Source: Actinomycetota bacterium
GTDB taxonomy: Bacteria > Actinomycetota > Acidimicrobiia > Acidimicrobiales > Ilumatobacteraceae
DNA length: 64,000 nucleotides
Reading direction: 5' to 3'
Assembly: GCA_016870775.1 (NCBI GenBank)
Contig: VGAK01000003.1
Coordinates: 1 to 64,000 of the forward strand
Shown here: positions 1 through 64,000 of the stretch, piece by piece
Layout of the letters: every line of letters starts with the position of its first letter
How positions within the stretch are numbered: position 1 is the stretch's first letter
The notes under the pieces: model-generated
What the model was told of the DNA's origin: nothing
Database searches by the model: none
What the model saw: only the letters and a program-made list of their open reading frames with translations
Program-made: the position numbers and the translations under genes

Positions 1-111
1 CGCACGGTCAAGTTGTCTGTCATCGGGCTCGCCACCGTGGGCAACGCGCTCTCGCGCATCAGTCGGCGCCGTCTGAATCAGGGACCCGTGAGGGTCGGCA
101 CCGCCGCGTGA
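1..111 (+). CDS. C-terminal fragment of an unidentified protein (cut by window edge)
   Basis: An open frame runs from the first base to a TGA at 109-111 and gives 36 residues ending RVGTAA. It is basic (SRISRRR), with a short hydrophobic stretch before that. The 5' part lies outside the window, so no family can be assigned. Its status as a coding end is inferred only from the open frame and from the gap before the next gene; it could be chance. Confidence 0.35.
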   Translation, partial: RTVKLSVIGLATVGNALSRISRRRLNQGPVRVGTAA

Positions 112-240
112 TGCGCGCCCTCACGCGCGGACTCGACGCACATCGCGTCGCACCGGGGCTGTCGCTGCCTCTATCGGGGTAGTCAGTGGGCGCCTCCGAC
201 CGGCAGGGGGATGGTGCCCCGGGGGCTCCCGGCGGGCGTG

Positions 241-283
241 TTTGGTATCCCTAACATTGTCTGGTATGTTTGGCATGCCTAAC
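241..283 (+). promoter_or_regulatory. Tandem DtxR/MntR-like operators overlapping the iron-transporter promoter
   Basis: Two copies of a 15-bp near-palindrome lie at 241-255 (TTTGGTATCCCTAAC) and 269-283 (TTTGGCATGCCTAAC), 28 bp apart. The second reads TTTGGCA/TGCCTAA, with one mismatch between arms. A possible promoter, TTGGTA (242-247), 17 bp, TATGTT (265-270), sits between and inside them. Half-sites of TTAGG/CCTAA type are typical of the DtxR/IdeR/MntR metalloregulator family. Placement just before an Fe(III) ABC transporter gene fits iron repression. The regulator itself is not in the window. Confidence 0.55.
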
Positions 284-295
284 AACGGGAGTCTC

Positions 296-1321
296 ATGCG
301 CAAAGTTCATTTTCCCCCATCGCGACTGGTGTTTTCGGCCATTGTCGCCCTCTCGGGCGGACTTGTCGCCTCGTGCGGGACCGGAAGCGGGGCCAATCCC
401 GAGCAGGTGACCGTCTACACCGGACGCCACTACGGGATCGAAGCCGTCTTCGATGAGTTCACCGAGGACACCGGCATTGAGGTCCGATTCACCACGGGAT
501 CGGATCCGGAGTTGCGGGAGCGCCTGGTCGCAGAGGGCGCGAACACCCCGGCCGACGTGGTGATCACGGCCGACGCCGCCAACATCGAGCTCGCGGCCTC
601 TGCCGGGTTGCTCGCCGCCCTCGACAGTGACACTCTGCGCGGTGCGATCCCCGAGGAACTGCGTTCGGAGAAGAACGAGTGGTTCGCTCTCAGCCGTCGC
701 TTGCGGGTGATCATGCACTCCACCGAACGCGTCAGCGAGCCACCGAGGTCGTATGCCGATCTCGGCGGCAGCGCATGGTCGAAGCGGCTCTGCCTGCGGC
801 CGAGCACGCACCCCTACACTCAGTCCCTCGTGGCGAGTCTGATCCTCAATCAAGGTGCGGAGAAGGCCGAGTCCATCGTGGAGGGCTGGGTCGCGAACGA
901 GCCGCTCTACATCAACTCGGACACCGACATCTTGAAGGCGATTTCCGCGGGGGACTGCGATGTCGCCATCACCAACACGTACTACCTGGCGCGTCTCCTC
1001 GACGAGGATCCCGCCACCCCGGTCGCGATCAGTTGGCCCGAGCAACCCACCACGGGCGCGCACCTGAATGTGAGCACCGGCGCGGTGCTCGCGTCGGCCC
1101 CGAATCCCGGGGGTGCTCGCAGGCTCCTCGAGTGGCTCGCGACCAAGGGTCAAAAGACCTTCAGTGATGCCAACTTCGAGTACCCGGCCGACCCGAGTGT
1201 GGCGCCGGCGGACCTGATCGTGGGTTTCGGGGAGCACACGGCGGACCTCGCCGCGGTGCGCCAACTCGGCCGGCTCAACCAAGACGCGGTCGCGTTGCTC
1301 TCGCGCGTCGGGCACGAATAG
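296..1321 (+). CDS. fbpA: Fe(III) ABC transporter substrate-binding lipoprotein (FbpA family)
   Basis: The protein has 341 residues and should be a surface lipoprotein that captures ferric iron for the permease and ATPase encoded next. The ATG at 296 follows GGGAG at 287-291; an in-frame TTG at 242 would run through the operator sites and is less likely. Residues 1-27 are a lipoprotein signal ending LVASC, with Cys27 as the lipidated residue. The mature part starts with VTVYTGRHYG, typical of the FbpA/IdiA/FutA group. An adjacent Tyr-Tyr pair at about 229-230 (NTYYLARLL) matches the iron-coordinating tyrosines of the family. The permease gene starts 14 bp downstream. Confidence 0.88.
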   Translation: MRKVHFPPSRLVFSAIVALSGGLVASCGTGSGANPEQVTVYTGRHYGIEAVFDEFTEDTGIEVRFTTGSDPELRERLVAEGANTPADVVITADAANIELAASAGLLAALDSDTLRGAIPEELRSEKNEWFALSRRLRVIMHSTERVSEPPRSYADLGGSAWSKRLCLRPSTHPYTQSLVASLILNQGAEKAESIVEGWVANEPLYINSDTDILKAISAGDCDVAITNTYYLARLLDEDPATPVAISWPEQPTTGAHLNVSTGAVLASAPNPGGARRLLEWLATKGQKTFSDANFEYPADPSVAPADLIVGFGEHTADLAAVRQLGRLNQDAVALLSRVGHE

Positions 1322-1335
1322 ACCCCTCACGAACC

Positions 1336-2952
1336 ATGGTGCGCGCAACGACGACACCGGGTCCCCGGCGCGGTGCGCCGGGGCGCCGAGCCGGTCGCCT
1401 AGTCGCGTGGGTCGTGACCGCAGGTTCGGCGCTGTTGGTGGTCGCCCCCGTCGCCGTGATCGCCGTCTCGATCCTCGATCCCACGCCGTCGCTGTGGGCC
1501 GATCTGTGGCGCACCCGCCTCCCGGGGATGATCGCGGACACCCTCACCCTGCTCGTCACCGTGGTGGTCGGCGCCGCGGTGCTCGGCACCTCGCTCGCGT
1601 GGCTGGTGACCGCGCACGACTTTCCCGGGCGGCGCCTGATCGGGTGGCTCCTGGTGGTGCCTCTCACGGTGCCGGGATACGTCGCGGGGTTCGTCTGGCT
1701 CGACACCGCATCCGCAGTGATCGGACCCCGCGGGGCTCGCAGCATCTGGCTGTGTGCGGCGGTGCTGATTGTGACGCTGTACCCCTACGTCTACCTCTTC
1801 GCGCGTGCCGCGTTCCGGGCCCAGGGAGCCGACCTGCGCGATGAGGCGCGCGTCCTCGGGCTTAGCCGCGTGGCCGCGTTCGCACGCGTGGCACTCCCGG
1901 CGGCCCGTCCGGCCATCGCTGCCGGTGGTGCCCTCGTGACGATGGAGGTGCTCACCGATGTCGGCACCGTGCGCCTCTTCAACGTCAGCACCGTGGCCGA
2001 CGGCGTTCTCCGGGTGTGGTTCGGCACGGGGAGTCGCCAAGCGGCCGCGGAGCTCGCAACGACGCTGGTCGCCACCGCGCTCGCCCTGGTGGTGATCGAG
2101 AGGATTCTGCGCCGTGGCGCCCGATATTCGCGTCGTGCCTCGGGACGCCCGATGACCCCGGTGCGGCTCACCGGTGTGCGCGCCCTCGCGGCCACGGCCG
2201 GGCCCTCCGTCGTGGTGGCCGTCGCCGCCGGTGTGCCGCTCGTGCGACTCGGCGCATGGGGTGTCGAAGCCCGGCGCGCCGGCGCGACTGCGACGGTGGC
2301 CGGCGGTGTGTGGCACCACCTCGGTGCGACGCTCGCGGTGGCGGGCCTCGCCGTGGCGGTCTGCCTCGGGGTCGGGTCGGGGCTCGTGCTGTTCGCCCGC
2401 CGCCACGGGGCTCTGGGTCGGGTCATGGTGCGTGCCTCGGCGCTCGGCTATGCCATGCCCGGCCCGGTCGTGGCGGTGGGGGCGGTGATCGTGCTCGCAG
2501 CGCTCGACCGCACGGATCTCGTGCCCGGACCGGTGGTTCTCGTGGGGTCGCTTGTGGGACTGGTGTTCGCGCTCGGGGTGCGGTTCCTCGCCGTCGCGGT
2601 GAACGGGATCGAATCGGGGCTCGACCAGATGCCGGCATCGGCAGTTGCGAGCGCGCGCACACTCGGTGCGAGACCAATACGGATCGCCTGGTCTGTGGAG
2701 CTTCCCTCGGTGAGGCCGGCGCTGGTGGCGGCCGCCGCCCTGCTCACGATCGATGTGGTGAAGGAACTGCCGATCACCTTGTTGCTGCGACCCTTCGGTT
2801 TCGACACGTTGGCTGTGTGGGTGTGGCAGGCGACGTCGGAGAGCCTCTGGGCCCAGGCCGCGGTTCCCTCGCTCGCGATGATCGCGGTGGGGTCCGCGGC
2901 AGTGGGGGCGCTCCTGGTCGCGCTCGAGCGCGGCGCCGAGGTGGTGTCGTGA
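1336..2952 (+). CDS. fbpB: Fe(III) ABC transporter permease, fused two-domain (FbpB/SfuB family)
   Basis: A membrane protein of 538 residues with about twelve hydrophobic segments. It forms the channel for iron delivered by the upstream binding lipoprotein. Two homologous halves each carry an ABC permease coupling loop: EARVLGLSRVAAFARVALP around residues 170-190 and SARTLGARPIRIAWSVELP around 440-460. This duplicated form is usual for FbpB/SfuB permeases. Basic residues at the N-terminus precede the first membrane segment. The stop codon overlaps the ATPase start as GTGA, so the two are probably translationally coupled. Confidence 0.9.
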   Translation: MVRATTTPGPRRGAPGRRAGRLVAWVVTAGSALLVVAPVAVIAVSILDPTPSLWADLWRTRLPGMIADTLTLLVTVVVGAAVLGTSLAWLVTAHDFPGRRLIGWLLVVPLTVPGYVAGFVWLDTASAVIGPRGARSIWLCAAVLIVTLYPYVYLFARAAFRAQGADLRDEARVLGLSRVAAFARVALPAARPAIAAGGALVTMEVLTDVGTVRLFNVSTVADGVLRVWFGTGSRQAAAELATTLVATALALVVIERILRRGARYSRRASGRPMTPVRLTGVRALAATAGPSVVVAVAAGVPLVRLGAWGVEARRAGATATVAGGVWHHLGATLAVAGLAVAVCLGVGSGLVLFARRHGALGRVMVRASALGYAMPGPVVAVGAVIVLAALDRTDLVPGPVVLVGSLVGLVFALGVRFLAVAVNGIESGLDQMPASAVASARTLGARPIRIAWSVELPSVRPALVAAAALLTIDVVKELPITLLLRPFGFDTLAVWVWQATSESLWAQAAVPSLAMIAVGSAAVGALLVALERGAEVVS

Positions 2953-3923
2953 CGGATCAGAACGCACCGGACACGGGCGGCTGCGCCCTGAGCGTGGAGG
3001 GTGTCTCGGTCAGTTTCGGGGGCCGTCGCGTGGTGGACAATGTCGCGTTGTCGGTGCGCGACGGCGAGGTCCTCACGCTCGTCGGGCCGAGCGGGTGCGG
3101 CAAGTCGACGCTCACCCGACTGATCGCGGGACTCACCGCACACGAGGCCGGCAGGGTGCTGCTCGGGGGACGCGATGTGTCGGGGGTGCCGGTCGAGGAG
3201 CGCCGCATCGGGGTCGTGTTCCAGGAGCCCGCGTTGTTCGGCCACCTCAGGGTCGCCGACAACGTCGGCTTCGGAGTGAGGGGGTTGTCGCGCACGGAAC
3301 GCGCCGCGCGCGTCGCAGAGATGCTCGATGTGGTCGGGCTCGCGGGATTCGAGCGCCGCCATCCGCACGAGTTGTCCGGCGGAGAGCAGCAACGCGTCGC
3401 ACTGGCCCGCACTCTCGCTCCGCGGCCCGGGGTGATCCTGCTCGATGAGCCGTTCGCGAACCTCGACGAGGTGTTGCGCGAGGGTCTTCGTCGTGAGGTG
3501 GCGGGGATCCTGCGGGCATCGGGCACCGCTGCGGTGCTCGTCACCCACGACCGCAGCGAGGCCCTGTCGCTCGGTGACACGGTCGCGGTCATGCGCGAGG
3601 GGCGGATCGTCCAATGCGGCACACCGGCACAGGTGTATGGCGAACCGGTCGACCGGTTCGTGGCGTCGTTCATGGACGATGCTGCGTTCGTCCCGGCACC
3701 AGGCGGGGGGCACCTCGTGGCGAGACCGCACCACATTGGTTTGCAGCACGGGGGAGCGGACCGCATCGAGCGGACCGAGTTCCTCGGTGCACGCACCCGT
3801 CACGCGGTGCGTCGTGCCGACGGGTCGGTGGTTGTCGCCGAGGTGGACGGCCCCGGGTCGTTTCGGATCGGGGATCACTGCACTGTCTCGGTGGATGCCA
3901 GCCACCTGCACAGGATCGACTAG
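2949..3923 (+). CDS. fbpC: Fe(III) ABC transporter ATPase (FbpC family)
   Basis: The 324-residue cytoplasmic ATPase energises the preceding permease. It has Walker A GPSGCGKST at 46-54, signature LSGGEQQRVALAR from 142, Walker B ILLDEP with Asp166-Glu167, and the H-loop VTHDRSEAL. The C-terminal ~90 residues form a TOBE-like regulatory domain, as in FbpC/PotA-type ATPases. The GTG start at 2949 overlaps the permease stop; longer upstream readings in this frame lie inside the permease gene and are rejected. Last gene of the three-gene iron-uptake operon. Confidence 0.92.
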   Translation: MTDQNAPDTGGCALSVEGVSVSFGGRRVVDNVALSVRDGEVLTLVGPSGCGKSTLTRLIAGLTAHEAGRVLLGGRDVSGVPVEERRIGVVFQEPALFGHLRVADNVGFGVRGLSRTERAARVAEMLDVVGLAGFERRHPHELSGGEQQRVALARTLAPRPGVILLDEPFANLDEVLREGLRREVAGILRASGTAAVLVTHDRSEALSLGDTVAVMREGRIVQCGTPAQVYGEPVDRFVASFMDDAAFVPAPGGGHLVARPHHIGLQHGGADRIERTEFLGARTRHAVRRADGSVVVAEVDGPGSFRIGDHCTVSVDASHLHRID

Positions 3924-3991
3924 GGGTCCAGGGCCACCCGGTCCGCCGAACCACATCACCTGCGATGCACCTCAGACGCGTCGCGCGCAGG

Positions 3992-4159
3992 TCAGGCCCC
4001 GCCGGAACCCCCGCCGATCGCAGCGGCGACGGCAAACAGGATCATGAACCAGCCGATCACCACGATCGGGGCGATCACCACGAGCAGGAAACCCGCCACG
4101 GTCCAGAACACGATCGCGACCAGCCACCCGAGGCATCCGCCACCGAACCACCCGGGCAT
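3992..4159 (-). CDS. Small membrane protein, 55 aa
   Basis: A short minus-strand gene giving 55 residues, beginning MPGWFGGGCLGWLVAIV and ending GGGSGGA. One long or two short hydrophobic segments span about residues 8-48. Its ATG (4157-4159) overlaps the stop of the upstream zinc-ribbon gene as ATGA, and that gene overlaps the HD-domain gene in the same way. Coupled translation is the main evidence that this is real. No family recognised. It could anchor or partner the zinc-ribbon or HD protein at the membrane (inference). Confidence 0.6.
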   Translation of the reverse strand: MPGWFGGGCLGWLVAIVFWTVAGFLLVVIAPIVVIGWFMILFAVAAAIGGGSGGA

Positions 4160-4515
4160 CAGGCCTCGATGTCAGGTGGGGTGTCAGTTGGAGAGTCGGG
4201 AGTGATGTCCGCTTCAGTGTCGAGAGTCTCGCGGGGCCAGAAGAGCCAGTCGAAGCCGATGTCTGGTCTCTGATAGCGACCGTAGTGACACACCCGGCAC
4301 TCGGTGGTCTGGGGCCGACCGGGCATGATCACACACCCGCCGAGGGAGACCTCGCCGCGACGGGCTCGTTTTATCAGCTCCGAGCCGGGAAAGCCGTACA
4401 CGATCGGGATCACTCGGCCGACGCCACATCGCGGACAGCGTGTTCCTGTCGCCGTTCGGGACTTGCCGGCAGACATCCGGCGGGCGCGGGAGTTCTTGTT
4501 CCGGCGCCGCCTCAT
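4159..4515 (-). CDS. Zinc-ribbon protein of unknown function, 118 aa
   Basis: A hypothetical protein with a strongly basic start (MRRRRNKNSRARR). A CPRCG knuckle sits at about residue 28, then VIPIVYGFPGSEL, GGCVIMPGRP, and a second CRVCHYG knuckle near 74, followed by an acidic tail rich in D, T and P. The CPRCG / VIPIVYG(F/Y)P / GGC / CxxC layout resembles a widespread uncharacterised bacterial zinc-ribbon family that I cannot name. It overlaps the upstream HD gene (start 4515, HD stop 4512) and the downstream small membrane gene, so the three are likely one transcription and translation unit. Confidence 0.75.
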   Translation of the reverse strand: MRRRRNKNSRARRMSAGKSRTATGTRCPRCGVGRVIPIVYGFPGSELIKRARRGEVSLGGCVIMPGRPQTTECRVCHYGRYQRPDIGFDWLFWPRETLDTEADITPDSPTDTPPDIEA

Positions 4516-5231
4516 CGGTTGCCCCCGGTGTCGGTTCCATGGCTGTGCTGCACCGTGCAGATGGGAACCCGTCCCGCGGGGAAGAGTTCATTGATCGCGC
4601 GCTCGAGGCGATCGAGCGCGCGCGCCAGACCCGGCATGCCGTCCGTGATCGGTGCGGCTTCTCGGTATGCCGCGAGCAGTGCGCGGTAGTTCCACTCTTG
4701 GCATGTTCCGCCCGCGTTGAAGACCTTCCACACGTCGTCGGGGTCCTGGCCTCTGCTGTCGTTCACCGATTTCTCGCAGTTGTTGATCTTGTCGCAGACA
4801 CCAACCAAGATCGCCCGCCGCTCTGGGCTGGTCGCACCGAGGGTGGCCTTTGCCTGGATCTTCGCGTGGTAGTCCGCTTTGCGGTCACCCCAGTTCTTTG
4901 CCTTGGTTTCGGCGTCTTGTGGCGCCGGGAGATCAGGCTCGGTGTCGGTGCAGGCCACCACCATCGCGGCAATGTCGGGCCCGAACAGATTCTCGAGTTC
5001 TTCCGTCGAGACTCCGCAGTCCTCGATCGAGTCGTGGAGCAGTGCCGCGCAGGCCTGTTTCTCGTCGCCGCCGTGTTCGATGACCAGTGACGCCACCCCG
5101 AGGAGATGCCCGATGTAGGGCTCGGCCCCGCCCTTTCGGTACTGCTTGGCATGCCACGTGGTGGCCTGCACCAGTGCCTTCTCGAGGAGCCCGGTCGGTT
5201 GCCATGCCGGTCCGTTGGGGTCTGTGGTCAT
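4512..5231 (-). CDS. HD-domain phosphohydrolase, Mesh1/SpoT-hydrolase-like, stand-alone
   Basis: The protein has 239 residues. The first ~160 resemble the hydrolase half of RelA/SpoT enzymes and stand-alone Mesh1-type (p)ppGpp hydrolases: His42 (YIGHLLGVA), His66-Asp67 in ALLHDSIED, FGPDIAAMVVACTDTE, and Asp147 in CDKINNC, corresponding to the family ADRLHN. There is no synthetase, TGS or ACT domain. A role in removing alarmones or a related nucleotide is inferred. First gene of a three-gene minus-strand unit; the candidate selenoprotein is divergent, about 110 bp upstream. Confidence 0.8.
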   Translation of the reverse strand: MTTDPNGPAWQPTGLLEKALVQATTWHAKQYRKGGAEPYIGHLLGVASLVIEHGGDEKQACAALLHDSIEDCGVSTEELENLFGPDIAAMVVACTDTEPDLPAPQDAETKAKNWGDRKADYHAKIQAKATLGATSPERRAILVGVCDKINNCEKSVNDSRGQDPDDVWKVFNAGGTCQEWNYRALLAAYREAAPITDGMPGLARALDRLERAINELFPAGRVPICTVQHSHGTDTGGNR

Positions 5232-5344
5232 TGCTCTCGGTGTGTCCCTTCGTGGTCGCGGATCCTCTCCGCACTCTCAGTATGGCCAAGGGGTGCGTCA
5301 TCATCGGGACGGGTGGCGCTGTTAGTGTCGCCTCTGTGACCCCG

Positions 5345-5914
5345 ATGCGCACGTCCACCACCCGGAGTTTTGCCATCGCTGCGTGTGCACTGCTGGTGCT
5401 GGTCGGGTGCGGGGCAGACTCGGCGCCTGACGGGGCCGGTGATCCCACCGGTGCGCCGACGGAGACGATGCCCGCCGACACGACCTCGCCAGCAACAGCC
5501 ACCGAGCCGTCGGGTGACGACTGGTCCGCGCCGGTGGTGCAAGGTGGGACGTTCTCGTTCGCTGAGGCGCGGGCGAAGGGTCCGTTCGGGTTCTGGTTCT
5601 GGGCGCCTGGTTGAGGCACCTGCAACATGGAAGCCCCCTCGGTCGAGGCGGTGCAGAAAAAAGTGGCCGGCGAGGTGAGTGTCTACGGCGTGGCCTGGAC
5701 CGGAGATGAGTCCTCCTACAAGGGGTTCATCGAGCGTCACGGGTTGACCTTCCGCCAGATCGACGACTCCGGGGCGGATGTGTTCAGCAGGTACGGGATT
5801 GCCAGCCAGCCGGCGTGGGTGTTCGTGACCCGATCGGGCAAGGCCACGGTGTCCACGGGGGCACTGGGCCCAGAGGACCTGGAGAGGGCCCTCCGCGCAC
5901 TCGGCGACTCCTGA
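5345..5914 (+). CDS. Exported thioredoxin-like lipoprotein with in-frame UGA (candidate selenoprotein, UxxC)
   Basis: If UGA at 5612-5614 is decoded, one frame runs from ATG 5345 (or GTG 5336) to the TGA at 5912-5914 and gives 189 residues. Residues 1-22 are a lipoprotein signal ending LVLVGC. A Thr/Pro-rich linker leads to a TlpA/DsbE-type fold. The UGA, codon 90, lies in FWAPG-U-GTCNMEAP, where family members have WCxxC: the M. tuberculosis DsbE/MPT53 pattern, as recalled, is WTPWCPFCNAEAP. Similarity continues after the UGA (YGVAWTG, FSRYGIASQPAWVF with the cis-Pro). The frame is unbroken on both sides and a SECIS-like hairpin follows. Alternatives are a one-base mutation of a Cys codon, a pseudogene or a sequence error. 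Confidence 0.72.
5612..5652 (+). promoter_or_regulatory. In-frame UGA plus candidate bacterial SECIS hairpin
   Basis: After the UGA (5612-5614) a hairpin can form at 5633-5652: GCC, a C-C mismatch, CCTC, loop GGTC, GAGG, GGT. The apical loop contains the GG expected of bacterial SECIS elements. The first loop base is 27 nt past the UGA, within the spacing reported for bacterial SECIS elements (about 16-37 nt). This was folded by eye, so energy and alternatives are untested. Confidence 0.5.
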
Positions 5915-5933
5915 GTGACTCTCTCATCTGCCC

Positions 5934-5956
5934 AAACCCTTGTGGCACAGGGGTTT
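5934..5956 (+). terminator. Hairpin downstream of the thioredoxin-like gene
   Basis: AAACCC (5934-5939) pairs with GGGTTT (5951-5956); TGT/ACA continue the stem inside after one mismatch, around a GGC loop. The 3' arm ends in TTT but there is no longer T tract. It lies 20 bp after the stop of the preceding gene, so a transcription terminator is likely. Confidence 0.45.
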
Positions 5957-6044
5957 GCGCGGTCCTGTGGAAATCCACCACCCGCGGTGTGACGGTGGTT
6001 ACTTTGCGCAGTGGGCGGGGTAACGACTCGAAAGAGGAAACCCC

Positions 6045-6365
6045 ATGTACACCCTCGGATCCCTCATATTGATGGCGTTCCTGCTCGGTGCGGTGATGCC
6101 GGTGTTCAACACCGTCACCCGCACGGCCAAGCTGGACAAGTTCATCTCCCGTCTGCCGATCCTCGGCTCGCACATCACGCTCGCCGTCAGCATCTTGCTG
6201 GTGTGGGCACTCGACCTGCAGATCGTCACCGCCTGGACCGGCTCGATGCGCGACTCCTGGATGACCATCTGCGTCGACGGATGCATCGTCTATGGCATGG
6301 TCCCCGTCAAGGATGCGATCGTGACCTTCATCAGCCGCGGGCTCACCGGCCTCCGCGCCGCCTGA
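6045..6365 (+). CDS. Small integral membrane protein, 106 aa
   Basis: A hypothetical protein with a good ribosome site (AGAGGA, 6033-6038). It has a hydrophobic N-terminus (YTLGSLILMAFLLGAVMP), a second segment around residues 45-65 (ITLAVSILLVWALDL) and a possible third near 77-95. No family is recognised; the size and layout resemble holin-like or small structural membrane proteins of actinobacteria. It stands alone, with its own leader and a strong terminator at 6390-6418, suggesting a monocistronic and possibly well-expressed gene. Confidence 0.7.
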   Translation: MYTLGSLILMAFLLGAVMPVFNTVTRTAKLDKFISRLPILGSHITLAVSILLVWALDLQIVTAWTGSMRDSWMTICVDGCIVYGMVPVKDAIVTFISRGLTGLRAA

Positions 6366-6389
6366 TCCCCGACACACAACCCCCACGGA

Positions 6390-6418
6390 GGGCCCACCGC
6401 TTCGGCGGTGGGCCCTTT
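6390..6418 (+). terminator. Rho-independent terminator
   Basis: A perfect 11-bp stem, GGGCCCACCGC (6390-6400) with GCGGTGGGCCC (6405-6415), closed by a TTCG tetraloop and followed by TTTGTG. It ends the 106-aa membrane protein gene and lies before the convergent acyl-CoA dehydrogenase gene, so it may serve both directions. Confidence 0.9.
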
Positions 6419-6476
6419 GTGTTGTTCGTGGGTCTGGTTCCGCGCGAGCTGCGCGGTGCCGTGACCTGGTCAGGCG

Positions 6477-7691
6477 CTAGCTGCGCGGAACCTTGCTCCA
6501 CGGAAGGTCCTTGTCGACGCGCGGCTCGCCCGGGAGGCCGAGCACCTGCTCGCCGAGGATGTTGCGCATGATCTCACTGGTGCCACCCTCGATCGAGTTG
6601 GCCCGCACGCGCAGGAACGAGTGGCGCACCCCGCCGTCGGCACCGTTCACCGAGAGCGTCTCGGGCCGGCGGAACGTGTAGTCGTAGCCGACCATGCCGT
6701 CGGCTCCCATCAACGCGAGGGCGAACTCGGTGACCTTCTTGTTGAACTCGGCCAGCATCAACTTGCCGATCGAGCCCTCGGGACCGGGGTTGCCGGCCCT
6801 GGCCGCCCGGGAGGCGCGCATGTTGGTGAAGCGGAGCACCTCGCTCCTGCAGTAGAGCGCCATCAGTGTGTCGCGATGGGCCGAGTTGCGCGCATCGACG
6901 GGTGTCTCGCTCCAGAGCCGGAGGACTTCGTCGATCGGGCCGCGACGCTTGGCGTTGCCCCCTCCACCTCCGCCGATCGCGGAGCGCTCGTTCATGAGCG
7001 TCGTGAGCGCCACGCGCCACCCCTCGCCCTCGGCTCCGATGCGGTGGGCATCGGGCACCCGCACATCGGTCATGTAGACCTCGTTGAACTCGGCCTCGCC
7101 GGTGATCTGGCGCAGTGGGCGCACCTCGACGCCCGGGGAGCGCATGTCGAGTGCGAAGTAGGTCATGCCCTTGTGCTTGGGCGACTCGGGGTCGGTGCGC
7201 GTGACCAACATCCCCCAGTCGGCGAGGTGGGCGAGTGTGTTCCATACCTTCTGGCCGTTCACCACCCACTCCTCACCATCGCGCACGGCCCGGGTGCCAA
7301 GACCCGCGAAGTCGCTGCCGGCACCGGGCTCGGAGAACAGTTGGCACCACTTCTCCTCACCGGTGAACATCGGGCGCAGGAATCGGGTCTTCACCTCGTG
7401 GCTGCCGTGCGTCACGATCGTGGGACCAGCGAGGGCGATGAAGAAGGTGGAGGGATCCTGGGGCGTGGCACCGGCCTTGCGGAGCCGCTCCTCGACGAGC
7501 CGGTTCAACTCCGGTCGCACGCCCAGGCCACCGTGTCCCTCGGGGAAGTGGACCCATGCGAGTCCGTGGTCGAAGCGGGCGCCGCGGAAGGTGATGTTGT
7601 CCACCGAGCGCGGGTCAACAGCGGCGAGCAGGGCATCGAGGGCGGCCTCGACGCGCGCTGTCTGTGAATCGGTGGCAAGGGTCATCGTCAT
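6477..7691 (-). CDS. Acyl-CoA dehydrogenase family protein
   Basis: About 404 residues from the ATG at 7691 (MTMTLATDSQ); a longer 416-residue reading from 7727 has no better support. It is an FAD enzyme that introduces a double bond alpha-beta to a CoA thioester. Family features are WCQLFSEPGAGSDFAGL (FAD/substrate region), GEWVVNGQKVWNT-type middle domain, and near the C-terminus SIEGGTSEIMRNILGEQ, which carries the usual flavin-side residues. It resembles actinobacterial FadE proteins of fatty-acid or steroid side-chain degradation, but no beta-oxidation partner is adjacent and the substrate is unknown. Confidence 0.85.
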   Translation of the reverse strand: MTMTLATDSQTARVEAALDALLAAVDPRSVDNITFRGARFDHGLAWVHFPEGHGGLGVRPELNRLVEERLRKAGATPQDPSTFFIALAGPTIVTHGSHEVKTRFLRPMFTGEEKWCQLFSEPGAGSDFAGLGTRAVRDGEEWVVNGQKVWNTLAHLADWGMLVTRTDPESPKHKGMTYFALDMRSPGVEVRPLRQITGEAEFNEVYMTDVRVPDAHRIGAEGEGWRVALTTLMNERSAIGGGGGGNAKRRGPIDEVLRLWSETPVDARNSAHRDTLMALYCRSEVLRFTNMRASRAARAGNPGPEGSIGKLMLAEFNKKVTEFALALMGADGMVGYDYTFRRPETLSVNGADGGVRHSFLRVRANSIEGGTSEIMRNILGEQVLGLPGEPRVDKDLPWSKVPRS

Positions 7692-7763
7692 GTCCGAAGT
7701 CTCGCTGCGTCTCGATCGCTGGCGCAAGGCGGGGCGGCGCTGCTCACCGTGGTGGCGGCACGC

Positions 7764-8210
7764 TCAGACCGGCTCGGCGAGCAGCACGGGGATGCGTCTG
7801 TCGGTCTTGGCCCGATAGTCGTCGTAGCGGGGGAACACGGCCACGCTCCGTTGCCACCACTGGTCGTACTCTGCGCCGTCGATCTCCCGGACCCTCACCG
7901 CGAACGGCTCCGGTCCGTCCTGCACGGTGACCTCGGTCGGGTTCACCAGCAGGTTCGCGTACCAGTCCGGGTTGTCGGGTGCGCCACCCTTCGAGGCGAC
8001 GAGGGCGTAGGAACCGTCGTGCTCCACCCGCATCAGGGCGATCTTGCGCACCGCGCCGGAGCGGGCCCCGCGCATCGTGACGATGATGACGGGAATCCCG
8101 GTGTCGAGGAGCGTGGCTCCCTCCCGGCCCGCTGTTGACTCGTACAGGTCGATCTGGTCCCGCACCCACTGCGACGCGCTCGGGATGTAGTTGCCCTCGA
8201 TGCGCGTCAT
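7764..8210 (-). CDS. Deazaflavin (F420)-dependent nitroreductase family protein (Ddn-like)
   Basis: The protein has 148 residues from ATG 8210. It belongs to the split beta-barrel Ddn family: N-terminal helix WVRDQIDLYEST, then GIPVIIVTMRGARSGAVRKIALMRVEHDGSYALVAS and GGAPDNPDWYANLLVNPTEVTVQDG, the highly conserved core that binds F420 in this family. Members reduce quinones or nitro compounds with F420H2. An F420 enzyme here agrees with the LLM-type oxidoreductase at 9.6 kb. The gene lies between VIT and acyl-CoA dehydrogenase genes on the same strand. Confidence 0.88.
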   Translation of the reverse strand: MTRIEGNYIPSASQWVRDQIDLYESTAGREGATLLDTGIPVIIVTMRGARSGAVRKIALMRVEHDGSYALVASKGGAPDNPDWYANLLVNPTEVTVQDGPEPFAVRVREIDGAEYDQWWQRSVAVFPRYDDYRAKTDRRIPVLLAEPV

Positions 8211-8241
8211 GCGGGTCCGCAGTCGGTCCGGTGAATCGGGG

Positions 8242-8934
8242 TCAGGCGACGGCGGCACCGAAGAGGCTGCCCACGGCCATGGTGATGCCCATTGCGACGA
8301 GGCCACCCACCAGCACGCGCAGGGTCGGCACCGCCGTGCCGGTGCGACCGAAGCGTGCGGAGGAATAGCCGAGTGCGGCGAGACCGATCGCGACGATTCC
8401 CACCGTGGGCACGATGTCGTTCGACTCGGGCGCGACCGCGATCGTGACGAGGGGAACGGCCGCCCCGAGCGTGAAGGCGAGGGCAGAGCTGATCGCGGCG
8501 CGCAACGGCTGGGCGCGGTTGTGGACGGTGATCCCCAGTTCCTCGGCGAGGTGGGTGCCGAGGGCATCGTGCTGGGTGAGGGTCTCGGCCACCTCGCGCG
8601 CGAGCGCACGGGGGAGTCCCTTCGAGGCGTAGATCTCGGTCAATTCATCGAGTTCATGGTCGGGCAGGTTCGTCAGCTCCCATGTCTCCTTGGCGATGTC
8701 GGCGGCTTCGGCATCACGCTGGGACGAGACCGAGACGTACTCGCCGAGTGCCATCGACGTGGCCCCAGCGACGAGACCGGCCATGCCGGCCGTCAGGATC
8801 GTCGAGCGGGAGGCTTCGGCGGCAGCCACGCCCAGCACCAGGCACGCCGTCGAGATGATGCCGTCGTTGGCCCCGAGCACCATCGCGCGCAGGATTCCGA
8901 TCCGGCTCACCAGGTGACTCTCGGGATGCGCCAT
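8242..8934 (-). CDS. VIT/CCC1 family iron/manganese transporter
   Basis: An integral membrane protein of 230 residues. The first membrane segment contains VLGANDGIISTACLVLGVA, the hallmark of VIT1/CCC1 proteins that move Fe(II) or Mn(II) out of the cytoplasm. Next come GATSMALGEYVSVSSQRDAE and an acidic cytoplasmic metal-binding helical region (residues ~75-140), then three more membrane segments. It is divergent from a TetR-type regulator, sharing a region of under 60 bp. A TTAGCCTA core (8939-8946), resembling the centre of an IdeR/DtxR box, sits just upstream of the start. Confidence 0.9.
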   Translation of the reverse strand: MAHPESHLVSRIGILRAMVLGANDGIISTACLVLGVAAAEASRSTILTAGMAGLVAGATSMALGEYVSVSSQRDAEAADIAKETWELTNLPDHELDELTEIYASKGLPRALAREVAETLTQHDALGTHLAEELGITVHNRAQPLRAAISSALAFTLGAAVPLVTIAVAPESNDIVPTVGIVAIGLAALGYSSARFGRTGTAVPTLRVLVGGLVAMGITMAVGSLFGAAVA

Positions 8935-8992
8935 CTAATTAGCCTATCGCTGGCCGCTGGTGCGGCAGTGGTTGAATGGGGGCGTGCAGACG

Positions 8993-9577
8993 ATGCATCC
9001 GACCAAGGCGCTTCTCCTCGAGACCGCTGTCGCGCTCGTCGATGAGCGCGGACCGCAGGGATTCACTGCGGACGAGTTGCTCGACACCTCGGGAATCTCC
9101 AAGGGATCGATGTACCACCACTTCGAGGACTTCACCGATGTCATCGAGTCGGCCCAGGTGTTCCGGTTCGCCCGGTTCGTCAACGAGGACATCGCGGCGA
9201 TCGTGGCGGTGATGAAGACGGTCACATCCCGCGAGGAGATGTTCGACAGGTTCCGACGGATCACCGAGGTGGCATCCTCTCCCGATCGTGCGTCGTCGCG
9301 TGCCGATCGTGCGATGATCATCGGCCTCGCCTCGCGGTCGCCGCGGCTAGCACGGGCTCTCGCGGCCGAGCAGGACCGGCTCACCGACACCCTCGTCGAC
9401 ATCTCGCGTGAATTCCAGGAGCGTGGCTTCCTCGCGTCCCACGCCGATCCCCGGGTGATCGCGGTGTTCGTGCAGGCCTACACATTCGGTCGGGTCATCG
9501 ATGACATCGCCAGCACCAAGATGTCGACTGATGGTTGGATCGCGTTGATCTCGCGGATCGTCGAGTCGAATCTCTGA
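8993..9577 (+). CDS. TetR/AcrR family transcriptional regulator
   Basis: The protein has about 194 residues from ATG 8993 (GGGGG at 8978-8982); GTG at 8984 is an alternative start. The N-terminal helix-turn-helix is typical: TADELLDTSGISKGSMYHHFED, followed by a variable ligand-binding domain with VDISREFQERG. It is divergent from the VIT transporter gene and may control it or itself, but the short shared region shows no clear operator beyond CTAATTAG (8935-8942). The effector is unknown. Confidence 0.88.
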   Translation: MHPTKALLLETAVALVDERGPQGFTADELLDTSGISKGSMYHHFEDFTDVIESAQVFRFARFVNEDIAAIVAVMKTVTSREEMFDRFRRITEVASSPDRASSRADRAMIIGLASRSPRLARALAAEQDRLTDTLVDISREFQERGFLASHADPRVIAVFVQAYTFGRVIDDIASTKMSTDGWIALISRIVESNL

Positions 9578-9611
9578 CACACCCCGGGCACCCGACCCGG
9601 TGCAGTCAATC

Positions 9612-10673
9612 TCAGCGGAGTGCGGAGTGTTCGATGAGGGGAAGCACCGTGTCGGCGACGCGGCGTGCCTCGTCGCGGTGGGGATATCCCGACAGGATGA
9701 AGGCCTCGATCCCCATGTCGCGGTAGCGGACCAGTTTGTCGGCCACCTGTCGGGGAGTGCCCACGATCGCGGCTCCGCAGCCACTGCGGGCACGGCCGAT
9801 GCCGGTCCACAGGTGGGGCTCCACGTAGCCATCGTCTGACGCCGTCTCGCGGAGCTCGGCCTGTCGGCGCACGCCGGTGCTCGCCGAATCGAGTGAACGT
9901 GCACGGATCGCCGCGCCCACTTCGTCGTCGAGTGCGGCCACGAGGTGCTCGGCCGCCGCGCGGGCGTCCGTGTCGGTGTCGCGCACGACGACATGGGCGC
10001 GGTATCCGAACCTCAACGTGCGTCCGTGCAGGGCGGCTCGTCGTCGCATGTCGGTGATCAGATCGGCGATGTGGTCCTCGGTGTCGGGCCACATCAAGTA
10101 GACGTCGGCGTGCTCGGCGGCCACGTCGCGGGCTTCCTCGCTCAATCCGCCGAAGTAGAACGGCGGCGGCATGCGCTCCCCGCGCAGGAGCGCGGGTGGG
10201 TCGATGTGCAGCGAGATGAACTCGCCGTCGAGGTCGAGCCGGCGCCCCGACAACAGGGTGCGGAGCGCCACCATCGTCTCGGCGGTGCGGCGGTAGCGCG
10301 CGGGGGACTCGAGGCTCTCCCCGGGCATGTCGGACGAGATGATGTTCACGGTCAGTCGACCACCGAGCATCGCATCGATCGAGGCCAACTGCCGGGCGAG
10401 CTGTGGCACCCACATCTCCCCGCACCGCACCGCGACCAGCAGCCGCATGCGGGCCACGTCGGGGGCGATCGCGGCGGCGAACGAGACCGTGTCGATCCCG
10501 AGGTCGTAGCCCGACGGCAGGAGGATGTTGTCGAAGCCCCCCGCCTCGGCGGCGCGCACGATGGAGGAGCAGTGCTCCCAACTGCTGCCCAGGTCGGGAT
10601 CCACGACACCGAGCTGGGCGTAGTCGTCGTCGCAGAGGGCCGCGAACCACGACACCTCGACCGGTCGGGTCAC
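9612..10673 (-). CDS. LLM-class flavin/F420-dependent oxidoreductase (SsuD-like)
   Basis: The protein has 353 residues and a luciferase-like TIM-barrel: VSWFAALCDDDYAQLG start, NILLPSGYDLGIDTVSFAAAIA, AVRCGEMWVPQLARQLASID, LGGRLTVNIISSDMPGE, and GTPRQVADKLVRYRDMGIEAFILSGYPH near the end. It is closest in pattern to alkanesulfonate monooxygenase-type members, which use FMNH2, although F420 is possible. The GTG start at 10673 overlaps the stop of the aldo/keto reductase gene (GTGA). Last gene of a four-gene oxidoreductase operon. Confidence 0.85.
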   Translation of the reverse strand: MTRPVEVSWFAALCDDDYAQLGVVDPDLGSSWEHCSSIVRAAEAGGFDNILLPSGYDLGIDTVSFAAAIAPDVARMRLLVAVRCGEMWVPQLARQLASIDAMLGGRLTVNIISSDMPGESLESPARYRRTAETMVALRTLLSGRRLDLDGEFISLHIDPPALLRGERMPPPFYFGGLSEEARDVAAEHADVYLMWPDTEDHIADLITDMRRRAALHGRTLRFGYRAHVVVRDTDTDARAAAEHLVAALDDEVGAAIRARSLDSASTGVRRQAELRETASDDGYVEPHLWTGIGRARSGCGAAIVGTPRQVADKLVRYRDMGIEAFILSGYPHRDEARRVADTVLPLIEHSALR

Positions 10674-11614
10674 GGGAGGGGCCGCCCGTCGGATGCCTGC
10701 ACGATCCGGTAGACGTCGCTGCGGTCGAGTCGCACGTGCCGCGCAGCCGCGAGTGCAGCGATGCGTCCCGGGTCCTGCGAGCCAACGAGAGCCACGGGCA
10801 GCGACGGATGGGCGAGCACGAAGGCGACAGCGACGGCCGCGCGGGTGGCACCCTCGCGTGCCGCGATCGCATCGAGCGCCTCGAGCAGGGCGGGTGGGGC
10901 GTCGCCCCCGTCTGCGAGTCGTCCACCCGCGAGCGGGCTCCAGGCCAGGGGCGTCGCGCCCGTCTCGCAGCACCAATCGAGGGAGCCGTCGCGCATTGCG
11001 TCCAGTGACGCGGGGGAGAACTCGGGTTGCACGCAGGCGAGTGGGAAGCCGAGGTGCTGCTGGAGCGCGCGCACCTGGGCCACCGTGTGATTGGAGACGC
11101 CGAACTCGGCGACGAGGCCCCTCTGTCGCAGGCTCGACATCGCGGCTGCGACGTCGGCCGGGTGGGTGAAGTGATCCGGGCGGTGCACGAGCCAGGCATC
11201 GAGATGATCGACGCGAAGTCGCCCGAGTGAGTCCTCGACCGCGCGCACGATCCAGTCCGGCGACGAGTCGTAGGGAACGCCCGGGATGATGCCACCCTTG
11301 CCGACCAGAACGATCCGGTCGCGCAGTGTGCTGTCCCGTGAGAGCAGACGACCGAGGGCTTCTTCGCAGGCACCGAAGTGGGACCCTCCCCAGTCGAGTC
11401 CGTAGACATCGGCGTTGTCGACCAACAGTGCCTCGCCCCGCTCGCAGAGCCCGAAGGCGGCCTCGAGGGCGCCACGGTTGGTGTCGTCGTCACCGACCGT
11501 GCGCCAGTACCCGACGCCGATCGGCGACACCGGCGGCAATGCACCGATGCGTCGGCTCACCGCGTTGCGGAGGGGCTCGCCCGGGGGGTCGGGGATGCGA
11601 AGGTCGCCGGTCAC
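10670..11614 (-). CDS. Aldo/keto reductase family protein
   Basis: The protein has 314 residues from GTG 11614, which overlaps the stop of the upstream gene (GTGA). It has the (alpha/beta)8 AKR fold with the expected tetrad: Asp and Tyr in DNADVYGLDWGG, Lys in VLVGKGG, and His in AWLVHRPDHF. Late motifs LAWSPLAGGRLADG and LPVALVGSQDPGRI mark cofactor binding in NAD(P)H-dependent AKRs. Substrate unknown. Upstream in-frame codons extend the frame to 11758, but that would overlap the preceding gene heavily and is rejected. Confidence 0.85.
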   Translation of the reverse strand: MTGDLRIPDPPGEPLRNAVSRRIGALPPVSPIGVGYWRTVGDDDTNRGALEAAFGLCERGEALLVDNADVYGLDWGGSHFGACEEALGRLLSRDSTLRDRIVLVGKGGIIPGVPYDSSPDWIVRAVEDSLGRLRVDHLDAWLVHRPDHFTHPADVAAAMSSLRQRGLVAEFGVSNHTVAQVRALQQHLGFPLACVQPEFSPASLDAMRDGSLDWCCETGATPLAWSPLAGGRLADGGDAPPALLEALDAIAAREGATRAAVAVAFVLAHPSLPVALVGSQDPGRIAALAAARHVRLDRSDVYRIVQASDGRPLP

Positions 11615-11988
11615 TTGCGCTCGAATCTGCTCACGCGGTGGATGCCGAAGCGCGAGTCCTCGTGCGGGGCCGACACGAGCCTCACGGGGTGGGGGAACTT
11701 GGCATCGAACTCGGCCTGCAGGCGCTGCTGGATCGGGGGCTCGCCGACGCGGAGCCACTCATCGAGGCTCTCCCAGACGAAGATCAATGTGACGAGACCG
11801 GGCTTGGTGTCGTCGAGCCACGCTTCCTTCGACACGAACGGGATGCGGTCGTGACCCTCGAGTGTGGCCTCGCCGAGAGTCCACACCTCGTGGTCCACCC
11901 GCAGGAATTCCTCGACGACCGCGGGATCCATCTCGAACACGAGCACCTCGACGGGTCGGCGCTCGCCGGAGACGAAGTCGTAACTCAT
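11611..11988 (-). CDS. Small conserved protein (TIGR03792-like), 125 aa
   Basis: A 125-residue protein whose core, VEVLVFEMDPAVVEEFLRVDHEVWT then KEAWLDDTKPGLVTLIFVWESLDEW, resembles an uncharacterised family annotated TIGR03792 (ferredoxin-like alpha-beta fold, by recollection). No catalytic motif is evident. It is joined by 4-bp overlaps to the FMN hydroxyacid dehydrogenase upstream (ATGA) and the aldo/keto reductase downstream (GTGA), so it likely works with those enzymes. Confidence 0.7.
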   Translation of the reverse strand: MSYDFVSGERRPVEVLVFEMDPAVVEEFLRVDHEVWTLGEATLEGHDRIPFVSKEAWLDDTKPGLVTLIFVWESLDEWLRVGEPPIQQRLQAEFDAKFPHPVRLVSAPHEDSRFGIHRVSRFERK

Positions 11989-13199
11989 CGGGGGATCCTT
12001 CCCCTCGGAGCCACCAGATCGCAGGTGATCTCGCCGATGTTGCGCACACCGGCGAGTGCCATGGTGCGCTGCATCTCGGACACGAGCATCCCGATCGCGG
12101 TGTCGACACCGCTCTCTCCGCCGGCTCCCAACCCGTAGAGGTAGGCGCGGCCGATCCCGCACGCGTCGGCCCCGAGGGCGATCGCCTTGACTATGTCGGA
12201 ACCGCGTCGGATTCCGCCGTCGCAGATGATCGTGGTGCGGTCACCGACCGCCTCGCGCACGGGCGCGACCAGATGGATCGGCGCCGGGGAGTGGTCGAGT
12301 TGGCGTCCCCCGTGGTTCGACAACATGATCCCCTCGGCGCCGTGGTCGACCGCGAGACGAGCGTCGGCGACGGACTGGATGCCCTTGACCACGATCGGTC
12401 CGCTCCAGTGCTCGCGGAACCACGCGATGTCGTCCCACGAGAGCGAGGGGTCGAACTGCGACGAGATGAAATCCGACAGCGTGACCGCGGTTCCTCCCCC
12501 GACACTGCCGGCGACGTTCGCGAAGGTGATCTCGCCGCCCCGGAGGAAGTCCCACGTCCATGCCGGGCGCGTGAGCCCGTCGATGACGGTCCCGAGGCCG
12601 AGCTTGGGGGGCAGGGTGAATCCGCGTCGCACGTCGCGTTCGCGCCGTCCGAGCACGGCAGTGTCGACGGTGAGCGCGATCGTGGAGTAGCCGGCCGCGC
12701 GCGCACGCGTCAGCATGTCGGCCACCAGATCTCGGTCCCGCCAGACGTACACCTGGAACCACTTGTCACCGGCACCCGCGGCCGCCACCTCCTCGATCGA
12801 GCGCGTGCCGAGAGTGGAGAGGCAAAAGGGCAGCCCCGCACGCGCGGCGGCGCGCGCCACGGCGATCTCGCCGTCTGAGTCGGCTATGCGGGTGAACCCG
12901 GTGGGGGACAACAGAATGGGGGCGGCGCGCCGCTGCCCGAGGAGTTCCGTCGAGGTGTCGACCTCGGAGACGTCGCGCATGATCCGGGGCACGAACGACC
13001 AGTCGTTGAAGGCCGCGCTGTTGCCCGCGAGCGTCGTCTCGTCCTCTGCGCCGCCGTCGATGTAGTCGAAGATCCCGCGGGGCAGCCGCCCCTTGGCGAT
13101 TGCTCTCAGATCGTCCACATTGGCGGCCCGGGAGAGACGCCCCCGGCCGCCGGGGCCGGAGAACCGGGCGACGGAACGAAGTGTGGAGATGAGTGCCAT
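11985..13199 (-). CDS. FMN-dependent alpha-hydroxy-acid dehydrogenase/oxidase (LldD-like)
   Basis: The 404-residue protein belongs to the glycolate oxidase/L-lactate dehydrogenase family, which oxidises 2-hydroxy acids to 2-oxo acids with FMN. It shows the conserved N-terminal GIFDYIDGGAEDE, LSPTGFTR, WFQVYVWRDR, Lys272 (VVKGI), and the active-site signature SNHGGRQLD with His296 and Arg299, then ICDGGIRRGSDIVKAIALGAD. The precise substrate (lactate, mandelate, or other) cannot be read. First gene of the operon running to 9612; divergent from fhs with about 90 bp between starts. MftD-type function is unlikely, since no mycofactocin genes are nearby. Confidence 0.87.
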   Translation of the reverse strand: MALISTLRSVARFSGPGGRGRLSRAANVDDLRAIAKGRLPRGIFDYIDGGAEDETTLAGNSAAFNDWSFVPRIMRDVSEVDTSTELLGQRRAAPILLSPTGFTRIADSDGEIAVARAAARAGLPFCLSTLGTRSIEEVAAAGAGDKWFQVYVWRDRDLVADMLTRARAAGYSTIALTVDTAVLGRRERDVRRGFTLPPKLGLGTVIDGLTRPAWTWDFLRGGEITFANVAGSVGGGTAVTLSDFISSQFDPSLSWDDIAWFREHWSGPIVVKGIQSVADARLAVDHGAEGIMLSNHGGRQLDHSPAPIHLVAPVREAVGDRTTIICDGGIRRGSDIVKAIALGADACGIGRAYLYGLGAGGESGVDTAIGMLVSEMQRTMALAGVRNIGEITCDLVAPRGRIPR

Positions 13200-13291
13200 G
13201 GTCCTCCCGGTGGCGCAAGGCTAATCGCGACGATCCAATCGGCGCGCGGTGCGTTGCGGGGTCCGATGGTCCCGTCGGCGAGACTGGGACC

Positions 13292-14989
13292 GTGGGATTT
13301 CCCTCCGACCTCGAGATAGCGCAACGCGCCCGTCTCGCACCGATGAGCGACATCGCAGCGCGACTCGGTCTCGACGACGACCTGCTGGAGCCCTACGGAC
13401 GCCACGTGGCAAAGATCGACACGGCCGCGCTCGCTCGTGTCGCGGACCGCCCGAGGGGTCGTTACGTGGTGGTCACCGCGATCACACCGACGCCACTCGG
13501 CGAGGGCAAGACGACGACCTCGGTGGGACTCGCACAGGGACTGGCCCGGATCGGCGCGCGCGGTCTCCTGGCGCTGCGTCAACCCTCGATGGGTCCGACC
13601 TTTGGCATCAAGGGCGGCGCGGCCGGGGGCGGCTACAGCCAGGTGGTGCCGATGGAGACACTGAACCTCCACCTCACGGGCGACTTCCATGCGGTCACGG
13701 CGGCCCACAACCTCCTCGCGGCACTCATCGACAATCACCTCCACCAGGGCAACGCCCTCGGACTGTCGCTGAAGGATGTCTCGTGGCGCCGGGTGCTGGA
13801 CGTGAACGATCGCGCGCTGCGCAACGTCGTGATCGGCCTCGGGTCCCCCGAGGACGGCGTGACTCGCCAGAGCGGCTTCGACATCACCGCGGCCTCCGAG
13901 GTCATGGCCCTGCTCGCTCTCGCTCGCGACCCCGACGACTTGCGGTCGCGGCTCGGGCGCATCGTGGTCGGACTCGACCGGTCCGGTTCCCCAGTGACCG
14001 CGGGTGACATCGGGGCCGCAGGCGCGATGTCGGTGATCCTGCGGGAGGCCGTGAAGCCCAACCTGATGCAGACACTCGAGAACACGCCGGCTCTCATCCA
14101 CGCGGGACCCTTCGGCAACATCGCCACGGGCAACTCCTCGGTGATCGCGGACCGCATCGGCATCCACCTCTGCGACTATCTCGTCACCGAGGCCGGGTTC
14201 GGTGCCGACATGGGTGCCGAGCGCTTCTTCAACATCAAGTGCCGCGTCTCGGGGATGGTGCCCGATGCCGCGGTGCTCGTGGCGACGGTGCGCGCCCTCA
14301 AGGCCCACTCGGGGCGTCACCGCGTGGTGGCGGGCCGGCCCCTGCCGGCCGAGATGCTCGCGGAGAACCCCGACGATGTGCGCGCGGGCGCCGCCAATCT
14401 CGTGAAGCAGGTCGAGAACGTGCGCATCCACGGCGTCTCGCCGGTGATCGCGATCAACGCCTTCCCGGGCGATCATCCGAGCGAGCATGCCGTGATCCGC
14501 GAGATCGCCGAGTCGATGGGGGCCCGTGTGGCGGTGTCGACCCATTTCGCAGACGGTGGTGCGGGCGCAGTCGATCTCGCGCGCGCGGTGGTCGAGGCAT
14601 GCGAGGAGCCGGGCGCCTTCCGATTCCTGTACCCCGACGACGTGCCGTTGACCAGCAAGATCGAGACCATCGCGACGAGGATCTACGGCGCTGCGCGCGT
14701 GGAGTACTCGGCCGACGCGGCGTCCCAGCTGGCCCGACACGAGGCCAATGGTTTCGGTCACCTGCCCATCTGCATGGCAAAGACCCACTTGTCGATCAGC
14801 GGCGATCCCTCGCTCAAGGGCGCACCGACGGGTCATGCGTTGACGGTGCGCGAGGTGCGCCTGTCGGCGGGCGCGGGTTTCGTGTATCCGATCTGCGGCG
14901 AGATGCGCACGATGCCCGGTCTCGGTGCGACGCCGGCGGCGCTGTCGATCGACCTGAACGACGACGGTGATGTCGTCGGGTTGTTCTGA
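13292..14989 (+). CDS. fhs: Formate-tetrahydrofolate ligase
   Basis: The enzyme makes 10-formyl-THF from formate, THF and ATP in one-carbon metabolism. It has 565 residues from GTG 13292, close to the usual ~556. P-loop-like TPTPLGEGKTT is at ~66-75, then LRQPSMGPTFGIKGGAAGGGYSQV, HLTGDFHAV and AAHNLLAALIDNHLHQGN, all diagnostic of the family, and LVTEAGFGADMGAE. The in-frame ATG at 13193 overlaps the start of the divergent dehydrogenase and is rejected. The product could supply purine synthesis or fMet-tRNA formylation. Confidence 0.95.
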   Translation: MGFPSDLEIAQRARLAPMSDIAARLGLDDDLLEPYGRHVAKIDTAALARVADRPRGRYVVVTAITPTPLGEGKTTTSVGLAQGLARIGARGLLALRQPSMGPTFGIKGGAAGGGYSQVVPMETLNLHLTGDFHAVTAAHNLLAALIDNHLHQGNALGLSLKDVSWRRVLDVNDRALRNVVIGLGSPEDGVTRQSGFDITAASEVMALLALARDPDDLRSRLGRIVVGLDRSGSPVTAGDIGAAGAMSVILREAVKPNLMQTLENTPALIHAGPFGNIATGNSSVIADRIGIHLCDYLVTEAGFGADMGAERFFNIKCRVSGMVPDAAVLVATVRALKAHSGRHRVVAGRPLPAEMLAENPDDVRAGAANLVKQVENVRIHGVSPVIAINAFPGDHPSEHAVIREIAESMGARVAVSTHFADGGAGAVDLARAVVEACEEPGAFRFLYPDDVPLTSKIETIATRIYGAARVEYSADAASQLARHEANGFGHLPICMAKTHLSISGDPSLKGAPTGHALTVREVRLSAGAGFVYPICGEMRTMPGLGATPAALSIDLNDDGDVVGLF

Positions 14990-15064
14990 CGCGCTCGCGC
15001 CGGACCCGACAGTCGGTGGGGGTGACCCGTTCGGCCCGCGGGCCACGGGTACCGTGGGAGGACC

Positions 15065-17509
15065 GTGTCCAAACGCGCCAATTGGCTCCTCCGCTTCGTG
15101 GTCTCGGTGCTCGCCGGGGCGCTCCTCATCACCGCCGCCGTGGTCGGTGCGGCCCCCCACGCGTGGCGGGTGCTGAACGCCCATGATCAGGTGCCCGTGC
15201 GCCTCGGCGCACTCGGCGGGCTGACCTCCCGGTCGCTGATCACCGATTGGAAGGGTGCCCAGATCGGCGTGTTCGAGGCCGAGAGCACCAAGCCGATCCG
15301 ACTCGCCACGCTCCCGAGCGATGTCGTGGGCGCGTTCCTGGCCGTGGAGGACTCCGACTTCTACGGCCACGAGGGGGTGAACCTGCGCTCGCTCGTGCGG
15401 GCGGCACTCGCGAACTTCCAGTACACCGGCGATCGCCAGGGCGCCTCGACGATCACCCAGCAGTTGGTCAAGATCGAGTTCCTCGGCGGTCTGCCGCGCG
15501 ATGGTCGCTACAAGATCCTCCAGGCGCGCTATGCGACCATGCTCGAGAAGACGTCCACCAAGCAGGACATCGTCGAGCGCTACTTGAACCGTGTCTTCCT
15601 CGGCAACAACGCGTACGGCATCCAGGCCGCCGCCGAGGTGTACTTCGGCAAGAGCGCGAGCACTCTCACGCTCGAGGAGGCCGGCCTGCTCGCCGGGCTG
15701 GTGCGGGCACCGAGTTCCTACGACCCGATCCGCAACCCGCTGCGCGCCCGCAAGCGGTTCGGCCAGGTGCTGGAGCGGCTCGTGGACACCGGCCTCATGA
15801 CCGCCGAGCGTGCGGCGGCCCTCGGCGACCCGGCGAGCCCCGACTACTTCCGTCTGCCCGAGACCAAGCGCGAGGCGGCGTCTTCCCCCACGAGCCGCAC
15901 CTACATCAGCGAGATGGTGCGCGATTTCCTCTTGAACCGGTCGACGATCCTCGGCGACTCCTACGCCGAGCGCTACAACACCCTGTATCGCGGGGGCATC
16001 TCGGTGCGCACCACGATCGACAAGGAGGCCCAGGCACACGCCGAAGAGGCGGCGGAGAAACTGCCACCGAACTCGGCGGGGATCGAGTCGGCGCTCATCT
16101 CGCTCGACACCGCGACCGGGGCGATCCGTGCCCTCCGGGGCGGCTCGGGGTTCGTCCCCGGCCGCAACGAGGTGAACCTCGCGCTGCGCAGACGACAGAC
16201 CGGATCCTCGATCAAGATGTTCGTGCTCACCGCCGCGCTCGAGGCCGGGGTGCAGGCGAGCGATCTCATCGACGGCACCCTGCCGTGCACGATGCCCAAT
16301 CCCGAGCAGCCCGATGAGCCGTTCAGGATCTCGAACGGTGTGAGCAAACCCACGACGTCGCTCGCCGAGCAGACATGGCTGTCGATCAACTGCGCGTACG
16401 CGCGCCTCGCCCAGATCGTGGGGCTCCACCGCGTGGTGAACGGCATCTACCGGTACGCGAAGTCGCCGTGGCTCACGCCCGAGACATTCCGGATCCTGCC
16501 GTATGCGAGCCTCTCCACGGGTGCGAACGAGTTGAGTCCCCTCGACATGGCCTCGGGGGCACAGACGCTGGCGAACGGCGGTCTGCACCACGAGCCGTGG
16601 TTCGTCGCCGAGGTGCGTGGTGCCTCCGGTGCGCTGCTGTACAGCCAGGAGGTGAACGGGCCGGCGGTGACGGTCACCTCGCGGGGTCTTCCCCTCACCA
16701 AGATCGTCCAGCCGGTGCTCGCCAAGAACGTCGCCGACCAAGCCGTCGACATCTTGAAGCAGACCCTGGTGCGTGGCACGGCGCGGCGCACGCCGCTCGC
16801 CGACGGACGCGTGGCCGCCGGGAAGACGGGCACCCAGGATCGCAACACCAACGCCTGGTTCGTGGGGTTCACTCCCCAGTTGACCACGGCGGTGTGGGTG
16901 GGCGACCCGAAGGGCTACACACCGATGACGAGGAGACAGGTCCCCGAATTCAGGGCCGATCTCGCAGCGATCGGGCAGAACGGCGTCGTGGGTGGGCTCT
17001 ACCCGGCACGCATCTGGAAGGCCTACACGGACGCGGCGCAGGTGTCGATGCAGGACACCTATGCCGACTCGCGCCCCGATTGGGACGCACCCCCGGCCGC
17101 GGTGCGCAACCCCGTGCGCCTCTACCTGCCCGGACTCGATTGCATCGCCGAGGTCGTGTCGGGTCGGTTGCCCGCAAAGGTGACGGGCACGTGGACCACG
17201 GTGGTGCCCACGGTGCCGCCTGCTCCCGCGGTGCCGGCGGTGGTCGGCACGACAATCCCGCCGCCATCGGTGCCGACCACGACGCTTCCCGGCACGGCGA
17301 CCGCGACAACCGCGCCCGCCACGATCGGGCCCGCCGCACCGACGCCGACGGCACCACTTGGGCCGGTCGTGCGCGTGGTGGATCCGGGCACCACGATCGC
17401 GCCATCGGTGACCGATCCCACGGTTCCGGTGGTGGGCGTCGACCCGGATCGTTTCCTCGTCTATGACTGCACCCGCGGGGTTCCCCCGCGCATTCGCACC
17501 ACTCCGTAG
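15065..17509 (+). CDS. Class A penicillin-binding protein (bifunctional transglycosylase/transpeptidase)
   Basis: The protein has 814 residues and an N-terminal membrane anchor (residues ~8-30). The GT51 domain has catalytic Glu95 in EDSDFYGHEG and GASTITQQLVK; the transpeptidase has SSIK at 381-384, SIN near 440 and KTG at 587. The C-terminal ~110 residues are Pro/Thr/Val-rich, as in actinobacterial PonA-type proteins, and probably span the wall. It polymerises and cross-links peptidoglycan. The start is GTG 15065, 75 bp after fhs. Confidence 0.93.
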   Translation: MSKRANWLLRFVVSVLAGALLITAAVVGAAPHAWRVLNAHDQVPVRLGALGGLTSRSLITDWKGAQIGVFEAESTKPIRLATLPSDVVGAFLAVEDSDFYGHEGVNLRSLVRAALANFQYTGDRQGASTITQQLVKIEFLGGLPRDGRYKILQARYATMLEKTSTKQDIVERYLNRVFLGNNAYGIQAAAEVYFGKSASTLTLEEAGLLAGLVRAPSSYDPIRNPLRARKRFGQVLERLVDTGLMTAERAAALGDPASPDYFRLPETKREAASSPTSRTYISEMVRDFLLNRSTILGDSYAERYNTLYRGGISVRTTIDKEAQAHAEEAAEKLPPNSAGIESALISLDTATGAIRALRGGSGFVPGRNEVNLALRRRQTGSSIKMFVLTAALEAGVQASDLIDGTLPCTMPNPEQPDEPFRISNGVSKPTTSLAEQTWLSINCAYARLAQIVGLHRVVNGIYRYAKSPWLTPETFRILPYASLSTGANELSPLDMASGAQTLANGGLHHEPWFVAEVRGASGALLYSQEVNGPAVTVTSRGLPLTKIVQPVLAKNVADQAVDILKQTLVRGTARRTPLADGRVAAGKTGTQDRNTNAWFVGFTPQLTTAVWVGDPKGYTPMTRRQVPEFRADLAAIGQNGVVGGLYPARIWKAYTDAAQVSMQDTYADSRPDWDAPPAAVRNPVRLYLPGLDCIAEVVSGRLPAKVTGTWTTVVPTVPPAPAVPAVVGTTIPPPSVPTTTLPGTATATTAPATIGPAAPTPTAPLGPVVRVVDPGTTIAPSVTDPTVPVVGVDPDRFLVYDCTRGVPPRIRTTP

Positions 17510-17519
17510 CATCGAAGCC

Positions 17520-18020
17520 GTGATCTTCTGGTTCCTCGGCACCGTGAGCGTCGCCGTGTGGTTCGTGTTCCGCGACGACCGTCTCGACCACCGGGTGCTG
17601 GCTCTCGGGGCGTTGGCGCCCGACGTGGTGGACGGCGTGACCGGGGGAGTCTGGGTGGCACACTCGCTGACGGCGAGCGTCGTGCTGCTGGGTGCGGTGA
17701 TGGCACTCACGGTCCGACGCCGGGCAGCGCGCAAGCGCTGGCTCGCGCTCCCGATCGGCACCTTCTTGCACCTCGTCTTCGACGGAGCCTTCGCCGACAC
17801 GGGCTCGTTCTGGTGGCCCTTCACGGGGCTCGCCACCTCGGGCGATGCGCTGCCGAGCATCGCGCGCGGCTGGTGGAACATTCCCCTCGAGATCGTGGGG
17901 CTCGCTCTGGTCGCGTTCATGGTGTCCCGCCACGGTCTGACAGACCCGGCACGTCGCCGCGAGTTCGTGCGCACGGGCCGTCTCACCGACCCCGATCCGG
18001 GGGGAGTGGGCCAGTGCTGA
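17520..18020 (+). CDS. Membrane protein, DUF457/metal-dependent-hydrolase-like
   Basis: The 166-residue membrane protein starts at GTG 17520 (VIFWFLGTVSVAVWF). Features are HRVLALGALAPDVVDG, VAHSLTASVVLLGAV and GTFLHLVFDGAFAD. The pattern of His and Asp residues in and beside membrane segments (DH, PD, HS, HLxxD) recalls the YdjM/DUF457 membrane-bound hydrolase-like family. The function of that family is poorly known. Its 3' end overlaps the start of the phosphatase gene by 7 bp. Confidence 0.7.
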   Translation: MIFWFLGTVSVAVWFVFRDDRLDHRVLALGALAPDVVDGVTGGVWVAHSLTASVVLLGAVMALTVRRRAARKRWLALPIGTFLHLVFDGAFADTGSFWWPFTGLATSGDALPSIARGWWNIPLEIVGLALVAFMVSRHGLTDPARRREFVRTGRLTDPDPGGVGQC

Positions 18021-18592
18021 TCCTGGTTCGTCACGGGCAGACACGCATCAACGCGGGCGGGCTCCTCCAGGGACGCATCGACCTGCCACTCGATGACGTC
18101 GGCCGCGGCCAGGCCGAGGCGATCGGCCGGGCGGTGCGTGCGCGGTTCCCCGGGGCGACGGTGGTGTCGAGCCCGCTCCAGCGCGCGCGCCAGACCGCCG
18201 AGGCCATCGTGTCGTCGCCGGTGCTCGACGAGCGTTTCCTCGAGCTCGACTACGGCGACTTCGACGGCAGGGCGATGACGGACGTGCCCGAGGAGACATG
18301 GGCGATGTGGCGTGGCGACCCGCACTTTCGTCCGCCGAACGGCGAGACCCTGGTCGAGTTGGACCTGCGGGTACGCCCGGCGCTCGAGGAACTGGCCGAG
18401 ACGGCCCGCACGTGCGATGTCGTGGTGGTCTCGCACGTGTCACCGATCAAGAGCGCGGTGACGTGGGCCCTCGGGGTCGGGCCCGAGGCCACGTGGAGGT
18501 GCTCGCTCGACCGCGCCTCGATCACCACGATCGCGGTGTCGGGGCGCGGTCCGGCGCTCGTCGGGTTCAACGACACCTCGCACCTGGGCTGA
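18014..18592 (+). CDS. Histidine phosphatase (phosphoglycerate mutase-like) family protein
   Basis: A 192-residue protein starting at GTG 18014, with GGGGAG ribosome-site bases at 18001-18006. LVRHGQT holds the catalytic RHG; SSPLQRARQTAEAI, ELDYGDFDG (acid residue region) and VVVVSHVSPIKSAVTWALG (second His) complete the pocket. This GpmB/CobC-like class removes phosphate from small molecules such as alpha-ribazole phosphate, phosphosugars or glucosyl-3-phosphoglycerate. The substrate cannot be read from sequence. Overlaps the preceding membrane protein gene. Confidence 0.88.
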   Translation: MLILVRHGQTRINAGGLLQGRIDLPLDDVGRGQAEAIGRAVRARFPGATVVSSPLQRARQTAEAIVSSPVLDERFLELDYGDFDGRAMTDVPEETWAMWRGDPHFRPPNGETLVELDLRVRPALEELAETARTCDVVVVSHVSPIKSAVTWALGVGPEATWRCSLDRASITTIAVSGRGPALVGFNDTSHLG

Positions 18593-18633
18593 CCCGACCC
18601 GAACCGACCCGAACCGATCCGACCCGATCCGAT
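18591..18633. repeat. Short degenerate tandem repeat of (GA)CCCGA/ACCGA units
   Basis: About eight 5-bp units of type GACCC/GAACC/GATCC run in tandem from the stop codon of the phosphatase gene into the intergenic space. The units alternate ACCCG, AACCG and ATCCG. It is low complexity and likely polymorphic; no function is evident. Confidence 0.6.
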
Positions 18634-18678
18634 CAAACAGAGTCGGGTACGGCCCGCCGGGCAGACGACGGTGCAACA

Positions 18679-18915
18679 ATGGGTGCGGTGCTGCACGGGG
18701 AGATGAACCTTCGCGAGACCATCGCCCACTTGGTGCGAACCGAGCGCGAGGCCCAGAGCCGCTTCCGGGTCGGCTCTCCGTGCCGCTTCGTGCGGGGCAT
18801 CGACGTCTTCGTGCACATCTTCATTCCCGAGATCATCGAGAACATCGCACCGCGCTTGGCTCGCTACCTCCGGCGGACGAGTCCGCGCTGGGGACGCTCG
18901 TGGCGCGAGTGGTGA
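18679..18915 (+). CDS. Hypothetical protein, 78 aa
   Basis: An open frame of 78 residues starting MGAVLHGEMN and ending RSWREW; ATG 18703 is an alternative start. It contains a basic, amphipathic first half and FVRGIDVFVHIFIPEIIENIAPRLARYL, then a basic tail (RRTSPRWGRSWREW). No family is recognised. The frame stands alone between the phosphatase and VOC genes, with no competing gene on either strand, which is the main support. Confidence 0.5.
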   Translation: MGAVLHGEMNLRETIAHLVRTEREAQSRFRVGSPCRFVRGIDVFVHIFIPEIIENIAPRLARYLRRTSPRWGRSWREW

Positions 18916-19030
18916 GACGCACCAGAGCCCCCCAGCGGGTGGTCGTTTCCCACCGGCGGGGCGTCGGCAACCGTGCCCCGCGAATCCCGGGCGGTGGCGC
19001 ACGGGGTGCCGGGGCATTAGACAAGGGGAC

Positions 19031-19711
19031 ATGACGGCACCGAACGGTCTCCACCACCTCGCCCTGAGCACCGCTGACATCAAGTCCCAGATCGAGTACT
19101 TCACCGACGTCCTCGGCTTCGAACTCGTCGCCCTGTACTGGATGCACGGCGTCGACGGCGCATGGCACGGGTTCCTGCGCATGAACGACACGTGCTCGGT
19201 CGCGTTCGTGCAGATGGATGCGATCAAGAGCATCGACAGGGTCACGGGCACGACGCATGCCGGCAACGCGGGAGGCGCGACCGCTGGTGGCACCATGCAG
19301 CACGTGGCGTTCAACGTGGACACCTACGAGGACCTCATCGCCATGCGCTCGCGCATCAGATCCCGTGGTGTGAACGTGATGGGGCCGCTGCACCACGGGA
19401 TGTGCGACTCCATCTACTTCGCGGGTCCCGAGGGGCTCGTGCTCGAGGTTGCGACCTCCAGCGAACCGATCGACGGACGCAAATGGATCGACCCCGAGGT
19501 GGTCGCGCTCGCGGGCATCAGCGAGGAGGACCTCGCCCGATACCGCAGTCCGGCAACCTTCGATGCGCCGGCGGAACCGTTGCCGAACCCGCCGATCGAC
19601 AGCGCCAAGCCCCATCTCGAGTACCCCGAGGCGGTGTACCGGACGCTGATGGCGATGCCAGATGATGAGGTGACGCGACGCTTCTCGGAGAGCGAGCCGC
19701 CGGTCAGCTGA
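19031..19711 (+). CDS. VOC-family (glyoxalase/dioxygenase-like) protein
   Basis: A 226-residue protein starting after AAGGGG (19022-19027). The vicinal-oxygen-chelate fold shows in LHHLALSTADIKSQIEYFTDVLGFELV, a first metal ligand His in that strand, MQHVAFNVDTYEDLIAM with a second His, and SIYFAGPEGLVLEVATSS with the third Glu ligand. A ~60-residue C-terminal extension is rich in Pro and Glu. Members include dioxygenases, lyases and resistance proteins; the reaction here is unknown. The convergent rnpB gene lies immediately downstream. Confidence 0.85.
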   Translation: MTAPNGLHHLALSTADIKSQIEYFTDVLGFELVALYWMHGVDGAWHGFLRMNDTCSVAFVQMDAIKSIDRVTGTTHAGNAGGATAGGTMQHVAFNVDTYEDLIAMRSRIRSRGVNVMGPLHHGMCDSIYFAGPEGLVLEVATSSEPIDGRKWIDPEVVALAGISEEDLARYRSPATFDAPAEPLPNPPIDSAKPHLEYPEAVYRTLMAMPDDEVTRRFSESEPPVS

Positions 19712-19727
19712 CCCGGGCGAACCGGGT
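19711..19727. terminator. Short hairpin between convergent VOC gene and rnpB
   Basis: ACCCGG (19711-19716) pairs with CCGGGT (19722-19727) around a GCGAA loop. It sits at the 3' ends of both the VOC gene and the RNase P RNA. There is no T tract; a terminator role is inferred from position. Confidence 0.35.
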
Positions 19728-19739
19728 CGGCCTTGGTGG

Positions 19740-20090
19740 GTGACGGTGAGTCGCCCTGTAAGCGGGGTTCTGTGCTCGCTCGCGCGAGCGGTGACCATCC
19801 ATCTGAGCGGCCTACCCGGAGGTTGCCTTCCGGCGGGCGGGCAGCCCTCCTCCTGCTTGGCCTTGCTTCGAACGGGGTTTGCCGAGCCGTGCGGATCGCT
19901 CCGCACGCTGGTGCGCCCTTACCGCACCGTTTCACCCTTGCCTGTGGCTTGCGCCCATCGGCGGTCTGTTCTCTGTTGCACTGTCCGTCAGGTCGCCCCG
20001 ACCTGGCTCTCGCCAGCGTTCTGCCCTGTGAAGCCCCGACTTTCCTCGATGTCTGGCGACACCGCGGTCACCCGGGCGACTCACCGTCGG
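19740..20090 (-). ncRNA. rnpB: RNase P RNA (type A)
   Basis: On the minus strand the sequence shows the conserved RNase P core: GAGGAAAGTCGGGGCTTC and CAGGGCAGAACGCTGG (P3/P4 region), GGCAAGGGTGAAACGGTG, CGGTAAGGGCGCACC (CR-II/III region), CACAGAACCCCGCTTACAGGG (P4 partner and 3' end), and P1 formed by a perfect 15-bp pairing of 19742-19756 with 20074-20088. This RNA is the catalytic part of the ribozyme that removes 5' leaders from pre-tRNAs. The length of ~350 nt fits. Exact 5' and 3' ends are estimated from P1. Confidence 0.95.
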
Positions 20091-20240
20091 CTCCGAGTGT
20101 ACGGAGCCACGACGAGCCGCGACGGCGCAGTTCGACTGTGGGAACGATCCGACCGAGCCCCCGCCATGCCGGACACCGCACGATGCGGAGGATCATTCGG
20201 CCGAGGTGCTCGCCGGTGTCGGGTCGCCCACCGGAGCCTC

Positions 20241-20291
20241 GTGGCTCACCACATGATTGTGGCTCACCACATGCTCGTGGCTCACCACATG
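20241..20291. repeat. Three in-frame copies of a 15-bp unit carrying the gene stop codon (18-bp period)
   Basis: GTGGCTCACCACATG occurs at 20241-20255, 20259-20273 and 20277-20291, separated by ATT and CTC. Read on the minus strand each unit is CATGTGGTGAGCCAC. The copy inside the ferritin-like gene supplies its last codons, ATG TGG TGA. The 18-bp period keeps the frame, so the tail Met-Trp-stop is present three times in a row. Confidence 0.95.
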
Positions 20292-21076
20292 TAGGAGTTG
20301 TAGCTCGGGGTCTCGAGCGTGACGGATCCCTTGAGGCCGGCCTCGTTCTTCTTCCCGAGTGGCACCTGCACCGAGGCGAGCGTGCCGAATGTCGACTGCA
20401 GCGCCGAGAACGTCGGGTTGCCGTCGGCGCCGATCGTCGAGGCGAATCCCTTGGCACCGGGCGCGACCTGCAGCGCGATCACGGCGGCGCGGCGCGACGC
20501 GCCAGCGGCCAGTTCCATCATCTGTGCGCGCAGCTCGGCAGCGGTGGTCTTGGGCACGAACCCCTGGTAGGTGCTCGCCACGATGGTCTGCAGCGCATGG
20601 GCGAGCATCAGTCCGTCGGTGTCGGGCTCGGTGCTCTCGCCGACCAGCCCGAGTGCCTCGTCGGCCCAGTTGGCCCTGAGTCGCGCATTGGCCTCGTCGA
20701 CGGGCTTGCCCCCGCGCGCCACCACGAGCTCGCGCAGCGCCAGGAGCGCGTTCTCGTGACCCTTCGCGAGGTCGTTCATCAGGGTTGAGTTCGCGCCGGT
20801 GGCGAGCGTGGAGGAGGTCAGCGCCTCGTGCGCCAGCTTCTCCACCGACATCGCGGTGCGCAGCAGCACCACGTCGGTGAGACTGACCTCATCCAGTGTC
20901 TGGGGCTCGGTTGCCTCACCGAGGCGCGCCACTGACTGGGGCGCCGAGTCGGCGCACGCTGCGAGCACCACGCCCGCGAGCGCGGCGGCACCGCCGTGTC
21001 GCAGGAGTCCGCGCCGCGACACCGACGGGTGCTCGCCCGTCATCTCGTCGCGGGTCTCGATCGTCTCGTCGTTCAT
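20282..21076 (-). CDS. Tat-exported ferritin-like domain lipoprotein
   Basis: The protein has about 264 residues from ATG 21076 (GAAAGG 11 bp upstream); GTG 21100, overlapping the upstream stop as GTGA, is an alternative start. A twin-arginine signal SRRGLLRHGG leads into a hydrophobic core ending LAAC, so export as a lipoprotein is likely. The rest is a mainly helical ferritin-like bundle (SVEKLAHEAL, KGHENALLALRELV, EALGLVGESTE). Pairing with a second ferritin-like gene upstream is common in actinobacteria. Iron storage or metal oxidation outside the membrane is possible but unproven. The C-terminus ends in the triplicated Met-Trp-stop unit. Confidence 0.78.
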   Translation of the reverse strand: MNDETIETRDEMTGEHPSVSRRGLLRHGGAAALAGVVLAACADSAPQSVARLGEATEPQTLDEVSLTDVVLLRTAMSVEKLAHEALTSSTLATGANSTLMNDLAKGHENALLALRELVVARGGKPVDEANARLRANWADEALGLVGESTEPDTDGLMLAHALQTIVASTYQGFVPKTTAAELRAQMMELAAGASRRAAVIALQVAPGAKGFASTIGADGNPTFSALQSTFGTLASVQVPLGKKNEAGLKGSVTLETPSYNSYMW

Positions 21077-21096
21077 CGTGGATCGGGCCTTTCGGG

Positions 21097-21660
21097 TCAC
21101 AGTCCGGCCGCGGCGAGGGGCGCAGCACCGGAGAGAAGCGCGAGAGCCGCGACGTGGCGGGCCTCGACGGTGATGATGGATGCGATCAGCGACGCGGCGT
21201 CGGTGCCCTTGATCCGGGCGAGTGTGCCGAGGTGGACCTGCACCGTCTCATCCTCGAGACGGGAGAGCACGCCCGCCACGGCCGCGACCGAGCCGGTCGG
21301 TTCGGCGAGAGGGATCGAGTCCACTGCCCCGAGATCGGGACCCAGGAATCCGGCGAGGGCCTGTTTGTAGGCGAGGTGGTGGTCGTGGATGACCTTCATC
21401 GCGGCCTTGTCGTCGGCGCCCGAGGTCGTGGCGACCACCGAGGCGTAGGTGGCGACGAGGGCGGCCTCACGCTGGATGACCGCGTTCAGGGCGCCGTTGT
21501 CCGCCGCATCGCGCTTCGGCAGGTCGGGCCCGCTCGCTGCGCGCGCGGTGCCGGCGAGCACGGGCGCAAGGGCCGCGGCCGTGCCCCCGGCGAGGAGCGA
21601 GGCGATCAAGCGGCGCCGGGATGTGGCGGTCTCGGTGGGGAGTTCGTCGTGAGTGTCCAC
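21097..21660 (-). CDS. Tat-exported ferritin-like domain protein
   Basis: The 187-residue protein starts at GTG 21660 behind AAGGAA. The Tat signal TSRRRLIASLL is followed by a hydrophobic stretch ending GTARA, a likely signal-peptidase site. The mature part is a four-helix ferritin-like domain with REAALVATYASVV, HDHHLAYKQALAGF, EDETVQVHLGTL and VEARHVAALALL; EARH is a ferritin-type ExxH metal motif. It resembles the DUF4439-type domain. Translationally linked to the second ferritin-like gene downstream. Confidence 0.8.
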   Translation of the reverse strand: MDTHDELPTETATSRRRLIASLLAGGTAAALAPVLAGTARAASGPDLPKRDAADNGALNAVIQREAALVATYASVVATTSGADDKAAMKVIHDHHLAYKQALAGFLGPDLGAVDSIPLAEPTGSVAAVAGVLSRLEDETVQVHLGTLARIKGTDAASLIASIITVEARHVAALALLSGAAPLAAAGL

Positions 21661-21734
21661 TCGTGTGGTTCCTTCGTGCGTGCGTCTGTGAACGGCGATT
21701 CGGCTGTCGGGGGTGCCTTGTCCGGCCCCCAACA

Positions 21735-23186
21735 CTAGAAGTCGAGTGCCGAGAGGTCGGGTATCCATGAACGCGTCCTGGTCACCGCCTCTGCCCATTG
21801 TGCCCTCGATGGGCTCGACTCTCCCGACGGCTCGACGACCCTGGCCCCCGTGATGTGCGCCGTTGCCGACCCGAGATCGTCCCATTGTCCGACGGCTGTG
21901 CCGGCGAGGAACCCCGCACCGAGCGTGGTGGCCTCCGTGACAGGAGACACCACGACGGGGCGGGCGATCGCGTTCGCGAGAGCCTGCACGAACACGGAGT
22001 TGCGGCTCATGCCGCCGTCGATGCGCAGGGTCGCCACGCTCTGGCCCGAGTCGGTCTCGGCGGCCTCGAGTAGGTCGGCACCGCGATGGGCGATTCCCTC
22101 GAGGACGGCGCGCACGATGTGGGCGCGCGTGGTGCCGCGCGTGATGCCGAGGAGCGCGCCGCGCGCCCCGTAGTCCCAGTGCGGTGTGCCAAGGCCAAGG
22201 AGCGCGGGAACGAAGGCGACACCGTCGGTGGATGCGACGCTCGCAGCGACACCCTCGGACTGGGCCGCCGAATCGATGAGACCGAGTCCGTCGCGGAGCC
22301 ACTCCACGCACGTGCCGGCCGAGAGCATGACGGCCTCGGTGCCGTAGGAGATGCCGTCGCGCGCCGAGGAGAACGCCACTATCGGGAACGTTCCCCCCGC
22401 GGTGCGACGCGCCGTCCCCGGGGCTCTGGTTCCGGTGAACAGGTCCAGCATTCCGCCGGTGCCGAACGTGGCTTTTGCCGTCCCGGGTGCGAGGCATCCC
22501 TGTCCCACCAGGGACGCCTGCTGGTCGCCGACGAGCGCGGCGATGGGCGGTGAACCCGGCAGTGCCGACGCCTCGCCGATCACCCCGGATGTGTGGACGA
22601 TCCGGGGGAGAACCGCCGGGTCGATCCCGAGTGCATCGAGGACACCGGCGTCCCATGCGCTCCCGTCCGCAGTCGTGAGCCCGGTCACCGCGGCATTGCT
22701 GTGGTCGGTCGCGTGCACCGCGCCGCGGGAGAGTCTCCACGCGACGAACGAATCGAGGGTGCCGAAGATGACGTCGGCGTCGCGCGCACCGGCGACATTG
22801 GCGATCAACCAGGCGATCTTGGTCGCGCTCTGATTGGGCGCCAGTGGTAATCCATGTGTCGCGCGCGCCACCAGGCACTCGCCGACGGTGCGCAGGTCCT
22901 GCCACCCCAGTCCCATCGCGATCGGTTCCCCGCTCGATCTCCGCCACCCGAGCACCGAGGCTCGTTGATTGGTGATCCCGACGGCGTCCACCGGCTGGTC
23001 GCCCGCGGCGATGCGCACGCATTCCAGGATCGTGTCCCACAGGGTGGTGGCGTCGAACTCGACCAGACCCGGGGCGGGGCTCTGCGGTGGGGTCTCGACG
23101 TGGTGGAGCCCGGTCAACATGGCCTCGTCGGTGAGGACCGCTGCCCGAACACCGCTCGTGCCGATGTCGATGACGAGTGTCCTCAT
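21735..23186 (-). CDS. FGGY-family carbohydrate kinase, glycerol-kinase-like paralogue
   Basis: The protein has 483 residues. The ATP-grasp of the actin-like fold begins TLVIDIGTSGVRAAVL; further FGGY features are VGITNQRASVLGW, GDQQASLVGQGCLAPGTAKATFGTGG, GTPHWDYGARGALLGITRGTTRAHIVRAVLEGIAHR and RIDGGMSRNSVFVQALAN. GITNQR and the last two motifs are glycerol-kinase-like, but bona fide GlpK is at 35958-37418. With a GlpD and an alkyl-DHAP-synthase-like gene upstream in the same direction, the substrate is likely glycerol or a related polyol. Confidence 0.82.
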   Translation of the reverse strand: MRTLVIDIGTSGVRAAVLTDEAMLTGLHHVETPPQSPAPGLVEFDATTLWDTILECVRIAAGDQPVDAVGITNQRASVLGWRRSSGEPIAMGLGWQDLRTVGECLVARATHGLPLAPNQSATKIAWLIANVAGARDADVIFGTLDSFVAWRLSRGAVHATDHSNAAVTGLTTADGSAWDAGVLDALGIDPAVLPRIVHTSGVIGEASALPGSPPIAALVGDQQASLVGQGCLAPGTAKATFGTGGMLDLFTGTRAPGTARRTAGGTFPIVAFSSARDGISYGTEAVMLSAGTCVEWLRDGLGLIDSAAQSEGVAASVASTDGVAFVPALLGLGTPHWDYGARGALLGITRGTTRAHIVRAVLEGIAHRGADLLEAAETDSGQSVATLRIDGGMSRNSVFVQALANAIARPVVVSPVTEATTLGAGFLAGTAVGQWDDLGSATAHITGARVVEPSGESSPSRAQWAEAVTRTRSWIPDLSALDF

Positions 23187-23208
23187 GAGCGGGACACGGA
23201 CCGCGGTC

Positions 23209-24681
23209 TCACAGACCGAGCTTGCCCGGATTGAGGATCCCGCGCGGGTCCAGTGCGCTCTTGAGCGCGCGGAGCACCCCGAGGGAGGTGCCGAGGGCCT
23301 CGGCCATGTAGCGGGCACGGTTGTGGCCGACACCGTGGTGGTGCGAGAGGTTCGCGCCCGCGGCGAGGGCCGCTCGTTGACCCGCGTCCCACATCGAGCG
23401 ATGGGTGTCGTCGAAGGCCTCGGGCGGGGGAGAGGCGGCGAAGGTGAAATAGAGGCATGCGCCGTCGATGTAGCTGTGCGAGAGGTGGCACGATGCCGAC
23501 CGAGCGTGGGGAACCGACAGCATCGCGGTCTTGACCTGCTCGTCGATCGCATCGAGACGCGACCACGGTGCGGTGACCTCCATGGTGTCGATGACGTATC
23601 CCTTGCGGGTGAGCGCCTGGAGACCGCTCGTGTCATTTCGGTGGTGCATCCACCGCTCGACGAGCCCGACGTCGGCCGTCACCGCACCGCATGCCGTGGC
23701 CGTGTCGTGCACGGTGGACATCGTGGCGTCGACGAGTGCCTCGGTGCCCTCGTCGAGGACGAGCAGCGTCGACACGGTGCCGTCGCCGCCGTGCGAGCGC
23801 TTGCTCTCCGTGCCGTCGTAGAGACGGAGCACCGCGGGGGTCGCGCCCGAGCGGATGATCCGGCGGCAGGCCTCGATGCCGGTCGGGAAGTCGGTGAACG
23901 AGTACGCACCGCGCCTCTCGACCTCGGGGAGCGGGTGCGCCCGCAGCCACGCACGCGTGATCACCGCGAGCGTGCCCTCGCTGCCGAGGAGGAGATGATC
24001 CAGGTCCGGGCCGACCGCCCCGGCCGGTGCACCGCCGGTGCGGATGACGGTGCCGTCGGCGAGCACGGCCTCGAGCCCGTGCACCATGTCCTCGATCTTT
24101 CCGTACCGGGTCGAGAACTGCCCCGCACCGCGGCAGGCGATCCATCCGCCGACCGTCGAGATGTCGAAGGACTGCGGGTAGTGACCGACGGTGAGACCGC
24201 GGGCGCGCACAGTTCGCTCCAGGTCGGGCCCGAAGGTGCCCGAGAGGACCTCGACGATCCCCGAGACCGTGTCGATGTCGCCGACCCCCTGCATCGCGCA
24301 CATGTCGAGGGCGACCCCACCGTGGGAGGGGATCGCCGCACCGCACACACCCGAGCGCCCCCCCGAGGCGGTGACCGGAATGCCACGCTCGTTGCAGAGC
24401 GCGAGGAGTCGGGAGACTTCTCCGGTGTCGCGCGGTCGGCAGACCACCGAGGGTCGCCGCGGGACCTGGTTGGCGAGAGCCCACGACATCGCGAGGGGCC
24501 ACCAATCGCGGGCGTGCTCGGCCGTGTCGGTGGGATCGAGCGAGGTCGCGCACACCCCCGAGATGAGTGCGATGTCGTCGGCGCCGAGAACGCCACCGGG
24601 CCAACGCTCGGTCGCAGCGGCCGGATCACCCCCGAACTCGATCGGTGCGGTGGCCTCAGTGTCGAATCGTTCGGTGGTCAT
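23209..24681 (-). CDS. FAD-linked oxidase, alkyl-dihydroxyacetonephosphate-synthase-like
   Basis: A 490-residue protein with a VAO-type FAD domain (RPSVVCRPRDTGEVSRLLALC, GGRSGVCGAA, DISTVGGWIACRGAGQFSTRYGKIEDMV) and a C-terminal cap with SCHLSHSYIDGACLYFTFA and LSHHHGVGHNR. The HHH motif and the preceding segment match alkylglycerone-phosphate synthase (AGPS), which makes the ether bond of ether lipids. Bacterial homologues include mycobacterial Rv2251, near glpD1 (from memory). Its place between a FGGY kinase and GlpD supports use of glycerol-phosphate-type substrates. Whether it is a synthase or a dehydrogenase is open. Confidence 0.83.
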   Translation of the reverse strand: MTTERFDTEATAPIEFGGDPAAATERWPGGVLGADDIALISGVCATSLDPTDTAEHARDWWPLAMSWALANQVPRRPSVVCRPRDTGEVSRLLALCNERGIPVTASGGRSGVCGAAIPSHGGVALDMCAMQGVGDIDTVSGIVEVLSGTFGPDLERTVRARGLTVGHYPQSFDISTVGGWIACRGAGQFSTRYGKIEDMVHGLEAVLADGTVIRTGGAPAGAVGPDLDHLLLGSEGTLAVITRAWLRAHPLPEVERRGAYSFTDFPTGIEACRRIIRSGATPAVLRLYDGTESKRSHGGDGTVSTLLVLDEGTEALVDATMSTVHDTATACGAVTADVGLVERWMHHRNDTSGLQALTRKGYVIDTMEVTAPWSRLDAIDEQVKTAMLSVPHARSASCHLSHSYIDGACLYFTFAASPPPEAFDDTHRSMWDAGQRAALAAGANLSHHHGVGHNRARYMAEALGTSLGVLRALKSALDPRGILNPGKLGL

Positions 24682-24710
24682 CGGTGCCTCCCGGCCGTCT
24701 CATCGTCGTC

Positions 24711-26369
24711 TCACCAGAGGTCCCGTTCCCCGACGAGTGCGGCGGTGTCCTCGTGGGTGCACTCTTCCACGAAATCGGCGAGGCTCGCGTCGCGCTGTTG
24801 CGTCGTCCAGCCGAGCAGCGGTGCGATCAGGTCGGCCACCGCCGGTGCGGCCGCGAGCGAGGCGCGCCGGTCGGCGAGCCGTGCGCGCGTGCGCCGGGTG
24901 AGGACGTCGTCAACCGACGTGGCCATCTCCGCGGTGACGGCGTGCACCGCCTCGGCGCGCACGTAGGGCAGTCCCGGCACGAGTGGCTCGGCGAGGGTCG
25001 GATCGGAGGTGATGAGCCGCGCCACGGCGGCTGAATCGGAGCCGTGGCGCGCATCGAGGTGGCGGTCGAGTTCGGTGCGCGGGGTCGCGCGCGAGCGGGC
25101 CCCGTGGAGAGCGAGCCGCTTGGTGCGCGACCTCGTGCGGACCCCGAGGCGCTCGCAGACCACGTCGACGGCGTCCTCGGCCATCTCCCTGTAGGTCGTC
25201 AACTTCCCTCCGGTGACGGTGACGACACCGTTCGACGAGACGCTCACCTTGTGCATCCGGCTCAGGTCGGCGGTGCGCGCGGACTTCTTGGAATTGTCCG
25301 TGGTCTTGACGAGCGGACGAAGCCCCGACCACACGCCGGTGATGTCGTCGCGCGTGACGCCGGTTGTGACGGAGGCGTTCAGCGCGGCGAGCACGTAGTC
25401 GATGTCGTCCCGCGTGCACTGCGGGTCCTCGATCGACCCGCCGTAGTCGGTGTCGGTCGTGCCGACGTAGGTGAACCGGAACGTGCCGTCACCGTTCGGG
25501 ATCCACGGAACCACGAAGAGGCTGCGCCGGTCGCGGGGGACCGGGATCACCACGGCGATGTCGTTTCGCACCTTGTCCCAGGGAACCGTGATGTGCACGC
25601 CCTTGGCGGGGCGGATGGTGTCGGGGTCTGCGCCCTCATCCATCGTGCGGACCTCGTCGGACCACACTCCCGCGGCGTTGATCACCGATCGCGCGCCGAC
25701 GGTGTGGCGCGCACCCGAGATGGTGTCGACCACGGTGACGCGGTGCTCGCTGCCCCATGCTGCGATCGACTCGATGCGCGCACGGTTCGCTATGTCGGCT
25801 CCGAGGTCGGCGGCGGTGCGCAGGACGGTGAGGCACAACCTCGCGTCGTCGGCCTCGGCATCGAAGTAGAGATACGCCGACGACAGTCGGTCGGCGTCCA
25901 TCGTGGGCAGGTGCGAGAAGGCACGCTTGGCCGACAGCCGGCGGTGGATGCGACCGATACGCCAACCGCCCGTGATGTCGTACATCCACATCGCAGAGCC
26001 GAGGGCGCGCGCGATCTTCTTCGACACGACCCCGTCCTTGGTGAGGATCGGGATCATGAAGGGGAGCACCCTCACGAGGTGCGGGGCGTTGCGCCGCAGG
26101 CGCTTGCGCTCACGGAGCGCCTGGTAGACGAGTTTGACGTCGCCCTGTTGGAGGTAGCGCAGTCCGCCGTGGATCAACTTGGACGACTTCGACGAGGTGC
26201 CGGAGGCGAAGTCGTCCTTCTCGAACAGCGCGACGCGCAGGCCCCGGCTGGCCGCGTCGAGGGCGACACCGGCACCGGTGATGCCCCCGCCCACCACCAC
26301 CACGTCGTAGACGGCGCCGTCCAGTCGCGCCATGACCGAGGGCCGGGAGAAACGATCTGGGGTCACCAT
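24711..26369 (-). CDS. glpD: Aerobic glycerol-3-phosphate dehydrogenase
   Basis: The protein has 552 residues from ATG 26369. FAD-binding N-terminus [23 protein letters not shown], then [25 protein letters not shown], the GlpD signature; later [17 protein letters not shown] and [18 protein letters not shown]. It oxidises glycerol-3-phosphate to DHAP and passes electrons to quinone at the membrane. The start is divergent from furA by about 100 bp, in a region carrying the FurA palindrome, so redox-linked control of glpD is possible. Confidence 0.93.
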
Positions 26370-26433
26370 CGCCCCGAGCCTAGGTATCGGCCCCCTGTGC
26401 GGTGGGGGAGAGAAACGATCGTCACATCCAGAC

Positions 26434-26465
26434 GATTTGGACAATGTCCAAATCGCGGCTAATTT
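26434..26465 (+). promoter_or_regulatory. FurA-type operator palindrome inside the furA promoter
   Basis: GATTTGGACA (26434-26443), one base, TGTCCAAATC (26445-26454): a perfect 10-bp inverted repeat. It overlaps a promoter reading TTGGAC (26437-26442), 17 bp, TAATTT (26460-26465). The predicted start of transcription falls at or next to the GTG start codon 26473, so the mRNA may be leaderless. Autorepression by FurA is well known in actinobacteria; the exact box here is inferred. Confidence 0.7.
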
Positions 26466-26472
26466 CTCGGTT

Positions 26473-29146
<2,674 letters not shown>

Positions 29147-29200
29147 GCGTCCCCGGCCGGCCCGTTGGCCCCGGGCGCTGGCCGGCCCCGCGATTCGGCA

Positions 29201-29232
29201 CGACCCGCCCCGGGTTCATCCGGGGCGGGTCG
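29201..29232 (+). terminator. Hairpin terminator after katG
   Basis: CGACCCGCCCCGG (29201-29213) pairs perfectly with CCGGGGCGGGTCG (29220-29232) around a 6-nt loop. There is no T tract, as is common in high-GC actinobacteria. It separates furA-katG from the WhiB gene. Confidence 0.7.
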
Positions 29233-29285
29233 CACCGTGTCTGGGCGCTGTCCCGGTGGCCGCGCTCCGTCGGTCCCGTCCCGAC

Positions 29286-29315
29286 TGGACAGCCGCGAGG
29301 GGCGACCCGTACGAT
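29286..29315 (+). promoter_or_regulatory. Possible promoter of the WhiB gene
   Basis: TGGACA (29286-29291), 18 bp, TACGAT (29310-29315), about 64 bp before the WhiB start. The match is by eye and moderate; the region 29233-29378 otherwise shows no gene. Confidence 0.3.
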
Positions 29316-29378
29316 CCGCAGCGAGGGGGGTCGAGTGCGCTCGGAGTGGGGGCTCCGGATGCGTTGCTCGGCGGGGCT

Positions 29379-29618
29379 ATGGCCAGAGTCGATCTCGCGT
29401 GGCGGCACAAGGGGGCCTGCAACGGCCTCGATCCGACCGTGTTCTTTCCCGACAGTGAGGAGGACTCCGCCGAGGCCAAGGCGATCTGCGCCGAATGCCC
29501 CGTGCGGGTCACGTGCCTCGAGCACGCACTGATGAGTCGCGAACGCGACGGTATCTGGGGCGGCACCACGGAGAAGGAGCGCCGACGCATCCTGCGTCAC
29601 CGGGGCAAATCGGCCTGA
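29379..29618 (+). CDS. WhiB-family iron-sulfur transcriptional regulator
   Basis: A 79-residue protein starting MARVDLAWRHKGACNGLD. Four cysteines bind a [4Fe-4S] cluster: Cys in GACNG, then CAECPVRVTC with spacing CxxC-x5-C. The G-I-W-G-G turn follows, then a basic C-terminus KERRRILRHRG for DNA or sigma-factor contact. WhiB proteins sense redox or nitric oxide and bind the housekeeping sigma factor; they occur only in Actinobacteria and their phages. The small size suggests a WhiB1/WhiB2-like protein, but the paralogue is not decided. Confidence 0.95.
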   Translation: MARVDLAWRHKGACNGLDPTVFFPDSEEDSAEAKAICAECPVRVTCLEHALMSRERDGIWGGTTEKERRRILRHRGKSA

Positions 29619-29700
29619 CCGCCCCCATCACCGGGTGTGCCCGCGCCGCACGCACGGATTTGTTTCGCCGTCGATGCGACCCGACGGGGATACTTGGTCG

Positions 29701-30771
29701 ATGACGAGGAACACGACCACAGAGTTCGAGGGGTGGCCATCGCTGCTCGCGCGACTCCTCGCCGGTCGTGACCTCACCGCGGCCCAGGCCGAGGCGGCGA
29801 CCACCGAGATCCTCACGGGCGCTGCGACCGCCTCGCAGATGTCGGCGTTCCTCGTCGCATTGCGCGCCAAGGGCGAGACGTCCGAGGAACTCGGCGGCAT
29901 GCTCCGTGCGGTGCGCTCGGCGGGCACCAAGGTGGCGCTCGGGGCGTCACTGGCCGCGCGGGCGATCGATATCGTCGGCACGGGTGGTGACACGTCGAAT
30001 TCCGTGAACGTGTCGACCATGGCCGCGCTCGTCACTGCGGGTGCGGGGGTGCCGGTGTGCAAGCACGGCAACAGGGCCGCCTCGTCGAAGTGCGGATCGG
30101 CGGACCTCCTGGAGGCCGCGGGACTGGCCATCGAGTTGGATGCCGAGGGCGTCGAGGCGACCATCGCGTCGTCGGGATTCGGCTTCTGCCTGGCGCCGCG
30201 TTTCCACCCCGCGTTCCGCCACGCCGGGCCCTCGCGACGCGAGATCGGCGTGCCGACCGCATTCAACCTGCTCGGGCCGATGGCAAACCCCGCACCGATC
30301 ACACGGATGCTCGTCGGGGTCGCGATGCCCGAGAAGATGGACACCATGGCCGCGGCCCTCGGGTCGCGCGGCATCGAGACCGCATGGGTGGTCCACGGCC
30401 ACGGAGGGCTCGACGAGCTCGCGGTGAGCGGGCCGAACAGGGTGTGCGAGTTGCGAGGCGGTGTGGTGTCGCGGTTCGAGATCGATGCGCGCACCCACGG
30501 CATCGCACCCTCGCGACCCGGGGACGTGCTCGGGGGATCACCCGAGGACAACCTCGTCGCGTTGAGGTCGCTCGTCGACGGCGCCAGGGGGCCGGTGCGC
30601 GACATTGTCGTGTTCAACGCCGGGTGCGCCCTGCACATCGCGGGTCTGGCCCCTGGCATCGACGAGGGGATCGAGCGCGCCGCCGCATCGATCGACTCGG
30701 GAGCCGCGGCGGGTGTGCTCGCGGCGGCAGTGGCCGAGAGTCGGCGCCAGGCCGAACGGATGGGGCAGTGA
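29701..30771 (+). CDS. trpD: Anthranilate phosphoribosyltransferase
   Basis: A 356-residue enzyme of tryptophan synthesis that joins anthranilate to PRPP. The PRPP-binding IVGTGGDTSNSVNVSTMAA, KHGNRAASSKCGSADLLEAAG and the anthranilate-site FCLAPRFHPAFRH are all present, then PTAFNLLGPMANPA. ATG 29701 gives the usual length; a frame extension to 29635 is not needed. It lies alone among trp genes; the next gene is homoserine-kinase-like and starts 4 bp after its stop. Confidence 0.95.
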   Translation: MTRNTTTEFEGWPSLLARLLAGRDLTAAQAEAATTEILTGAATASQMSAFLVALRAKGETSEELGGMLRAVRSAGTKVALGASLAARAIDIVGTGGDTSNSVNVSTMAALVTAGAGVPVCKHGNRAASSKCGSADLLEAAGLAIELDAEGVEATIASSGFGFCLAPRFHPAFRHAGPSRREIGVPTAFNLLGPMANPAPITRMLVGVAMPEKMDTMAAALGSRGIETAWVVHGHGGLDELAVSGPNRVCELRGGVVSRFEIDARTHGIAPSRPGDVLGGSPEDNLVALRSLVDGARGPVRDIVVFNAGCALHIAGLAPGIDEGIERAAASIDSGAAAGVLAAAVAESRRQAERMGQ

Positions 30772-30775
30772 CGCC

Positions 30776-31597
30776 GTGGCGGTGAGGGTTCCGGCGACCT
30801 CGGCCAACATGGGCCCGGGCTTCGATGCCCTCGGCGTCGCGCTCACCCTGCACGCCGATGTTGGTCTCGTGGGCGTCGATGGCGCACCCGCGGATGCGCG
30901 GGAGGCCGAGGACTCGCACCCCGCCCAGGTCGCGTTCGTGCGCGCCGGGGGGTCGGGCCGTGTGTGGGTGCGCAGTGAGATTCCGATCGGGCGCGGACTC
31001 GGGTTCTCGGGAGCCGTGCGCATCGGGGGTGCGCTCGTCGCCGAGCAGCAACAGAACGGATCGTTCGTGCATCGCTCGCCGGCCGCGCTCGCGTTGTGCA
31101 CCGAACTGGAGGGTCACGCCGACAACGTCGGGCCGGCGCTGTGCGGTGGTGTGGTGGTGACGGCGGACGGTCGTGTCGTGTCGATCCCAGTCGCGATGCG
31201 CCCCGCGTTCGTGGCATGGATTCCGGGCACCACGACCTCGACGAGCGAGTCGCGCCGCCGGATCGGGCCCGAGGTGACCCTCGAGGCCGCCGTGTTCAAC
31301 ATCGCGCGCACCGCGATGTTGGTGGCGGCACTGGCCACCGGCGACACCGCCGCCCTGCGGGAAGCGACTCGTGATGCCATCCACCAGGACATCAGGTTCG
31401 CGGCCGCGCCGGGGAGCCTCGCAGCCTTCGAGGCCGGACTCGCCGCAGGGGCGTGGTGCGGGTGGCTCTCGGGGTCCGGACCGACGGTGACCTTCATGTG
31501 CGCCCCCGACGAGGCGGACGAGTTCGCCGCGCGACTGCCCGCCGACGGGCACACCAAGGTCCTCGGAATCGACGGCGAGGGCGCCCGAACCCTGTGA
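30776..31597 (+). CDS. thrB: GHMP kinase, homoserine-kinase-like
   Basis: A 273-residue protein beginning VAVRVPATSANMGPGFDALGVAL, a clear homoserine kinase start. The ATP-binding motif usually reading GLGSSAA is GLGFSGAVRIGG here, so the usual second Ser is changed. Other features are ELEGHADNVGPALCGGVVV and WLSGSGPTVTFMC, as in ThrB. The enzyme phosphorylates homoserine for threonine synthesis; its changed P-loop raises some doubt about substrate or mechanism. GTG 30776 is 4 bp past trpD, likely co-transcribed. Confidence 0.8.
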   Translation: MAVRVPATSANMGPGFDALGVALTLHADVGLVGVDGAPADAREAEDSHPAQVAFVRAGGSGRVWVRSEIPIGRGLGFSGAVRIGGALVAEQQQNGSFVHRSPAALALCTELEGHADNVGPALCGGVVVTADGRVVSIPVAMRPAFVAWIPGTTTSTSESRRRIGPEVTLEAAVFNIARTAMLVAALATGDTAALREATRDAIHQDIRFAAAPGSLAAFEAGLAAGAWCGWLSGSGPTVTFMCAPDEADEFAARLPADGHTKVLGIDGEGARTL

Positions 31598-31620
31598 CAC
31601 CCCCCCGTCAGTGTGGTGGT

Positions 31621-31830
31621 GTGCAACACGACGCCGAACCCATCCTCGTCATCTCCTGCGACACCTGCGTGATGGCGGCCACCGAGGCCTGCAACGACTG
31701 CATGATGAGCGTTCTGTGCGATCCGGTCGAGGAGGGGGCCGTGGTGCTCAGCCTCGCCGAGCTGCGCGACATCCGGCTCCTCGCAAAGGCGGGACTGGTG
31801 CCTACGCTTCGGCACCGTGCCGTCGGCTGA
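31621..31830 (+). CDS. Small Cys-rich protein, 69 aa
   Basis: A 69-residue protein with five Cys in its first half: SCDTC near 12-16, EACNDC near 24-28 and LCD at 34, then an Ala/Leu-rich helix LRDIRLLAKAGLVPTLRH. The spacing suggests a small metal-binding (zinc or Fe-S) fold. I have seen similar uncharacterised proteins in actinobacteria but cannot name the family. Its 3' end overlaps the queG start by 14 bp, so a link with tRNA modification is a reasonable guess. Confidence 0.7.
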   Translation: MQHDAEPILVISCDTCVMAATEACNDCMMSVLCDPVEEGAVVLSLAELRDIRLLAKAGLVPTLRHRAVG

Positions 31831-32992
31831 GCGACTCCCCGGGAACAGAGCCCCGAAGAACCCCAAAACGGTCGCTCCCAGCGCCCCCGGGGGCAGTGCG
31901 TATCGCGACGAAGTGCTCAAGTGGTGCGCCGAGGCCGGGCTCGATGCCGCCGGCGTCGCACCCGCGATTCCCCTCGAGAGGGCCCGTGCCCAAATCGAGT
32001 CGCGGATCGAGCACGATCTGGTGAACGGCATGAAGTTCACGTTCTGGCGTCCGGAGCGCTCGGTGCGGCCCGATCTCCTTGTGGAGGGTGCGCGCTCGAT
32101 CGTGGTGGGTGCCCGCAGCTACGCGCACTCAGACCCGCCAGTCGAGATAGACGGACCGGTGGCGCGACTCGCGCGGTACGCGTGGATCGACCACTACGGC
32201 GACCTCAAGCGGAGCCTCACCGAGGTCGCGGCGCAACTGCGTCGCGACGGGCATCGTGCGACGGTGTTCGCCGACGACAACTCCGTCGTCGACAGGGAAG
32301 TCGCCCATCTCGCCGGATTGGGCTGGTACGGGAAGAACGCGAACATCCTCGTGCCGACCAAGGGGAGCATGCACGTGCTCGGGTGCCTGGTCACGACCGC
32401 GGACCTGCCGGCCCTGCCCGTGGTCGAGGACGGCTGCGGGGCGTGTTCACGGTGCATCCCGGCGTGCCCGACCGGCGCCATCGTCGGCCCCGGGGTGATC
32501 GATGCGAACCGGTGCCTCTCGTGGCTGTTGCAAAAGCCGGGCGTGTTCGCCCCGGACCATCGTGTGGCGCTCGGTGATCGCATCTACGGCTGCGACGACT
32601 GCCAGACGGCGTGCCCGGTGAACAAGCGCGAGACCTTGCGCGAGCCACCGCCGGGTGCGCGTGCCGGGATCGACGTGCTCGCCCTCCTTTCTGCCGACGA
32701 CCGCGCGCTCGCCGAGGTGAGCGACACATGGTGGGTGCACGACAGGGACATGACCTGGGTGCGCCGCAATCTCCTGCTCGTGCTCGGCAACACCGCAGAC
32801 CCCGCCGACCGGCGCGTCGCCTCGGTGCTCACCGCGCACCTGGCCCATGAGAAATCCGTCGTGCGCGCGCACGCGGTGTGGGCGGCCGCACGGCTCGGAC
32901 TCGATGAGTTGATCGAGCCGTTGCGCAGCGACACGGCCCCGGATGTCTCCGCCGAGTTCGCTCGTCTGCCAGCCTTGCGTCACGACCTGTGA
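31817..32992 (+). CDS. queG: Epoxyqueuosine reductase
   Basis: A 391-residue cobalamin and Fe-S enzyme that reduces epoxyqueuosine to queuosine in tRNA. The N-terminal domain carries the cobalamin-binding region and FADDNSVVDREVAHLAGLGWYGKNANIL. Two ferredoxin-type clusters follow: CGACSRCIPACPTGAI and YGCDDCQTACPV. A HEAT-like helical C-terminus (HLAHEKSVVRAHAVWAAARLG) completes it, as in full-length QueG. The GTG start overlaps the Cys-rich gene. No other queuosine genes are in the window. Confidence 0.93.
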   Translation: MPSAERLPGNRAPKNPKTVAPSAPGGSAYRDEVLKWCAEAGLDAAGVAPAIPLERARAQIESRIEHDLVNGMKFTFWRPERSVRPDLLVEGARSIVVGARSYAHSDPPVEIDGPVARLARYAWIDHYGDLKRSLTEVAAQLRRDGHRATVFADDNSVVDREVAHLAGLGWYGKNANILVPTKGSMHVLGCLVTTADLPALPVVEDGCGACSRCIPACPTGAIVGPGVIDANRCLSWLLQKPGVFAPDHRVALGDRIYGCDDCQTACPVNKRETLREPPPGARAGIDVLALLSADDRALAEVSDTWWVHDRDMTWVRRNLLLVLGNTADPADRRVASVLTAHLAHEKSVVRAHAVWAAARLGLDELIEPLRSDTAPDVSAEFARLPALRHDL

Positions 32993-33002
32993 GGAACCCC
33001 CC

Positions 33003-34118
33003 GTGAAGCATGTCCTCGTGACGAATGATTTCCCGCCCAAGATCGGCGGCATCCAGAGCCTGCTGTGGGAGTGGTGGCGGCGACTCCCGCCGGAGTCGTT
33101 CGCCGTGCTGACGACTCCCCATGCCGGCGCAGCCGACTTCGACGCGACCCAGTCCTACCGCATCGAGCGCACGCGCGAGCCGGTGCTGCTGCCGCATCCC
33201 TGGATGGTGTCGCGCGTGAACACGCTCGCATCCGAGTTCGGTGCCGACTTCGTGGTGCTCGACCCCGCACTCCCGCTCGGGCTCATCGGGTCCGCGCTCC
33301 GTCTTCCCTACATGGTCGTGCTCCACGGTGCCGAGGTCACGGTGCCGGGTCGCCTCCCGTTGTCGCGTCAGGTGCTCGGGCGCGTGCTGCGCGGCGCACG
33401 GCACGTCATCGCCGCCGGTGGATACCCCGCCCGCGAGGGCGAGCACGCCGCGGGTCGGGCCCTACCCGTGACGGTGGTGCCGCCCGGGGTCGACACCGAC
33501 CGCTTCGTTCCCCTCGACGCTGGCGCCCGCGGGGCGGCCCGACGCAAGTTCGGCATCGCAGACGATGCCGAGGTGGTGTTGGGAGTGAGTCGTCTGGTGC
33601 CGCGCAAGGGCTTCGACACGGTCATCCGGGCGGCCGCGATCCTGGCACCGCACCGGCCCCGGTTGCGCGTGGTCATCGGCAGCACCGGTCGCGACGAACC
33701 CAGGCTCCGGGCGCTCGCGCGAACGACCGGTGCCCCGGTCGACTTCCTCGGTCGGATCGCCCACGACGACCTGCCGGGCCTCTACGGGTGCGCCGATGTG
33801 TTCGCGATGATGTGTCGCAATCGTTGGGGAGGACTCGAGCAGGAGGGGTTCGGCATTGTCTTCGTCGAGGCGGCCTCGTGCGGCGTTCCCCAGATCGCCG
33901 GTGACAGCGGCGGATCAGCCGAGGCCGTCGAGGACGGGGTGACGGGTCAGGTGATGGGGGACCCCAACGATGCCTCCGCGCTCGCCGCCCGCCTCGCGTC
34001 TCTCCTCGACGATGATGCCCGCCGTGCCGCCATGGGCCGGGCCGCGCGCAGTCGCGCCGTCGCAGAGTTCGACTACGGGGTGCTCGCGGCGCGTCTCGGG
34101 GCGACACTGGGGGTGTGA
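33003..34118 (+). CDS. Glycosyltransferase family 4, PimB-like mannosyltransferase
   Basis: A 371-residue GT-B enzyme from GTG 33003 behind GAGGA (32991-32995). Start VKHVLVTNDFPPKIGGIQSLLWE, VVPPGVDTDRFVPLD, LGVSRLVPRKGFDTVI and the C-terminal EQEGFGIVFVEAASCGVPQIAG are very close in pattern to mycobacterial PimB', which adds the second mannose to phosphatidylinositol mannoside. Downstream neighbours (membrane protein, SRPBCC protein, ROK kinase) resemble actinobacterial pimB' neighbourhoods. Acceptor identity is inferred. GDP-mannose is the likely donor. Confidence 0.82.
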   Translation: MKHVLVTNDFPPKIGGIQSLLWEWWRRLPPESFAVLTTPHAGAADFDATQSYRIERTREPVLLPHPWMVSRVNTLASEFGADFVVLDPALPLGLIGSALRLPYMVVLHGAEVTVPGRLPLSRQVLGRVLRGARHVIAAGGYPAREGEHAAGRALPVTVVPPGVDTDRFVPLDAGARGAARRKFGIADDAEVVLGVSRLVPRKGFDTVIRAAAILAPHRPRLRVVIGSTGRDEPRLRALARTTGAPVDFLGRIAHDDLPGLYGCADVFAMMCRNRWGGLEQEGFGIVFVEAASCGVPQIAGDSGGSAEAVEDGVTGQVMGDPNDASALAARLASLLDDDARRAAMGRAARSRAVAEFDYGVLAARLGATLGV

Positions 34119-34630
34119 TGCCCGCGAACGAGACGAACCCCGGCGCCGGGGGTGCGATCGTGGTCGTCGATGCCCTGCTCACGGCGGCGTTCGTGGCGAG
34201 TGCGGTGATCAGCGCCGTTGTCTTCGACCAGCCGTGGAAGGCGGTGGCGGTGACGGTGGCGGTCTCGTGCTTCGCCGTGGGCGTGGTGGCGTTCCTGTGG
34301 GGGTACTTCGCGGCCGTGCAGCGCAGTCGCCGCGACGACATCGCAGTCGCCGCGCTCTACTTCCTCGTCGACGGTGTCGCGCCGCGGTCGGTCGCACGCA
34401 CGATGAATGGACTCCTCGCGGTCCAGGTCACGGTGGGCCTCGTCACGGCGATTGTTCGCAGTTCCACCGACGGCGAGCCCGGCAGCACTCTCGCGTTCGG
34501 GATCCTGGTGCCGATGCTCGGTCTCGGGTCCAACGGTCTGTGGGGCGCGCTTCACGGAACGTTCCGGCCCCGCGCCACAGAGGTTCACGGTGGGGACCCC
34601 CCGAGAAGGCAAGATGGGAGCCATGACTGA
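34118..34630 (+). CDS. Membrane protein of unknown function, 170 aa
   Basis: A 170-residue protein with four likely membrane segments (VVVDALLTAAFVASAVISAVVF, AVAVTVAVSCFAVGVVAFLWGY, LLAVQVTVGLVTAIV, GILVPMLGLGSNGLWGAL). The ATG at 34118 overlaps the glycosyltransferase stop, and the 3' end overlaps the SRPBCC start. No family is recognised. Conserved company with PimB-like and SRPBCC genes suggests a role at the membrane in lipoglycan or envelope metabolism (inference). Confidence 0.75.
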   Translation: MPANETNPGAGGAIVVVDALLTAAFVASAVISAVVFDQPWKAVAVTVAVSCFAVGVVAFLWGYFAAVQRSRRDDIAVAALYFLVDGVAPRSVARTMNGLLAVQVTVGLVTAIVRSSTDGEPGSTLAFGILVPMLGLGSNGLWGALHGTFRPRATEVHGGDPPRRQDGSHD

Positions 34631-35057
34631 CCGCGCCGCCCAGACCGCACTCCTCGCCGCCACTCCCGAGAGGTGCTGGGAGATCGTCCTCGACTTCGAG
34701 CGCTATCCGGAATGGGCCCGCGACGTCAAGGAGGCGACCGTGCGCGCACGCGACGACCAGGGTCGGGCCTCGCGCGTGGAGTACCGCGCATCCGCGCTCG
34801 GCCGCAGCACCCACTACACGCTCGAGTACGACTACTCGGGCCTGCCGGCGCGACTCTCGTGGCACCTCGTGGAGGGTGACATCATGCGCGCGCTCGATGG
34901 CGCCTATTCGCTGGTCGCGGTGGACGGTGGGACGCAGGTCTTCTACGAGATCGACATCGAGCTCGTGGTGCCCCTGCCCGGCTTCGTCAAGCGCCGCGCG
35001 GAGGCCCGGATCCTGATCGATGCGATCAAGGAACTGAAGACCCGCGCCGAATCCTGA
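34623..35057 (+). CDS. SRPBCC/polyketide-cyclase-like lipid-transfer protein
   Basis: A 144-residue START-like domain protein from ATG 34623 (34614 is an alternative). Typical features: LLAATPERCWEIVLDFERYPEWARDVKEATV, STHYTLEYDYSGLPARLSWHLVEGD and VFYEIDIELVVPLPGFVKRRAEARIL. It is close in layout to mycobacterial Rv2185c (TB16.3), which also sits near pimB'. Such proteins bind hydrophobic ligands in an open cavity. The ligand is unknown; the envelope-lipid context points to a lipid. Confidence 0.85.
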   Translation: MTDRAAQTALLAATPERCWEIVLDFERYPEWARDVKEATVRARDDQGRASRVEYRASALGRSTHYTLEYDYSGLPARLSWHLVEGDIMRALDGAYSLVAVDGGTQVFYEIDIELVVPLPGFVKRRAEARILIDAIKELKTRAES

Positions 35058-35068
35058 CGGTCGGCCCC

Positions 35069-35947
35069 GTGGCTCCCGAGGGCTCCCGCCTCGTCGGTAT
35101 CGACGTGGGCGGCACCAAGTGCCTCGGCGTCCTCGTCGATGCATCGGGCACCGTCGTGGCCGAGTGCCGCAAGCCGACCCCGCACGCCCACGAGTTGATC
35201 CCGGTGCTCGCATCGATCGTGGAGGAACTCGGTGGGGCGTCGACGGTGGGGATCGGGGTGCCCGGCCTCGTCACCTTCGACGGAGTGGTGCGCGCCTCCC
35301 CCAACCTCAGGGGCGCCCGTGATCTCCCGGTCGCATCCGGTCTGGGCGCTGCGATCAACGCTCGGGTGCACGTGGAGAACGACGCGACATCGGCTGCGTT
35401 CGCCGAGTGGCGTGCCGGTGCCGCCGCCGGGGCCGATGACGCGATCGTGGTCACGCTCGGGACCGGGATCGGCGGTGGAATCGTGATGGGCGGGCGCCTC
35501 CAGCGCGGGGCGCACGGCTTCGCCGGCGAGATGGGTCACATGATCGTCGAGCGGGACGGGATCGCATGCCCGTGCGGGCTGCGCGGGTGTTGGGAGCGCT
35601 ACGCCTCGGGATCGGCGCTCGGTGATCCCGCGACGGGGCGCACCGGCGAGCAGATCGTGGCGGCCGCGCGCCAGGGTGATGCGACCTCGATCGCGCGCAT
35701 CGAGGAGTTCGCCGGGTGGGTCGCGATCGGATTGGCGAGCCTGGTCAACTTGTGCGACCCGTCGGTCGTGGTGCTCGGCGGGGGAGTGCTCGGGTCCCGG
35801 GACACCGTGATGCCCTCGATACGCACAAAGTTCGCCGAGGCGCTCTATTCGGCCGAGGCGCGCCCGCACCCGCGGCTCGAGGTCGCGGTGCTGGGCGAGC
35901 GCGCGGGCGCCATCGGCGCCGCGCTTCTCGCATCGACCCCGGTCTGA
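35069..35947 (+). CDS. glk: ROK-family glucokinase
   Basis: A 292-residue sugar kinase from GTG 35069. ATP site GIDVGGTKCLGVLVD, VENDATSAAFAE with the catalytic Asp, TLGTGIGGGIVMGG, and the ROK zinc motif: GEMGHMIVE then CPCGLRGCWE. ROK kinases with this CxCGxxGCxE site in actinobacteria are mostly glucokinases that phosphorylate glucose with ATP or polyphosphate. No repressor helix-turn-helix is present. It follows the SRPBCC gene by 11 bp and ends 10 bp from the convergent glpK. Confidence 0.9.
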   Translation: MAPEGSRLVGIDVGGTKCLGVLVDASGTVVAECRKPTPHAHELIPVLASIVEELGGASTVGIGVPGLVTFDGVVRASPNLRGARDLPVASGLGAAINARVHVENDATSAAFAEWRAGAAAGADDAIVVTLGTGIGGGIVMGGRLQRGAHGFAGEMGHMIVERDGIACPCGLRGCWERYASGSALGDPATGRTGEQIVAAARQGDATSIARIEEFAGWVAIGLASLVNLCDPSVVVLGGGVLGSRDTVMPSIRTKFAEALYSAEARPHPRLEVAVLGERAGAIGAALLASTPV

Positions 35948-35957
35948 GGGGCGAGGC

Positions 35958-37418
35958 TCACCGCGCCCAGTTGCGGGAGCGCTCCACCGCGCGCAGCCAC
36001 TCGGCGTGGTTGCTGTGCGCGTCAGCGCGGGGTTCGAACGCGGCATCGAGCGTCCACATCGACGAGAGCTCCGCGGTGTCGGCCCACACGCCCTCTGCGA
36101 GGCCCGCGAGGTAGGCGGCGCCGAGCGCGGTGGTCTCCTGGTCCGACGGTCGGAGGACTCGCACGCCGAGTTCGTCGGCCTGCCTCTGGAGCATCGCATC
36201 CATGGCCGATGCCCCACCGTCGACACGCAGTTCGCTGATCGACACCCCCGACGCTCGTGTCATCGCATCCACGGCGTCACGTGTCTGGTGCACCATCGCA
36301 TCCACCACCGCGCGTGCGATGTGGGCACGGGTCGTTCCGCGGGTGATGCCAACGATCGTGCCGCGTGCCCACGGATCCCACCACGGGCTGCCCAGGCCGG
36401 TGAATGCGGGCACGACGTGCACGCCGCCCGAGTCGGGCACCGACTCGGCGAGCGGGCCGACGTCGGACGATGCCGAGATGATGCCGAGCCCATCGCGCAG
36501 CCACTGCACGGCCGCCCCGGTGACGAAGATCGCGCCCTCGAGCGCATAGGTCAGCGATCCGTCGCCGAGGTCCCACGCCACGGTGGTGAGCATTCCCTCG
36601 CTCGGCTCCGGGCAGGTGGTGCCGGTGTTCAACAGCACGAAGCTCCCCGTCCCGTAGGTGTTCTTCGACATTCCCGGCACGGTGCACAACTGCCCGAAGA
36701 GGGCGGCCTGCTGGTCGCCGGCGACTCCCGAGATCGGGATTCCATCGGGCACGCCCGGCACCTGCGAGGTGGTGCCGTACCGGGCACTCGAGGGTGCGAC
36801 CTCTGCGAGTGCACCCATCGGCACGCCGAGCAGGTCGCACATCTCCCCGCTCCACCGGCCGGTCCCGATGTCGAAGAGCATCGTGCGGCTCGCGTTGCTC
36901 GGGTCGGTCACGAACGCGGCCCCCGCGGTGAGTTTGGCCACGAGCCAGGAGTCGATCGTGCCGATCGCGAGCCGTCCAGCCGGCGGCAGGTCGGCATTGT
37001 CGATCAGCCACCGTGCCTTCGTCCCCGAGAAGTAGGGATCCAGGACGAGTCCTGTGGTGCGGCGCACGAGCGGGAGATGATCGGCGAGTGCCTCGCAGGC
37101 GGCCGCGGTGCGGCGGTCCTGCCACACGATCGCGCGCGCGGCCGGGGACCCGGTGGCCCTGTCCCACGCCACGACGGTCTCGCGTTGGTTGGTGATCCCG
37201 ATCGCGGCGATCGCCTCGCCGTCCAGGCGCGCGGCGACGTCGGCGAGTGTGGCCGCGACAGCGGCCCAGATCTCGTCGGCGTCGTGCTCCACCCAGCCCG
37301 GCCGGGGGAAGTGCTGGGTGAATTCGCGGTACGAGGCGATGGCGGCCCGGCCGTCGTCGAACACCGCACGCGTGCGAACCCCGGTCGTTCCCGCATCGAT
37401 CGCCAACACAGCCGCCAC
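35958..37418 (-). CDS. glpK: Glycerol kinase
   Basis: A 486-residue FGGY kinase from GTG 37418. VLAIDAGTTGVRTRAVF, WVEHDADEIW, GITNQRETVVAWDRATG and AIVWQDRRTAAACEAL are diagnostic of GlpK, followed by GDQQAALFGQLC and KNTYGTGSFVLLNTG. It phosphorylates glycerol to glycerol-3-phosphate, the substrate of the GlpD at 24.7 kb. It follows the IMPase gene by 7 bp, so the small membrane protein, IMPase and glpK likely share a transcript. Confidence 0.95.
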   Translation of the reverse strand: MAAVLAIDAGTTGVRTRAVFDDGRAAIASYREFTQHFPRPGWVEHDADEIWAAVAATLADVAARLDGEAIAAIGITNQRETVVAWDRATGSPAARAIVWQDRRTAAACEALADHLPLVRRTTGLVLDPYFSGTKARWLIDNADLPPAGRLAIGTIDSWLVAKLTAGAAFVTDPSNASRTMLFDIGTGRWSGEMCDLLGVPMGALAEVAPSSARYGTTSQVPGVPDGIPISGVAGDQQAALFGQLCTVPGMSKNTYGTGSFVLLNTGTTCPEPSEGMLTTVAWDLGDGSLTYALEGAIFVTGAAVQWLRDGLGIISASSDVGPLAESVPDSGGVHVVPAFTGLGSPWWDPWARGTIVGITRGTTRAHIARAVVDAMVHQTRDAVDAMTRASGVSISELRVDGGASAMDAMLQRQADELGVRVLRPSDQETTALGAAYLAGLAEGVWADTAELSSMWTLDAAFEPRADAHSNHAEWLRAVERSRNWAR

Positions 37419-37425
37419 CTGCGCC

Positions 37426-38241
37426 TCACCTCCCGCCCGGTCGGGCCGACCCGTCGCCGGTTCCGCCGGCGCGCGCCAGCAGCTCGACCATCGGTGCGTG
37501 AATGCGCGACGATGCCGCGAGAACCTGGTCCGGGGTGACGGGCCCGCCGGCGTAGTCGGTCACGATCGCACCCGCCTCGGTTGCGATGATCTGCGCCGCA
37601 ACGAGATCCCACGAGTGGAGGTGCTCCTCGAAGTAGGCGTCGAGGCGCCCGGTTGCCACGAGGCAGATGTCGAGCGCGGCCGCACCGAACCTGCGGATGT
37701 CGCGGACCTCGGTGATCATGTTGGAGACACGCCGGGCGTGCTGGGCGCGCTCCGACACCCGGTAGCTGTATCCGGTGCAGACCATCGCGTCGGTGAGCGA
37801 GCCGTTGTCCCGTCCCTCGATCGGGGAGTCGTTCAAAGTGGCGCCGAGCCCCCGGGCGCCGGCCCACATGTCACCGAGCGCGGGCGCGAACACGGCGCCG
37901 GCGAGGGGTCCGTGGCGGTCGGTGACACCGATCGACACGGCCCACATCGGGAGGTCGAAGTAGAAGTTCGAGGTTCCGTCGATCGGGTCGATGTGCCAGG
38001 TGAGTCCCGTGGTGCCGGGCCGCGATGCACCCTCCTCGCCCACGATCGCGTCGTCGGGTCGAGCGGTGGCGAGGCCGTCGCAGATCAGGCGCTCGCTCGC
38101 GCGGTCGAATTCGGTGACCATGTCGGTGGGAGAGGACTTCGTCGTCGCACTCACGCGGCCGGCGCGTCGTCCCGCGAGAGCCATCTCGCCGGCCTCGCGG
38201 GCGAGGCGCACCGCGACGTCGCGCAGTTCCGCCGGTGTCAC
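37426..38241 (-). CDS. Inositol monophosphatase family protein
   Basis: A 271-residue Mg-dependent phosphatase from GTG 38241, which overlaps the upstream stop (GTGA). Metal-site motifs: MVTEFD, GEEGAS, WHIDPIDGTSNFYFDLP and WDLVAAQIIATEAGAIV. Family members hydrolyse inositol-1-phosphate, fructose-1,6-bisphosphate, NADP or histidinol phosphate. A PI-mannoside-type glycosyltransferase nearby makes inositol phosphate attractive. Function is at family level only. Confidence 0.88.
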   Translation of the reverse strand: MTPAELRDVAVRLAREAGEMALAGRRAGRVSATTKSSPTDMVTEFDRASERLICDGLATARPDDAIVGEEGASRPGTTGLTWHIDPIDGTSNFYFDLPMWAVSIGVTDRHGPLAGAVFAPALGDMWAGARGLGATLNDSPIEGRDNGSLTDAMVCTGYSYRVSERAQHARRVSNMITEVRDIRRFGAAALDICLVATGRLDAYFEEHLHSWDLVAAQIIATEAGAIVTDYAGGPVTPDQVLAASSRIHAPMVELLARAGGTGDGSARPGGR

Positions 38242-38531
38242 CGGCCGTCCGACATCTCGCGCCATTCGCCGATCGCGCGCAGTGCGAGCACCGCCACCAC
38301 CGCCGACCCGCCGGCTGACAGGACCGCCCCCAAGAGGATCCCGACACCGAGCGGTGTCGCACAGTCTCCGTCGCACTGCACCTCGACGAGTCCGTATCCG
38401 ATGAGGCCGCCGGCCAGACCACCCACCAGGATCGACACGAAGGCGATCGCGCGCGCGACCCGCGACGGGAGCGCAGAGAGGGTCTCGGAGTCGCCGGGGA
38501 GCGCGCCGGGAGAGTTCGCCACGGGGGACAT
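38238..38531 (-). CDS. Small membrane protein, 97 aa
   Basis: A 97-residue protein from ATG 38531 (MSPVANSPGALP). Two hydrophobic segments, at about 33-53 (AFVSILVGGLAGGLIGYGLV) and 63-83 (LGVGILLGAVLSAGGSAVVAVLALR), flank a short CDGDC loop with two cysteines. No family is recognised. It overlaps the IMPase gene as GTGA and is divergent from dinB. Confidence 0.65.
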   Translation of the reverse strand: MSPVANSPGALPGDSETLSALPSRVARAIAFVSILVGGLAGGLIGYGLVEVQCDGDCATPLGVGILLGAVLSAGGSAVVAVLALRAIGEWREMSDGR

Positions 38532-38563
38532 CGTAGGTGGCACCCCGGTGGGAGACTGCCCGT

Positions 38564-39829
38564 GTGCGATCGATCCTGCACATCGACATGAACGCGTTCT
38601 ATGTGTCGGTCGAGTTGCTGCGCCGGCCCGAGTTGCGGGGCAAGCCCGTGGTTGTCGGAGGCACGGGGGGCCGCGGAGTGGTGGCTGCGGCCTCCTACGA
38701 GGCGCGCAGGTGGGGCGTGCGGTCCGCGATGCCCTCGGTCACGGCCCGTCGGCTGTGCCCCGATGTGGTGTTCCTCTCTCCCGACATGTCGCACTACCTC
38801 GAGGTGAGCGAGCGATTGCACGGGATCTTCTGCGAGTTCACACCCCTCGTCGAGCAGATATCCGTCGACGAGGCGTTCCTCGACGTGACGGGTGCGCGCC
38901 GACTCCTCGGGTCGGCGGGGGAGATCGCGGCGAACCTGCGCGCCTCGGTGCGCGAGCGCACGGGTCTGCCGTGCAGCGTCGGGATCGCCGCGAACAAGTT
39001 CATCGCCAAGATGGCGAGCGAGTTCGCCAAGCCGCGCGCGACACCGCAGGGAATCGAGGAGGGGCCCGGCGTGCACGCCGTGCCCGCGGGATCGGAACGG
39101 GAGTTCCTCGCACCGTTGCCGGTGCAACTGCTCTGGGGTGTCGGTCCCGCCACGCTCGACAAGTTGGCCGCGATCGGAGTGTCGACCATCGCCGATCTCG
39201 CCGAGATCGGGGTCGACGTCCTGTGCGCGGCTCTGGGCGAGTCGCACGGCCGGCACCTCCACAGGCTCTCGCTCGGGATCGACGACCGCGAGGTGGAGAC
39301 CGACCGGATCGCCAAGTCGATCGGTCACGAGGAGACCTTCGGCAGGGATCTGCTCGACGCGTCCGACATCCGCCGCCAGGTCGTGCGTCTGTGCGACGCG
39401 GTGGCACGACGGGTGCGCGCGGCCGATGTCGCGGCCGGCACGGTGATGCTGAAGGTGAAGTACGCCAACTTCGACACGATCACGCGCTCGGTGACGCCCG
39501 ACATCCCGCTCACGACGGGCCCGTCGATGGTTGCGGCGCTCGAGCCGGTGCTGACCTCGCTCGACCCGGGTCCGGGAATCCGGTTGTTGGGTGTTCATGC
39601 CCAGCGACTCGGCGACCCGCGTTCCGTCGCACCGATGTTGTTCGGGTCCGAGCTCCTCGGCCAGGGAGGAGACGACCCGGCCGAGACCGAGGAACAGTGG
39701 CAGCCCGCCGCACGTGCCGTCGACTCGATCACCGAGCGATTCGGACCGGGGTCGATCGTGCCGGCGAGCACCCTCGACGACCCCACCGCCCCCGGTGAGA
39801 ACCCGTTCGGGCCGGGGGCTCAGGACTGA
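38564..39829 (+). CDS. dinB: DNA polymerase IV (Y-family)
   Basis: A 421-residue translesion polymerase. Catalytic Asp8 in HIDMNAFYVSVE and Asp102-Glu103 in SVDEAFLD are present; VVAAASYEARRWGVRSAMP is the usual finger-region motif, and GVGPATLDKLAAIGVSTIADLA is the helix-hairpin-helix. The C-terminal little-finger domain is followed by a Gly/Pro-rich tail without an obvious beta-clamp motif at the very end. The GTG 38564 start (VRSILHIDMN) is the usual spacing for DinB. Confidence 0.94.
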   Translation: MRSILHIDMNAFYVSVELLRRPELRGKPVVVGGTGGRGVVAAASYEARRWGVRSAMPSVTARRLCPDVVFLSPDMSHYLEVSERLHGIFCEFTPLVEQISVDEAFLDVTGARRLLGSAGEIAANLRASVRERTGLPCSVGIAANKFIAKMASEFAKPRATPQGIEEGPGVHAVPAGSEREFLAPLPVQLLWGVGPATLDKLAAIGVSTIADLAEIGVDVLCAALGESHGRHLHRLSLGIDDREVETDRIAKSIGHEETFGRDLLDASDIRRQVVRLCDAVARRVRAADVAAGTVMLKVKYANFDTITRSVTPDIPLTTGPSMVAALEPVLTSLDPGPGIRLLGVHAQRLGDPRSVAPMLFGSELLGQGGDDPAETEEQWQPAARAVDSITERFGPGSIVPASTLDDPTAPGENPFGPGAQD

Positions 39830-39935
39830 GTCGTCGACCAGATGAACGGGGCGTGACCCCGGGCACGGACCGGGGCGGTTGCCAAATCCTCGGGGCCGCA
39901 TTGTCTCGGGCGCTCCGGGGTGCGAGACTTGGGCC

Positions 39936-40280
39936 GTGGCGTTGTCCGACGACGAGAACAGGATCCTGCGGGAGATCGAGGCTCAACTCGAGAACGACCG
40001 CAAGTTCGCGCGCGCCGTCTCGGCTGGTGGGATGTACCGCGCCCCGGCTCGTCGCATGTGGTGGGCTCTCGTGGGAGCGGTGGTGTGCCTCGTCGCAACG
40101 GTGCTCGCTCTCCAATACCACTTCATCGCCGGCTTCGTCGGATTCATCGGGATGCTCGCGTGCGCGATGGTGGTCGAGCGCGAAGCGCGTGCGATGGGAC
40201 GCACCGGCATCAAGGATCTCGCCGAGACCTTGCGCCGCGCGAGCCTGGCTGGTCGCGCCGAGGGTCGCGACGACGCCTGA
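39936..40280 (+). CDS. DUF3040 membrane protein
   Basis: A 114-residue protein starting VALSDDENRILREIEAQLENDRKFA, the diagnostic N-terminus of DUF3040, an actinobacterial family. Two membrane segments follow (WWALVGAVVCLVATVLAL, FIAGFVGFIGMLACAMVVE). In many actinobacteria a DUF3040 gene lies near dinB or the mraZ operon, as here. Function unknown. Confidence 0.88.
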   Translation: MALSDDENRILREIEAQLENDRKFARAVSAGGMYRAPARRMWWALVGAVVCLVATVLALQYHFIAGFVGFIGMLACAMVVEREARAMGRTGIKDLAETLRRASLAGRAEGRDDA

Positions 40281-40324
40281 TCCCGCTGTCGCGCCCGCTC
40301 CCGCGCACCAGTACCCTGTCCGAC

Positions 40325-40447
40325 GTGATGACGGCCCGATCTCCGCGACGACTTCCTCCAGCAGGTGACGCTCAGACATCGGGTGTGGCGGGGATGTCGA
40401 TGTTCGGGGCGGGCAGACCTGCTCCCGCGCGGGAGCCGAGACCCTGA
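40325..40447 (+). CDS. Possible short protein, 40 aa
   Basis: GTG-ATG opens a frame of 40 residues, rich in Arg, Pro and Ala, ending 2 bp before the ATG of the next gene. There is no family match. Its only support is placement and spacing; it may simply be leader sequence of the following gene. Confidence 0.2.
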   Translation: MMTARSPRRLPPAGDAQTSGVAGMSMFGAGRPAPAREPRP

Positions 40448-40449
40448 TC

Positions 40450-40746
40450 ATGGGGACCACCACCCGCCCCCGAGTGCTCACCACCCCGGTGGTGCGGGCG
40501 GTCCTGGTGCGACCGGGATTGTGGTTCACCGCCGTGCGTCAGATCGGGCGACTCGCACCCTCGCGGTGGTGGGCCAAGCCTCCGTTCCTCCCGATTCCCT
40601 CGGCCGAGTACCTCGAGTTCCGGCTGGTGACCCAGTACGGCGGTGGGCACGGTGAGCCGCTCCGGCGCCCCGAGGCCGACGATGTGGTGGCGTACCTGCA
40701 ATGGTGCCGGGATTTCGACCGAGGCACAGGACGGGGTCGCCGGTGA
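40450..40746 (+). CDS. Conserved hypothetical protein, 98 aa
   Basis: A 98-residue basic protein, with LTTPVVRAVLVRPGLWFTAVRQIGRLAPSRWWAKPPFLPIPSAEYLEFRLVTQYGG and a C-terminal VVAYLQWCRDFDR. Similar short proteins occur before HNH genes in actinobacteria (from memory). The stop overlaps the HNH gene start as GTGA, supporting a real, co-translated gene. Function unknown. Confidence 0.75.
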   Translation: MGTTTRPRVLTTPVVRAVLVRPGLWFTAVRQIGRLAPSRWWAKPPFLPIPSAEYLEFRLVTQYGGGHGEPLRRPEADDVVAYLQWCRDFDRGTGRGRR

Positions 40747-41240
40747 GGAACGCTCTCGTTCTGAATGCGACCTACGAGCCGCTGAGCGTGGTGTCGTCGC
40801 GCCGTGCCATCTGCCTGGTGCTTGGCGACAAGGCCGACATCGTGGAGGACGATGGGACCGAGGTTCGCTCGGAGCGGATCGCGATCAGGGCTCCGATGGT
40901 GATTCGTCTCCGCTACGTGGTGAAGGTGCCGTACCACCGGCACGCCGCGATGTCGCGGCGTGCCGTGTTCGCGCGCGACAACCACCGGTGCGGCTACTGC
41001 GGCGCTCCGGCTGATTCGATCGACCACGTGATGCCCCGCTCGCGCGGCGGCAAGAACGTCTGGGAGAACGTGATCGCGGCGTGCAGGGGATGCAATCTCC
41101 GCAAGCGGGATCGGACCCCCGAAGAGGCCGGAATGCGGCTCGTGGTGGAACCCCGCGCACCCCGGGAACTGTCGTGGATCGTCTATGCCGTGCCCCGCGT
41201 GCCCGAGGCGTGGAAGCCGTACCTCGCCGAAGCCAGCTGA
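40743..41240 (+). CDS. HNH endonuclease family protein
   Basis: A 165-residue protein starting VRNALVLNATYEPLSVVSSRRAICLVL. The HNH domain has RCGYCG, SIDHVMPRSRGGKNVWENVIAACRGCN and a following KRDRTPEEAGM; two CxxC pairs bind structural zinc and the His-Asn-His pattern is complete. This stand-alone type is almost universal in actinobacteria and its role is not settled. It is coupled to the 98-aa gene upstream. Confidence 0.9.
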   Translation: MRNALVLNATYEPLSVVSSRRAICLVLGDKADIVEDDGTEVRSERIAIRAPMVIRLRYVVKVPYHRHAAMSRRAVFARDNHRCGYCGAPADSIDHVMPRSRGGKNVWENVIAACRGCNLRKRDRTPEEAGMRLVVEPRAPRELSWIVYAVPRVPEAWKPYLAEAS

Positions 41241-41263
41241 GCCGGCACGTCCCCGCGGTCCGG

Positions 41264-41989
41264 ATGCGCACCGACGCCGACGCTTTTCCGCCCCGACGCC
41301 GGTGGTCGTCGCGCACGGTCACTGGATCGGCGGCCGAGCTCCATCTGCTCGACGATTTCGCCGACCGGACCCTGGTGTTGCGCGTGCCGAGTTCCCGGGC
41401 CGTGGTTCTCGGCTCGGCCCAGGACGCCTCCGATGTCGATGCAGATCGCGCCGCGGCCCTGGGGCTCGAGGTGGCGCGTCGGCGCAGCGGCGGAGGGGCG
41501 GTCTTTGTCGACCCGGTCGACTCGATCTGGATCGACGCGTGGATCCCGCGCGCTGATCCGCTGTGGGTCGATGATGTCTCGACCTCGATGTTGTGGCTCG
41601 GTCGCGCGTACGCGGCGGTGCTCGCCGACGATGTCGGTGCTGGGTCGGGGATCGATGTCGCCACCGGTGCCTTCGAGGCTGGTGAGCACGGTCGGTCGAT
41701 CTGCTTTCTGAGCACTGCACCCGGTGAGGTGGTGGTGCGCAACGGAGCCCTCGGCACGGACCGGGGTGGCCCGGCAACGGGCAAGGTTGTCGGCATCAGT
41801 CAGCGGCGGGACAGGCGGGGCGCGCGCCTCCAGTCGGTTCTCTACAGGCGCTGGGACCCCAGGCGCTGGGCCGTGTTTGGTGATGCGGCGCTCGCTCGGG
41901 CCCTCGGAGAGGTCGATGTTCATCCGGTCGATGTCGAGCCGGCCGATCTGATTGCGCGGCTCGTTGCGCATCTGAACGCAGCGGGCTGA
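41264..41989 (+). CDS. Lipoate-protein ligase A-like protein
   Basis: A 241-residue protein from ATG 41264. RRRSGGGAVFVDPVDSIWID is the conserved lipoate/biotin-ligase segment (RRxSGGGAV), and GKVVGISQRRDRRGARLQSVLY holds the usual catalytic Lys region. The N-terminal RVPSSRAVVLGSAQD and an otherwise short length suggest a compact LplA/LipM-like protein. It may attach lipoate or octanoate to proteins, or be a diverged relative. The stretch from here to mraZ is promoter DNA. Confidence 0.75.
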   Translation: MRTDADAFPPRRRWSSRTVTGSAAELHLLDDFADRTLVLRVPSSRAVVLGSAQDASDVDADRAAALGLEVARRRSGGGAVFVDPVDSIWIDAWIPRADPLWVDDVSTSMLWLGRAYAAVLADDVGAGSGIDVATGAFEAGEHGRSICFLSTAPGEVVVRNGALGTDRGGPATGKVVGISQRRDRRGARLQSVLYRRWDPRRWAVFGDAALARALGEVDVHPVDVEPADLIARLVAHLNAAG

Positions 41990-42094
41990 CCAGCGAGTCG
42001 CCCCGCCTGGTCCGGCGGACCCGCGCGAATCAGATTGCGGCCGGACAGATCGCGACCAGTCAGACAGCGAGCGTCAGGGGGGTCGGTGGCGTGT

Positions 42095-42138
42095 AGTGGG
42101 GGTTAGTGGTTGACAGTGGGGCGATGTGGGGATAATCT
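42095..42138 (+). promoter_or_regulatory. MraZ operator (four repeats, 10-bp period) overlapping the division-cluster promoter
   Basis: AGTGG at 42095, 42105 and 42115 and TGTGG at 42125 recur at exact 10-bp steps, mostly followed by GG. MraZ is known to bind direct GTGG-type repeats of about this spacing before its own gene. The promoter TTGACA (42110-42115), 17 bp, TAATCT (42133-42138) lies over repeats three and four, so MraZ binding would block RNA polymerase. Predicted transcription start is about 42145. Confidence 0.88.
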
Positions 42139-42179
42139 GACCGCCAGCGGAGGGGACCTCTCCGGGGAGGGGGAATCAG

Positions 42180-42596
42180 GTGTTCGTCGGGGTTCACGAA
42201 CGGCAACTCGACCCCAAGGGTCGCCTCGCCCTTCCCGCTGCGTTCCGGCCGCGGCTCGAGCCCCGCTGCTACCTGGCCTTCGGGCGTGACAAGTGCATCG
42301 ACGTGATGACCGCCGAGGCCTTCGAGGAGATGGCAGCAGAGGTGATCGCCAAGGTCAAGAGCGGTGAGATCGCCCGCAGCGAGCAGAGGGCACTGGCCGC
42401 CAACACCATCGAGGTCACGATCGACGCGCAGGGTCGGGTCAACCTCGACGAGAAGTTGCGCGAGTACGCCGGCGTGGCCCTCAACTCGAGGGTCGTCGTG
42501 GCAGGTTCTTTCGACCGGGTCGAGATCTGGGACCCGGAGCGTCACGCCCGCAACATCGCTGCGGGCACCGAACAGATCGCGGGAGACGACGCGTGA
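42180..42596 (+). CDS. mraZ: Transcriptional regulator MraZ
   Basis: A 138-residue protein with two AbrB-like halves, each with a DxxGR motif: LDPKGRLALPAAFR near residues 10-23 and IDAQGRVNLDEKLR near 81-94. The GTG start follows GGGAGGGGGA. It autoregulates the division cluster through the repeats upstream. The stop overlaps an in-frame GTG at 42593 that could extend rsmH, but a structured leader lies there instead. Confidence 0.95.
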   Translation: MFVGVHERQLDPKGRLALPAAFRPRLEPRCYLAFGRDKCIDVMTAEAFEEMAAEVIAKVKSGEIARSEQRALAANTIEVTIDAQGRVNLDEKLREYAGVALNSRVVVAGSFDRVEIWDPERHARNIAAGTEQIAGDDA

Positions 42597-42640
42597 TCGT
42601 CGATGCTCCCCTCGTTCCCACTCACGTCCGGAGGCCTCTG

Positions 42641-42756
42641 GTCCCCGGCAGTCTCCCGGATGGCACGGTGGTCAGCTCCAACTCCGCCCGCTGCCATCGC
42701 GACCGCACCGGGGAGAAATCCGGGCGGCACTTGCTGTCCGGGGGGCTGCCGGGGAC
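42641..42756 (+). ncRNA. Structured leader of rsmH (candidate mraW RNA motif)
   Basis: GTCCCCGGCAG (42641-42651) pairs perfectly with CTGCCGGGGAC (42746-42756), enclosing 94 nt that hold smaller pairings and CACCGGGGAGAAATCCGGGCGG. The element lies in the ~200 nt between mraZ and the rsmH start. A conserved mraW RNA motif has been described before mraW/rsmH genes of actinobacteria; I recall its place, not its exact consensus, so the assignment is provisional. The same DNA is also open as a 67-residue N-terminal extension of rsmH. Confidence 0.5.
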
Positions 42757-42793
42757 CCAGGGTCGGGTGTGCCGATCCCCCGACGATCTCGTC

Positions 42794-43777
42794 ATGAGCG
42801 GCGACTCCACCGTCGGTGAGGGTGTTGCTCCGTGGTTTCCGCACGAGCCCGTCATGGTCGCCGAGATCGCCGCGGTCTTTGCCGATCTCGCCGGTGGAAC
42901 CTTCCTCGACGCGACACTCGGTGGGGCGGGTCACGCCGCCGCGCTCCTCGCGGCGCACCCGGCGGTGCATCTGCTCGGGATCGACAGGGATCCCGCGGCT
43001 CTGCGGGCCGCATCGCTGCATCTCGGAACCGGCGACATCGCCGGGCGTGCGACCCTCCGGCACGCCCGGTTCGATGCGGCGGCCTCCGTCGTGATCGGGG
43101 AGGGCATCGGGTCGTTGGCCGGTGCCCTCTTCGATCTCGGTGTCTCCTCGCACCAGTTGGATGCTCCGGATCGTGGCTTCTCGTACCGGCACGACGCCCC
43201 CCTCGACATGCGCATGGACACGACCTCGGGGCCGACCGCGGCGGACATCGTGAACGGATTCGACGAAGCGCGTCTGGCCCGGCTCATCGCCGACCACTCC
43301 GATGAGCGATGGGCACGCCGCATCGCGGCCGCGCTCGTCGCAGCCCGGCCGATCACGTCGACCGTCGAACTGGCCGACGTGATCGTCGGGGCGATTCCCG
43401 CCGCTGCCCGCCGCAGTGGTGGCCATCCCGCCAAGCGGACATTCCAGGCGATCCGCATCGAGGTGAACGGCGAACTAGTGATCCTGCGCCCCGCGCTGGA
43501 GTCGGTGCTCGCGATGCTGGCCCCGGGTGCGCGCCTCGCAGTTCTCACCTACCACTCCGGCGAGGACCGGATCGTGAAAGAGGTGATGCGGGCCGCCGAG
43601 ACCGGTGGCTGCACCTGCCCGCCGGCACTCCCGTGCCGGTGCGCAGCGGTGCGGACCGCTGTGCGCGTGCGTGCTCCACGCCAGCCCGGTGCGGCCGAGC
43701 GACTGTCCAACCCGCGGGCACGGTCCGCGCGTTTGCGCGTCGTCGAGCGGATCAGCGCGGCGGGAGCGGAGAACTGA
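42794..43777 (+). CDS. rsmH: 16S rRNA (cytosine-1402-N4)-methyltransferase
   Basis: A 327-residue SAM-dependent methyltransferase from ATG 42794. HEPVMVAEIAAVF, FLDATLGGAGHAAALL (SAM site), LFDLGVSSHQLDAPDRGFSYRHDAPLDMRMD, TFQAIRIEVNGEL and LTYHSGEDRIVKEVM are the standard RsmH motifs. It modifies the ribosomal decoding site. The ATG gives a normal length; the longer reading from 42593 would cross the predicted RNA structure. Followed by ftsL after a 1-bp gap. Confidence 0.94.
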   Translation: MSGDSTVGEGVAPWFPHEPVMVAEIAAVFADLAGGTFLDATLGGAGHAAALLAAHPAVHLLGIDRDPAALRAASLHLGTGDIAGRATLRHARFDAAASVVIGEGIGSLAGALFDLGVSSHQLDAPDRGFSYRHDAPLDMRMDTTSGPTAADIVNGFDEARLARLIADHSDERWARRIAAALVAARPITSTVELADVIVGAIPAAARRSGGHPAKRTFQAIRIEVNGELVILRPALESVLAMLAPGARLAVLTYHSGEDRIVKEVMRAAETGGCTCPPALPCRCAAVRTAVRVRAPRQPGAAERLSNPRARSARLRVVERISAAGAEN

Positions 43778-43778
43778 G

Positions 43779-44267
43779 ATGGCGGTCGTCTCCAAACTCT
43801 CGTCGGTGTCGGCGCTTCGCGATGAGACGCGACGGGGGGACGAGCCAGACTCTCGCAGACCGATCCTCACCATCGTGGAGAGTCGGACGAGTGCCGGCTG
43901 GAAACTCGCCGTGTGCGTCGTCGTGGCAGCCACCTGTCTGCTGGGGGTGGTAGGGCTTCAGGCACGGATGGCGCAGCGCCAGATGCACCTCGACAAGATC
44001 AATTCCGACATCATCCGGGCGCGGCGACACTTCGACACGTTGCGGGCACGGAAGGCGGAGTTGCAGTCCCCGACGCATCTGATCGCACGAGCGCACCAGA
44101 TCGGTCTCGTGCCCGGGGTGCTGCAGCGCGTGGTCGAGATCCCGCCCGACGTCGCCGCACAAGTCGTGGCCACCACCGGCAAGATCGACGACGATGTCGC
44201 CGACACACCGGAGTCATCGTTGGACAAGTTCGGTCGTCTGAAGCCGGCAGTGGTCGGCGGATCGTGA
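43779..44267 (+). CDS. ftsL: Cell division protein FtsL-like
   Basis: A 162-residue bitopic protein. A basic cytoplasmic N-terminus (~42 residues) leads to one membrane segment (KLAVCVVVAATCLLGVVGLQ) and a predicted coiled coil (QRQMHLDKINSDIIRARRHFDTLRARKAELQSPTHLIARAHQIGLV). This layout between rsmH and ftsI is that of FtsL; the sequence is poorly conserved, as usual. It links FtsQ, FtsB and the FtsWI synthase at the septum. Its stop overlaps ftsI as GTGA. Confidence 0.88.
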   Translation: MAVVSKLSSVSALRDETRRGDEPDSRRPILTIVESRTSAGWKLAVCVVVAATCLLGVVGLQARMAQRQMHLDKINSDIIRARRHFDTLRARKAELQSPTHLIARAHQIGLVPGVLQRVVEIPPDVAAQVVATTGKIDDDVADTPESSLDKFGRLKPAVVGGS

Positions 44268-46381
44268 GCACCCGGGGCGGAGACACGGGGACGCGCCGCG
44301 TCTCGGAGCGGCATTCTCGCTCCCACGGGGCAACGTCGGCGCGCCGGGTTGGGTCGCGCCCGGCGACGGGCCGTGCGCCTGCTGTGCGTTCGACGACACG
44401 TCGTTCGTCGACGTCGCGTCCGCGCACCGATCGCCGCACGGGGAGCAAGGTCGACAACTCCGGTGCGGCGCACCGTCCCCCCGGGCGCACCGCGCAACGC
44501 GCCGATCCCGCGTCGCGCGCCCCGTCGCCCACCGAGGTCCGCCTCCGGTCGTTCCGCGAGCGTGCGTGGGAGGCAATCAAGATGGCCTTCAGCGGCGATG
44601 TGCCGGTCAAGTACAAGGCCAACCGGGTCGGGTCGGATATCGCCAAGATCGCCCTGCGTCGTCGTCTCCGGATGACGGTGCTGATCATGGTCCTCCTGCT
44701 CGGTGTGGTCGGGATCCGCGTGGTCCAGGTGCAGACCTTCGGCGGCGACGGGTACCGGGCCGCGAGCCTCGACCAGCGCACCCGGTCGAACACGATTCGG
44801 GCCACCAGGGGAGTCATCTTCGACCGCAACGGGAACGAACTGGCGCTCTCGGTGCCGAGCATCACCGTCTTTGCCGACCCACGCGAGATCCTCGATGCGC
44901 CTGCCACCGCGCGCGCCCTGGCGCCCGCCCTCGGACTCACTGCGCAGCAGGAGGCCGAACTCCTGGCCAAGTTCACGGTCCCCGGTCAGGGGTTCGTCTA
45001 TCTGGCGCGCGAGAGGACACGCGAGGAAGCCGATCTGATCCTCGGGTTGGGACTGACCGGTGTCCATTCCTACAACGAACCGGCGCGAACCGTGGAGGGC
45101 GGTGTCGCCGAGGCGGTGATCGGCCGCACCGATCCCGACGGGGTGGGAACGTCGGGTCTCGAAAAGCAGTTCAACGGTCTCCTCACCGGTACGGACGGAC
45201 TCGTGGTGAGGGAAGTGGGCGCGAACGGCCGACCGATCGCGGGGCAGGACACGGTCACCGCCGCCCCGGTCCCCGGGGACGATCTCGTGCTGACGGTCGA
45301 CAAGAACATCCAGTTCCACACCGATGCCGCCCTCCTCGACAGGGTCGGACAACTCGGTGCGCGCGGTGGCACCGCGATCGTCATGGACTCGGTCACCGGT
45401 GACGTCTATGCGATGTCGAACGTGCGCCGCAACGATGCCGGTGGTGCCGAGTTGGCATCGGGCAATTTCGCCACTGTCGAGGCCGGAGAGCCCGGATCGG
45501 TCGCCAAGGTGTTCTCGATCGCGGCGGCATTGAACGAGGGCCGGATCACGCCCGAGACCGTCTTCTCGGTGCCGGGTGCCAAGGTGATCGACGGCTATCC
45601 GATCCGTGATGCATGGCCCCACCCGACGATGGACATGGACGTGCGGTACATCTTCTCTGAGAGCTCGAACATCGGCACGATGCTCGCCGCGCAGACGATC
45701 GAGTCGAAGAGACTCCACCACTATCTGTCTGGGTTCGGCTTCGGGAGGCCCACTGGTCTCGGGTACCCGGGCGAGAGCAGGGGAATCCTGCGTCCCGCGA
45801 AGAAGTGGCGAGGCACGGAGAAGTTCACGGTCTCCTACGGTTATGGAATGGCGAGCACCCCGTTGCAGTTGATCGCGGGCGTGAACGCGGTGGCCAACAA
45901 GGGCGTCTATGTCGCCCCGAGGCTCGTGGGTGCCACGATCGACGGCACCGGTGCGCGAGTGGACCGCGCGCCCTCGGCCACGAGACCGGTGCTCACCGAG
46001 GCGACGGCCGCCACGATGGTGGACATGATGCGGGAGGTGGTGTGCACGGGAACGGGCGAGCTCGCCAAGGTCAAGGGCATGAACATCGCCGGCAAGACGG
46101 GCACCGGCTACAAGGTCCAGGACAACGGCACGTACACCACCGACACCGGCGGCAGGAAGTACTTCGCGTCGTTCGTGGGATTCTTCCCGGCAGCCAATCC
46201 GCGCGTGACGATGCTGGTGAACATCGACGAGCCCAACGCGAACTCGCGCGACCGCTTCGGCGGAACGGCGGCTGCACCGGTGTTCGCCCGGCTCGTGCCG
46301 ACGGTGATGCACGAGTTGGGAATCGAGCCGACTGGGACCGGCACCGGGTGCAAGAAGGCGGTCGCGGCCGGGGCGCCGTGA
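44264..46381 (+). CDS. ftsI: Penicillin-binding protein, septal transpeptidase FtsI
   Basis: A 705-residue class B PBP. An unusually long, Arg/Ser/Thr-rich cytoplasmic tail (~136 residues) precedes the membrane segment (137-158). The dimerisation domain begins RATRGVIFDRNG. The transpeptidase has SVAK at 412-415, SSN in SESSNIGTML and KTG at 611. It cross-links septal peptidoglycan with FtsW. GTG 44264 overlaps the ftsL stop. The basic tail could bind DNA or acidic partners; tails of this type occur in actinobacterial FtsI but this one is long. Confidence 0.94.
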   Translation: MSTRGGDTGTRRVSERHSRSHGATSARRVGSRPATGRAPAVRSTTRRSSTSRPRTDRRTGSKVDNSGAAHRPPGRTAQRADPASRAPSPTEVRLRSFRERAWEAIKMAFSGDVPVKYKANRVGSDIAKIALRRRLRMTVLIMVLLLGVVGIRVVQVQTFGGDGYRAASLDQRTRSNTIRATRGVIFDRNGNELALSVPSITVFADPREILDAPATARALAPALGLTAQQEAELLAKFTVPGQGFVYLARERTREEADLILGLGLTGVHSYNEPARTVEGGVAEAVIGRTDPDGVGTSGLEKQFNGLLTGTDGLVVREVGANGRPIAGQDTVTAAPVPGDDLVLTVDKNIQFHTDAALLDRVGQLGARGGTAIVMDSVTGDVYAMSNVRRNDAGGAELASGNFATVEAGEPGSVAKVFSIAAALNEGRITPETVFSVPGAKVIDGYPIRDAWPHPTMDMDVRYIFSESSNIGTMLAAQTIESKRLHHYLSGFGFGRPTGLGYPGESRGILRPAKKWRGTEKFTVSYGYGMASTPLQLIAGVNAVANKGVYVAPRLVGATIDGTGARVDRAPSATRPVLTEATAATMVDMMREVVCTGTGELAKVKGMNIAGKTGTGYKVQDNGTYTTDTGGRKYFASFVGFFPAANPRVTMLVNIDEPNANSRDRFGGTAAAPVFARLVPTVMHELGIEPTGTGTGCKKAVAAGAP

Positions 46382-46390
46382 GGGTGGACA

Positions 46391-47884
46391 ATGTCGCGCC
46401 ACGACGTGCAGCCCATCAGGGCGACTGACGCCGCAGCCGCCGTCGGCGGGAGCGTCGTCGGCGATCCGGACCGGATGATCCGCGGGATCACCGACGATTC
46501 GCGCGATGCGCGCGACGGCGATGTGTTCTGCTGCGTGCGCGGGCAGCGCACCGACGGGCATCGGCACGCGGCCCAGGCGGTGGCATCGGGGTGCCGGGTC
46601 CTGCTGTGCGACAGGGAGCTCGCGCCGGGTGAACTCGGTGGCGCGGCCGGCGCGGAGCCGGGGGACGTGACCCAGATCGTGGTCGCCGATGTCCGGGCGT
46701 GCCTCGGTGTCCTGGCGGACCATCTCTTTGGTCATCCCTCGCGGAACCTCGTGATGGTCGGTGTCACCGGGACCAATGGCAAGACCTCGACCGTTGCGAT
46801 CCTGGCCTCGATCCTCGGGGCATCCGGGATGATCACCGAGACGATCGGGACTCTCACCGGGGTGCGCACCACGCCCGAGCCGGTGGATCTGCACGCACGT
46901 CTCCGGGATGCGCTCGCAGCGGGTGCGGGGGCCGTGGTGATGGAGGTCTCCTCGCACGCTCTCGCGCTCGGGCGCGTCTCGGGCATCAGGTTCGCGGTCG
47001 CGGTGTTCACCAACCTCTCCCGTGATCACCTCGATTTCCACGGGGACATGGAGTCGTACTTCGCGGCGAAGCGGGGCCTGTTTCACCCCGACAGGTGCGA
47101 CCTCGCCGTGGTCAACGTCGATGACGAGTGGGGACGGCGGATCGTGGCTGGGGCACAGGTTCCGGTGTCGGGGTTCTCGCCGGGGACACTCGATGATCCG
47201 GTGTGCACGGCGCACTCGGTCTCGTTCACACGGGGGAACTCCCGCATCACCGTCCCGATCGGGGGACGCTTCACGCTGGCGAATGCGCTCGGTGCAGTCG
47301 TGGCAGCCGAGGCTCTCGGCATCGCGGCTGGGCCGATCGCGCAGGGTTGCGCCAGCGTCGAGCCTCCGACTGGGCGATTCGAGTCGGTCCGGAACGACGT
47401 GGGAATCGACGTGATCATCGACTACGCGCACACGGCGGAGAGCCTCGAGTTGCTGCTCGCCTCGGCGCGCGAGGTCTGCACGGGGACCTTGACGGTGGTG
47501 TTCGGGTGTGGCGGTGACCGGGACGCGGGCAAGCGCGAGCAGATGGGTCGTGCCGCTGCGCTCGGCGCCGACCGGGTCTTGGTCACCTCCGACAACCCGC
47601 GCGGAGAGGAGCCGATGGCCATCATCGACGCCGTGGCGCGCGGAGTTCGTGCCGGGGGTCGCGAGCCCCTGGTCGAGCCGGATCGGGGCTCGGCGATCGC
47701 ATCCGCCATTTCCGGGGCGGAGCGTGGTGACATGGTGGTGATAGCCGGAAAGGGCCATGAGACGACCCAGGAGATCGCCGGTGTCCACCATCGCTTCGTC
47801 GATGCGGAGGTGGCGGTCGTCGCACTGAGGGGCAGGGCATTGAGCGGGTCAGCGTCTGGGAACGAACGGAATGGTGAGGCGTGA
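46391..47884 (+). CDS. murE: UDP-MurNAc-tripeptide synthetase
   Basis: A 497-residue Mur ligase. ATP site VGVTGTNGKTSTVAIL, EVSSHALALGRV, FTNLSRDHLDFHGDMESYF (carbamoyl-Lys region follows, AAKRGLF), DYAHTAESLELLL, and TSDNPRGEEP with Asp401-Asn-Pro-Arg404. The DNPR sequence marks meso-diaminopimelate as the added amino acid in this family, rather than lysine. ATG 46391 is 9 bp past ftsI. The stop overlaps mraY (GTGA), with no murF between. Confidence 0.95.
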   Translation: MSRHDVQPIRATDAAAAVGGSVVGDPDRMIRGITDDSRDARDGDVFCCVRGQRTDGHRHAAQAVASGCRVLLCDRELAPGELGGAAGAEPGDVTQIVVADVRACLGVLADHLFGHPSRNLVMVGVTGTNGKTSTVAILASILGASGMITETIGTLTGVRTTPEPVDLHARLRDALAAGAGAVVMEVSSHALALGRVSGIRFAVAVFTNLSRDHLDFHGDMESYFAAKRGLFHPDRCDLAVVNVDDEWGRRIVAGAQVPVSGFSPGTLDDPVCTAHSVSFTRGNSRITVPIGGRFTLANALGAVVAAEALGIAAGPIAQGCASVEPPTGRFESVRNDVGIDVIIDYAHTAESLELLLASAREVCTGTLTVVFGCGGDRDAGKREQMGRAAALGADRVLVTSDNPRGEEPMAIIDAVARGVRAGGREPLVEPDRGSAIASAISGAERGDMVVIAGKGHETTQEIAGVHHRFVDAEVAVVALRGRALSGSASGNERNGEA

Positions 47885-48939
47885 TCGCGGTTCTGATTGC
47901 CGGAGCCGTCTCGCTCGTGCTGTCGTTGTTCGGCACCCGATGGTTGATCGGGTTCTTCGCGCGGCTCGGGTTCGGTCAGCCGATCCTGGGCGCCGAGGAC
48001 CACGGACCGGTGCAGCACATGAAGAAACAGGGGACCGCCACGATGGGTGGAGCGGCGATCCTGGGTGCGGCCTTCATCGGATTCTCGGTCGCCCACCTGC
48101 GACCTGGAATCGCTTTCTCCGACCAGGCGCTCATCATGTGGGCGGGTGTGGCGATCCTGGCCGTGATGGGCTTCCTCGACGACTGGTTGAAGGTGCGCAA
48201 GCGCCACAACCGCGGGATCTTCTGGAAGAAGAAGGGGTGGATCACCTTCGGACTCGTCGCACTCACCACGGCATGGCTGTCGCTGTCCACAGGGGTCAGC
48301 CAGACGTTGTCGATCACGCGCGCCGACCTACCCGGCTGGGAATTGCCCCAGGTCGCGTGGATCGTCTGGACGGCGCTCATGGTCTGGGCCACCACGAACG
48401 CCGTGAACGTCACCGACGGTCTCGACGGTCTCGCTGCGGGGTCGGCCACTTTCGGGTTCCTCGCCTTCACTGCGATCGCATACTGGGCCTTCCGCAATCC
48501 CGACATCTACGGACTCGTGAACCCGCTCGACCTCGCGGTCTTCGCTGCGGCGATGGCGGGCGCCTGCGGTGGCTTCCTCTGGTGGAACGCGGCACCCGCG
48601 CGCATCTTCATGGGCGATGTCGGTGCTCTCGGGATCGGTGCGGCGCTCGGGTACCTCGCGGTGACCACCAACACCCATCTTCTCCTTCCCGTGATCTGTG
48701 CGTTGAACGTGATGGAGGCCGGGTCGGTGGCGGTGCAGATGGGGGTCTTCAAGGCCTCGGGCCGAAAGCGTCGCCTCTTCCGCATGTCGCCGGTCCACCA
48801 TCACTTCGAGTTGATCGGATGGCCAGAGACCACGGTCATCATCCGGCTCTGGATCATCTCGGGGATCTTCGTCGCGGGTGCCCTCGCCATCTTCATCGCC
48901 GACTTCACCAACATCGCCGATCGGTTCGCGGGACGATGA
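47881..48939 (+). CDS. mraY: Phospho-N-acetylmuramoyl-pentapeptide transferase
   Basis: A 352-residue membrane enzyme with about ten membrane segments. It moves phospho-MurNAc-pentapeptide to undecaprenyl phosphate, giving lipid I. Key motifs are the conserved KKQGTATMGGAAILG, FLDDWLKVRKRHNRGIFWKKK, NAVNVTDGLDGLAAG and RLFRMSPVHHHFELIGWPE. Directly follows murE; in most actinobacteria murF sits here and murD follows, but both are absent and ftsW comes 30 bp downstream. Confidence 0.96.
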   Translation: MIAVLIAGAVSLVLSLFGTRWLIGFFARLGFGQPILGAEDHGPVQHMKKQGTATMGGAAILGAAFIGFSVAHLRPGIAFSDQALIMWAGVAILAVMGFLDDWLKVRKRHNRGIFWKKKGWITFGLVALTTAWLSLSTGVSQTLSITRADLPGWELPQVAWIVWTALMVWATTNAVNVTDGLDGLAAGSATFGFLAFTAIAYWAFRNPDIYGLVNPLDLAVFAAAMAGACGGFLWWNAAPARIFMGDVGALGIGAALGYLAVTTNTHLLLPVICALNVMEAGSVAVQMGVFKASGRKRRLFRMSPVHHHFELIGWPETTVIIRLWIISGIFVAGALAIFIADFTNIADRFAGR

Positions 48940-48969
48940 ACCGCCGGGCACGGGGAATGGAGTGATCCG

Positions 48970-50178
48970 ATGAGCAGGGTCGACCGGGGAACCGGGGAGA
49001 ACACTCGCACAGCGTCGTTGAGGGAGCGCCGGATCGCGATGCTGCGACGGACGAACATCGCCGATCGCCACCGCATCGCGCTCGGGCCGCCCACGACATC
49101 GTTCTGGGGCATCTTCGGTATCGTCGCGATCTTCGTCGTGCTCGGGATCATCATGGTGCTCTCGTCGTCGTCGGTCGTGCGCCTGCAGTCGGGTGGGTCG
49201 CCCTGGAGTTTCTTCCAGAAGCAGATTGTGTGGGCCACCATGGGCGGGGCGGGGATGTGGTACGCGTACCACGTCCCCTACACGACATGGGTCAAACAAC
49301 GGTGGCTGTCCATGGCCGCGGCAGTGGTCCTCGGTGCGAATGCCTTCGTGTTCCTGAAGGGACAGTTCATCAACGGGGCGCGGGCGTGGCTCGAGATCTT
49401 CGGCTTCAGGCTCCAACCCTCGGAGTTCATGAAGATCGTCGCGGTGCTGTTCTGTGCGAACCTGATCGCAAAGCGCCACAGATCGGTGGCGATTCCGGCG
49501 ATGGTCCACTATCCGTTGCTGGGTGCGATGTGCGCGACTGCGGGGTTGTGCGGACTCCAGCGCGACTACGGCGGAGCCCTCATTTTCATCGGCACGATCG
49601 GCCTGATGATGGTGATGTCGGGTCTCTCGTGGAGAAGGATCGCGGCCACGCTCGCCGGCGTCGCGTTCGCGGGTTGGCTGCTCCTGCAGGTGTCGGTGCG
49701 CGCCAAGAAGCGTCTCACCGCGTTCCTGAATCTCGACGAGACCAAGGGTGACTGGGGTTACCAGGTGTACCAGTCGCTCCTCAGCATGGCCAATGGTGGC
49801 TGGACCGGGACCGGCATCGGATCGGGGACCGCCAAGTGGGGCTACGTGCCCGAGGCCCACACCGACTTCATCTTCGCCGTCATCGCCGAGGAACTCGGGC
49901 TCTTCGGCACGGTTCTCGTGATCGGTGGGTTCATCTTCCTCGTTCTGTTCGGCGTGCGTGTCGCGCTCGCTGCGCCCGACATGACGAGTGCGCTGATCGC
50001 GGCCGGGATCTCGGCGTGGTTCGGGTTCCAGTCGTTCATCAACATCGGCGGAGTGTCGGGAGCGTTGCCCCTGACCGGCTTGACCCTGCCGTTCCTCAGC
50101 TACGGGGGCTCCTCGCTGGTCGCCTCGATGTTCGCGGCCGGGATGCTGTTGAACATCGCGCGCCGTGTGAAAACCTGA
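48970..50178 (+). CDS. ftsW: Septal peptidoglycan glycosyltransferase FtsW
   Basis: A 402-residue SEDS protein with about ten membrane segments. INGARAWLEIFGFRLQPSEFMK holds the catalytic-region residues; YVPEAHTDFIFAVIAEELG and PLTGLTLPFLSYGGSSLVASM are SEDS hallmarks. It polymerises glycan strands at the septum with FtsI as partner. ATG 48970 gives a ~40-residue basic N-terminal tail. The gap to murG is 4 bp. Confidence 0.95.
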   Translation: MSRVDRGTGENTRTASLRERRIAMLRRTNIADRHRIALGPPTTSFWGIFGIVAIFVVLGIIMVLSSSSVVRLQSGGSPWSFFQKQIVWATMGGAGMWYAYHVPYTTWVKQRWLSMAAAVVLGANAFVFLKGQFINGARAWLEIFGFRLQPSEFMKIVAVLFCANLIAKRHRSVAIPAMVHYPLLGAMCATAGLCGLQRDYGGALIFIGTIGLMMVMSGLSWRRIAATLAGVAFAGWLLLQVSVRAKKRLTAFLNLDETKGDWGYQVYQSLLSMANGGWTGTGIGSGTAKWGYVPEAHTDFIFAVIAEELGLFGTVLVIGGFIFLVLFGVRVALAAPDMTSALIAAGISAWFGFQSFINIGGVSGALPLTGLTLPFLSYGGSSLVASMFAAGMLLNIARRVKT

Positions 50179-50182
50179 CTCC

Positions 50183-51358
50183 ATGACCCACGTCGAATCG
50201 GATCGGCCGACGGACCGGTCGACAAGACGCCGACCAGAAGGCGCGGGGGCCCCAGTCCCCACCCGGGTGGTTGTGACCGGTGGGGGCACCGCGGGGCACG
50301 TGGTGCCTGCGATCGCGATCCTCGAGGCCCTGGTTGACTCCGGGATCGATGAGGCAGAACTGGCCTATGTGGGGTCGCGGCGCGGCATCGAGCGGGTGCG
50401 CCTCGCGCGCGAGTTGCCCCTGGTCCGCGCGGCATTCCTGCCGATCTCGGGCCTGCAGAGGACATGGTCCCTGCGAGGTGTCGCGGCGAATCTCGCGCTC
50501 CCGTGGCGACTGTTGCGCAGCACGGTGATGGCACACGCGTTGGTGAGGCGATGGCGCCCGTCCGTCGTGGTGTCGGTGGGGGGTTATGCGAGCGCACCGA
50601 TGTCGTCGGCAGCGACGAGGACCGGAGTGCCGCTCGTCTGCGTGAGTTGGGATCGCACTCCCGGTCTGGCCACGCGGCGTCAGTCGGCGAGCGCGGCAGT
50701 GTGCGCCGTGGCCTTCGAGGGCTCCGATCTGCCCCGCGCCGTCGTGACGGGTGCGCCGTTGAGGCGGCGCGTGCGCACGCTCGACGTGCGCGCCGAGCGC
50801 GACCCTGCGCGGCGCAGTCTTGGGGTCGACCCGGCTGCGGCGATGGTGACGATCGTCGGCGGGTCGCTCGGGTCTCGAGTGCTCAACGATGCGGCGGCGG
50901 AGGTCCTGATGCGACTCGCGGGCTCGGGTGCGGTGGTGCGGCACGTGACTGGTCCGCGCTTCTTCGACGACCCCGCACCCGTGGTCCCCGAGGGCGTCGG
51001 GTACCAACGCGTCGCCTACGACGAGGACATCGCCACCACGTACGCGGCGACCGATCTCCTGGTGTGCCGCGCGGGTGCCGGAACGGTCCTCGAGATCGCC
51101 GCGGTCGGGATGGCCGCGGTGGTGGTGCCGTGGTCGGGCGCGGCCGGGGATCATCAGAGCGTGAATGCCCGATGGCTCGCCGATGCGCGCGCCGCGGTCG
51201 TGGTCGCAGACGAGGACACGAACGCGATCGTGGAGTCTGTCGTGCGGATCCTCGGCGATCCCGTCTCGAGGGGGCTGCTCGCCGAATCTGCCCACGCGCT
51301 GGGGGAGCGCCACCGATCGGACTCTCTGGTGCGGACCATCCTGGATGCAGCGTCGTGA
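50183..51358 (+). CDS. murG: UDP-GlcNAc:lipid I GlcNAc transferase
   Basis: A 391-residue GT28 enzyme that turns lipid I into lipid II at the inner face of the membrane. TGGGTAGHVVPAIAILEAL, VVSVGGYASAPMSSAA, TIVGGSLGSRVLND and CRAGAGTVLEIAAVGMAAVVVPW with DHQ are present. The segment usually reading HE(Q/A)N is VSWDRTPGLAT here, an odd change near the acceptor site. An N-terminal tail of ~27 residues is extra. Position and length support MurG. Confidence 0.92.
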   Translation: MTHVESDRPTDRSTRRRPEGAGAPVPTRVVVTGGGTAGHVVPAIAILEALVDSGIDEAELAYVGSRRGIERVRLARELPLVRAAFLPISGLQRTWSLRGVAANLALPWRLLRSTVMAHALVRRWRPSVVVSVGGYASAPMSSAATRTGVPLVCVSWDRTPGLATRRQSASAAVCAVAFEGSDLPRAVVTGAPLRRRVRTLDVRAERDPARRSLGVDPAAAMVTIVGGSLGSRVLNDAAAEVLMRLAGSGAVVRHVTGPRFFDDPAPVVPEGVGYQRVAYDEDIATTYAATDLLVCRAGAGTVLEIAAVGMAAVVVPWSGAAGDHQSVNARWLADARAAVVVADEDTNAIVESVVRILGDPVSRGLLAESAHALGERHRSDSLVRTILDAAS

Positions 51359-51373
51359 GACAATGGAATCCAC

Positions 51374-52831
51374 ATGGTGCAGCGTGACGAGCATCCGGCG
51401 ACCAGCGACCCCTTGACCAGCGAACGGGTGGTCGATCTTTCGACGCCGCGCCGATGGCACCTCGTGGGCGTGGGGGGACCGGGAATGGCGCCGCTCGCCG
51501 AACTGCTCCACGGCGCGGGCCAGTCGGTGACGGGTTCTGACATCACGCCCTCGCCGACGCTCGTGCGACTCGGTGAGCGCGGAATCAGGGTGCGCACCGG
51601 TCACGACCCGGTCGCCGTCGAGGGGTGCGATGTCGTGGTCTTCTCCACCGCGGTTCCCAGCGACAACCCCGAACTGGTGGCGGCTCGTGCGGCGGCGATC
51701 CGGGTCTGCCATCGGTCCACGGCACTCGCCTCGCTCTGCGCGGCCACACGAGCCGTGGGTGTCGCGGGGGCCCACGGCAAGACGACCACGGCTGCCCTGC
51801 TCGCGCTGATGCTGCGCTCCGACAGATCCGGAGTCGCCGACTACATCGGGGCGACCGTGCGCGATCCCCGCACCGAGGACGGGCGGGGCCCGGTCCTGGG
51901 TGTGCCCGACGTGCGCGCCTCGGGTTCGACCCTGGTGATCGAGGCCGACGAGAGCGACGGCACGATCGATGCACTGCCCCTCGCGGCGATCGCAGTGACG
52001 AACGTCGACGTCGATCATCTCGACTTCTGGGGCGACCTCGACGGTCTCGTCGACGGGTTCGCACGCGTCGTCGGACGAGTCGCCGAGGCGGGGGGGATCG
52101 TGGTGCTGAACGCCGACGACGCAGCGTCGGCCCGCATCGATCCCGGGGGTCACAGTGTGCGCCGCTTCGGGTGGTCGCCCCGGGCCGATGTGCGGATCGA
52201 CTCGTGTGCCGACACCGACGATGGCACCGACGTGGTGATGAGCGTCGGTCGGTCCAGTGTCAGGTGCGCACTCCCGTTGCGGGGTGCGCACAACGCGATG
52301 AATCTGGCCTGTGCGCTCGCCATGGCCGTGGGCTGGGGTGTCGAACCCGCCGATGCGTGCCGGGCGGTCGAGACCTTCGGCGGCGTCGAGCGTCGATTCA
52401 CCGAGATGGGTCGCCGGAGCGGGGCCCTCATCATCGATGACTATGCGCATCTCCCCGCAGAGATCGAGGCGACCTTGGCGGCTGCGGCCGCGCACCCCGA
52501 CCGTCGTGGACCGCTCGTGGCTGTGTTCCAGCCGAACAGGTTCCACCGGATCGCCGCGATGGCCGAGGACTACGGTCCCTGTTTCGGGCGGGCCGATGCC
52601 GTCATCATCACGGACATCTATGCCTCGGGCACCCCATCGATCCCCGGGGTGACGGGCAAACTCGTCGCCGATGCGGTCACGCGGTCGCATGGCAACGTCG
52701 TGTGGGCGCCGTCGCGCGCGGATGTCGTTCGCGAGGTCTCTGCGCTCCTGGCGCCGGGAGCGGTGTGCGTGGCGATGGGGTGCGGCGACATCGCCACCCT
52801 GTGGGACGACCTGAACGCGGGTGGTTCATGA
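51374..52831 (+). CDS. murC: UDP-N-acetylmuramate-L-alanine ligase
   Basis: A 485-residue Mur ligase. Start RRWHLVGVGGPGMAPLAELLHGAG is a MurC-type UDP-binding domain; VAGAHGKTTTAALLALML is the ATP site, VIEADESDGTIDAL and VTNVDVDHLDFWGDLDGLVDGF follow. The C-terminal domain shows IIDDYAHLPAEIEATLAAA and FQPNRFHRI. It adds L-alanine to UDP-MurNAc. The stop overlaps the murB ATG (ATGA). Confidence 0.94.
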   Translation: MVQRDEHPATSDPLTSERVVDLSTPRRWHLVGVGGPGMAPLAELLHGAGQSVTGSDITPSPTLVRLGERGIRVRTGHDPVAVEGCDVVVFSTAVPSDNPELVAARAAAIRVCHRSTALASLCAATRAVGVAGAHGKTTTAALLALMLRSDRSGVADYIGATVRDPRTEDGRGPVLGVPDVRASGSTLVIEADESDGTIDALPLAAIAVTNVDVDHLDFWGDLDGLVDGFARVVGRVAEAGGIVVLNADDAASARIDPGGHSVRRFGWSPRADVRIDSCADTDDGTDVVMSVGRSSVRCALPLRGAHNAMNLACALAMAVGWGVEPADACRAVETFGGVERRFTEMGRRSGALIIDDYAHLPAEIEATLAAAAAHPDRRGPLVAVFQPNRFHRIAAMAEDYGPCFGRADAVIITDIYASGTPSIPGVTGKLVADAVTRSHGNVVWAPSRADVVREVSALLAPGAVCVAMGCGDIATLWDDLNAGGS

Positions 52832-53937
52832 GCACGGAATGGGCGAGGTTGCACGAGGAACTCGCGGCGGCCGGCCTCGAGTCGGGGCTCGAGGTTGCAC
52901 TTTCACCGCACACCTCGTACCAGATCGGCGGAGCGGCGCGGTGCGCGGTGTCGGTGTCGTCACGGGAGGAGGCCGCCGCACTGGCGGGCGTGGTGTCTCG
53001 CCATCCCGGTCTCGGGCTGCTCCTGATCGGACGGGGGAGCAACCTGCTCGTTGCCGACGAGGGGTTCGACGGTCTCGCGGTGTTGATGGGGGGTGCGGGA
53101 CGGATCCCAGGCGCGGGACGCGACCGACCCACGGAACGGAACACGACGTCATCCGCCGACTCGCGGACGGGGAGCGAGGGCACCGCCGTCGACATCCTGA
53201 TCGACGATGACCGCGTCGTCGCGACCGGATGGGCTCTGCTCCCGTTGGTGGCCCGCCGCTCCGTGGCGGCCCGACGGTGCGGTCTCCAGTGGATGGTCGG
53301 TGTCCCGGGAACCGTCGGGGGCGCGGTGCGGATGAACGCGGGCGGTCACGGTGCCGATGTGGCGGGCAATCTCGCGGCGTGTGGGGTGCTGTCGCTTCGA
53401 TCCGGCAGGATCACCGACCTCCCCGTCGGGGACCTCGGGCTGCACTTCCGTGGCTCGGCGCTCGCCGATCACCATGTCGTGGTGACGGCGACGTTCCACA
53501 CAGCCGCCGCCACGGATGACTCGTGCGAGCGTGAGCTCACCGACATCGTGGCCTGGCGCAGGGCCAACCAACCGGGTGGACGCAACGCGGGATCGGTGTT
53601 CGTCAATCCCGCCCCGGGCAGCGGCAGCGCCGGTGCGCTCATCGACGGCGCCGGACTGCGCGGTCGGCGGATCGGGACCGCCGAGGTCTCCGAGAAGCAC
53701 GCGAATTTCATCCAGGCCGATCCCGGGGCGTCGGCCTTCGATGTGGTCGCCCTGATGATCGAGGTGCAGGACACCGTCGAGCGTGCCCACGGCATCGTGA
53801 TGCGCAGCGAGGTCCGTCTCGTCGGTTTCGCCGACGAGGTCGTCTCACGTTTCTCGGATCCCCGCCACGACGAACCCGACCGCGTCGGTGCCCGGGAGCA
53901 CCTGATCTCGATCCTCGACGGTGGGTCGCAGCCGTGA
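52828..53937 (+). CDS. murB: UDP-N-acetylenolpyruvoylglucosamine reductase
   Basis: A 369-residue FAD enzyme making UDP-MurNAc. SYQIGGAARCAVSVSSREEAAAL, LLIGRGSNLLVADEGFDGL and GVPGTVGGAVRMNAGGHG are the FAD and active-site motifs; RNAGSVFVNP contains the Ser proton donor and VRLVGF the late conserved Glu region (VMRSEVRLVGF). A ~30-residue polar insert lies around residues 88-120. Overlaps murC before it and ftsQ after it (GTGA). Confidence 0.94.
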   Translation: MSTEWARLHEELAAAGLESGLEVALSPHTSYQIGGAARCAVSVSSREEAAALAGVVSRHPGLGLLLIGRGSNLLVADEGFDGLAVLMGGAGRIPGAGRDRPTERNTTSSADSRTGSEGTAVDILIDDDRVVATGWALLPLVARRSVAARRCGLQWMVGVPGTVGGAVRMNAGGHGADVAGNLAACGVLSLRSGRITDLPVGDLGLHFRGSALADHHVVVTATFHTAAATDDSCERELTDIVAWRRANQPGGRNAGSVFVNPAPGSGSAGALIDGAGLRGRRIGTAEVSEKHANFIQADPGASAFDVVALMIEVQDTVERAHGIVMRSEVRLVGFADEVVSRFSDPRHDEPDRVGAREHLISILDGGSQP

Positions 53938-55136
53938 GTGAACGCGACGATGAACCCGCCGAGATCAATCTCGACGATGTCTCCGATGATGTGCGGGAGG
54001 AGTTGGCGCGCCTCTTCGGTGCCGGCGGGACGGCACCGGAGGGATCCGGGATCACCGTTGAGGAGGGATCGGCGCCCGCCGTGCCGGTGGAGACCGATGC
54101 GCCGGCCCGGCGCGTGGAGGCCGACCTGATCACACCGACCGACCTCGTCCCGACCGGTCCCGGGGCTTCCACGCCGGTCAGAGACCGACCGATCGTGCCG
54201 ATCGGGGACCTCTCGGCCGACTCGGTGGTTCCGCTGCCGATTGATCCGCTCGTGCCGGTGCACGCGGGTGGGGGCGTGATCCAGATCGTCGATGACGGCA
54301 CGATGCCCGAGGTGCGCGATGTGGGCGAGGTGAGCCGCGTGCTGATCGTGGACGATGACCAACCGGCTGGCCGGGTCGCCGATCGGGACTCCCAGCGCTC
54401 GGGGCGTCGTGCCAGGCGCGCCAAGACCGTTGGGCGGGGCCGCGGGCGCGTCGGATGGTTGCGACTCGGAGCGATCGGCACCGTGGCGTTCACCGTGGTC
54501 GCCGCCCTGCTCGCATCACCGATCTTTGCGATCCGCACCGTGGTCTTCGACGGCACCGTGTACACCGACGCCTCCACGATCGAGGACGTGCGCGGGATGC
54601 TCGACGGGTCGTCGGTGTTCACGGCCGATGTCGATCTCGCACGCCAGCGGATGCTCCAGGATCCGTGGGTGGCCGAGGTGCGCATCACCACCGACTTCCC
54701 CGGTCGCGCCGTCGTCGAGGTGGCGGAGCGCGGACCGGTCGTGTGGTACGCGGGCGACGACCAGAAAGCGCGCGTGATCGACGCGCGCGGGCACGTGATC
54801 GCGGTCCTCGAGGGATGGCCGACCAAGTACCTCCAGGTGAGGGGCACGGGGCCCTCGCTCGAGGCCGGGGCCACCACCGATGACGCGTACCGTGCCGCGG
54901 CCCAACTGGTCCTGGCCCTTCCCGATGAGATCGCCGAAAGGGCCGAGGCGCTCGATCTGTCCCCGGGAGGCGAGTTGTCGATGTTCTTGAAGGGCGGAAC
55001 GATCGTGAGGTTCGGTCCGCCCGAGGGACTGCAAGACAAGCTGGTCGCAGTGGTGGTCCTCCTGCGCCGCCAGGATCCGTCGACGCTGGCGGTGGTCGAC
55101 GTGTCCACCGGCGAACCCACGGTGCAGACCCGCTGA
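53934..55136 (+). CDS. ftsQ: Cell division protein FtsQ
   Basis: A 400-residue bitopic division protein. The cytoplasmic tail (~180 residues) is long, acidic and Pro-rich, with a basic patch ([15 protein letters not shown]) before the membrane segment [22 protein letters not shown]. Next comes a POTRA domain ([56 protein letters not shown]). It joins FtsL and FtsB at the divisome. GTG 53934 overlaps the murB stop. Confidence 0.92.
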
Positions 55137-55188
55137 CAGGTCGTGCGGGGGCCTCGGGCCCGATTCCGCGCAGTCGAACCGAGCAAAA

Positions 55189-55227
55189 GCAGCCCCGAAT
55201 TCGGGGCTGCACGTGGCCAATTGCCAC
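55189..55227. promoter_or_regulatory. Perfect palindrome plus second inverted repeat before ftsZ
   Basis: GCAGCCCCGAA/TTCGGGGCTGC (55189-55210) is a perfect 22-bp palindrome. GTGGC (55213-55217) and GCCAC (55223-55227) form a second repeat. On the minus strand the first ends in TTTTGC, like a terminator; on the plus strand no T tract follows. It could be a terminator for ftsQ, an attenuator, or a protein-binding site upstream of ftsZ (start 55297). Confidence 0.6.
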
Positions 55228-55296
55228 CAAATCAGCGCCCAGTGTGGAAACATTGACCCGTCGCGTTCATCGGCGCCCGAGCGGAGGTTTTGCCCC

Positions 55297-56391
55297 ATGG
55301 CCGGTTCACCACAGAATTACCTCGCCGTCATCAAGGTGATCGGCGTCGGTGGCGGCGGTGTGAACGCTGTCAACCGAATGATCGATGCGGGGCTGCGCGG
55401 GGTCGAGTTCGTGGCAATCAACACCGACGCCCAGGCACTCCTGATGAGCGACGCTGACGTCAAGCTCGACATCGGTCGCGAGCTCACGAAGGGCCTCGGG
55501 GCGGGCTCGGATCCGGAGGTCGGCAGGGCGGCTGCCGAGGCCCACCGGGACGAGATCGAGGAACTGATCCAGGGATCGGACATGGTCTTCATCACCGCCG
55601 GGGAGGGCGGCGGCACCGGCACCGGCGGCGCTCCGGTGATCGCTGAGATCGCGAAGTCGCTCGGCGCGCTCACGATCGGTGTCGTGACGAGACCGTTCCA
55701 GTTCGAGGGCCGTCGTCGAGCGGTGCAGGCCGACAACGGCATCCAACGCCTCAAGGAGAAGGTCGACACGTTGATCGTGATCCCGAACGACCGACTCCTC
55801 ACTGTCGCCAACGACAAGACGTCGCTGGTGAACGCCTTCAAGATGGCCGACGAGGTCCTGCTGCAGGGCGTCGCGGGAATCACCAACCTGATCACGACCC
55901 CGGGTCTCATCAACACCGACTTCGCCGACGTCAGGATGATCCTCACGAACGCGGGAACCGCCCTCATGGGCATCGGCGTCGCCTCCGGGGACAACCGGGC
56001 CGTCACCGCGGCCAAGGACGCGATCTCCAGCCCGATGCTCGAGGCCGCAATCGACGGCGCGCGGGGCATCCTGCTCAACATCACCGGCCCATCCAGCATG
56101 GGCCTCTTCGAGGTCAATGCCGCGGCCGAAGTGGTGCACGGGGTGGCGCACCAGGACTCGAACATCATCTTCGGCACCGTCATCGACGATGAGATGGGCG
56201 ACGAGATCAAGGTCACCGTCATCGCTGCGGGATTCGAGCGCTGGGATGGGGCGACCAATGCGACGTTCGGCACGCGGTCGTCGGGATCCAGGGATTCCCG
56301 CGGCTCATCCAACGTGCGCGACATCTTCGCCGAGACCGATCCCCTCGGAGACGATGACGACGACTTCGACGTGCCGTCGTTCCTGAGGTAG
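55297..56391 (+). CDS. ftsZ: Cell division GTPase FtsZ
   Basis: A 364-residue tubulin-like GTPase that forms the division ring. [29 protein letters not shown], the tubulin signature [20 protein letters not shown] (GGGTGTGG at 104-111) and the T7 region [16 protein letters not shown] are present. The acidic linker is short and ends in DFDVPSFLR, the C-terminal peptide that binds SepF and other partners. Ribosome site GGAGG at 55283-55287, spacing 9. Confidence 0.98.
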
Positions 56392-56422
56392 TCCGGTCCG
56401 GCCGGGCCGGGATGCACCGACG

Positions 56423-57073
56423 ATGACGATCGACCCTGACGCGGTGGCGTCGCGGATGTCGTTGGTTCGTGCGCGCGCCGCCGTCCTCGGTGCCCCCGAC
56501 GTGGCGGTGGTCGCGGTGACCAAGTCGTTCGGTCCGGAGGCGATCGCTGCCGCACACGCGACCGGCTGCGACGGGATGGGGGAGAATTACGCCCAGGAGT
56601 TGCTCGCGAAGGTGCCGTCGATTCCCGCGGAGCTTCCCGTGCACTTCATCGGGCGACTCCAATCGAACAAGGTGAAGTCGTTGTCGGGAATCGTCTCGGT
56701 CTGGGAGTCGGTCGATCGCCCCGGCCTGGTCGATGAGATTGCCAAGCGGGCGGGTCGTGGTGCGCGGGTGCTGCTCCAGGTGGACACCACGGGGGAGGCG
56801 TCCAAGGGTGGGTGCGCACCGGACCAACTGGACGGGCTGCTGGAGCGGGCCGGGAGAGCGGGGTTGTCGGTGGAGGGACTCATGACCGTGGGGCCCACGG
56901 GAGGCACCCGCAGCGAGTGTGCGGCTGCGTTCGGGCTCCTGCGGCGGCTGGCCGACCTGCGGGGACTCCGCGAATGCTCGATGGGGATGTCCGACGACTG
57001 GGAGATCGCACTCGCGGAGGGCGCCACCATCGTGAGGCTTGGTTCGGCGCTCTTCGGGGAGCGCCCCCGGTGA
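56423..57073 (+). CDS. yggS: YggS/PLPBP family pyridoxal-phosphate homeostasis protein
   Basis: A 216-residue alanine-racemase-like barrel without racemase partners. PLP-binding Lys34 in VAVTKSFG; NYAQELLAK, HFIGRLQSNKVKSL and SMGMSDDWEIALAEGATIVRLGSALFGERPR are family motifs. It buffers PLP and affects amino-acid balance. The usual neighbour yfiH/pgeF is missing. The last 31-36 bp with the stop codon are repeated three further times directly downstream. Confidence 0.93.
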   Translation: MTIDPDAVASRMSLVRARAAVLGAPDVAVVAVTKSFGPEAIAAAHATGCDGMGENYAQELLAKVPSIPAELPVHFIGRLQSNKVKSLSGIVSVWESVDRPGLVDEIAKRAGRGARVLLQVDTTGEASKGGCAPDQLDGLLERAGRAGLSVEGLMTVGPTGGTRSECAAAFGLLRRLADLRGLRECSMGMSDDWEIALAEGATIVRLGSALFGERPR

Positions 57074-57179
57074 GATGGTTCGGCGCTCTTCGGGGAGCGC
57101 CCCCGGTGAGATGGTTCGGCGCTCTTCGGGGAGCGCCCCCGGTGAGATGGTTCGGCGCTCTTCGGGGAGCGCCCCCGGT
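57041..57179. repeat. 36-bp tandem repeat of the yggS 3' end including its stop codon (~3.9 copies)
   Basis: Units begin at 57041, 57077, 57113 and 57149 and start GGTTCGGCGCTCTTCGGGG. Each holds the codons for GSALFGERPR then TGA, and the 36-bp period keeps the frame. The last copy lacks the TGAGAT end. Each unit can fold as GGCGCTC-TTCGGG-GAGCGCC, so the array is four potential hairpins in a row. Confidence 0.97.
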
Positions 57180-57191
57180 TGGGGCGCTCCC
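57165..57191 (+). terminator. Hairpin at the end of the tandem array
   Basis: GGGAGCGCCCC (57165-57175) pairs perfectly with GGGGCGCTCCC (57181-57191) around CGGTT. There is no T tract. It could end the ftsZ-yggS transcript before sepF, or be a by-product of the array. Confidence 0.5.
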
Positions 57192-57225
57192 ACATCGCAC
57201 AGAATCGCTGGGTTAGCCTGACGAC

Positions 57226-57744
57226 ATGTCGTTCTTCCGTCGCGCAATGGACTATCTCGGACTCAGTGGCGAGGAGTCCTATGACGACTACGACATGTCG
57301 GCCGAGTACGAGCGCCCGACGCGTGCTCCTCGGGGGTCGGACCCGCTCGCACGCCGAGGAACCGAGCCCGAGTACGGCTCCGAGGGAATCGGATCGCGCG
57401 GTCCACGCGTCGACGACACCGGCGCAGCGCGTCGCCCCGACGACTCGTCGGGCATCCAGGTGCGCCCGGTGGGCACCCCCCGCAACGCGCCATCGGTGCG
57501 CACGGTGGGCGCGTCGGGCGAGACGGTGACGGTTCGACCCCGTGACTTCAACCAGGCCAAGGAGATCGGTGACTGCTTCAAGGTCGGGGTGCCCGTGATC
57601 GTGAACCTCGAGGGCGCGGATCGCGAGATGTCGAGGCGCATCATCGATTTCGCGTCCGGGCTGTGCTACGCGCTCGGGGGCACGATGGAGAAGGTGGCCA
57701 CCGGCGTGTATCTCCTGAAGCCCGCCTTCGACGGCGACCGCTGA
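57226..57744 (+). CDS. sepF: Cell division protein SepF
   Basis: A 172-residue FtsZ membrane anchor. The amphipathic N-terminus MSFFRRAMDYLGLS is the membrane-targeting helix; an acidic and Arg/Pro-rich linker follows, then the SepF core TVRPRDFNQAKEIGDCFKVGVPVIVNLEG, RRIIDFASGLCYALGGTMEKVATGVYLLKP. It binds the FtsZ C-terminal peptide. Same order (ftsZ, yggS, sepF, yggT) as most actinobacteria. Confidence 0.95.
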   Translation: MSFFRRAMDYLGLSGEESYDDYDMSAEYERPTRAPRGSDPLARRGTEPEYGSEGIGSRGPRVDDTGAARRPDDSSGIQVRPVGTPRNAPSVRTVGASGETVTVRPRDFNQAKEIGDCFKVGVPVIVNLEGADREMSRRIIDFASGLCYALGGTMEKVATGVYLLKPAFDGDR

Positions 57745-57751
57745 GACGACC

Positions 57752-57994
57752 GTGGCACTCGTCTGTGCGATCCTGCAGATCTACACGTTGGTGATCGTGG
57801 CGCGCGCCATCGCGTCGTTCTTCCCGATCAACTCCTCGAGTCGCGCGGCGCCGATCGTCGGGCTGCTCCACCAGTTGACCGATCCGGTCTTCTTGCCGTT
57901 GAGGCGGGTGATACCGGCGGTCGGGATGCTCGACTTCACCCCGCTCGTGGTCATCATCGCGATCCAGATCATCGCGAGCGTCCTGGGCTGCTGA
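57752..57994 (+). CDS. yggT: YggT family membrane protein
   Basis: An 80-residue protein with two membrane segments (LVCAILQIYTLVIVARAIASFF, LVVIIAIQIIASVLG) around the conserved loop HQLTDPVFLPLRRVIPAVGMLDFTP, which is diagnostic. GTG 57752 is 7 bp past sepF. The family is linked to division and osmotic tolerance in several bacteria; its exact function is unclear. A DivIVA gene often follows in this order but is not here; ileS comes next. Confidence 0.92.
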   Translation: MALVCAILQIYTLVIVARAIASFFPINSSSRAAPIVGLLHQLTDPVFLPLRRVIPAVGMLDFTPLVVIIAIQIIASVLGC

Positions 57995-58032
57995 ACCCGC
58001 CCCCGACCGCGGCACACCCCTAGCCTTGTCCC

Positions 58033-61000
58033 GTGGCATATCCGGTCGTCGTTCCCCAACCGGACTTTCCCCGCCTCGAAGAGGCGGTTCTGCACCGATG
58101 GGCCGACGAGGACACCTTCGTGTCGTCGATCGAGGCACGGCCGGCCGGTGAGGCAGGGGCGAATGAATTCGTCTTCTACGACGGTCCACCGTTCGCCAAC
58201 GGTCTCCCTCACTACGGCCACCTCCTGACGGGTTTCGTCAAGGACGTGGTGCCCCGGTACCAGACGATGCGCGGCCGCAGGGTGGAGCGCCGCTTCGGCT
58301 GGGACTGCCACGGTCTCCCCGCCGAGGTCGAGACTGAGCGCGAACTCGGAATCGCGGGTCACCCCGAGATCGCCCGGTACGGGATCGACCGCTTCAACGA
58401 GGCGTGCCGCACCAGCGTGCTTCGCTACACCGACGAGTGGCGCAGGTATGTGACCCGTCAAGCGCGCTGGGTCGATTTCGAAAATGACTACAAGACCCTC
58501 GATGCGTCCTACATGGAGAGCGTCATGTGGGCCTTCAAGACGCTGTGGGACAAGGGCCTCATCTACGAGGGTTTCCGTGTCCTGGCGTACTGCTGGCGTT
58601 GCGAGACGCCGTTGTCGAACACCGAGACCCGCATGGACGACGTCTATCGCCTTCGGCAGGATCCGGCCCTGACCGTGGCGTTCGAGTTGGAGTCGGGCGA
58701 GAGGGTCCTCGCGTGGACCACTACACCATGGACACTGCCCTCGAACCTCGCGCTCGCGGTGAACCCCGAGGTCGACTATGCGGTCGTCCTCCATGCCGAC
58801 GGCCATCGGTACGTGATCGCCGAGGCGAGGCTCGGTGCGTACGAGCGCGAACTGGGATCGGCCGAGCGCGTCGGCACCCTCCGTGGGTCCGAGCTCGTGG
58901 GGCGCACCTATCGCCCGCTGATGCCCTACTTCGCCGGCACCGAGAACGCGTTTCGGATCCTGGCCGCCGACTTCGTGACGGTGGAGGACGGCACCGGCAT
59001 CGTGCACTTGGCCCCCGGCTTCGGTGAGGACGACCAGATCATCTGCAACGCAGCCGGCATTCCGACCCTGTGCCCGATGGACGAGCACGGTCGCTTCACC
59101 TCCGAGATCGTCGACTGGCAGGGCACGCACGTCTTCGATGCGAACCCAGAGGTGATCCGTCACCTCAAGGACCGCGGTGTCGTCGTGCGCCACGAGACCT
59201 ACGACCACCCGTACCCGCACTGTTGGCGGTGCAGCGAGCCGCTCGTGTACCGCGCGAACTCATCGTGGTTCGTGGAGGTGACGCGCTTCAAGGATCGGAT
59301 GGTCGAGCTCAACCAGCAGATCAACTGGGTTCCCTCTCACATCAGGGACGGCATGTTCGGCAAGTGGCTCGCGAACGCCCGCGATTGGTCCATCAGCCGC
59401 AACCGCTTCTGGGGCTCGCCCATCCCGGTGTGGAGGAGTGACGACCCGGCGCACCCGCGCATCGACGTCTACGGGAGCATCGAGGAATTGCGGCACGACT
59501 TCGGTGTGGAGGTGACCGACCTGCACCGACCCTCGATCGACGAACTCGTGCGGCCGAATCCCGACGATCCGACTGGCAACTCCATGATGCGGCGAGTGCC
59601 CGAGGTCCTCGATTGCTGGTTCGAGAGCGGGTCGATGCCCTTCGCGCAGGTTCACTATCCGTTCGAGAACAGGGAGTGGTTCGAGAGCCACTACCCGGGT
59701 GATTTCATCGTCGAGTACATCGCCCAGACGAGGGGTTGGTTCTACACGCTGCACGTTCTCGCCACGGCCCTCTTCGACCGGCCCGCGTTCACCAACTGCG
59801 TGAGCCATGGAGTCGTTCTCGGTGACGACGGTGCGAAAATGTCCAAGAGTCTCCGCAACTACCCCGATCCGATGGGGATCTTCGAATCACACGGCGCCGA
59901 TGCGATGCGGTGGTACCTGATGTCTTCGCCCATCCTGCGCGGCGGCGACTTCTCGGTGACCGAGCAGGGCATGCGCGAAACCGTGCGACAGGTGCTCCTA
60001 CCGATGTGGAACTCGTGGTACTTCCTGGCGCTGTATGCCAACGCCGAGTCCAAGCAGGGGAGGGTGCGCACCGACTCCACCGACGTGCTCGACCGGTACG
60101 TGCTGGCCAAGCTCCACCGGGCCGTCGGGGCCGTGACGGTGCAGATGGACGCCTACGACCTCTCGGGGGCGTGCGCGGAGATCCGTGCGTTCCTCGATGT
60201 GCTCACCAATTGGTACATCCGCAGGAGCCGCGACAGATTCTGGGCGGGCAATGACGACGCGATCGACACCCTGCACACGACGCTCTCGGTTCTCACGAGG
60301 CTCGTCGCGCCGCTGCTCCCGATGGTGGCCGACGAGATCCATCGCGGTCTCTCCCCCGATTCTCCGAGTGTCCATCTTCTCCCGTGGCCGACACCGGACG
60401 AGTTGCCCGTCGATGACGACCTCGTGACCGCGATGGACACGGTGCGCGACGCGTGTTCGGCGGCACTTTCTGTCCGAAAGGCCCACGGCAGGAGAGTGCG
60501 ACTTCCGCTCGCCTCGATGACCGTGGCGGCGCCCGGTGCCGAGCGCCTCGCGGACTTCGAGCAGATCATCGCCGAGGAGGTGAATGTGCGCGCCGTGCTC
60601 CTCACCTCCGATGTCGACTCCACGACGACACGGGAGCTGCTGGTGGTCCCGGCCGTGCTCGGGCCGAGGCTCGGTGCTCGGACACAGCAGGTCATCGCCG
60701 CGGTGAAGCGGGGTGAGTGGATGGAGTCCGATGGGGCAGTCGTGGCAGCAGGCGAACGCCTCGTGGAGGGCGAATATGCGCTGCGGCTCGTGGCACGGGA
60801 AGGAGACGCCAGCGCTCCGCTCGAGGCTGGGTCGGGCATCGTGCTCTTGGACGTCTCGATCACTGAGGATCTCGAGGCAGAAGGCACCGCTCGCGATGTG
60901 GTCCGGGCCGTGCAACAGGCGAGGCGCGATGCCAACCTGCGGGTCACCGACCGGATCACCTTGGTGATCTCGGCCGATGCGGAGGTGCGCCGACGGGTCG

Positions 61001-61125
61001 AGTCGCACAGGGAACTGGTGGTGGGCGAGACGCTGACGGTGAATCTCGTCTGGGATGAAGATCTCCCGCGGAGTGTCGAGATTGAGGGGCACCGGATCGG
61101 CGTGTCGGTTTTGTCGACCGGGTGA
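58033..61125 (+). CDS. ileS: Isoleucyl-tRNA synthetase, IleRS2 type
   Basis: A 1030-residue class I synthetase. The HIGH region reads [15 protein letters not shown] (PHYGH 59-63) and the second motif is KMSKS at 602-606; the editing domain holds [16 protein letters not shown] and [15 protein letters not shown]. The HYGH form, GPPFANG and WDCHGLPAE are those of the eukaryote-like IleRS2 group, known for low mupirocin sensitivity. There is only 38 bp before the GTG, with no room for a T-box leader. C-terminal anticodon domain is complete. Confidence 0.96.
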
Positions 61126-61230
61126 GGTCGCCGGCATCCGTTGGCGATGACAGGCCCATGACCTAGCCTCACGGGGCAATCCGGAGCCCTGTGGGCACCC
61201 CGGGTGGATGGAATCTGCGGACGGTCACAC

Positions 61231-62523
61231 ATGGCATCAAAAAAGAAGGCTCCGGCCAAGAAGAAGCCGGTCAAGAAGAAGGCTCCGGCCAAGAAAAAGC
61301 CGGCCAAGAAGAAGGCTCCGGCCAAGAAGAAGCCGGCCAAGAAGAAGGCTCCGGCCAAGAAGAAGCCGGCCAAGAAGAAGCCGGCCAAGAAGAAGGCTCC
61401 GGCCAAGAAGAAGCCGGCCAAGAAGAAGGCTCCGGCCAAGAAGAAGCCCACACGGAAGGTGGCCAGCGCCTCCTCGGCGCAGAAGAAAGTCGCGGCGCAG
61501 AAGGCGCTCGCCAAAAAGAAAGTCGCGGCGCAGAAGGCGCTCGCCAAGAAGAAAGTCGCGGCGCAGAAGGCGCTCGCCAAGAAGAAGGCAGAGGCGCAGA
61601 AGAAAGTCGCGGCGCAGAAGAAAGTCGCGGCGCAGAAGGCGCTCGCCAAGAAAAAGGCTGCCGAGCGCGCGGCGGCACAAAGGAAGCGTGACACCGAGCG
61701 CAAGGAGCGCGAGCGAGCGCGGATCTCCGCAGCCAAGGAGAAGGAGCGTCTCCGCAGGGAAGCAGAGCGTGCCCGGGCAAAGATCGCCAAGGACAAGGCC
61801 GCTGCCAAGGCCAGGGCCGAGCGTGAGAAGGCTGCTGCCAAGGCCAGGGCCGAGCGTGAGAAGGCTGCTGCCAAGGCCAGGGCCGAGCGTGAGAAGGCCG
61901 CCGCCAAGGCCAAGGCAGAGCGCGAAAAAGCGCGTGCCGCCGCCAAGGCCGAGAAGGAGCGCCTCGCGGCCGAGAAACTCCGCGCCAAACTCGAATCTCT
62001 CGAACGCGCCGCCGCCGAGCGTGCCGCCGCCGAGGCTGCGGCACGACCACCGATGCCGCCGCCCCTTCCGCGCAAGCCCAAGCCCGAGCCCCCCAAACCA
62101 CCCACGATCATCAAGGGTGAGTCCCGTGATGGTGTCGTGTCGACCAAGGAGTTCGACCTGAAGTTCCTCCTCGGGCAGCGGGATCTCCTCGTCGAGGAGC
62201 GCGCGAAGTTGGTCGGTCAGGCCGACCGTCTCGAGAACGAAGCGAATTCCCTGATCGCCGATGCCGAGATGGGTGACGTGCAGTTCGACGACGAGGGTGG
62301 AGAGGGTGACACCATGGTGGTCGAGCGCGAGCAGGACCTGACACTGTCGGCCCAGGCCCGCCAGACAGTCGAGGAGATCGACGCTGCGATGGATCGTCTT
62401 CGTCGCGGTGAGTACGGCTACTCGCTGGTGTCGGGCATGCCCATCCCGCGCGAGCGCCTGAAGGCGATCCCGTGGGCGACCGAGCTCGTCACGGAACGAG
62501 CCGGCGGCGTCACCAGGTACTGA
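61231..62523 (+). CDS. DksA/TraR-like protein with long histone-like Lys/Ala tail
   Basis: A 430-residue protein. Residues 2-75 are repeats of [11 protein letters not shown], 83-142 of [11 protein letters not shown], 145-265 a charged coiled coil with [11 protein letters not shown] repeats, and 272-292 a Pro-rich hinge. The last ~125 residues are DksA/TraR-like: [43 protein letters not shown]. The four zinc cysteines are missing (YSLVSG for CxxCG, WATELV for the last pair). The tail recalls histone H1-like and HU-tail proteins, so DNA binding is probable. Location between ileS and lspA is typical of the actinobacterial TraR gene. Confidence 0.85.
61246..61920. repeat. Internal tandem repeats in the DksA-like gene
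   Basis: Three blocks: AAGAAGAAG with CCGGCC or GCTCCGGCC units (15/18 bp, higher-order 33 bp) at about 61246-61450; AAAGTCGCGGCGCAGAAG units at about 61486-61660; and three to four 33-bp GCCAAGGCCAGGGCCGAGCG units at about 61801-61920. Near-identity at the DNA level points to recent slippage or recombination, and to likely length variation. Confidence 0.9.
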
Positions 62524-62536
62524 CGGTAGGACGACC

Positions 62537-63031
62537 GTGCCGAGGATCCGCCGCGCGGCGGTGCTCTCCCTCATCGTGGTCGTGCTCGATCAGTGGACGA
62601 AGCACTGGGCACAAAATGCACTCGACGGCGGCCGGACGATCGAGGTGGTGTGGACCCTCCGCTTCGCACTCGGGTACAACAGTGGCTTTGCGTTCTCCAC
62701 CGGTACCGGATGGGGTCCGTGGATAGGCCTCGTTGCGGTCGCGGTGGTGCTCGTGCTCGTTGCCGGGATGAGGCGCGCGGACAACGAGGTCTCACGGACG
62801 GGGCTCGCACTCGTCGTCGGTGGAGCGGTGGGCAACATCGTCGACCGGTTGTTCCGCGGCAGGGCACTGATGCGCGGCCGTGTGATCGACTTCATCGATC
62901 TCCAGTGGTGGCCGGTGTTCAATGTGGCCGATTCTGCGATCACCATCGGAGGATTGGTGCTGGTGGTGATGGCCCTTCGCGGGTCCGGCCGCGATGTCGA
63001 TGCCCGGGCGGGAGCGGGTGGGCGGGTATGA
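62537..63031 (+). CDS. lspA: Lipoprotein signal peptidase (signal peptidase II)
   Basis: A 164-residue membrane aspartyl protease with four membrane segments. Catalytic Asp103 is in [15 protein letters not shown] and Asp132 in [22 protein letters not shown] and NSGFAFS are the other family motifs. It cleaves prolipoproteins such as the iron-binding and thioredoxin-like lipoproteins in this window. The stop overlaps the rluD start (ATGA). Confidence 0.95.
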
Positions 63032-63954
63032 GCCGCATCATCGGTCCGGAGGTCATCCCGGCTGCGCTGGCGGGGGAACGCCTCGATCGCATCGTGGCAA
63101 TAGTCGCCGACGTCACCAGATCGGTGGCGGCGTCACTCGTCGAGGCGGGTGGAGCGAGCGTCGACGGTCGGGTCGAGCGATCCGGGAAGTTGCGTCTGCG
63201 CGAGGGCCAGTCGGTGTCCGTCGACGTCGCGCTGCTCCCGACGAAGGAGCCCCCGGCCCCCGATCCCGGCGTGGTCGTCGATGTGGTCCATTGCGACGAT
63301 GACGTCGTGGTGGTCTCCAAGCAGGCCGGGTTGGTCGTGCACCCGGCACCGGGTCATGAGTCGGGCACTCTCGTGAACGGTCTGCTGCACCTGTTCCCCG
63401 AGATCATCGGGGTCGGTGAGGCGATGCGACCGGGGATCGTGCACCGACTCGATGTCGGCACGTCGGGTCTCCTCGTGGTCGCACGCACGCGGCTCGCCTA
63501 TGAGTCCCTCATCGATGCGCTGTCTGACCACGAGGTGAACAGGGTGTACGACGCGCTCGTGTGGGGTCACCTCGATGCCGGTTCGACGATCGTGGACGCA
63601 CCGATCGGGCGCGACCCGCGCGACCCGACCCGCATGGCGGTGGTTCGCGACGGAAAATGGGCGCGGACCAAGGTCGAGGAGACTCGGCGCTACACCGAGC
63701 CCGCCGATTTGGGCCTCCTGCGGTGCATCCTCGAGACCGGCCGCACGCACCAGATCCGCGTGCATCTGGCTGCGCTCGATCATCCCGTCGTCGGGGACGC
63801 CACCTACGGCGGCGCGCGGTCGGGACTGGTGGTGGGGCGTCCGATGCTCCACGCGAGGCGGCTCGAGTTCGATCACCCCGCGACCGGCGACCGGCTGTCC
63901 TTCGAGTGCGATCCGCCCGCTGACATGGCCGCGGTCATCGCCGCGTGTTCGTGA
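63028..63954 (+). CDS. rluD: RluD-family 23S rRNA pseudouridine synthase
   Basis: A 308-residue protein with an N-terminal S4-like RNA-binding region (GERLDRIVAIVADVTRSVAASLVEAGGASVDG) and catalytic Asp142 in GIVHRLDVGTSGLLVVA. GLVVHPAPGH, RVYDALVWG and LETGRTHQIRVHLAALDHPVVGDATYG are RluA/RluC/RluD motifs. Paired with lspA in the usual order. After its stop, 63955-64000 holds nothing I can call. Confidence 0.94.
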   Translation: MSRIIGPEVIPAALAGERLDRIVAIVADVTRSVAASLVEAGGASVDGRVERSGKLRLREGQSVSVDVALLPTKEPPAPDPGVVVDVVHCDDDVVVVSKQAGLVVHPAPGHESGTLVNGLLHLFPEIIGVGEAMRPGIVHRLDVGTSGLLVVARTRLAYESLIDALSDHEVNRVYDALVWGHLDAGSTIVDAPIGRDPRDPTRMAVVRDGKWARTKVEETRRYTEPADLGLLRCILETGRTHQIRVHLAALDHPVVGDATYGGARSGLVVGRPMLHARRLEFDHPATGDRLSFECDPPADMAAVIAACS

Positions 63955-64000
63955 CTCGATGGTGGGGTTGTCGTGGTGAGGGGCGCAGGATCGGGATGTC

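Follow-up and report, generated by a model that had tools for sequence, protein, structure and literature searches.

A tandem array over the yggS stop codon, upstream of a predicted sepF promoter, in an actinobacterial division gene cluster

The array and its setting

In the window (the 64,000-nucleotide stretch analysed here, positions 1 to 64,000 of contig VGAK01000003.1), Pfam matches identify a division cluster with the order ftsZ (PF00091 and PF12327), yggS (YggS-type Ala_racemase_N, PF01168), sepF (PF04472), and yggT (YGGT, PF02325); a tandem array lies between yggS and sepF, where an earlier note made from the sequence had placed it. The host genome (G000) is a 1.74-Mb assembly of 44 contigs that is 80% complete. 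The relatives matched by YggS include several labelled Ilumatobacteraceae, and the host likely belongs to this family; the YggS identity of the best relatives is 55–58%, and that of the nearest genus members is about 58% or lower. The features of the locus are as follows.

56423..57073, + strand: yggS, 216 aa, PLP-binding YggS/YlmE family (PF01168, E 1.3e-18; match in 96/100 relative genomes)
57071..57073, + strand: yggS stop codon TGA, with further in-frame copies at 57107-57109 and 57143-57145, none after copy 4
57046..57065, + strand: hairpin of the first unit, perfect 7-bp stem with loop TTCGGG; also at 57082-57101, 57118-57137, and 57154-57173
57075..57221, + strand: open frame of 48 codons across the array, starting at an ATG one base past the yggS stop, (MVRRSSGSAPGE)x2-MVRRSSGSAPG-WGAPTSHRIAGLA
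57165..57191, + strand: terminal stem, 11-bp perfect, 5-nt loop, tail ACATCGCACA, no U-tract
57188..57195, + strand: conserved TCCCACAT box in the predicted sepF promoter, at its -35 position, first four bases inside the terminal stem
57214..57219, + strand: TAGCCT, six bases ahead of the sepF ATG, the -10 hexamer of a promoter predicted to give a leaderless message
57226..57744, + strand: sepF (PF04472, E 5.7e-22)

The array consists of 3.9 copies of a 36-bp unit at 57040-57179 on the + strand, with 100% matches and no indels (TRF on the assembly sequence); the earlier note had described the four perfect copies correctly, with a start one base too late (57041). A repeat search places the starts of the copies 36, 36, and 36 bp apart, and the 32-nt cores of all four copies have no differences, so the array is recent. 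An exact match of at least 104 nt is expected by chance about 10^-50 times (64 kb, 90 periods), so chance is excluded. Copy 1 contains the last yggS codons and the stop codon. The earlier note read every unit as GSALFGERPR followed by a stop; GSALFGERPR is indeed in frame in all of them, copy 4 included, but the TGA is present in copies 1–3 only. In copy 4, GSALFGERPR is followed by TTGGGG instead of TGAGA, and the frame continues without a stop into TTGGGGCGCTCCC; the GAGA spacer is missing from this copy, which implies at least one event beyond plain slippage.

The position of the stop codons has a consequence for copy number. If the array is cut exactly to one copy (a copy-number model), YggS is extended from 216 to 332 aa, because a single copy keeps just the stop-less junction of copy 4 and the yggS stop is lost; the array would thus seem to need at least two copies unless another stop arises. 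This bears on the reading that the copy number is a product of the assembly of a metagenome-assembled genome and that the real number of units is lower or higher. Short reads have difficulty with exact repeats of 104 nt, and the assembly is fragmented and incomplete (44 contigs, 80%); however, the junction GGTGAGATGG is unlike both flanks, so at least two copies should exist in the reads, and with one copy alone YggS would lose its normal stop and reach 332 aa. We consider an assembly product improbable.

The 36-mer search elsewhere that the earlier note had proposed finds a single locus in the host genome (80% complete) within three mismatches, and a dispersed element was rejected on this basis. 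The 20-nt core is present with up to two mismatches in 13 of 100 genomes, about chance given that the reversed control pattern is present in 10 of 100; it has no exact match in the viral_contigs search. Rfam gives no match to the array at the gathering score (the best, at 19.6 bits where 100 are needed, is sub-threshold and attributable to chance), and a known RNA family was rejected because only that sub-threshold match was found. The 48-codon frame through the array is probably fortuitous: it has no match in a Pfam search, and a small coupled peptide was rejected because, although the +1 frame is open, two of the three forward frames are.

We scanned 112 of 113 yggS loci, the host's included, over a stretch reaching from 80 nt upstream of the stop codon to 200 nt downstream (L125, in which the C-terminus is missing, was left out); the set includes loci of other phyla, and some loci may represent one genome present in two collections. 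None of the 111 other loci has an array over the yggS stop codon, so the comparison of copy number in related genomes suggested in the earlier note found no second array. Eight loci besides the host's have a short exact tandem run at any position scanned. In two of these, from the same genus (L023 and L026), a 13-bp sequence is duplicated (two copies) in the spacer that separates the yggS stop from the sepF promoter, which indicates that this spacer tolerates duplication; in the other six, units of 9–15 bp are found elsewhere in the scanned stretch.

Hairpins and the end of the upstream message

As the earlier note had seen, each of the four units contains a perfect 7-bp stem with a TTCG-containing loop, and an 11-bp perfect stem closes the array. 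A single unit hairpin is not more stable than its shuffles (z -0.91; 33 of 200 shuffles as good), the terminal stem folds better than its own (z -2.80; 4 of 200), and the array as a whole folds with z -5.06 (0 of 200), with adjacent units pairing together. A terminal 11-bp stem is expected by chance in the yggS–sepF gap with a probability of about 3e-4. The unit hairpin is formed by the codons of the conserved GSxLFGxR motif, and the fold of the real last ten yggS codons is matched by 2.7% of 3000 synonymous recodings. In relatives, this structure is mostly missing: the folding z of the yggS end has a mean of -0.37 in 69 relatives and is below -2 in three of them (host, -3.34), and a stem of at least 6 bp at the motif codons is found in 5 of 54 relative loci, a count that omits the 15 of 70 loci without a C-terminal motif match.

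These hairpins could act in termination. A canonical intrinsic terminator was rejected: the GC-rich hairpin is present (the 11-bp stem at 57165-57191), but the U-tract is not, and a terminator scan of 55000-58500 finds no site on the + strand. The array does have the form of a U-less ('I-shaped') or clustered terminator, that is, hairpins near a stop codon without a U tail; such an element would end the ftsZ-yggS transcripts and insulate the sepF promoter. Its position is suitable, with the first hairpin past the yggS stop beginning 9 nt after it and the terminal stem reaching the box at the -35 position. At the ends of convergent genes in the host genome, a stem is found in 31 of 217 cases (14%, against 7% in mononucleotide shuffles) and a stem plus T-rich tail in just 2 of 217; the roughly twofold excess of stem-loops suggests that U-less hairpins may work there. 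Hairpin clusters and hairpins without U trails have been proposed as terminators, and the idea is described, with disputed support, in excerpts of PMC8355165, PMC12288462, and PMC5335608. A relative (G024, C2) also has multiplied hairpins, at L222:1486-1581, where a CCGCCC-TTCG-GGGCGG hairpin with a T-rich tail occurs in three tandem copies between genes and looks like a triplicated intrinsic terminator. Against this function, the yggS array has no U-tract, which the mycobacterial polymerase needed in vitro (Czyz 2014, as cited in excerpts of PMC5335608 and PMC12288462), and relatives keep the sepF promoter without keeping strong structure upstream of it. A functional multi-hairpin terminator therefore seems to us rather unlikely.

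The hairpins could instead block 3' exonucleases or stop re-initiation, that is, serve as a 3'-end stabiliser or a structure of the ribosome-termination type behind yggS. The hairpin 9 nt past the stop and the ATG one base past it are the setting of a ribosome termination structure as outlined in an excerpt of PMC7518266; however, there is no conservation in the 69 relatives, and extra copies offer no obvious gain over one hairpin. We consider such a role improbable.

The predicted sepF promoter

The sequence between the array and sepF is conserved. Of 32 genus genomes, the host included, 31 have the hexamer TANNNT 4–9 nt ahead of the sepF start codon (the missing locus, L014, has no sepF match). 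In 26 of the 31, again including the host, CCCAC precedes this -10 element by exactly 20 nt, counted from the end of CCCAC, even where it lies under an overlapping yggS frame. In a sample of 703 upstream regions from the host genome, TANNNT peaks 6–9 nt before the start (51, 46, 21, and 14 occurrences; about 1–5 at each other position), and 112 of the 703 genes have SD-like motifs. TANNNT about 12 bp before the start is a sign of leaderless genes and a common signal in Actinobacteria, according to an excerpt of PMC3160421; this, the peak, and the conserved spacing together identify TAGCCT at 57214-57219 as the predicted sepF -10 element, and the sepF message most likely starts at its ATG. The 118 aligned promoters of the host genome have no visible general -35 consensus, so the TCCCACAT box is a feature particular to the sepF promoter; TCCCACAT-N14-24-TAGCCT occurs once in the host genome. 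Nearby, ileS also looks leaderless, with TAGCCT six bases before its GTG start (58021-58033).

By this prediction the array is outside the sepF message and abuts the upstream edge of the conserved promoter. The hairpins would then belong to the 3' end of (ftsZ-)yggS transcripts and not to a sepF leader, because the predicted promoter is located between the array and the ATG. An attenuator in the sepF leader would have to lie in the sepF transcript ahead of the start codon; the conserved promoter-like element downstream of the array speaks against this, but that promoter is a predicted one, and read-through transcripts may occur. The earlier note had proposed a multi-hairpin terminator or RNA stabiliser that tunes sepF against ftsZ. 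The tuning is weakened by the conserved promoter that sepF has of its own; the terminator or stabiliser part, which lacks a U-tract and has neither strong structure nor an array in relatives to support it, persists in the narrower form of a possible U-less terminator or 3' protector. Judged from sequence, just two routes to sepF are left to the array: it could stop read-through from ftsZ-yggS, or it could act at the DNA level. In the latter case, the terminal palindrome would act over the -35-position box as an operator or cruciform. The stem (57165-57191) and the box (57188-57195) overlap by four bases; however, relatives have the box without the palindrome, and the shared bases are the ancestral TCCC. 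We consider a DNA-level effect on sepF extremely improbable.

Gene-end arrays, growth of the yggS array, and known systems

The survey, for exact arrays only, covered nine genomes with 2,561,052 bases in total, of which 774,230 belong to the host; genes were called by a codon-usage script instead of a standard gene finder, and two stretches of N in G024 were dropped. Thirty-six arrays are inside genes, nineteen touch no called gene, nine lie over a stop codon, and one lies over a start codon; some of the nineteen are probably uncalled coding sequence (e.g., G000 C1:92279-93052 and C15:13335 have at least three open frames). The bias of 9 to 1 (sign test, p 0.011) fits tolerance, since units added past the first stop do not alter the protein, whereas copies over a start codon would shift a promoter that has to stand six bases from it. 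The nine stop-codon arrays come from three of the nine genomes (G000, three; G007, four; G031, two), and the yggS array is one of several such gene-end minisatellites. The other two in the host are behind alanine dehydrogenase (a perfect 24-bp x 3.4 array at C1:44944-45025, L159:4944-5025, with a unit of TAG plus a CCGGC-CCTC-GCCGG hairpin) and behind a Cys/Met-type PLP enzyme (a 24-bp x 3.9 array at C7:3303-3395, L148, between convergent genes, with units that supply TGA for one gene and, on the opposite strand, the stop for the other). One in G007, 33 bp x 3.5, is behind a GlfT2-like gene (L194:9622-9738).

Two candidate rules for these arrays were dropped. A hairpin as their shared cause does not hold, because the best-rotation z is below -2 in only two of the nine units (yggS unit, -0.79). 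A period divisible by three, as expected from coding pressure, fits the first six arrays, but the next three have periods of 28, 17, and 22 (6/9, p 0.042).

Repeats of other kinds were also seen. In the window, 61243-61953 contains nested repeats of 15, 33, 48, and 81 bp within a 439-codon, Lys/Ala/Pro-rich frame; elsewhere in the host, a 21-bp x 5.2 array that is 98% identical (L150:7481-7589, C9) lies where no gene is called. In G050 (C1:1-200000, L208-L217), five intergenic arrays have 26–40-bp units with a core like CGGGTC(A/G)GGTGTC, which suggests that G050 has a family of dispersed repeats.

We conclude that the yggS array is probably a recent, near-neutral gene-end minisatellite that arose by slippage-type growth in tolerant sequence. 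Replication slippage or unequal recombination would have duplicated the last yggS codons and the stop into the gap before the sepF promoter; growth would be tolerated because copies behind the first stop leave YggS unaltered and the gap ends at the conserved promoter. In transcripts that carry yggS, and probably ftsZ with it, the array would be 3'-terminal, and weak U-less termination or 3'-end protection may follow as a by-product of the hairpins, so that the array would have at most a modest effect, if any, on the end of the upstream message. That slippage was the cause, that the array is near-neutral, and that it acts on RNA in any way are inferences from these patterns, and some of the patterns point the other way: slippage alone leaves the terminal 11-bp stem (about 3e-4) unexplained, and neutrality is challenged by this stem, by the better-than-usual fold of the yggS tail (2.7%), and by U-less stems being in excess at convergent gene ends. 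As the earlier note had expected, the copy number is likely prone to change.

A more ambitious version, which we rate as very improbable, is that gene-end hairpin minisatellites form an adjustable terminator system in the genus: slippage would set the number of U-less hairpins, and with it clonal read-through into sepF, above a two-copy floor that arises because the yggS stop is found only in the junctions between copies. If copy number altered sepF read-through, the array would serve this uncultured actinobacterium as a contingency-type switch for a core division gene. If it does no more than drift, it can be used as a strain marker, and it warns that repeats over stop codons can mislead assembly and the annotation of gene ends. 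Of more lasting use is the sepF promoter conserved in the genus, which fixes the probable start of the sepF message.

A literature search (titles and abstract starts) returned no description of stop-codon arrays of the yggS kind. Among known systems, the U-less or clustered hairpin terminators (PMC12288462, PMC5335608, PMC8355165) share with the array GC-rich hairpins soon past a stop codon and no U tail; unlike them, the array, here known from sequence alone, is non-conserved and made of identical, recent copies. The ribosome termination structure (excerpt of PMC7518266) likewise places a stable structure right behind the stop codon; however, sepF is predicted to be leaderless with its own promoter, so control of re-initiation would have no clear target. 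Mycobacterial interspersed repetitive units (MIRU; excerpt of PMC12548453) resemble the array as small in-frame repeats at an actinobacterial gene boundary with an internal ATG near the stop, but the array is built from its host gene, has no sign of mobility, and is at a stop instead of a start codon; a MIRU-type dispersed element was rejected because dispersal is lacking (one locus within three mismatches in G000, 80% complete). Bacterial intergenic minisatellites and VNTRs are also short, perfect tandem units in intergenic sequence with a number that is likely to change, and the head-to-tail, near-identical units that characterize them are found here (36 bp x 3.9, 100%). The yggS array, known from one assembly, differs from them in that its unit includes the gene's own stop codon; it is most likely an intergenic minisatellite.
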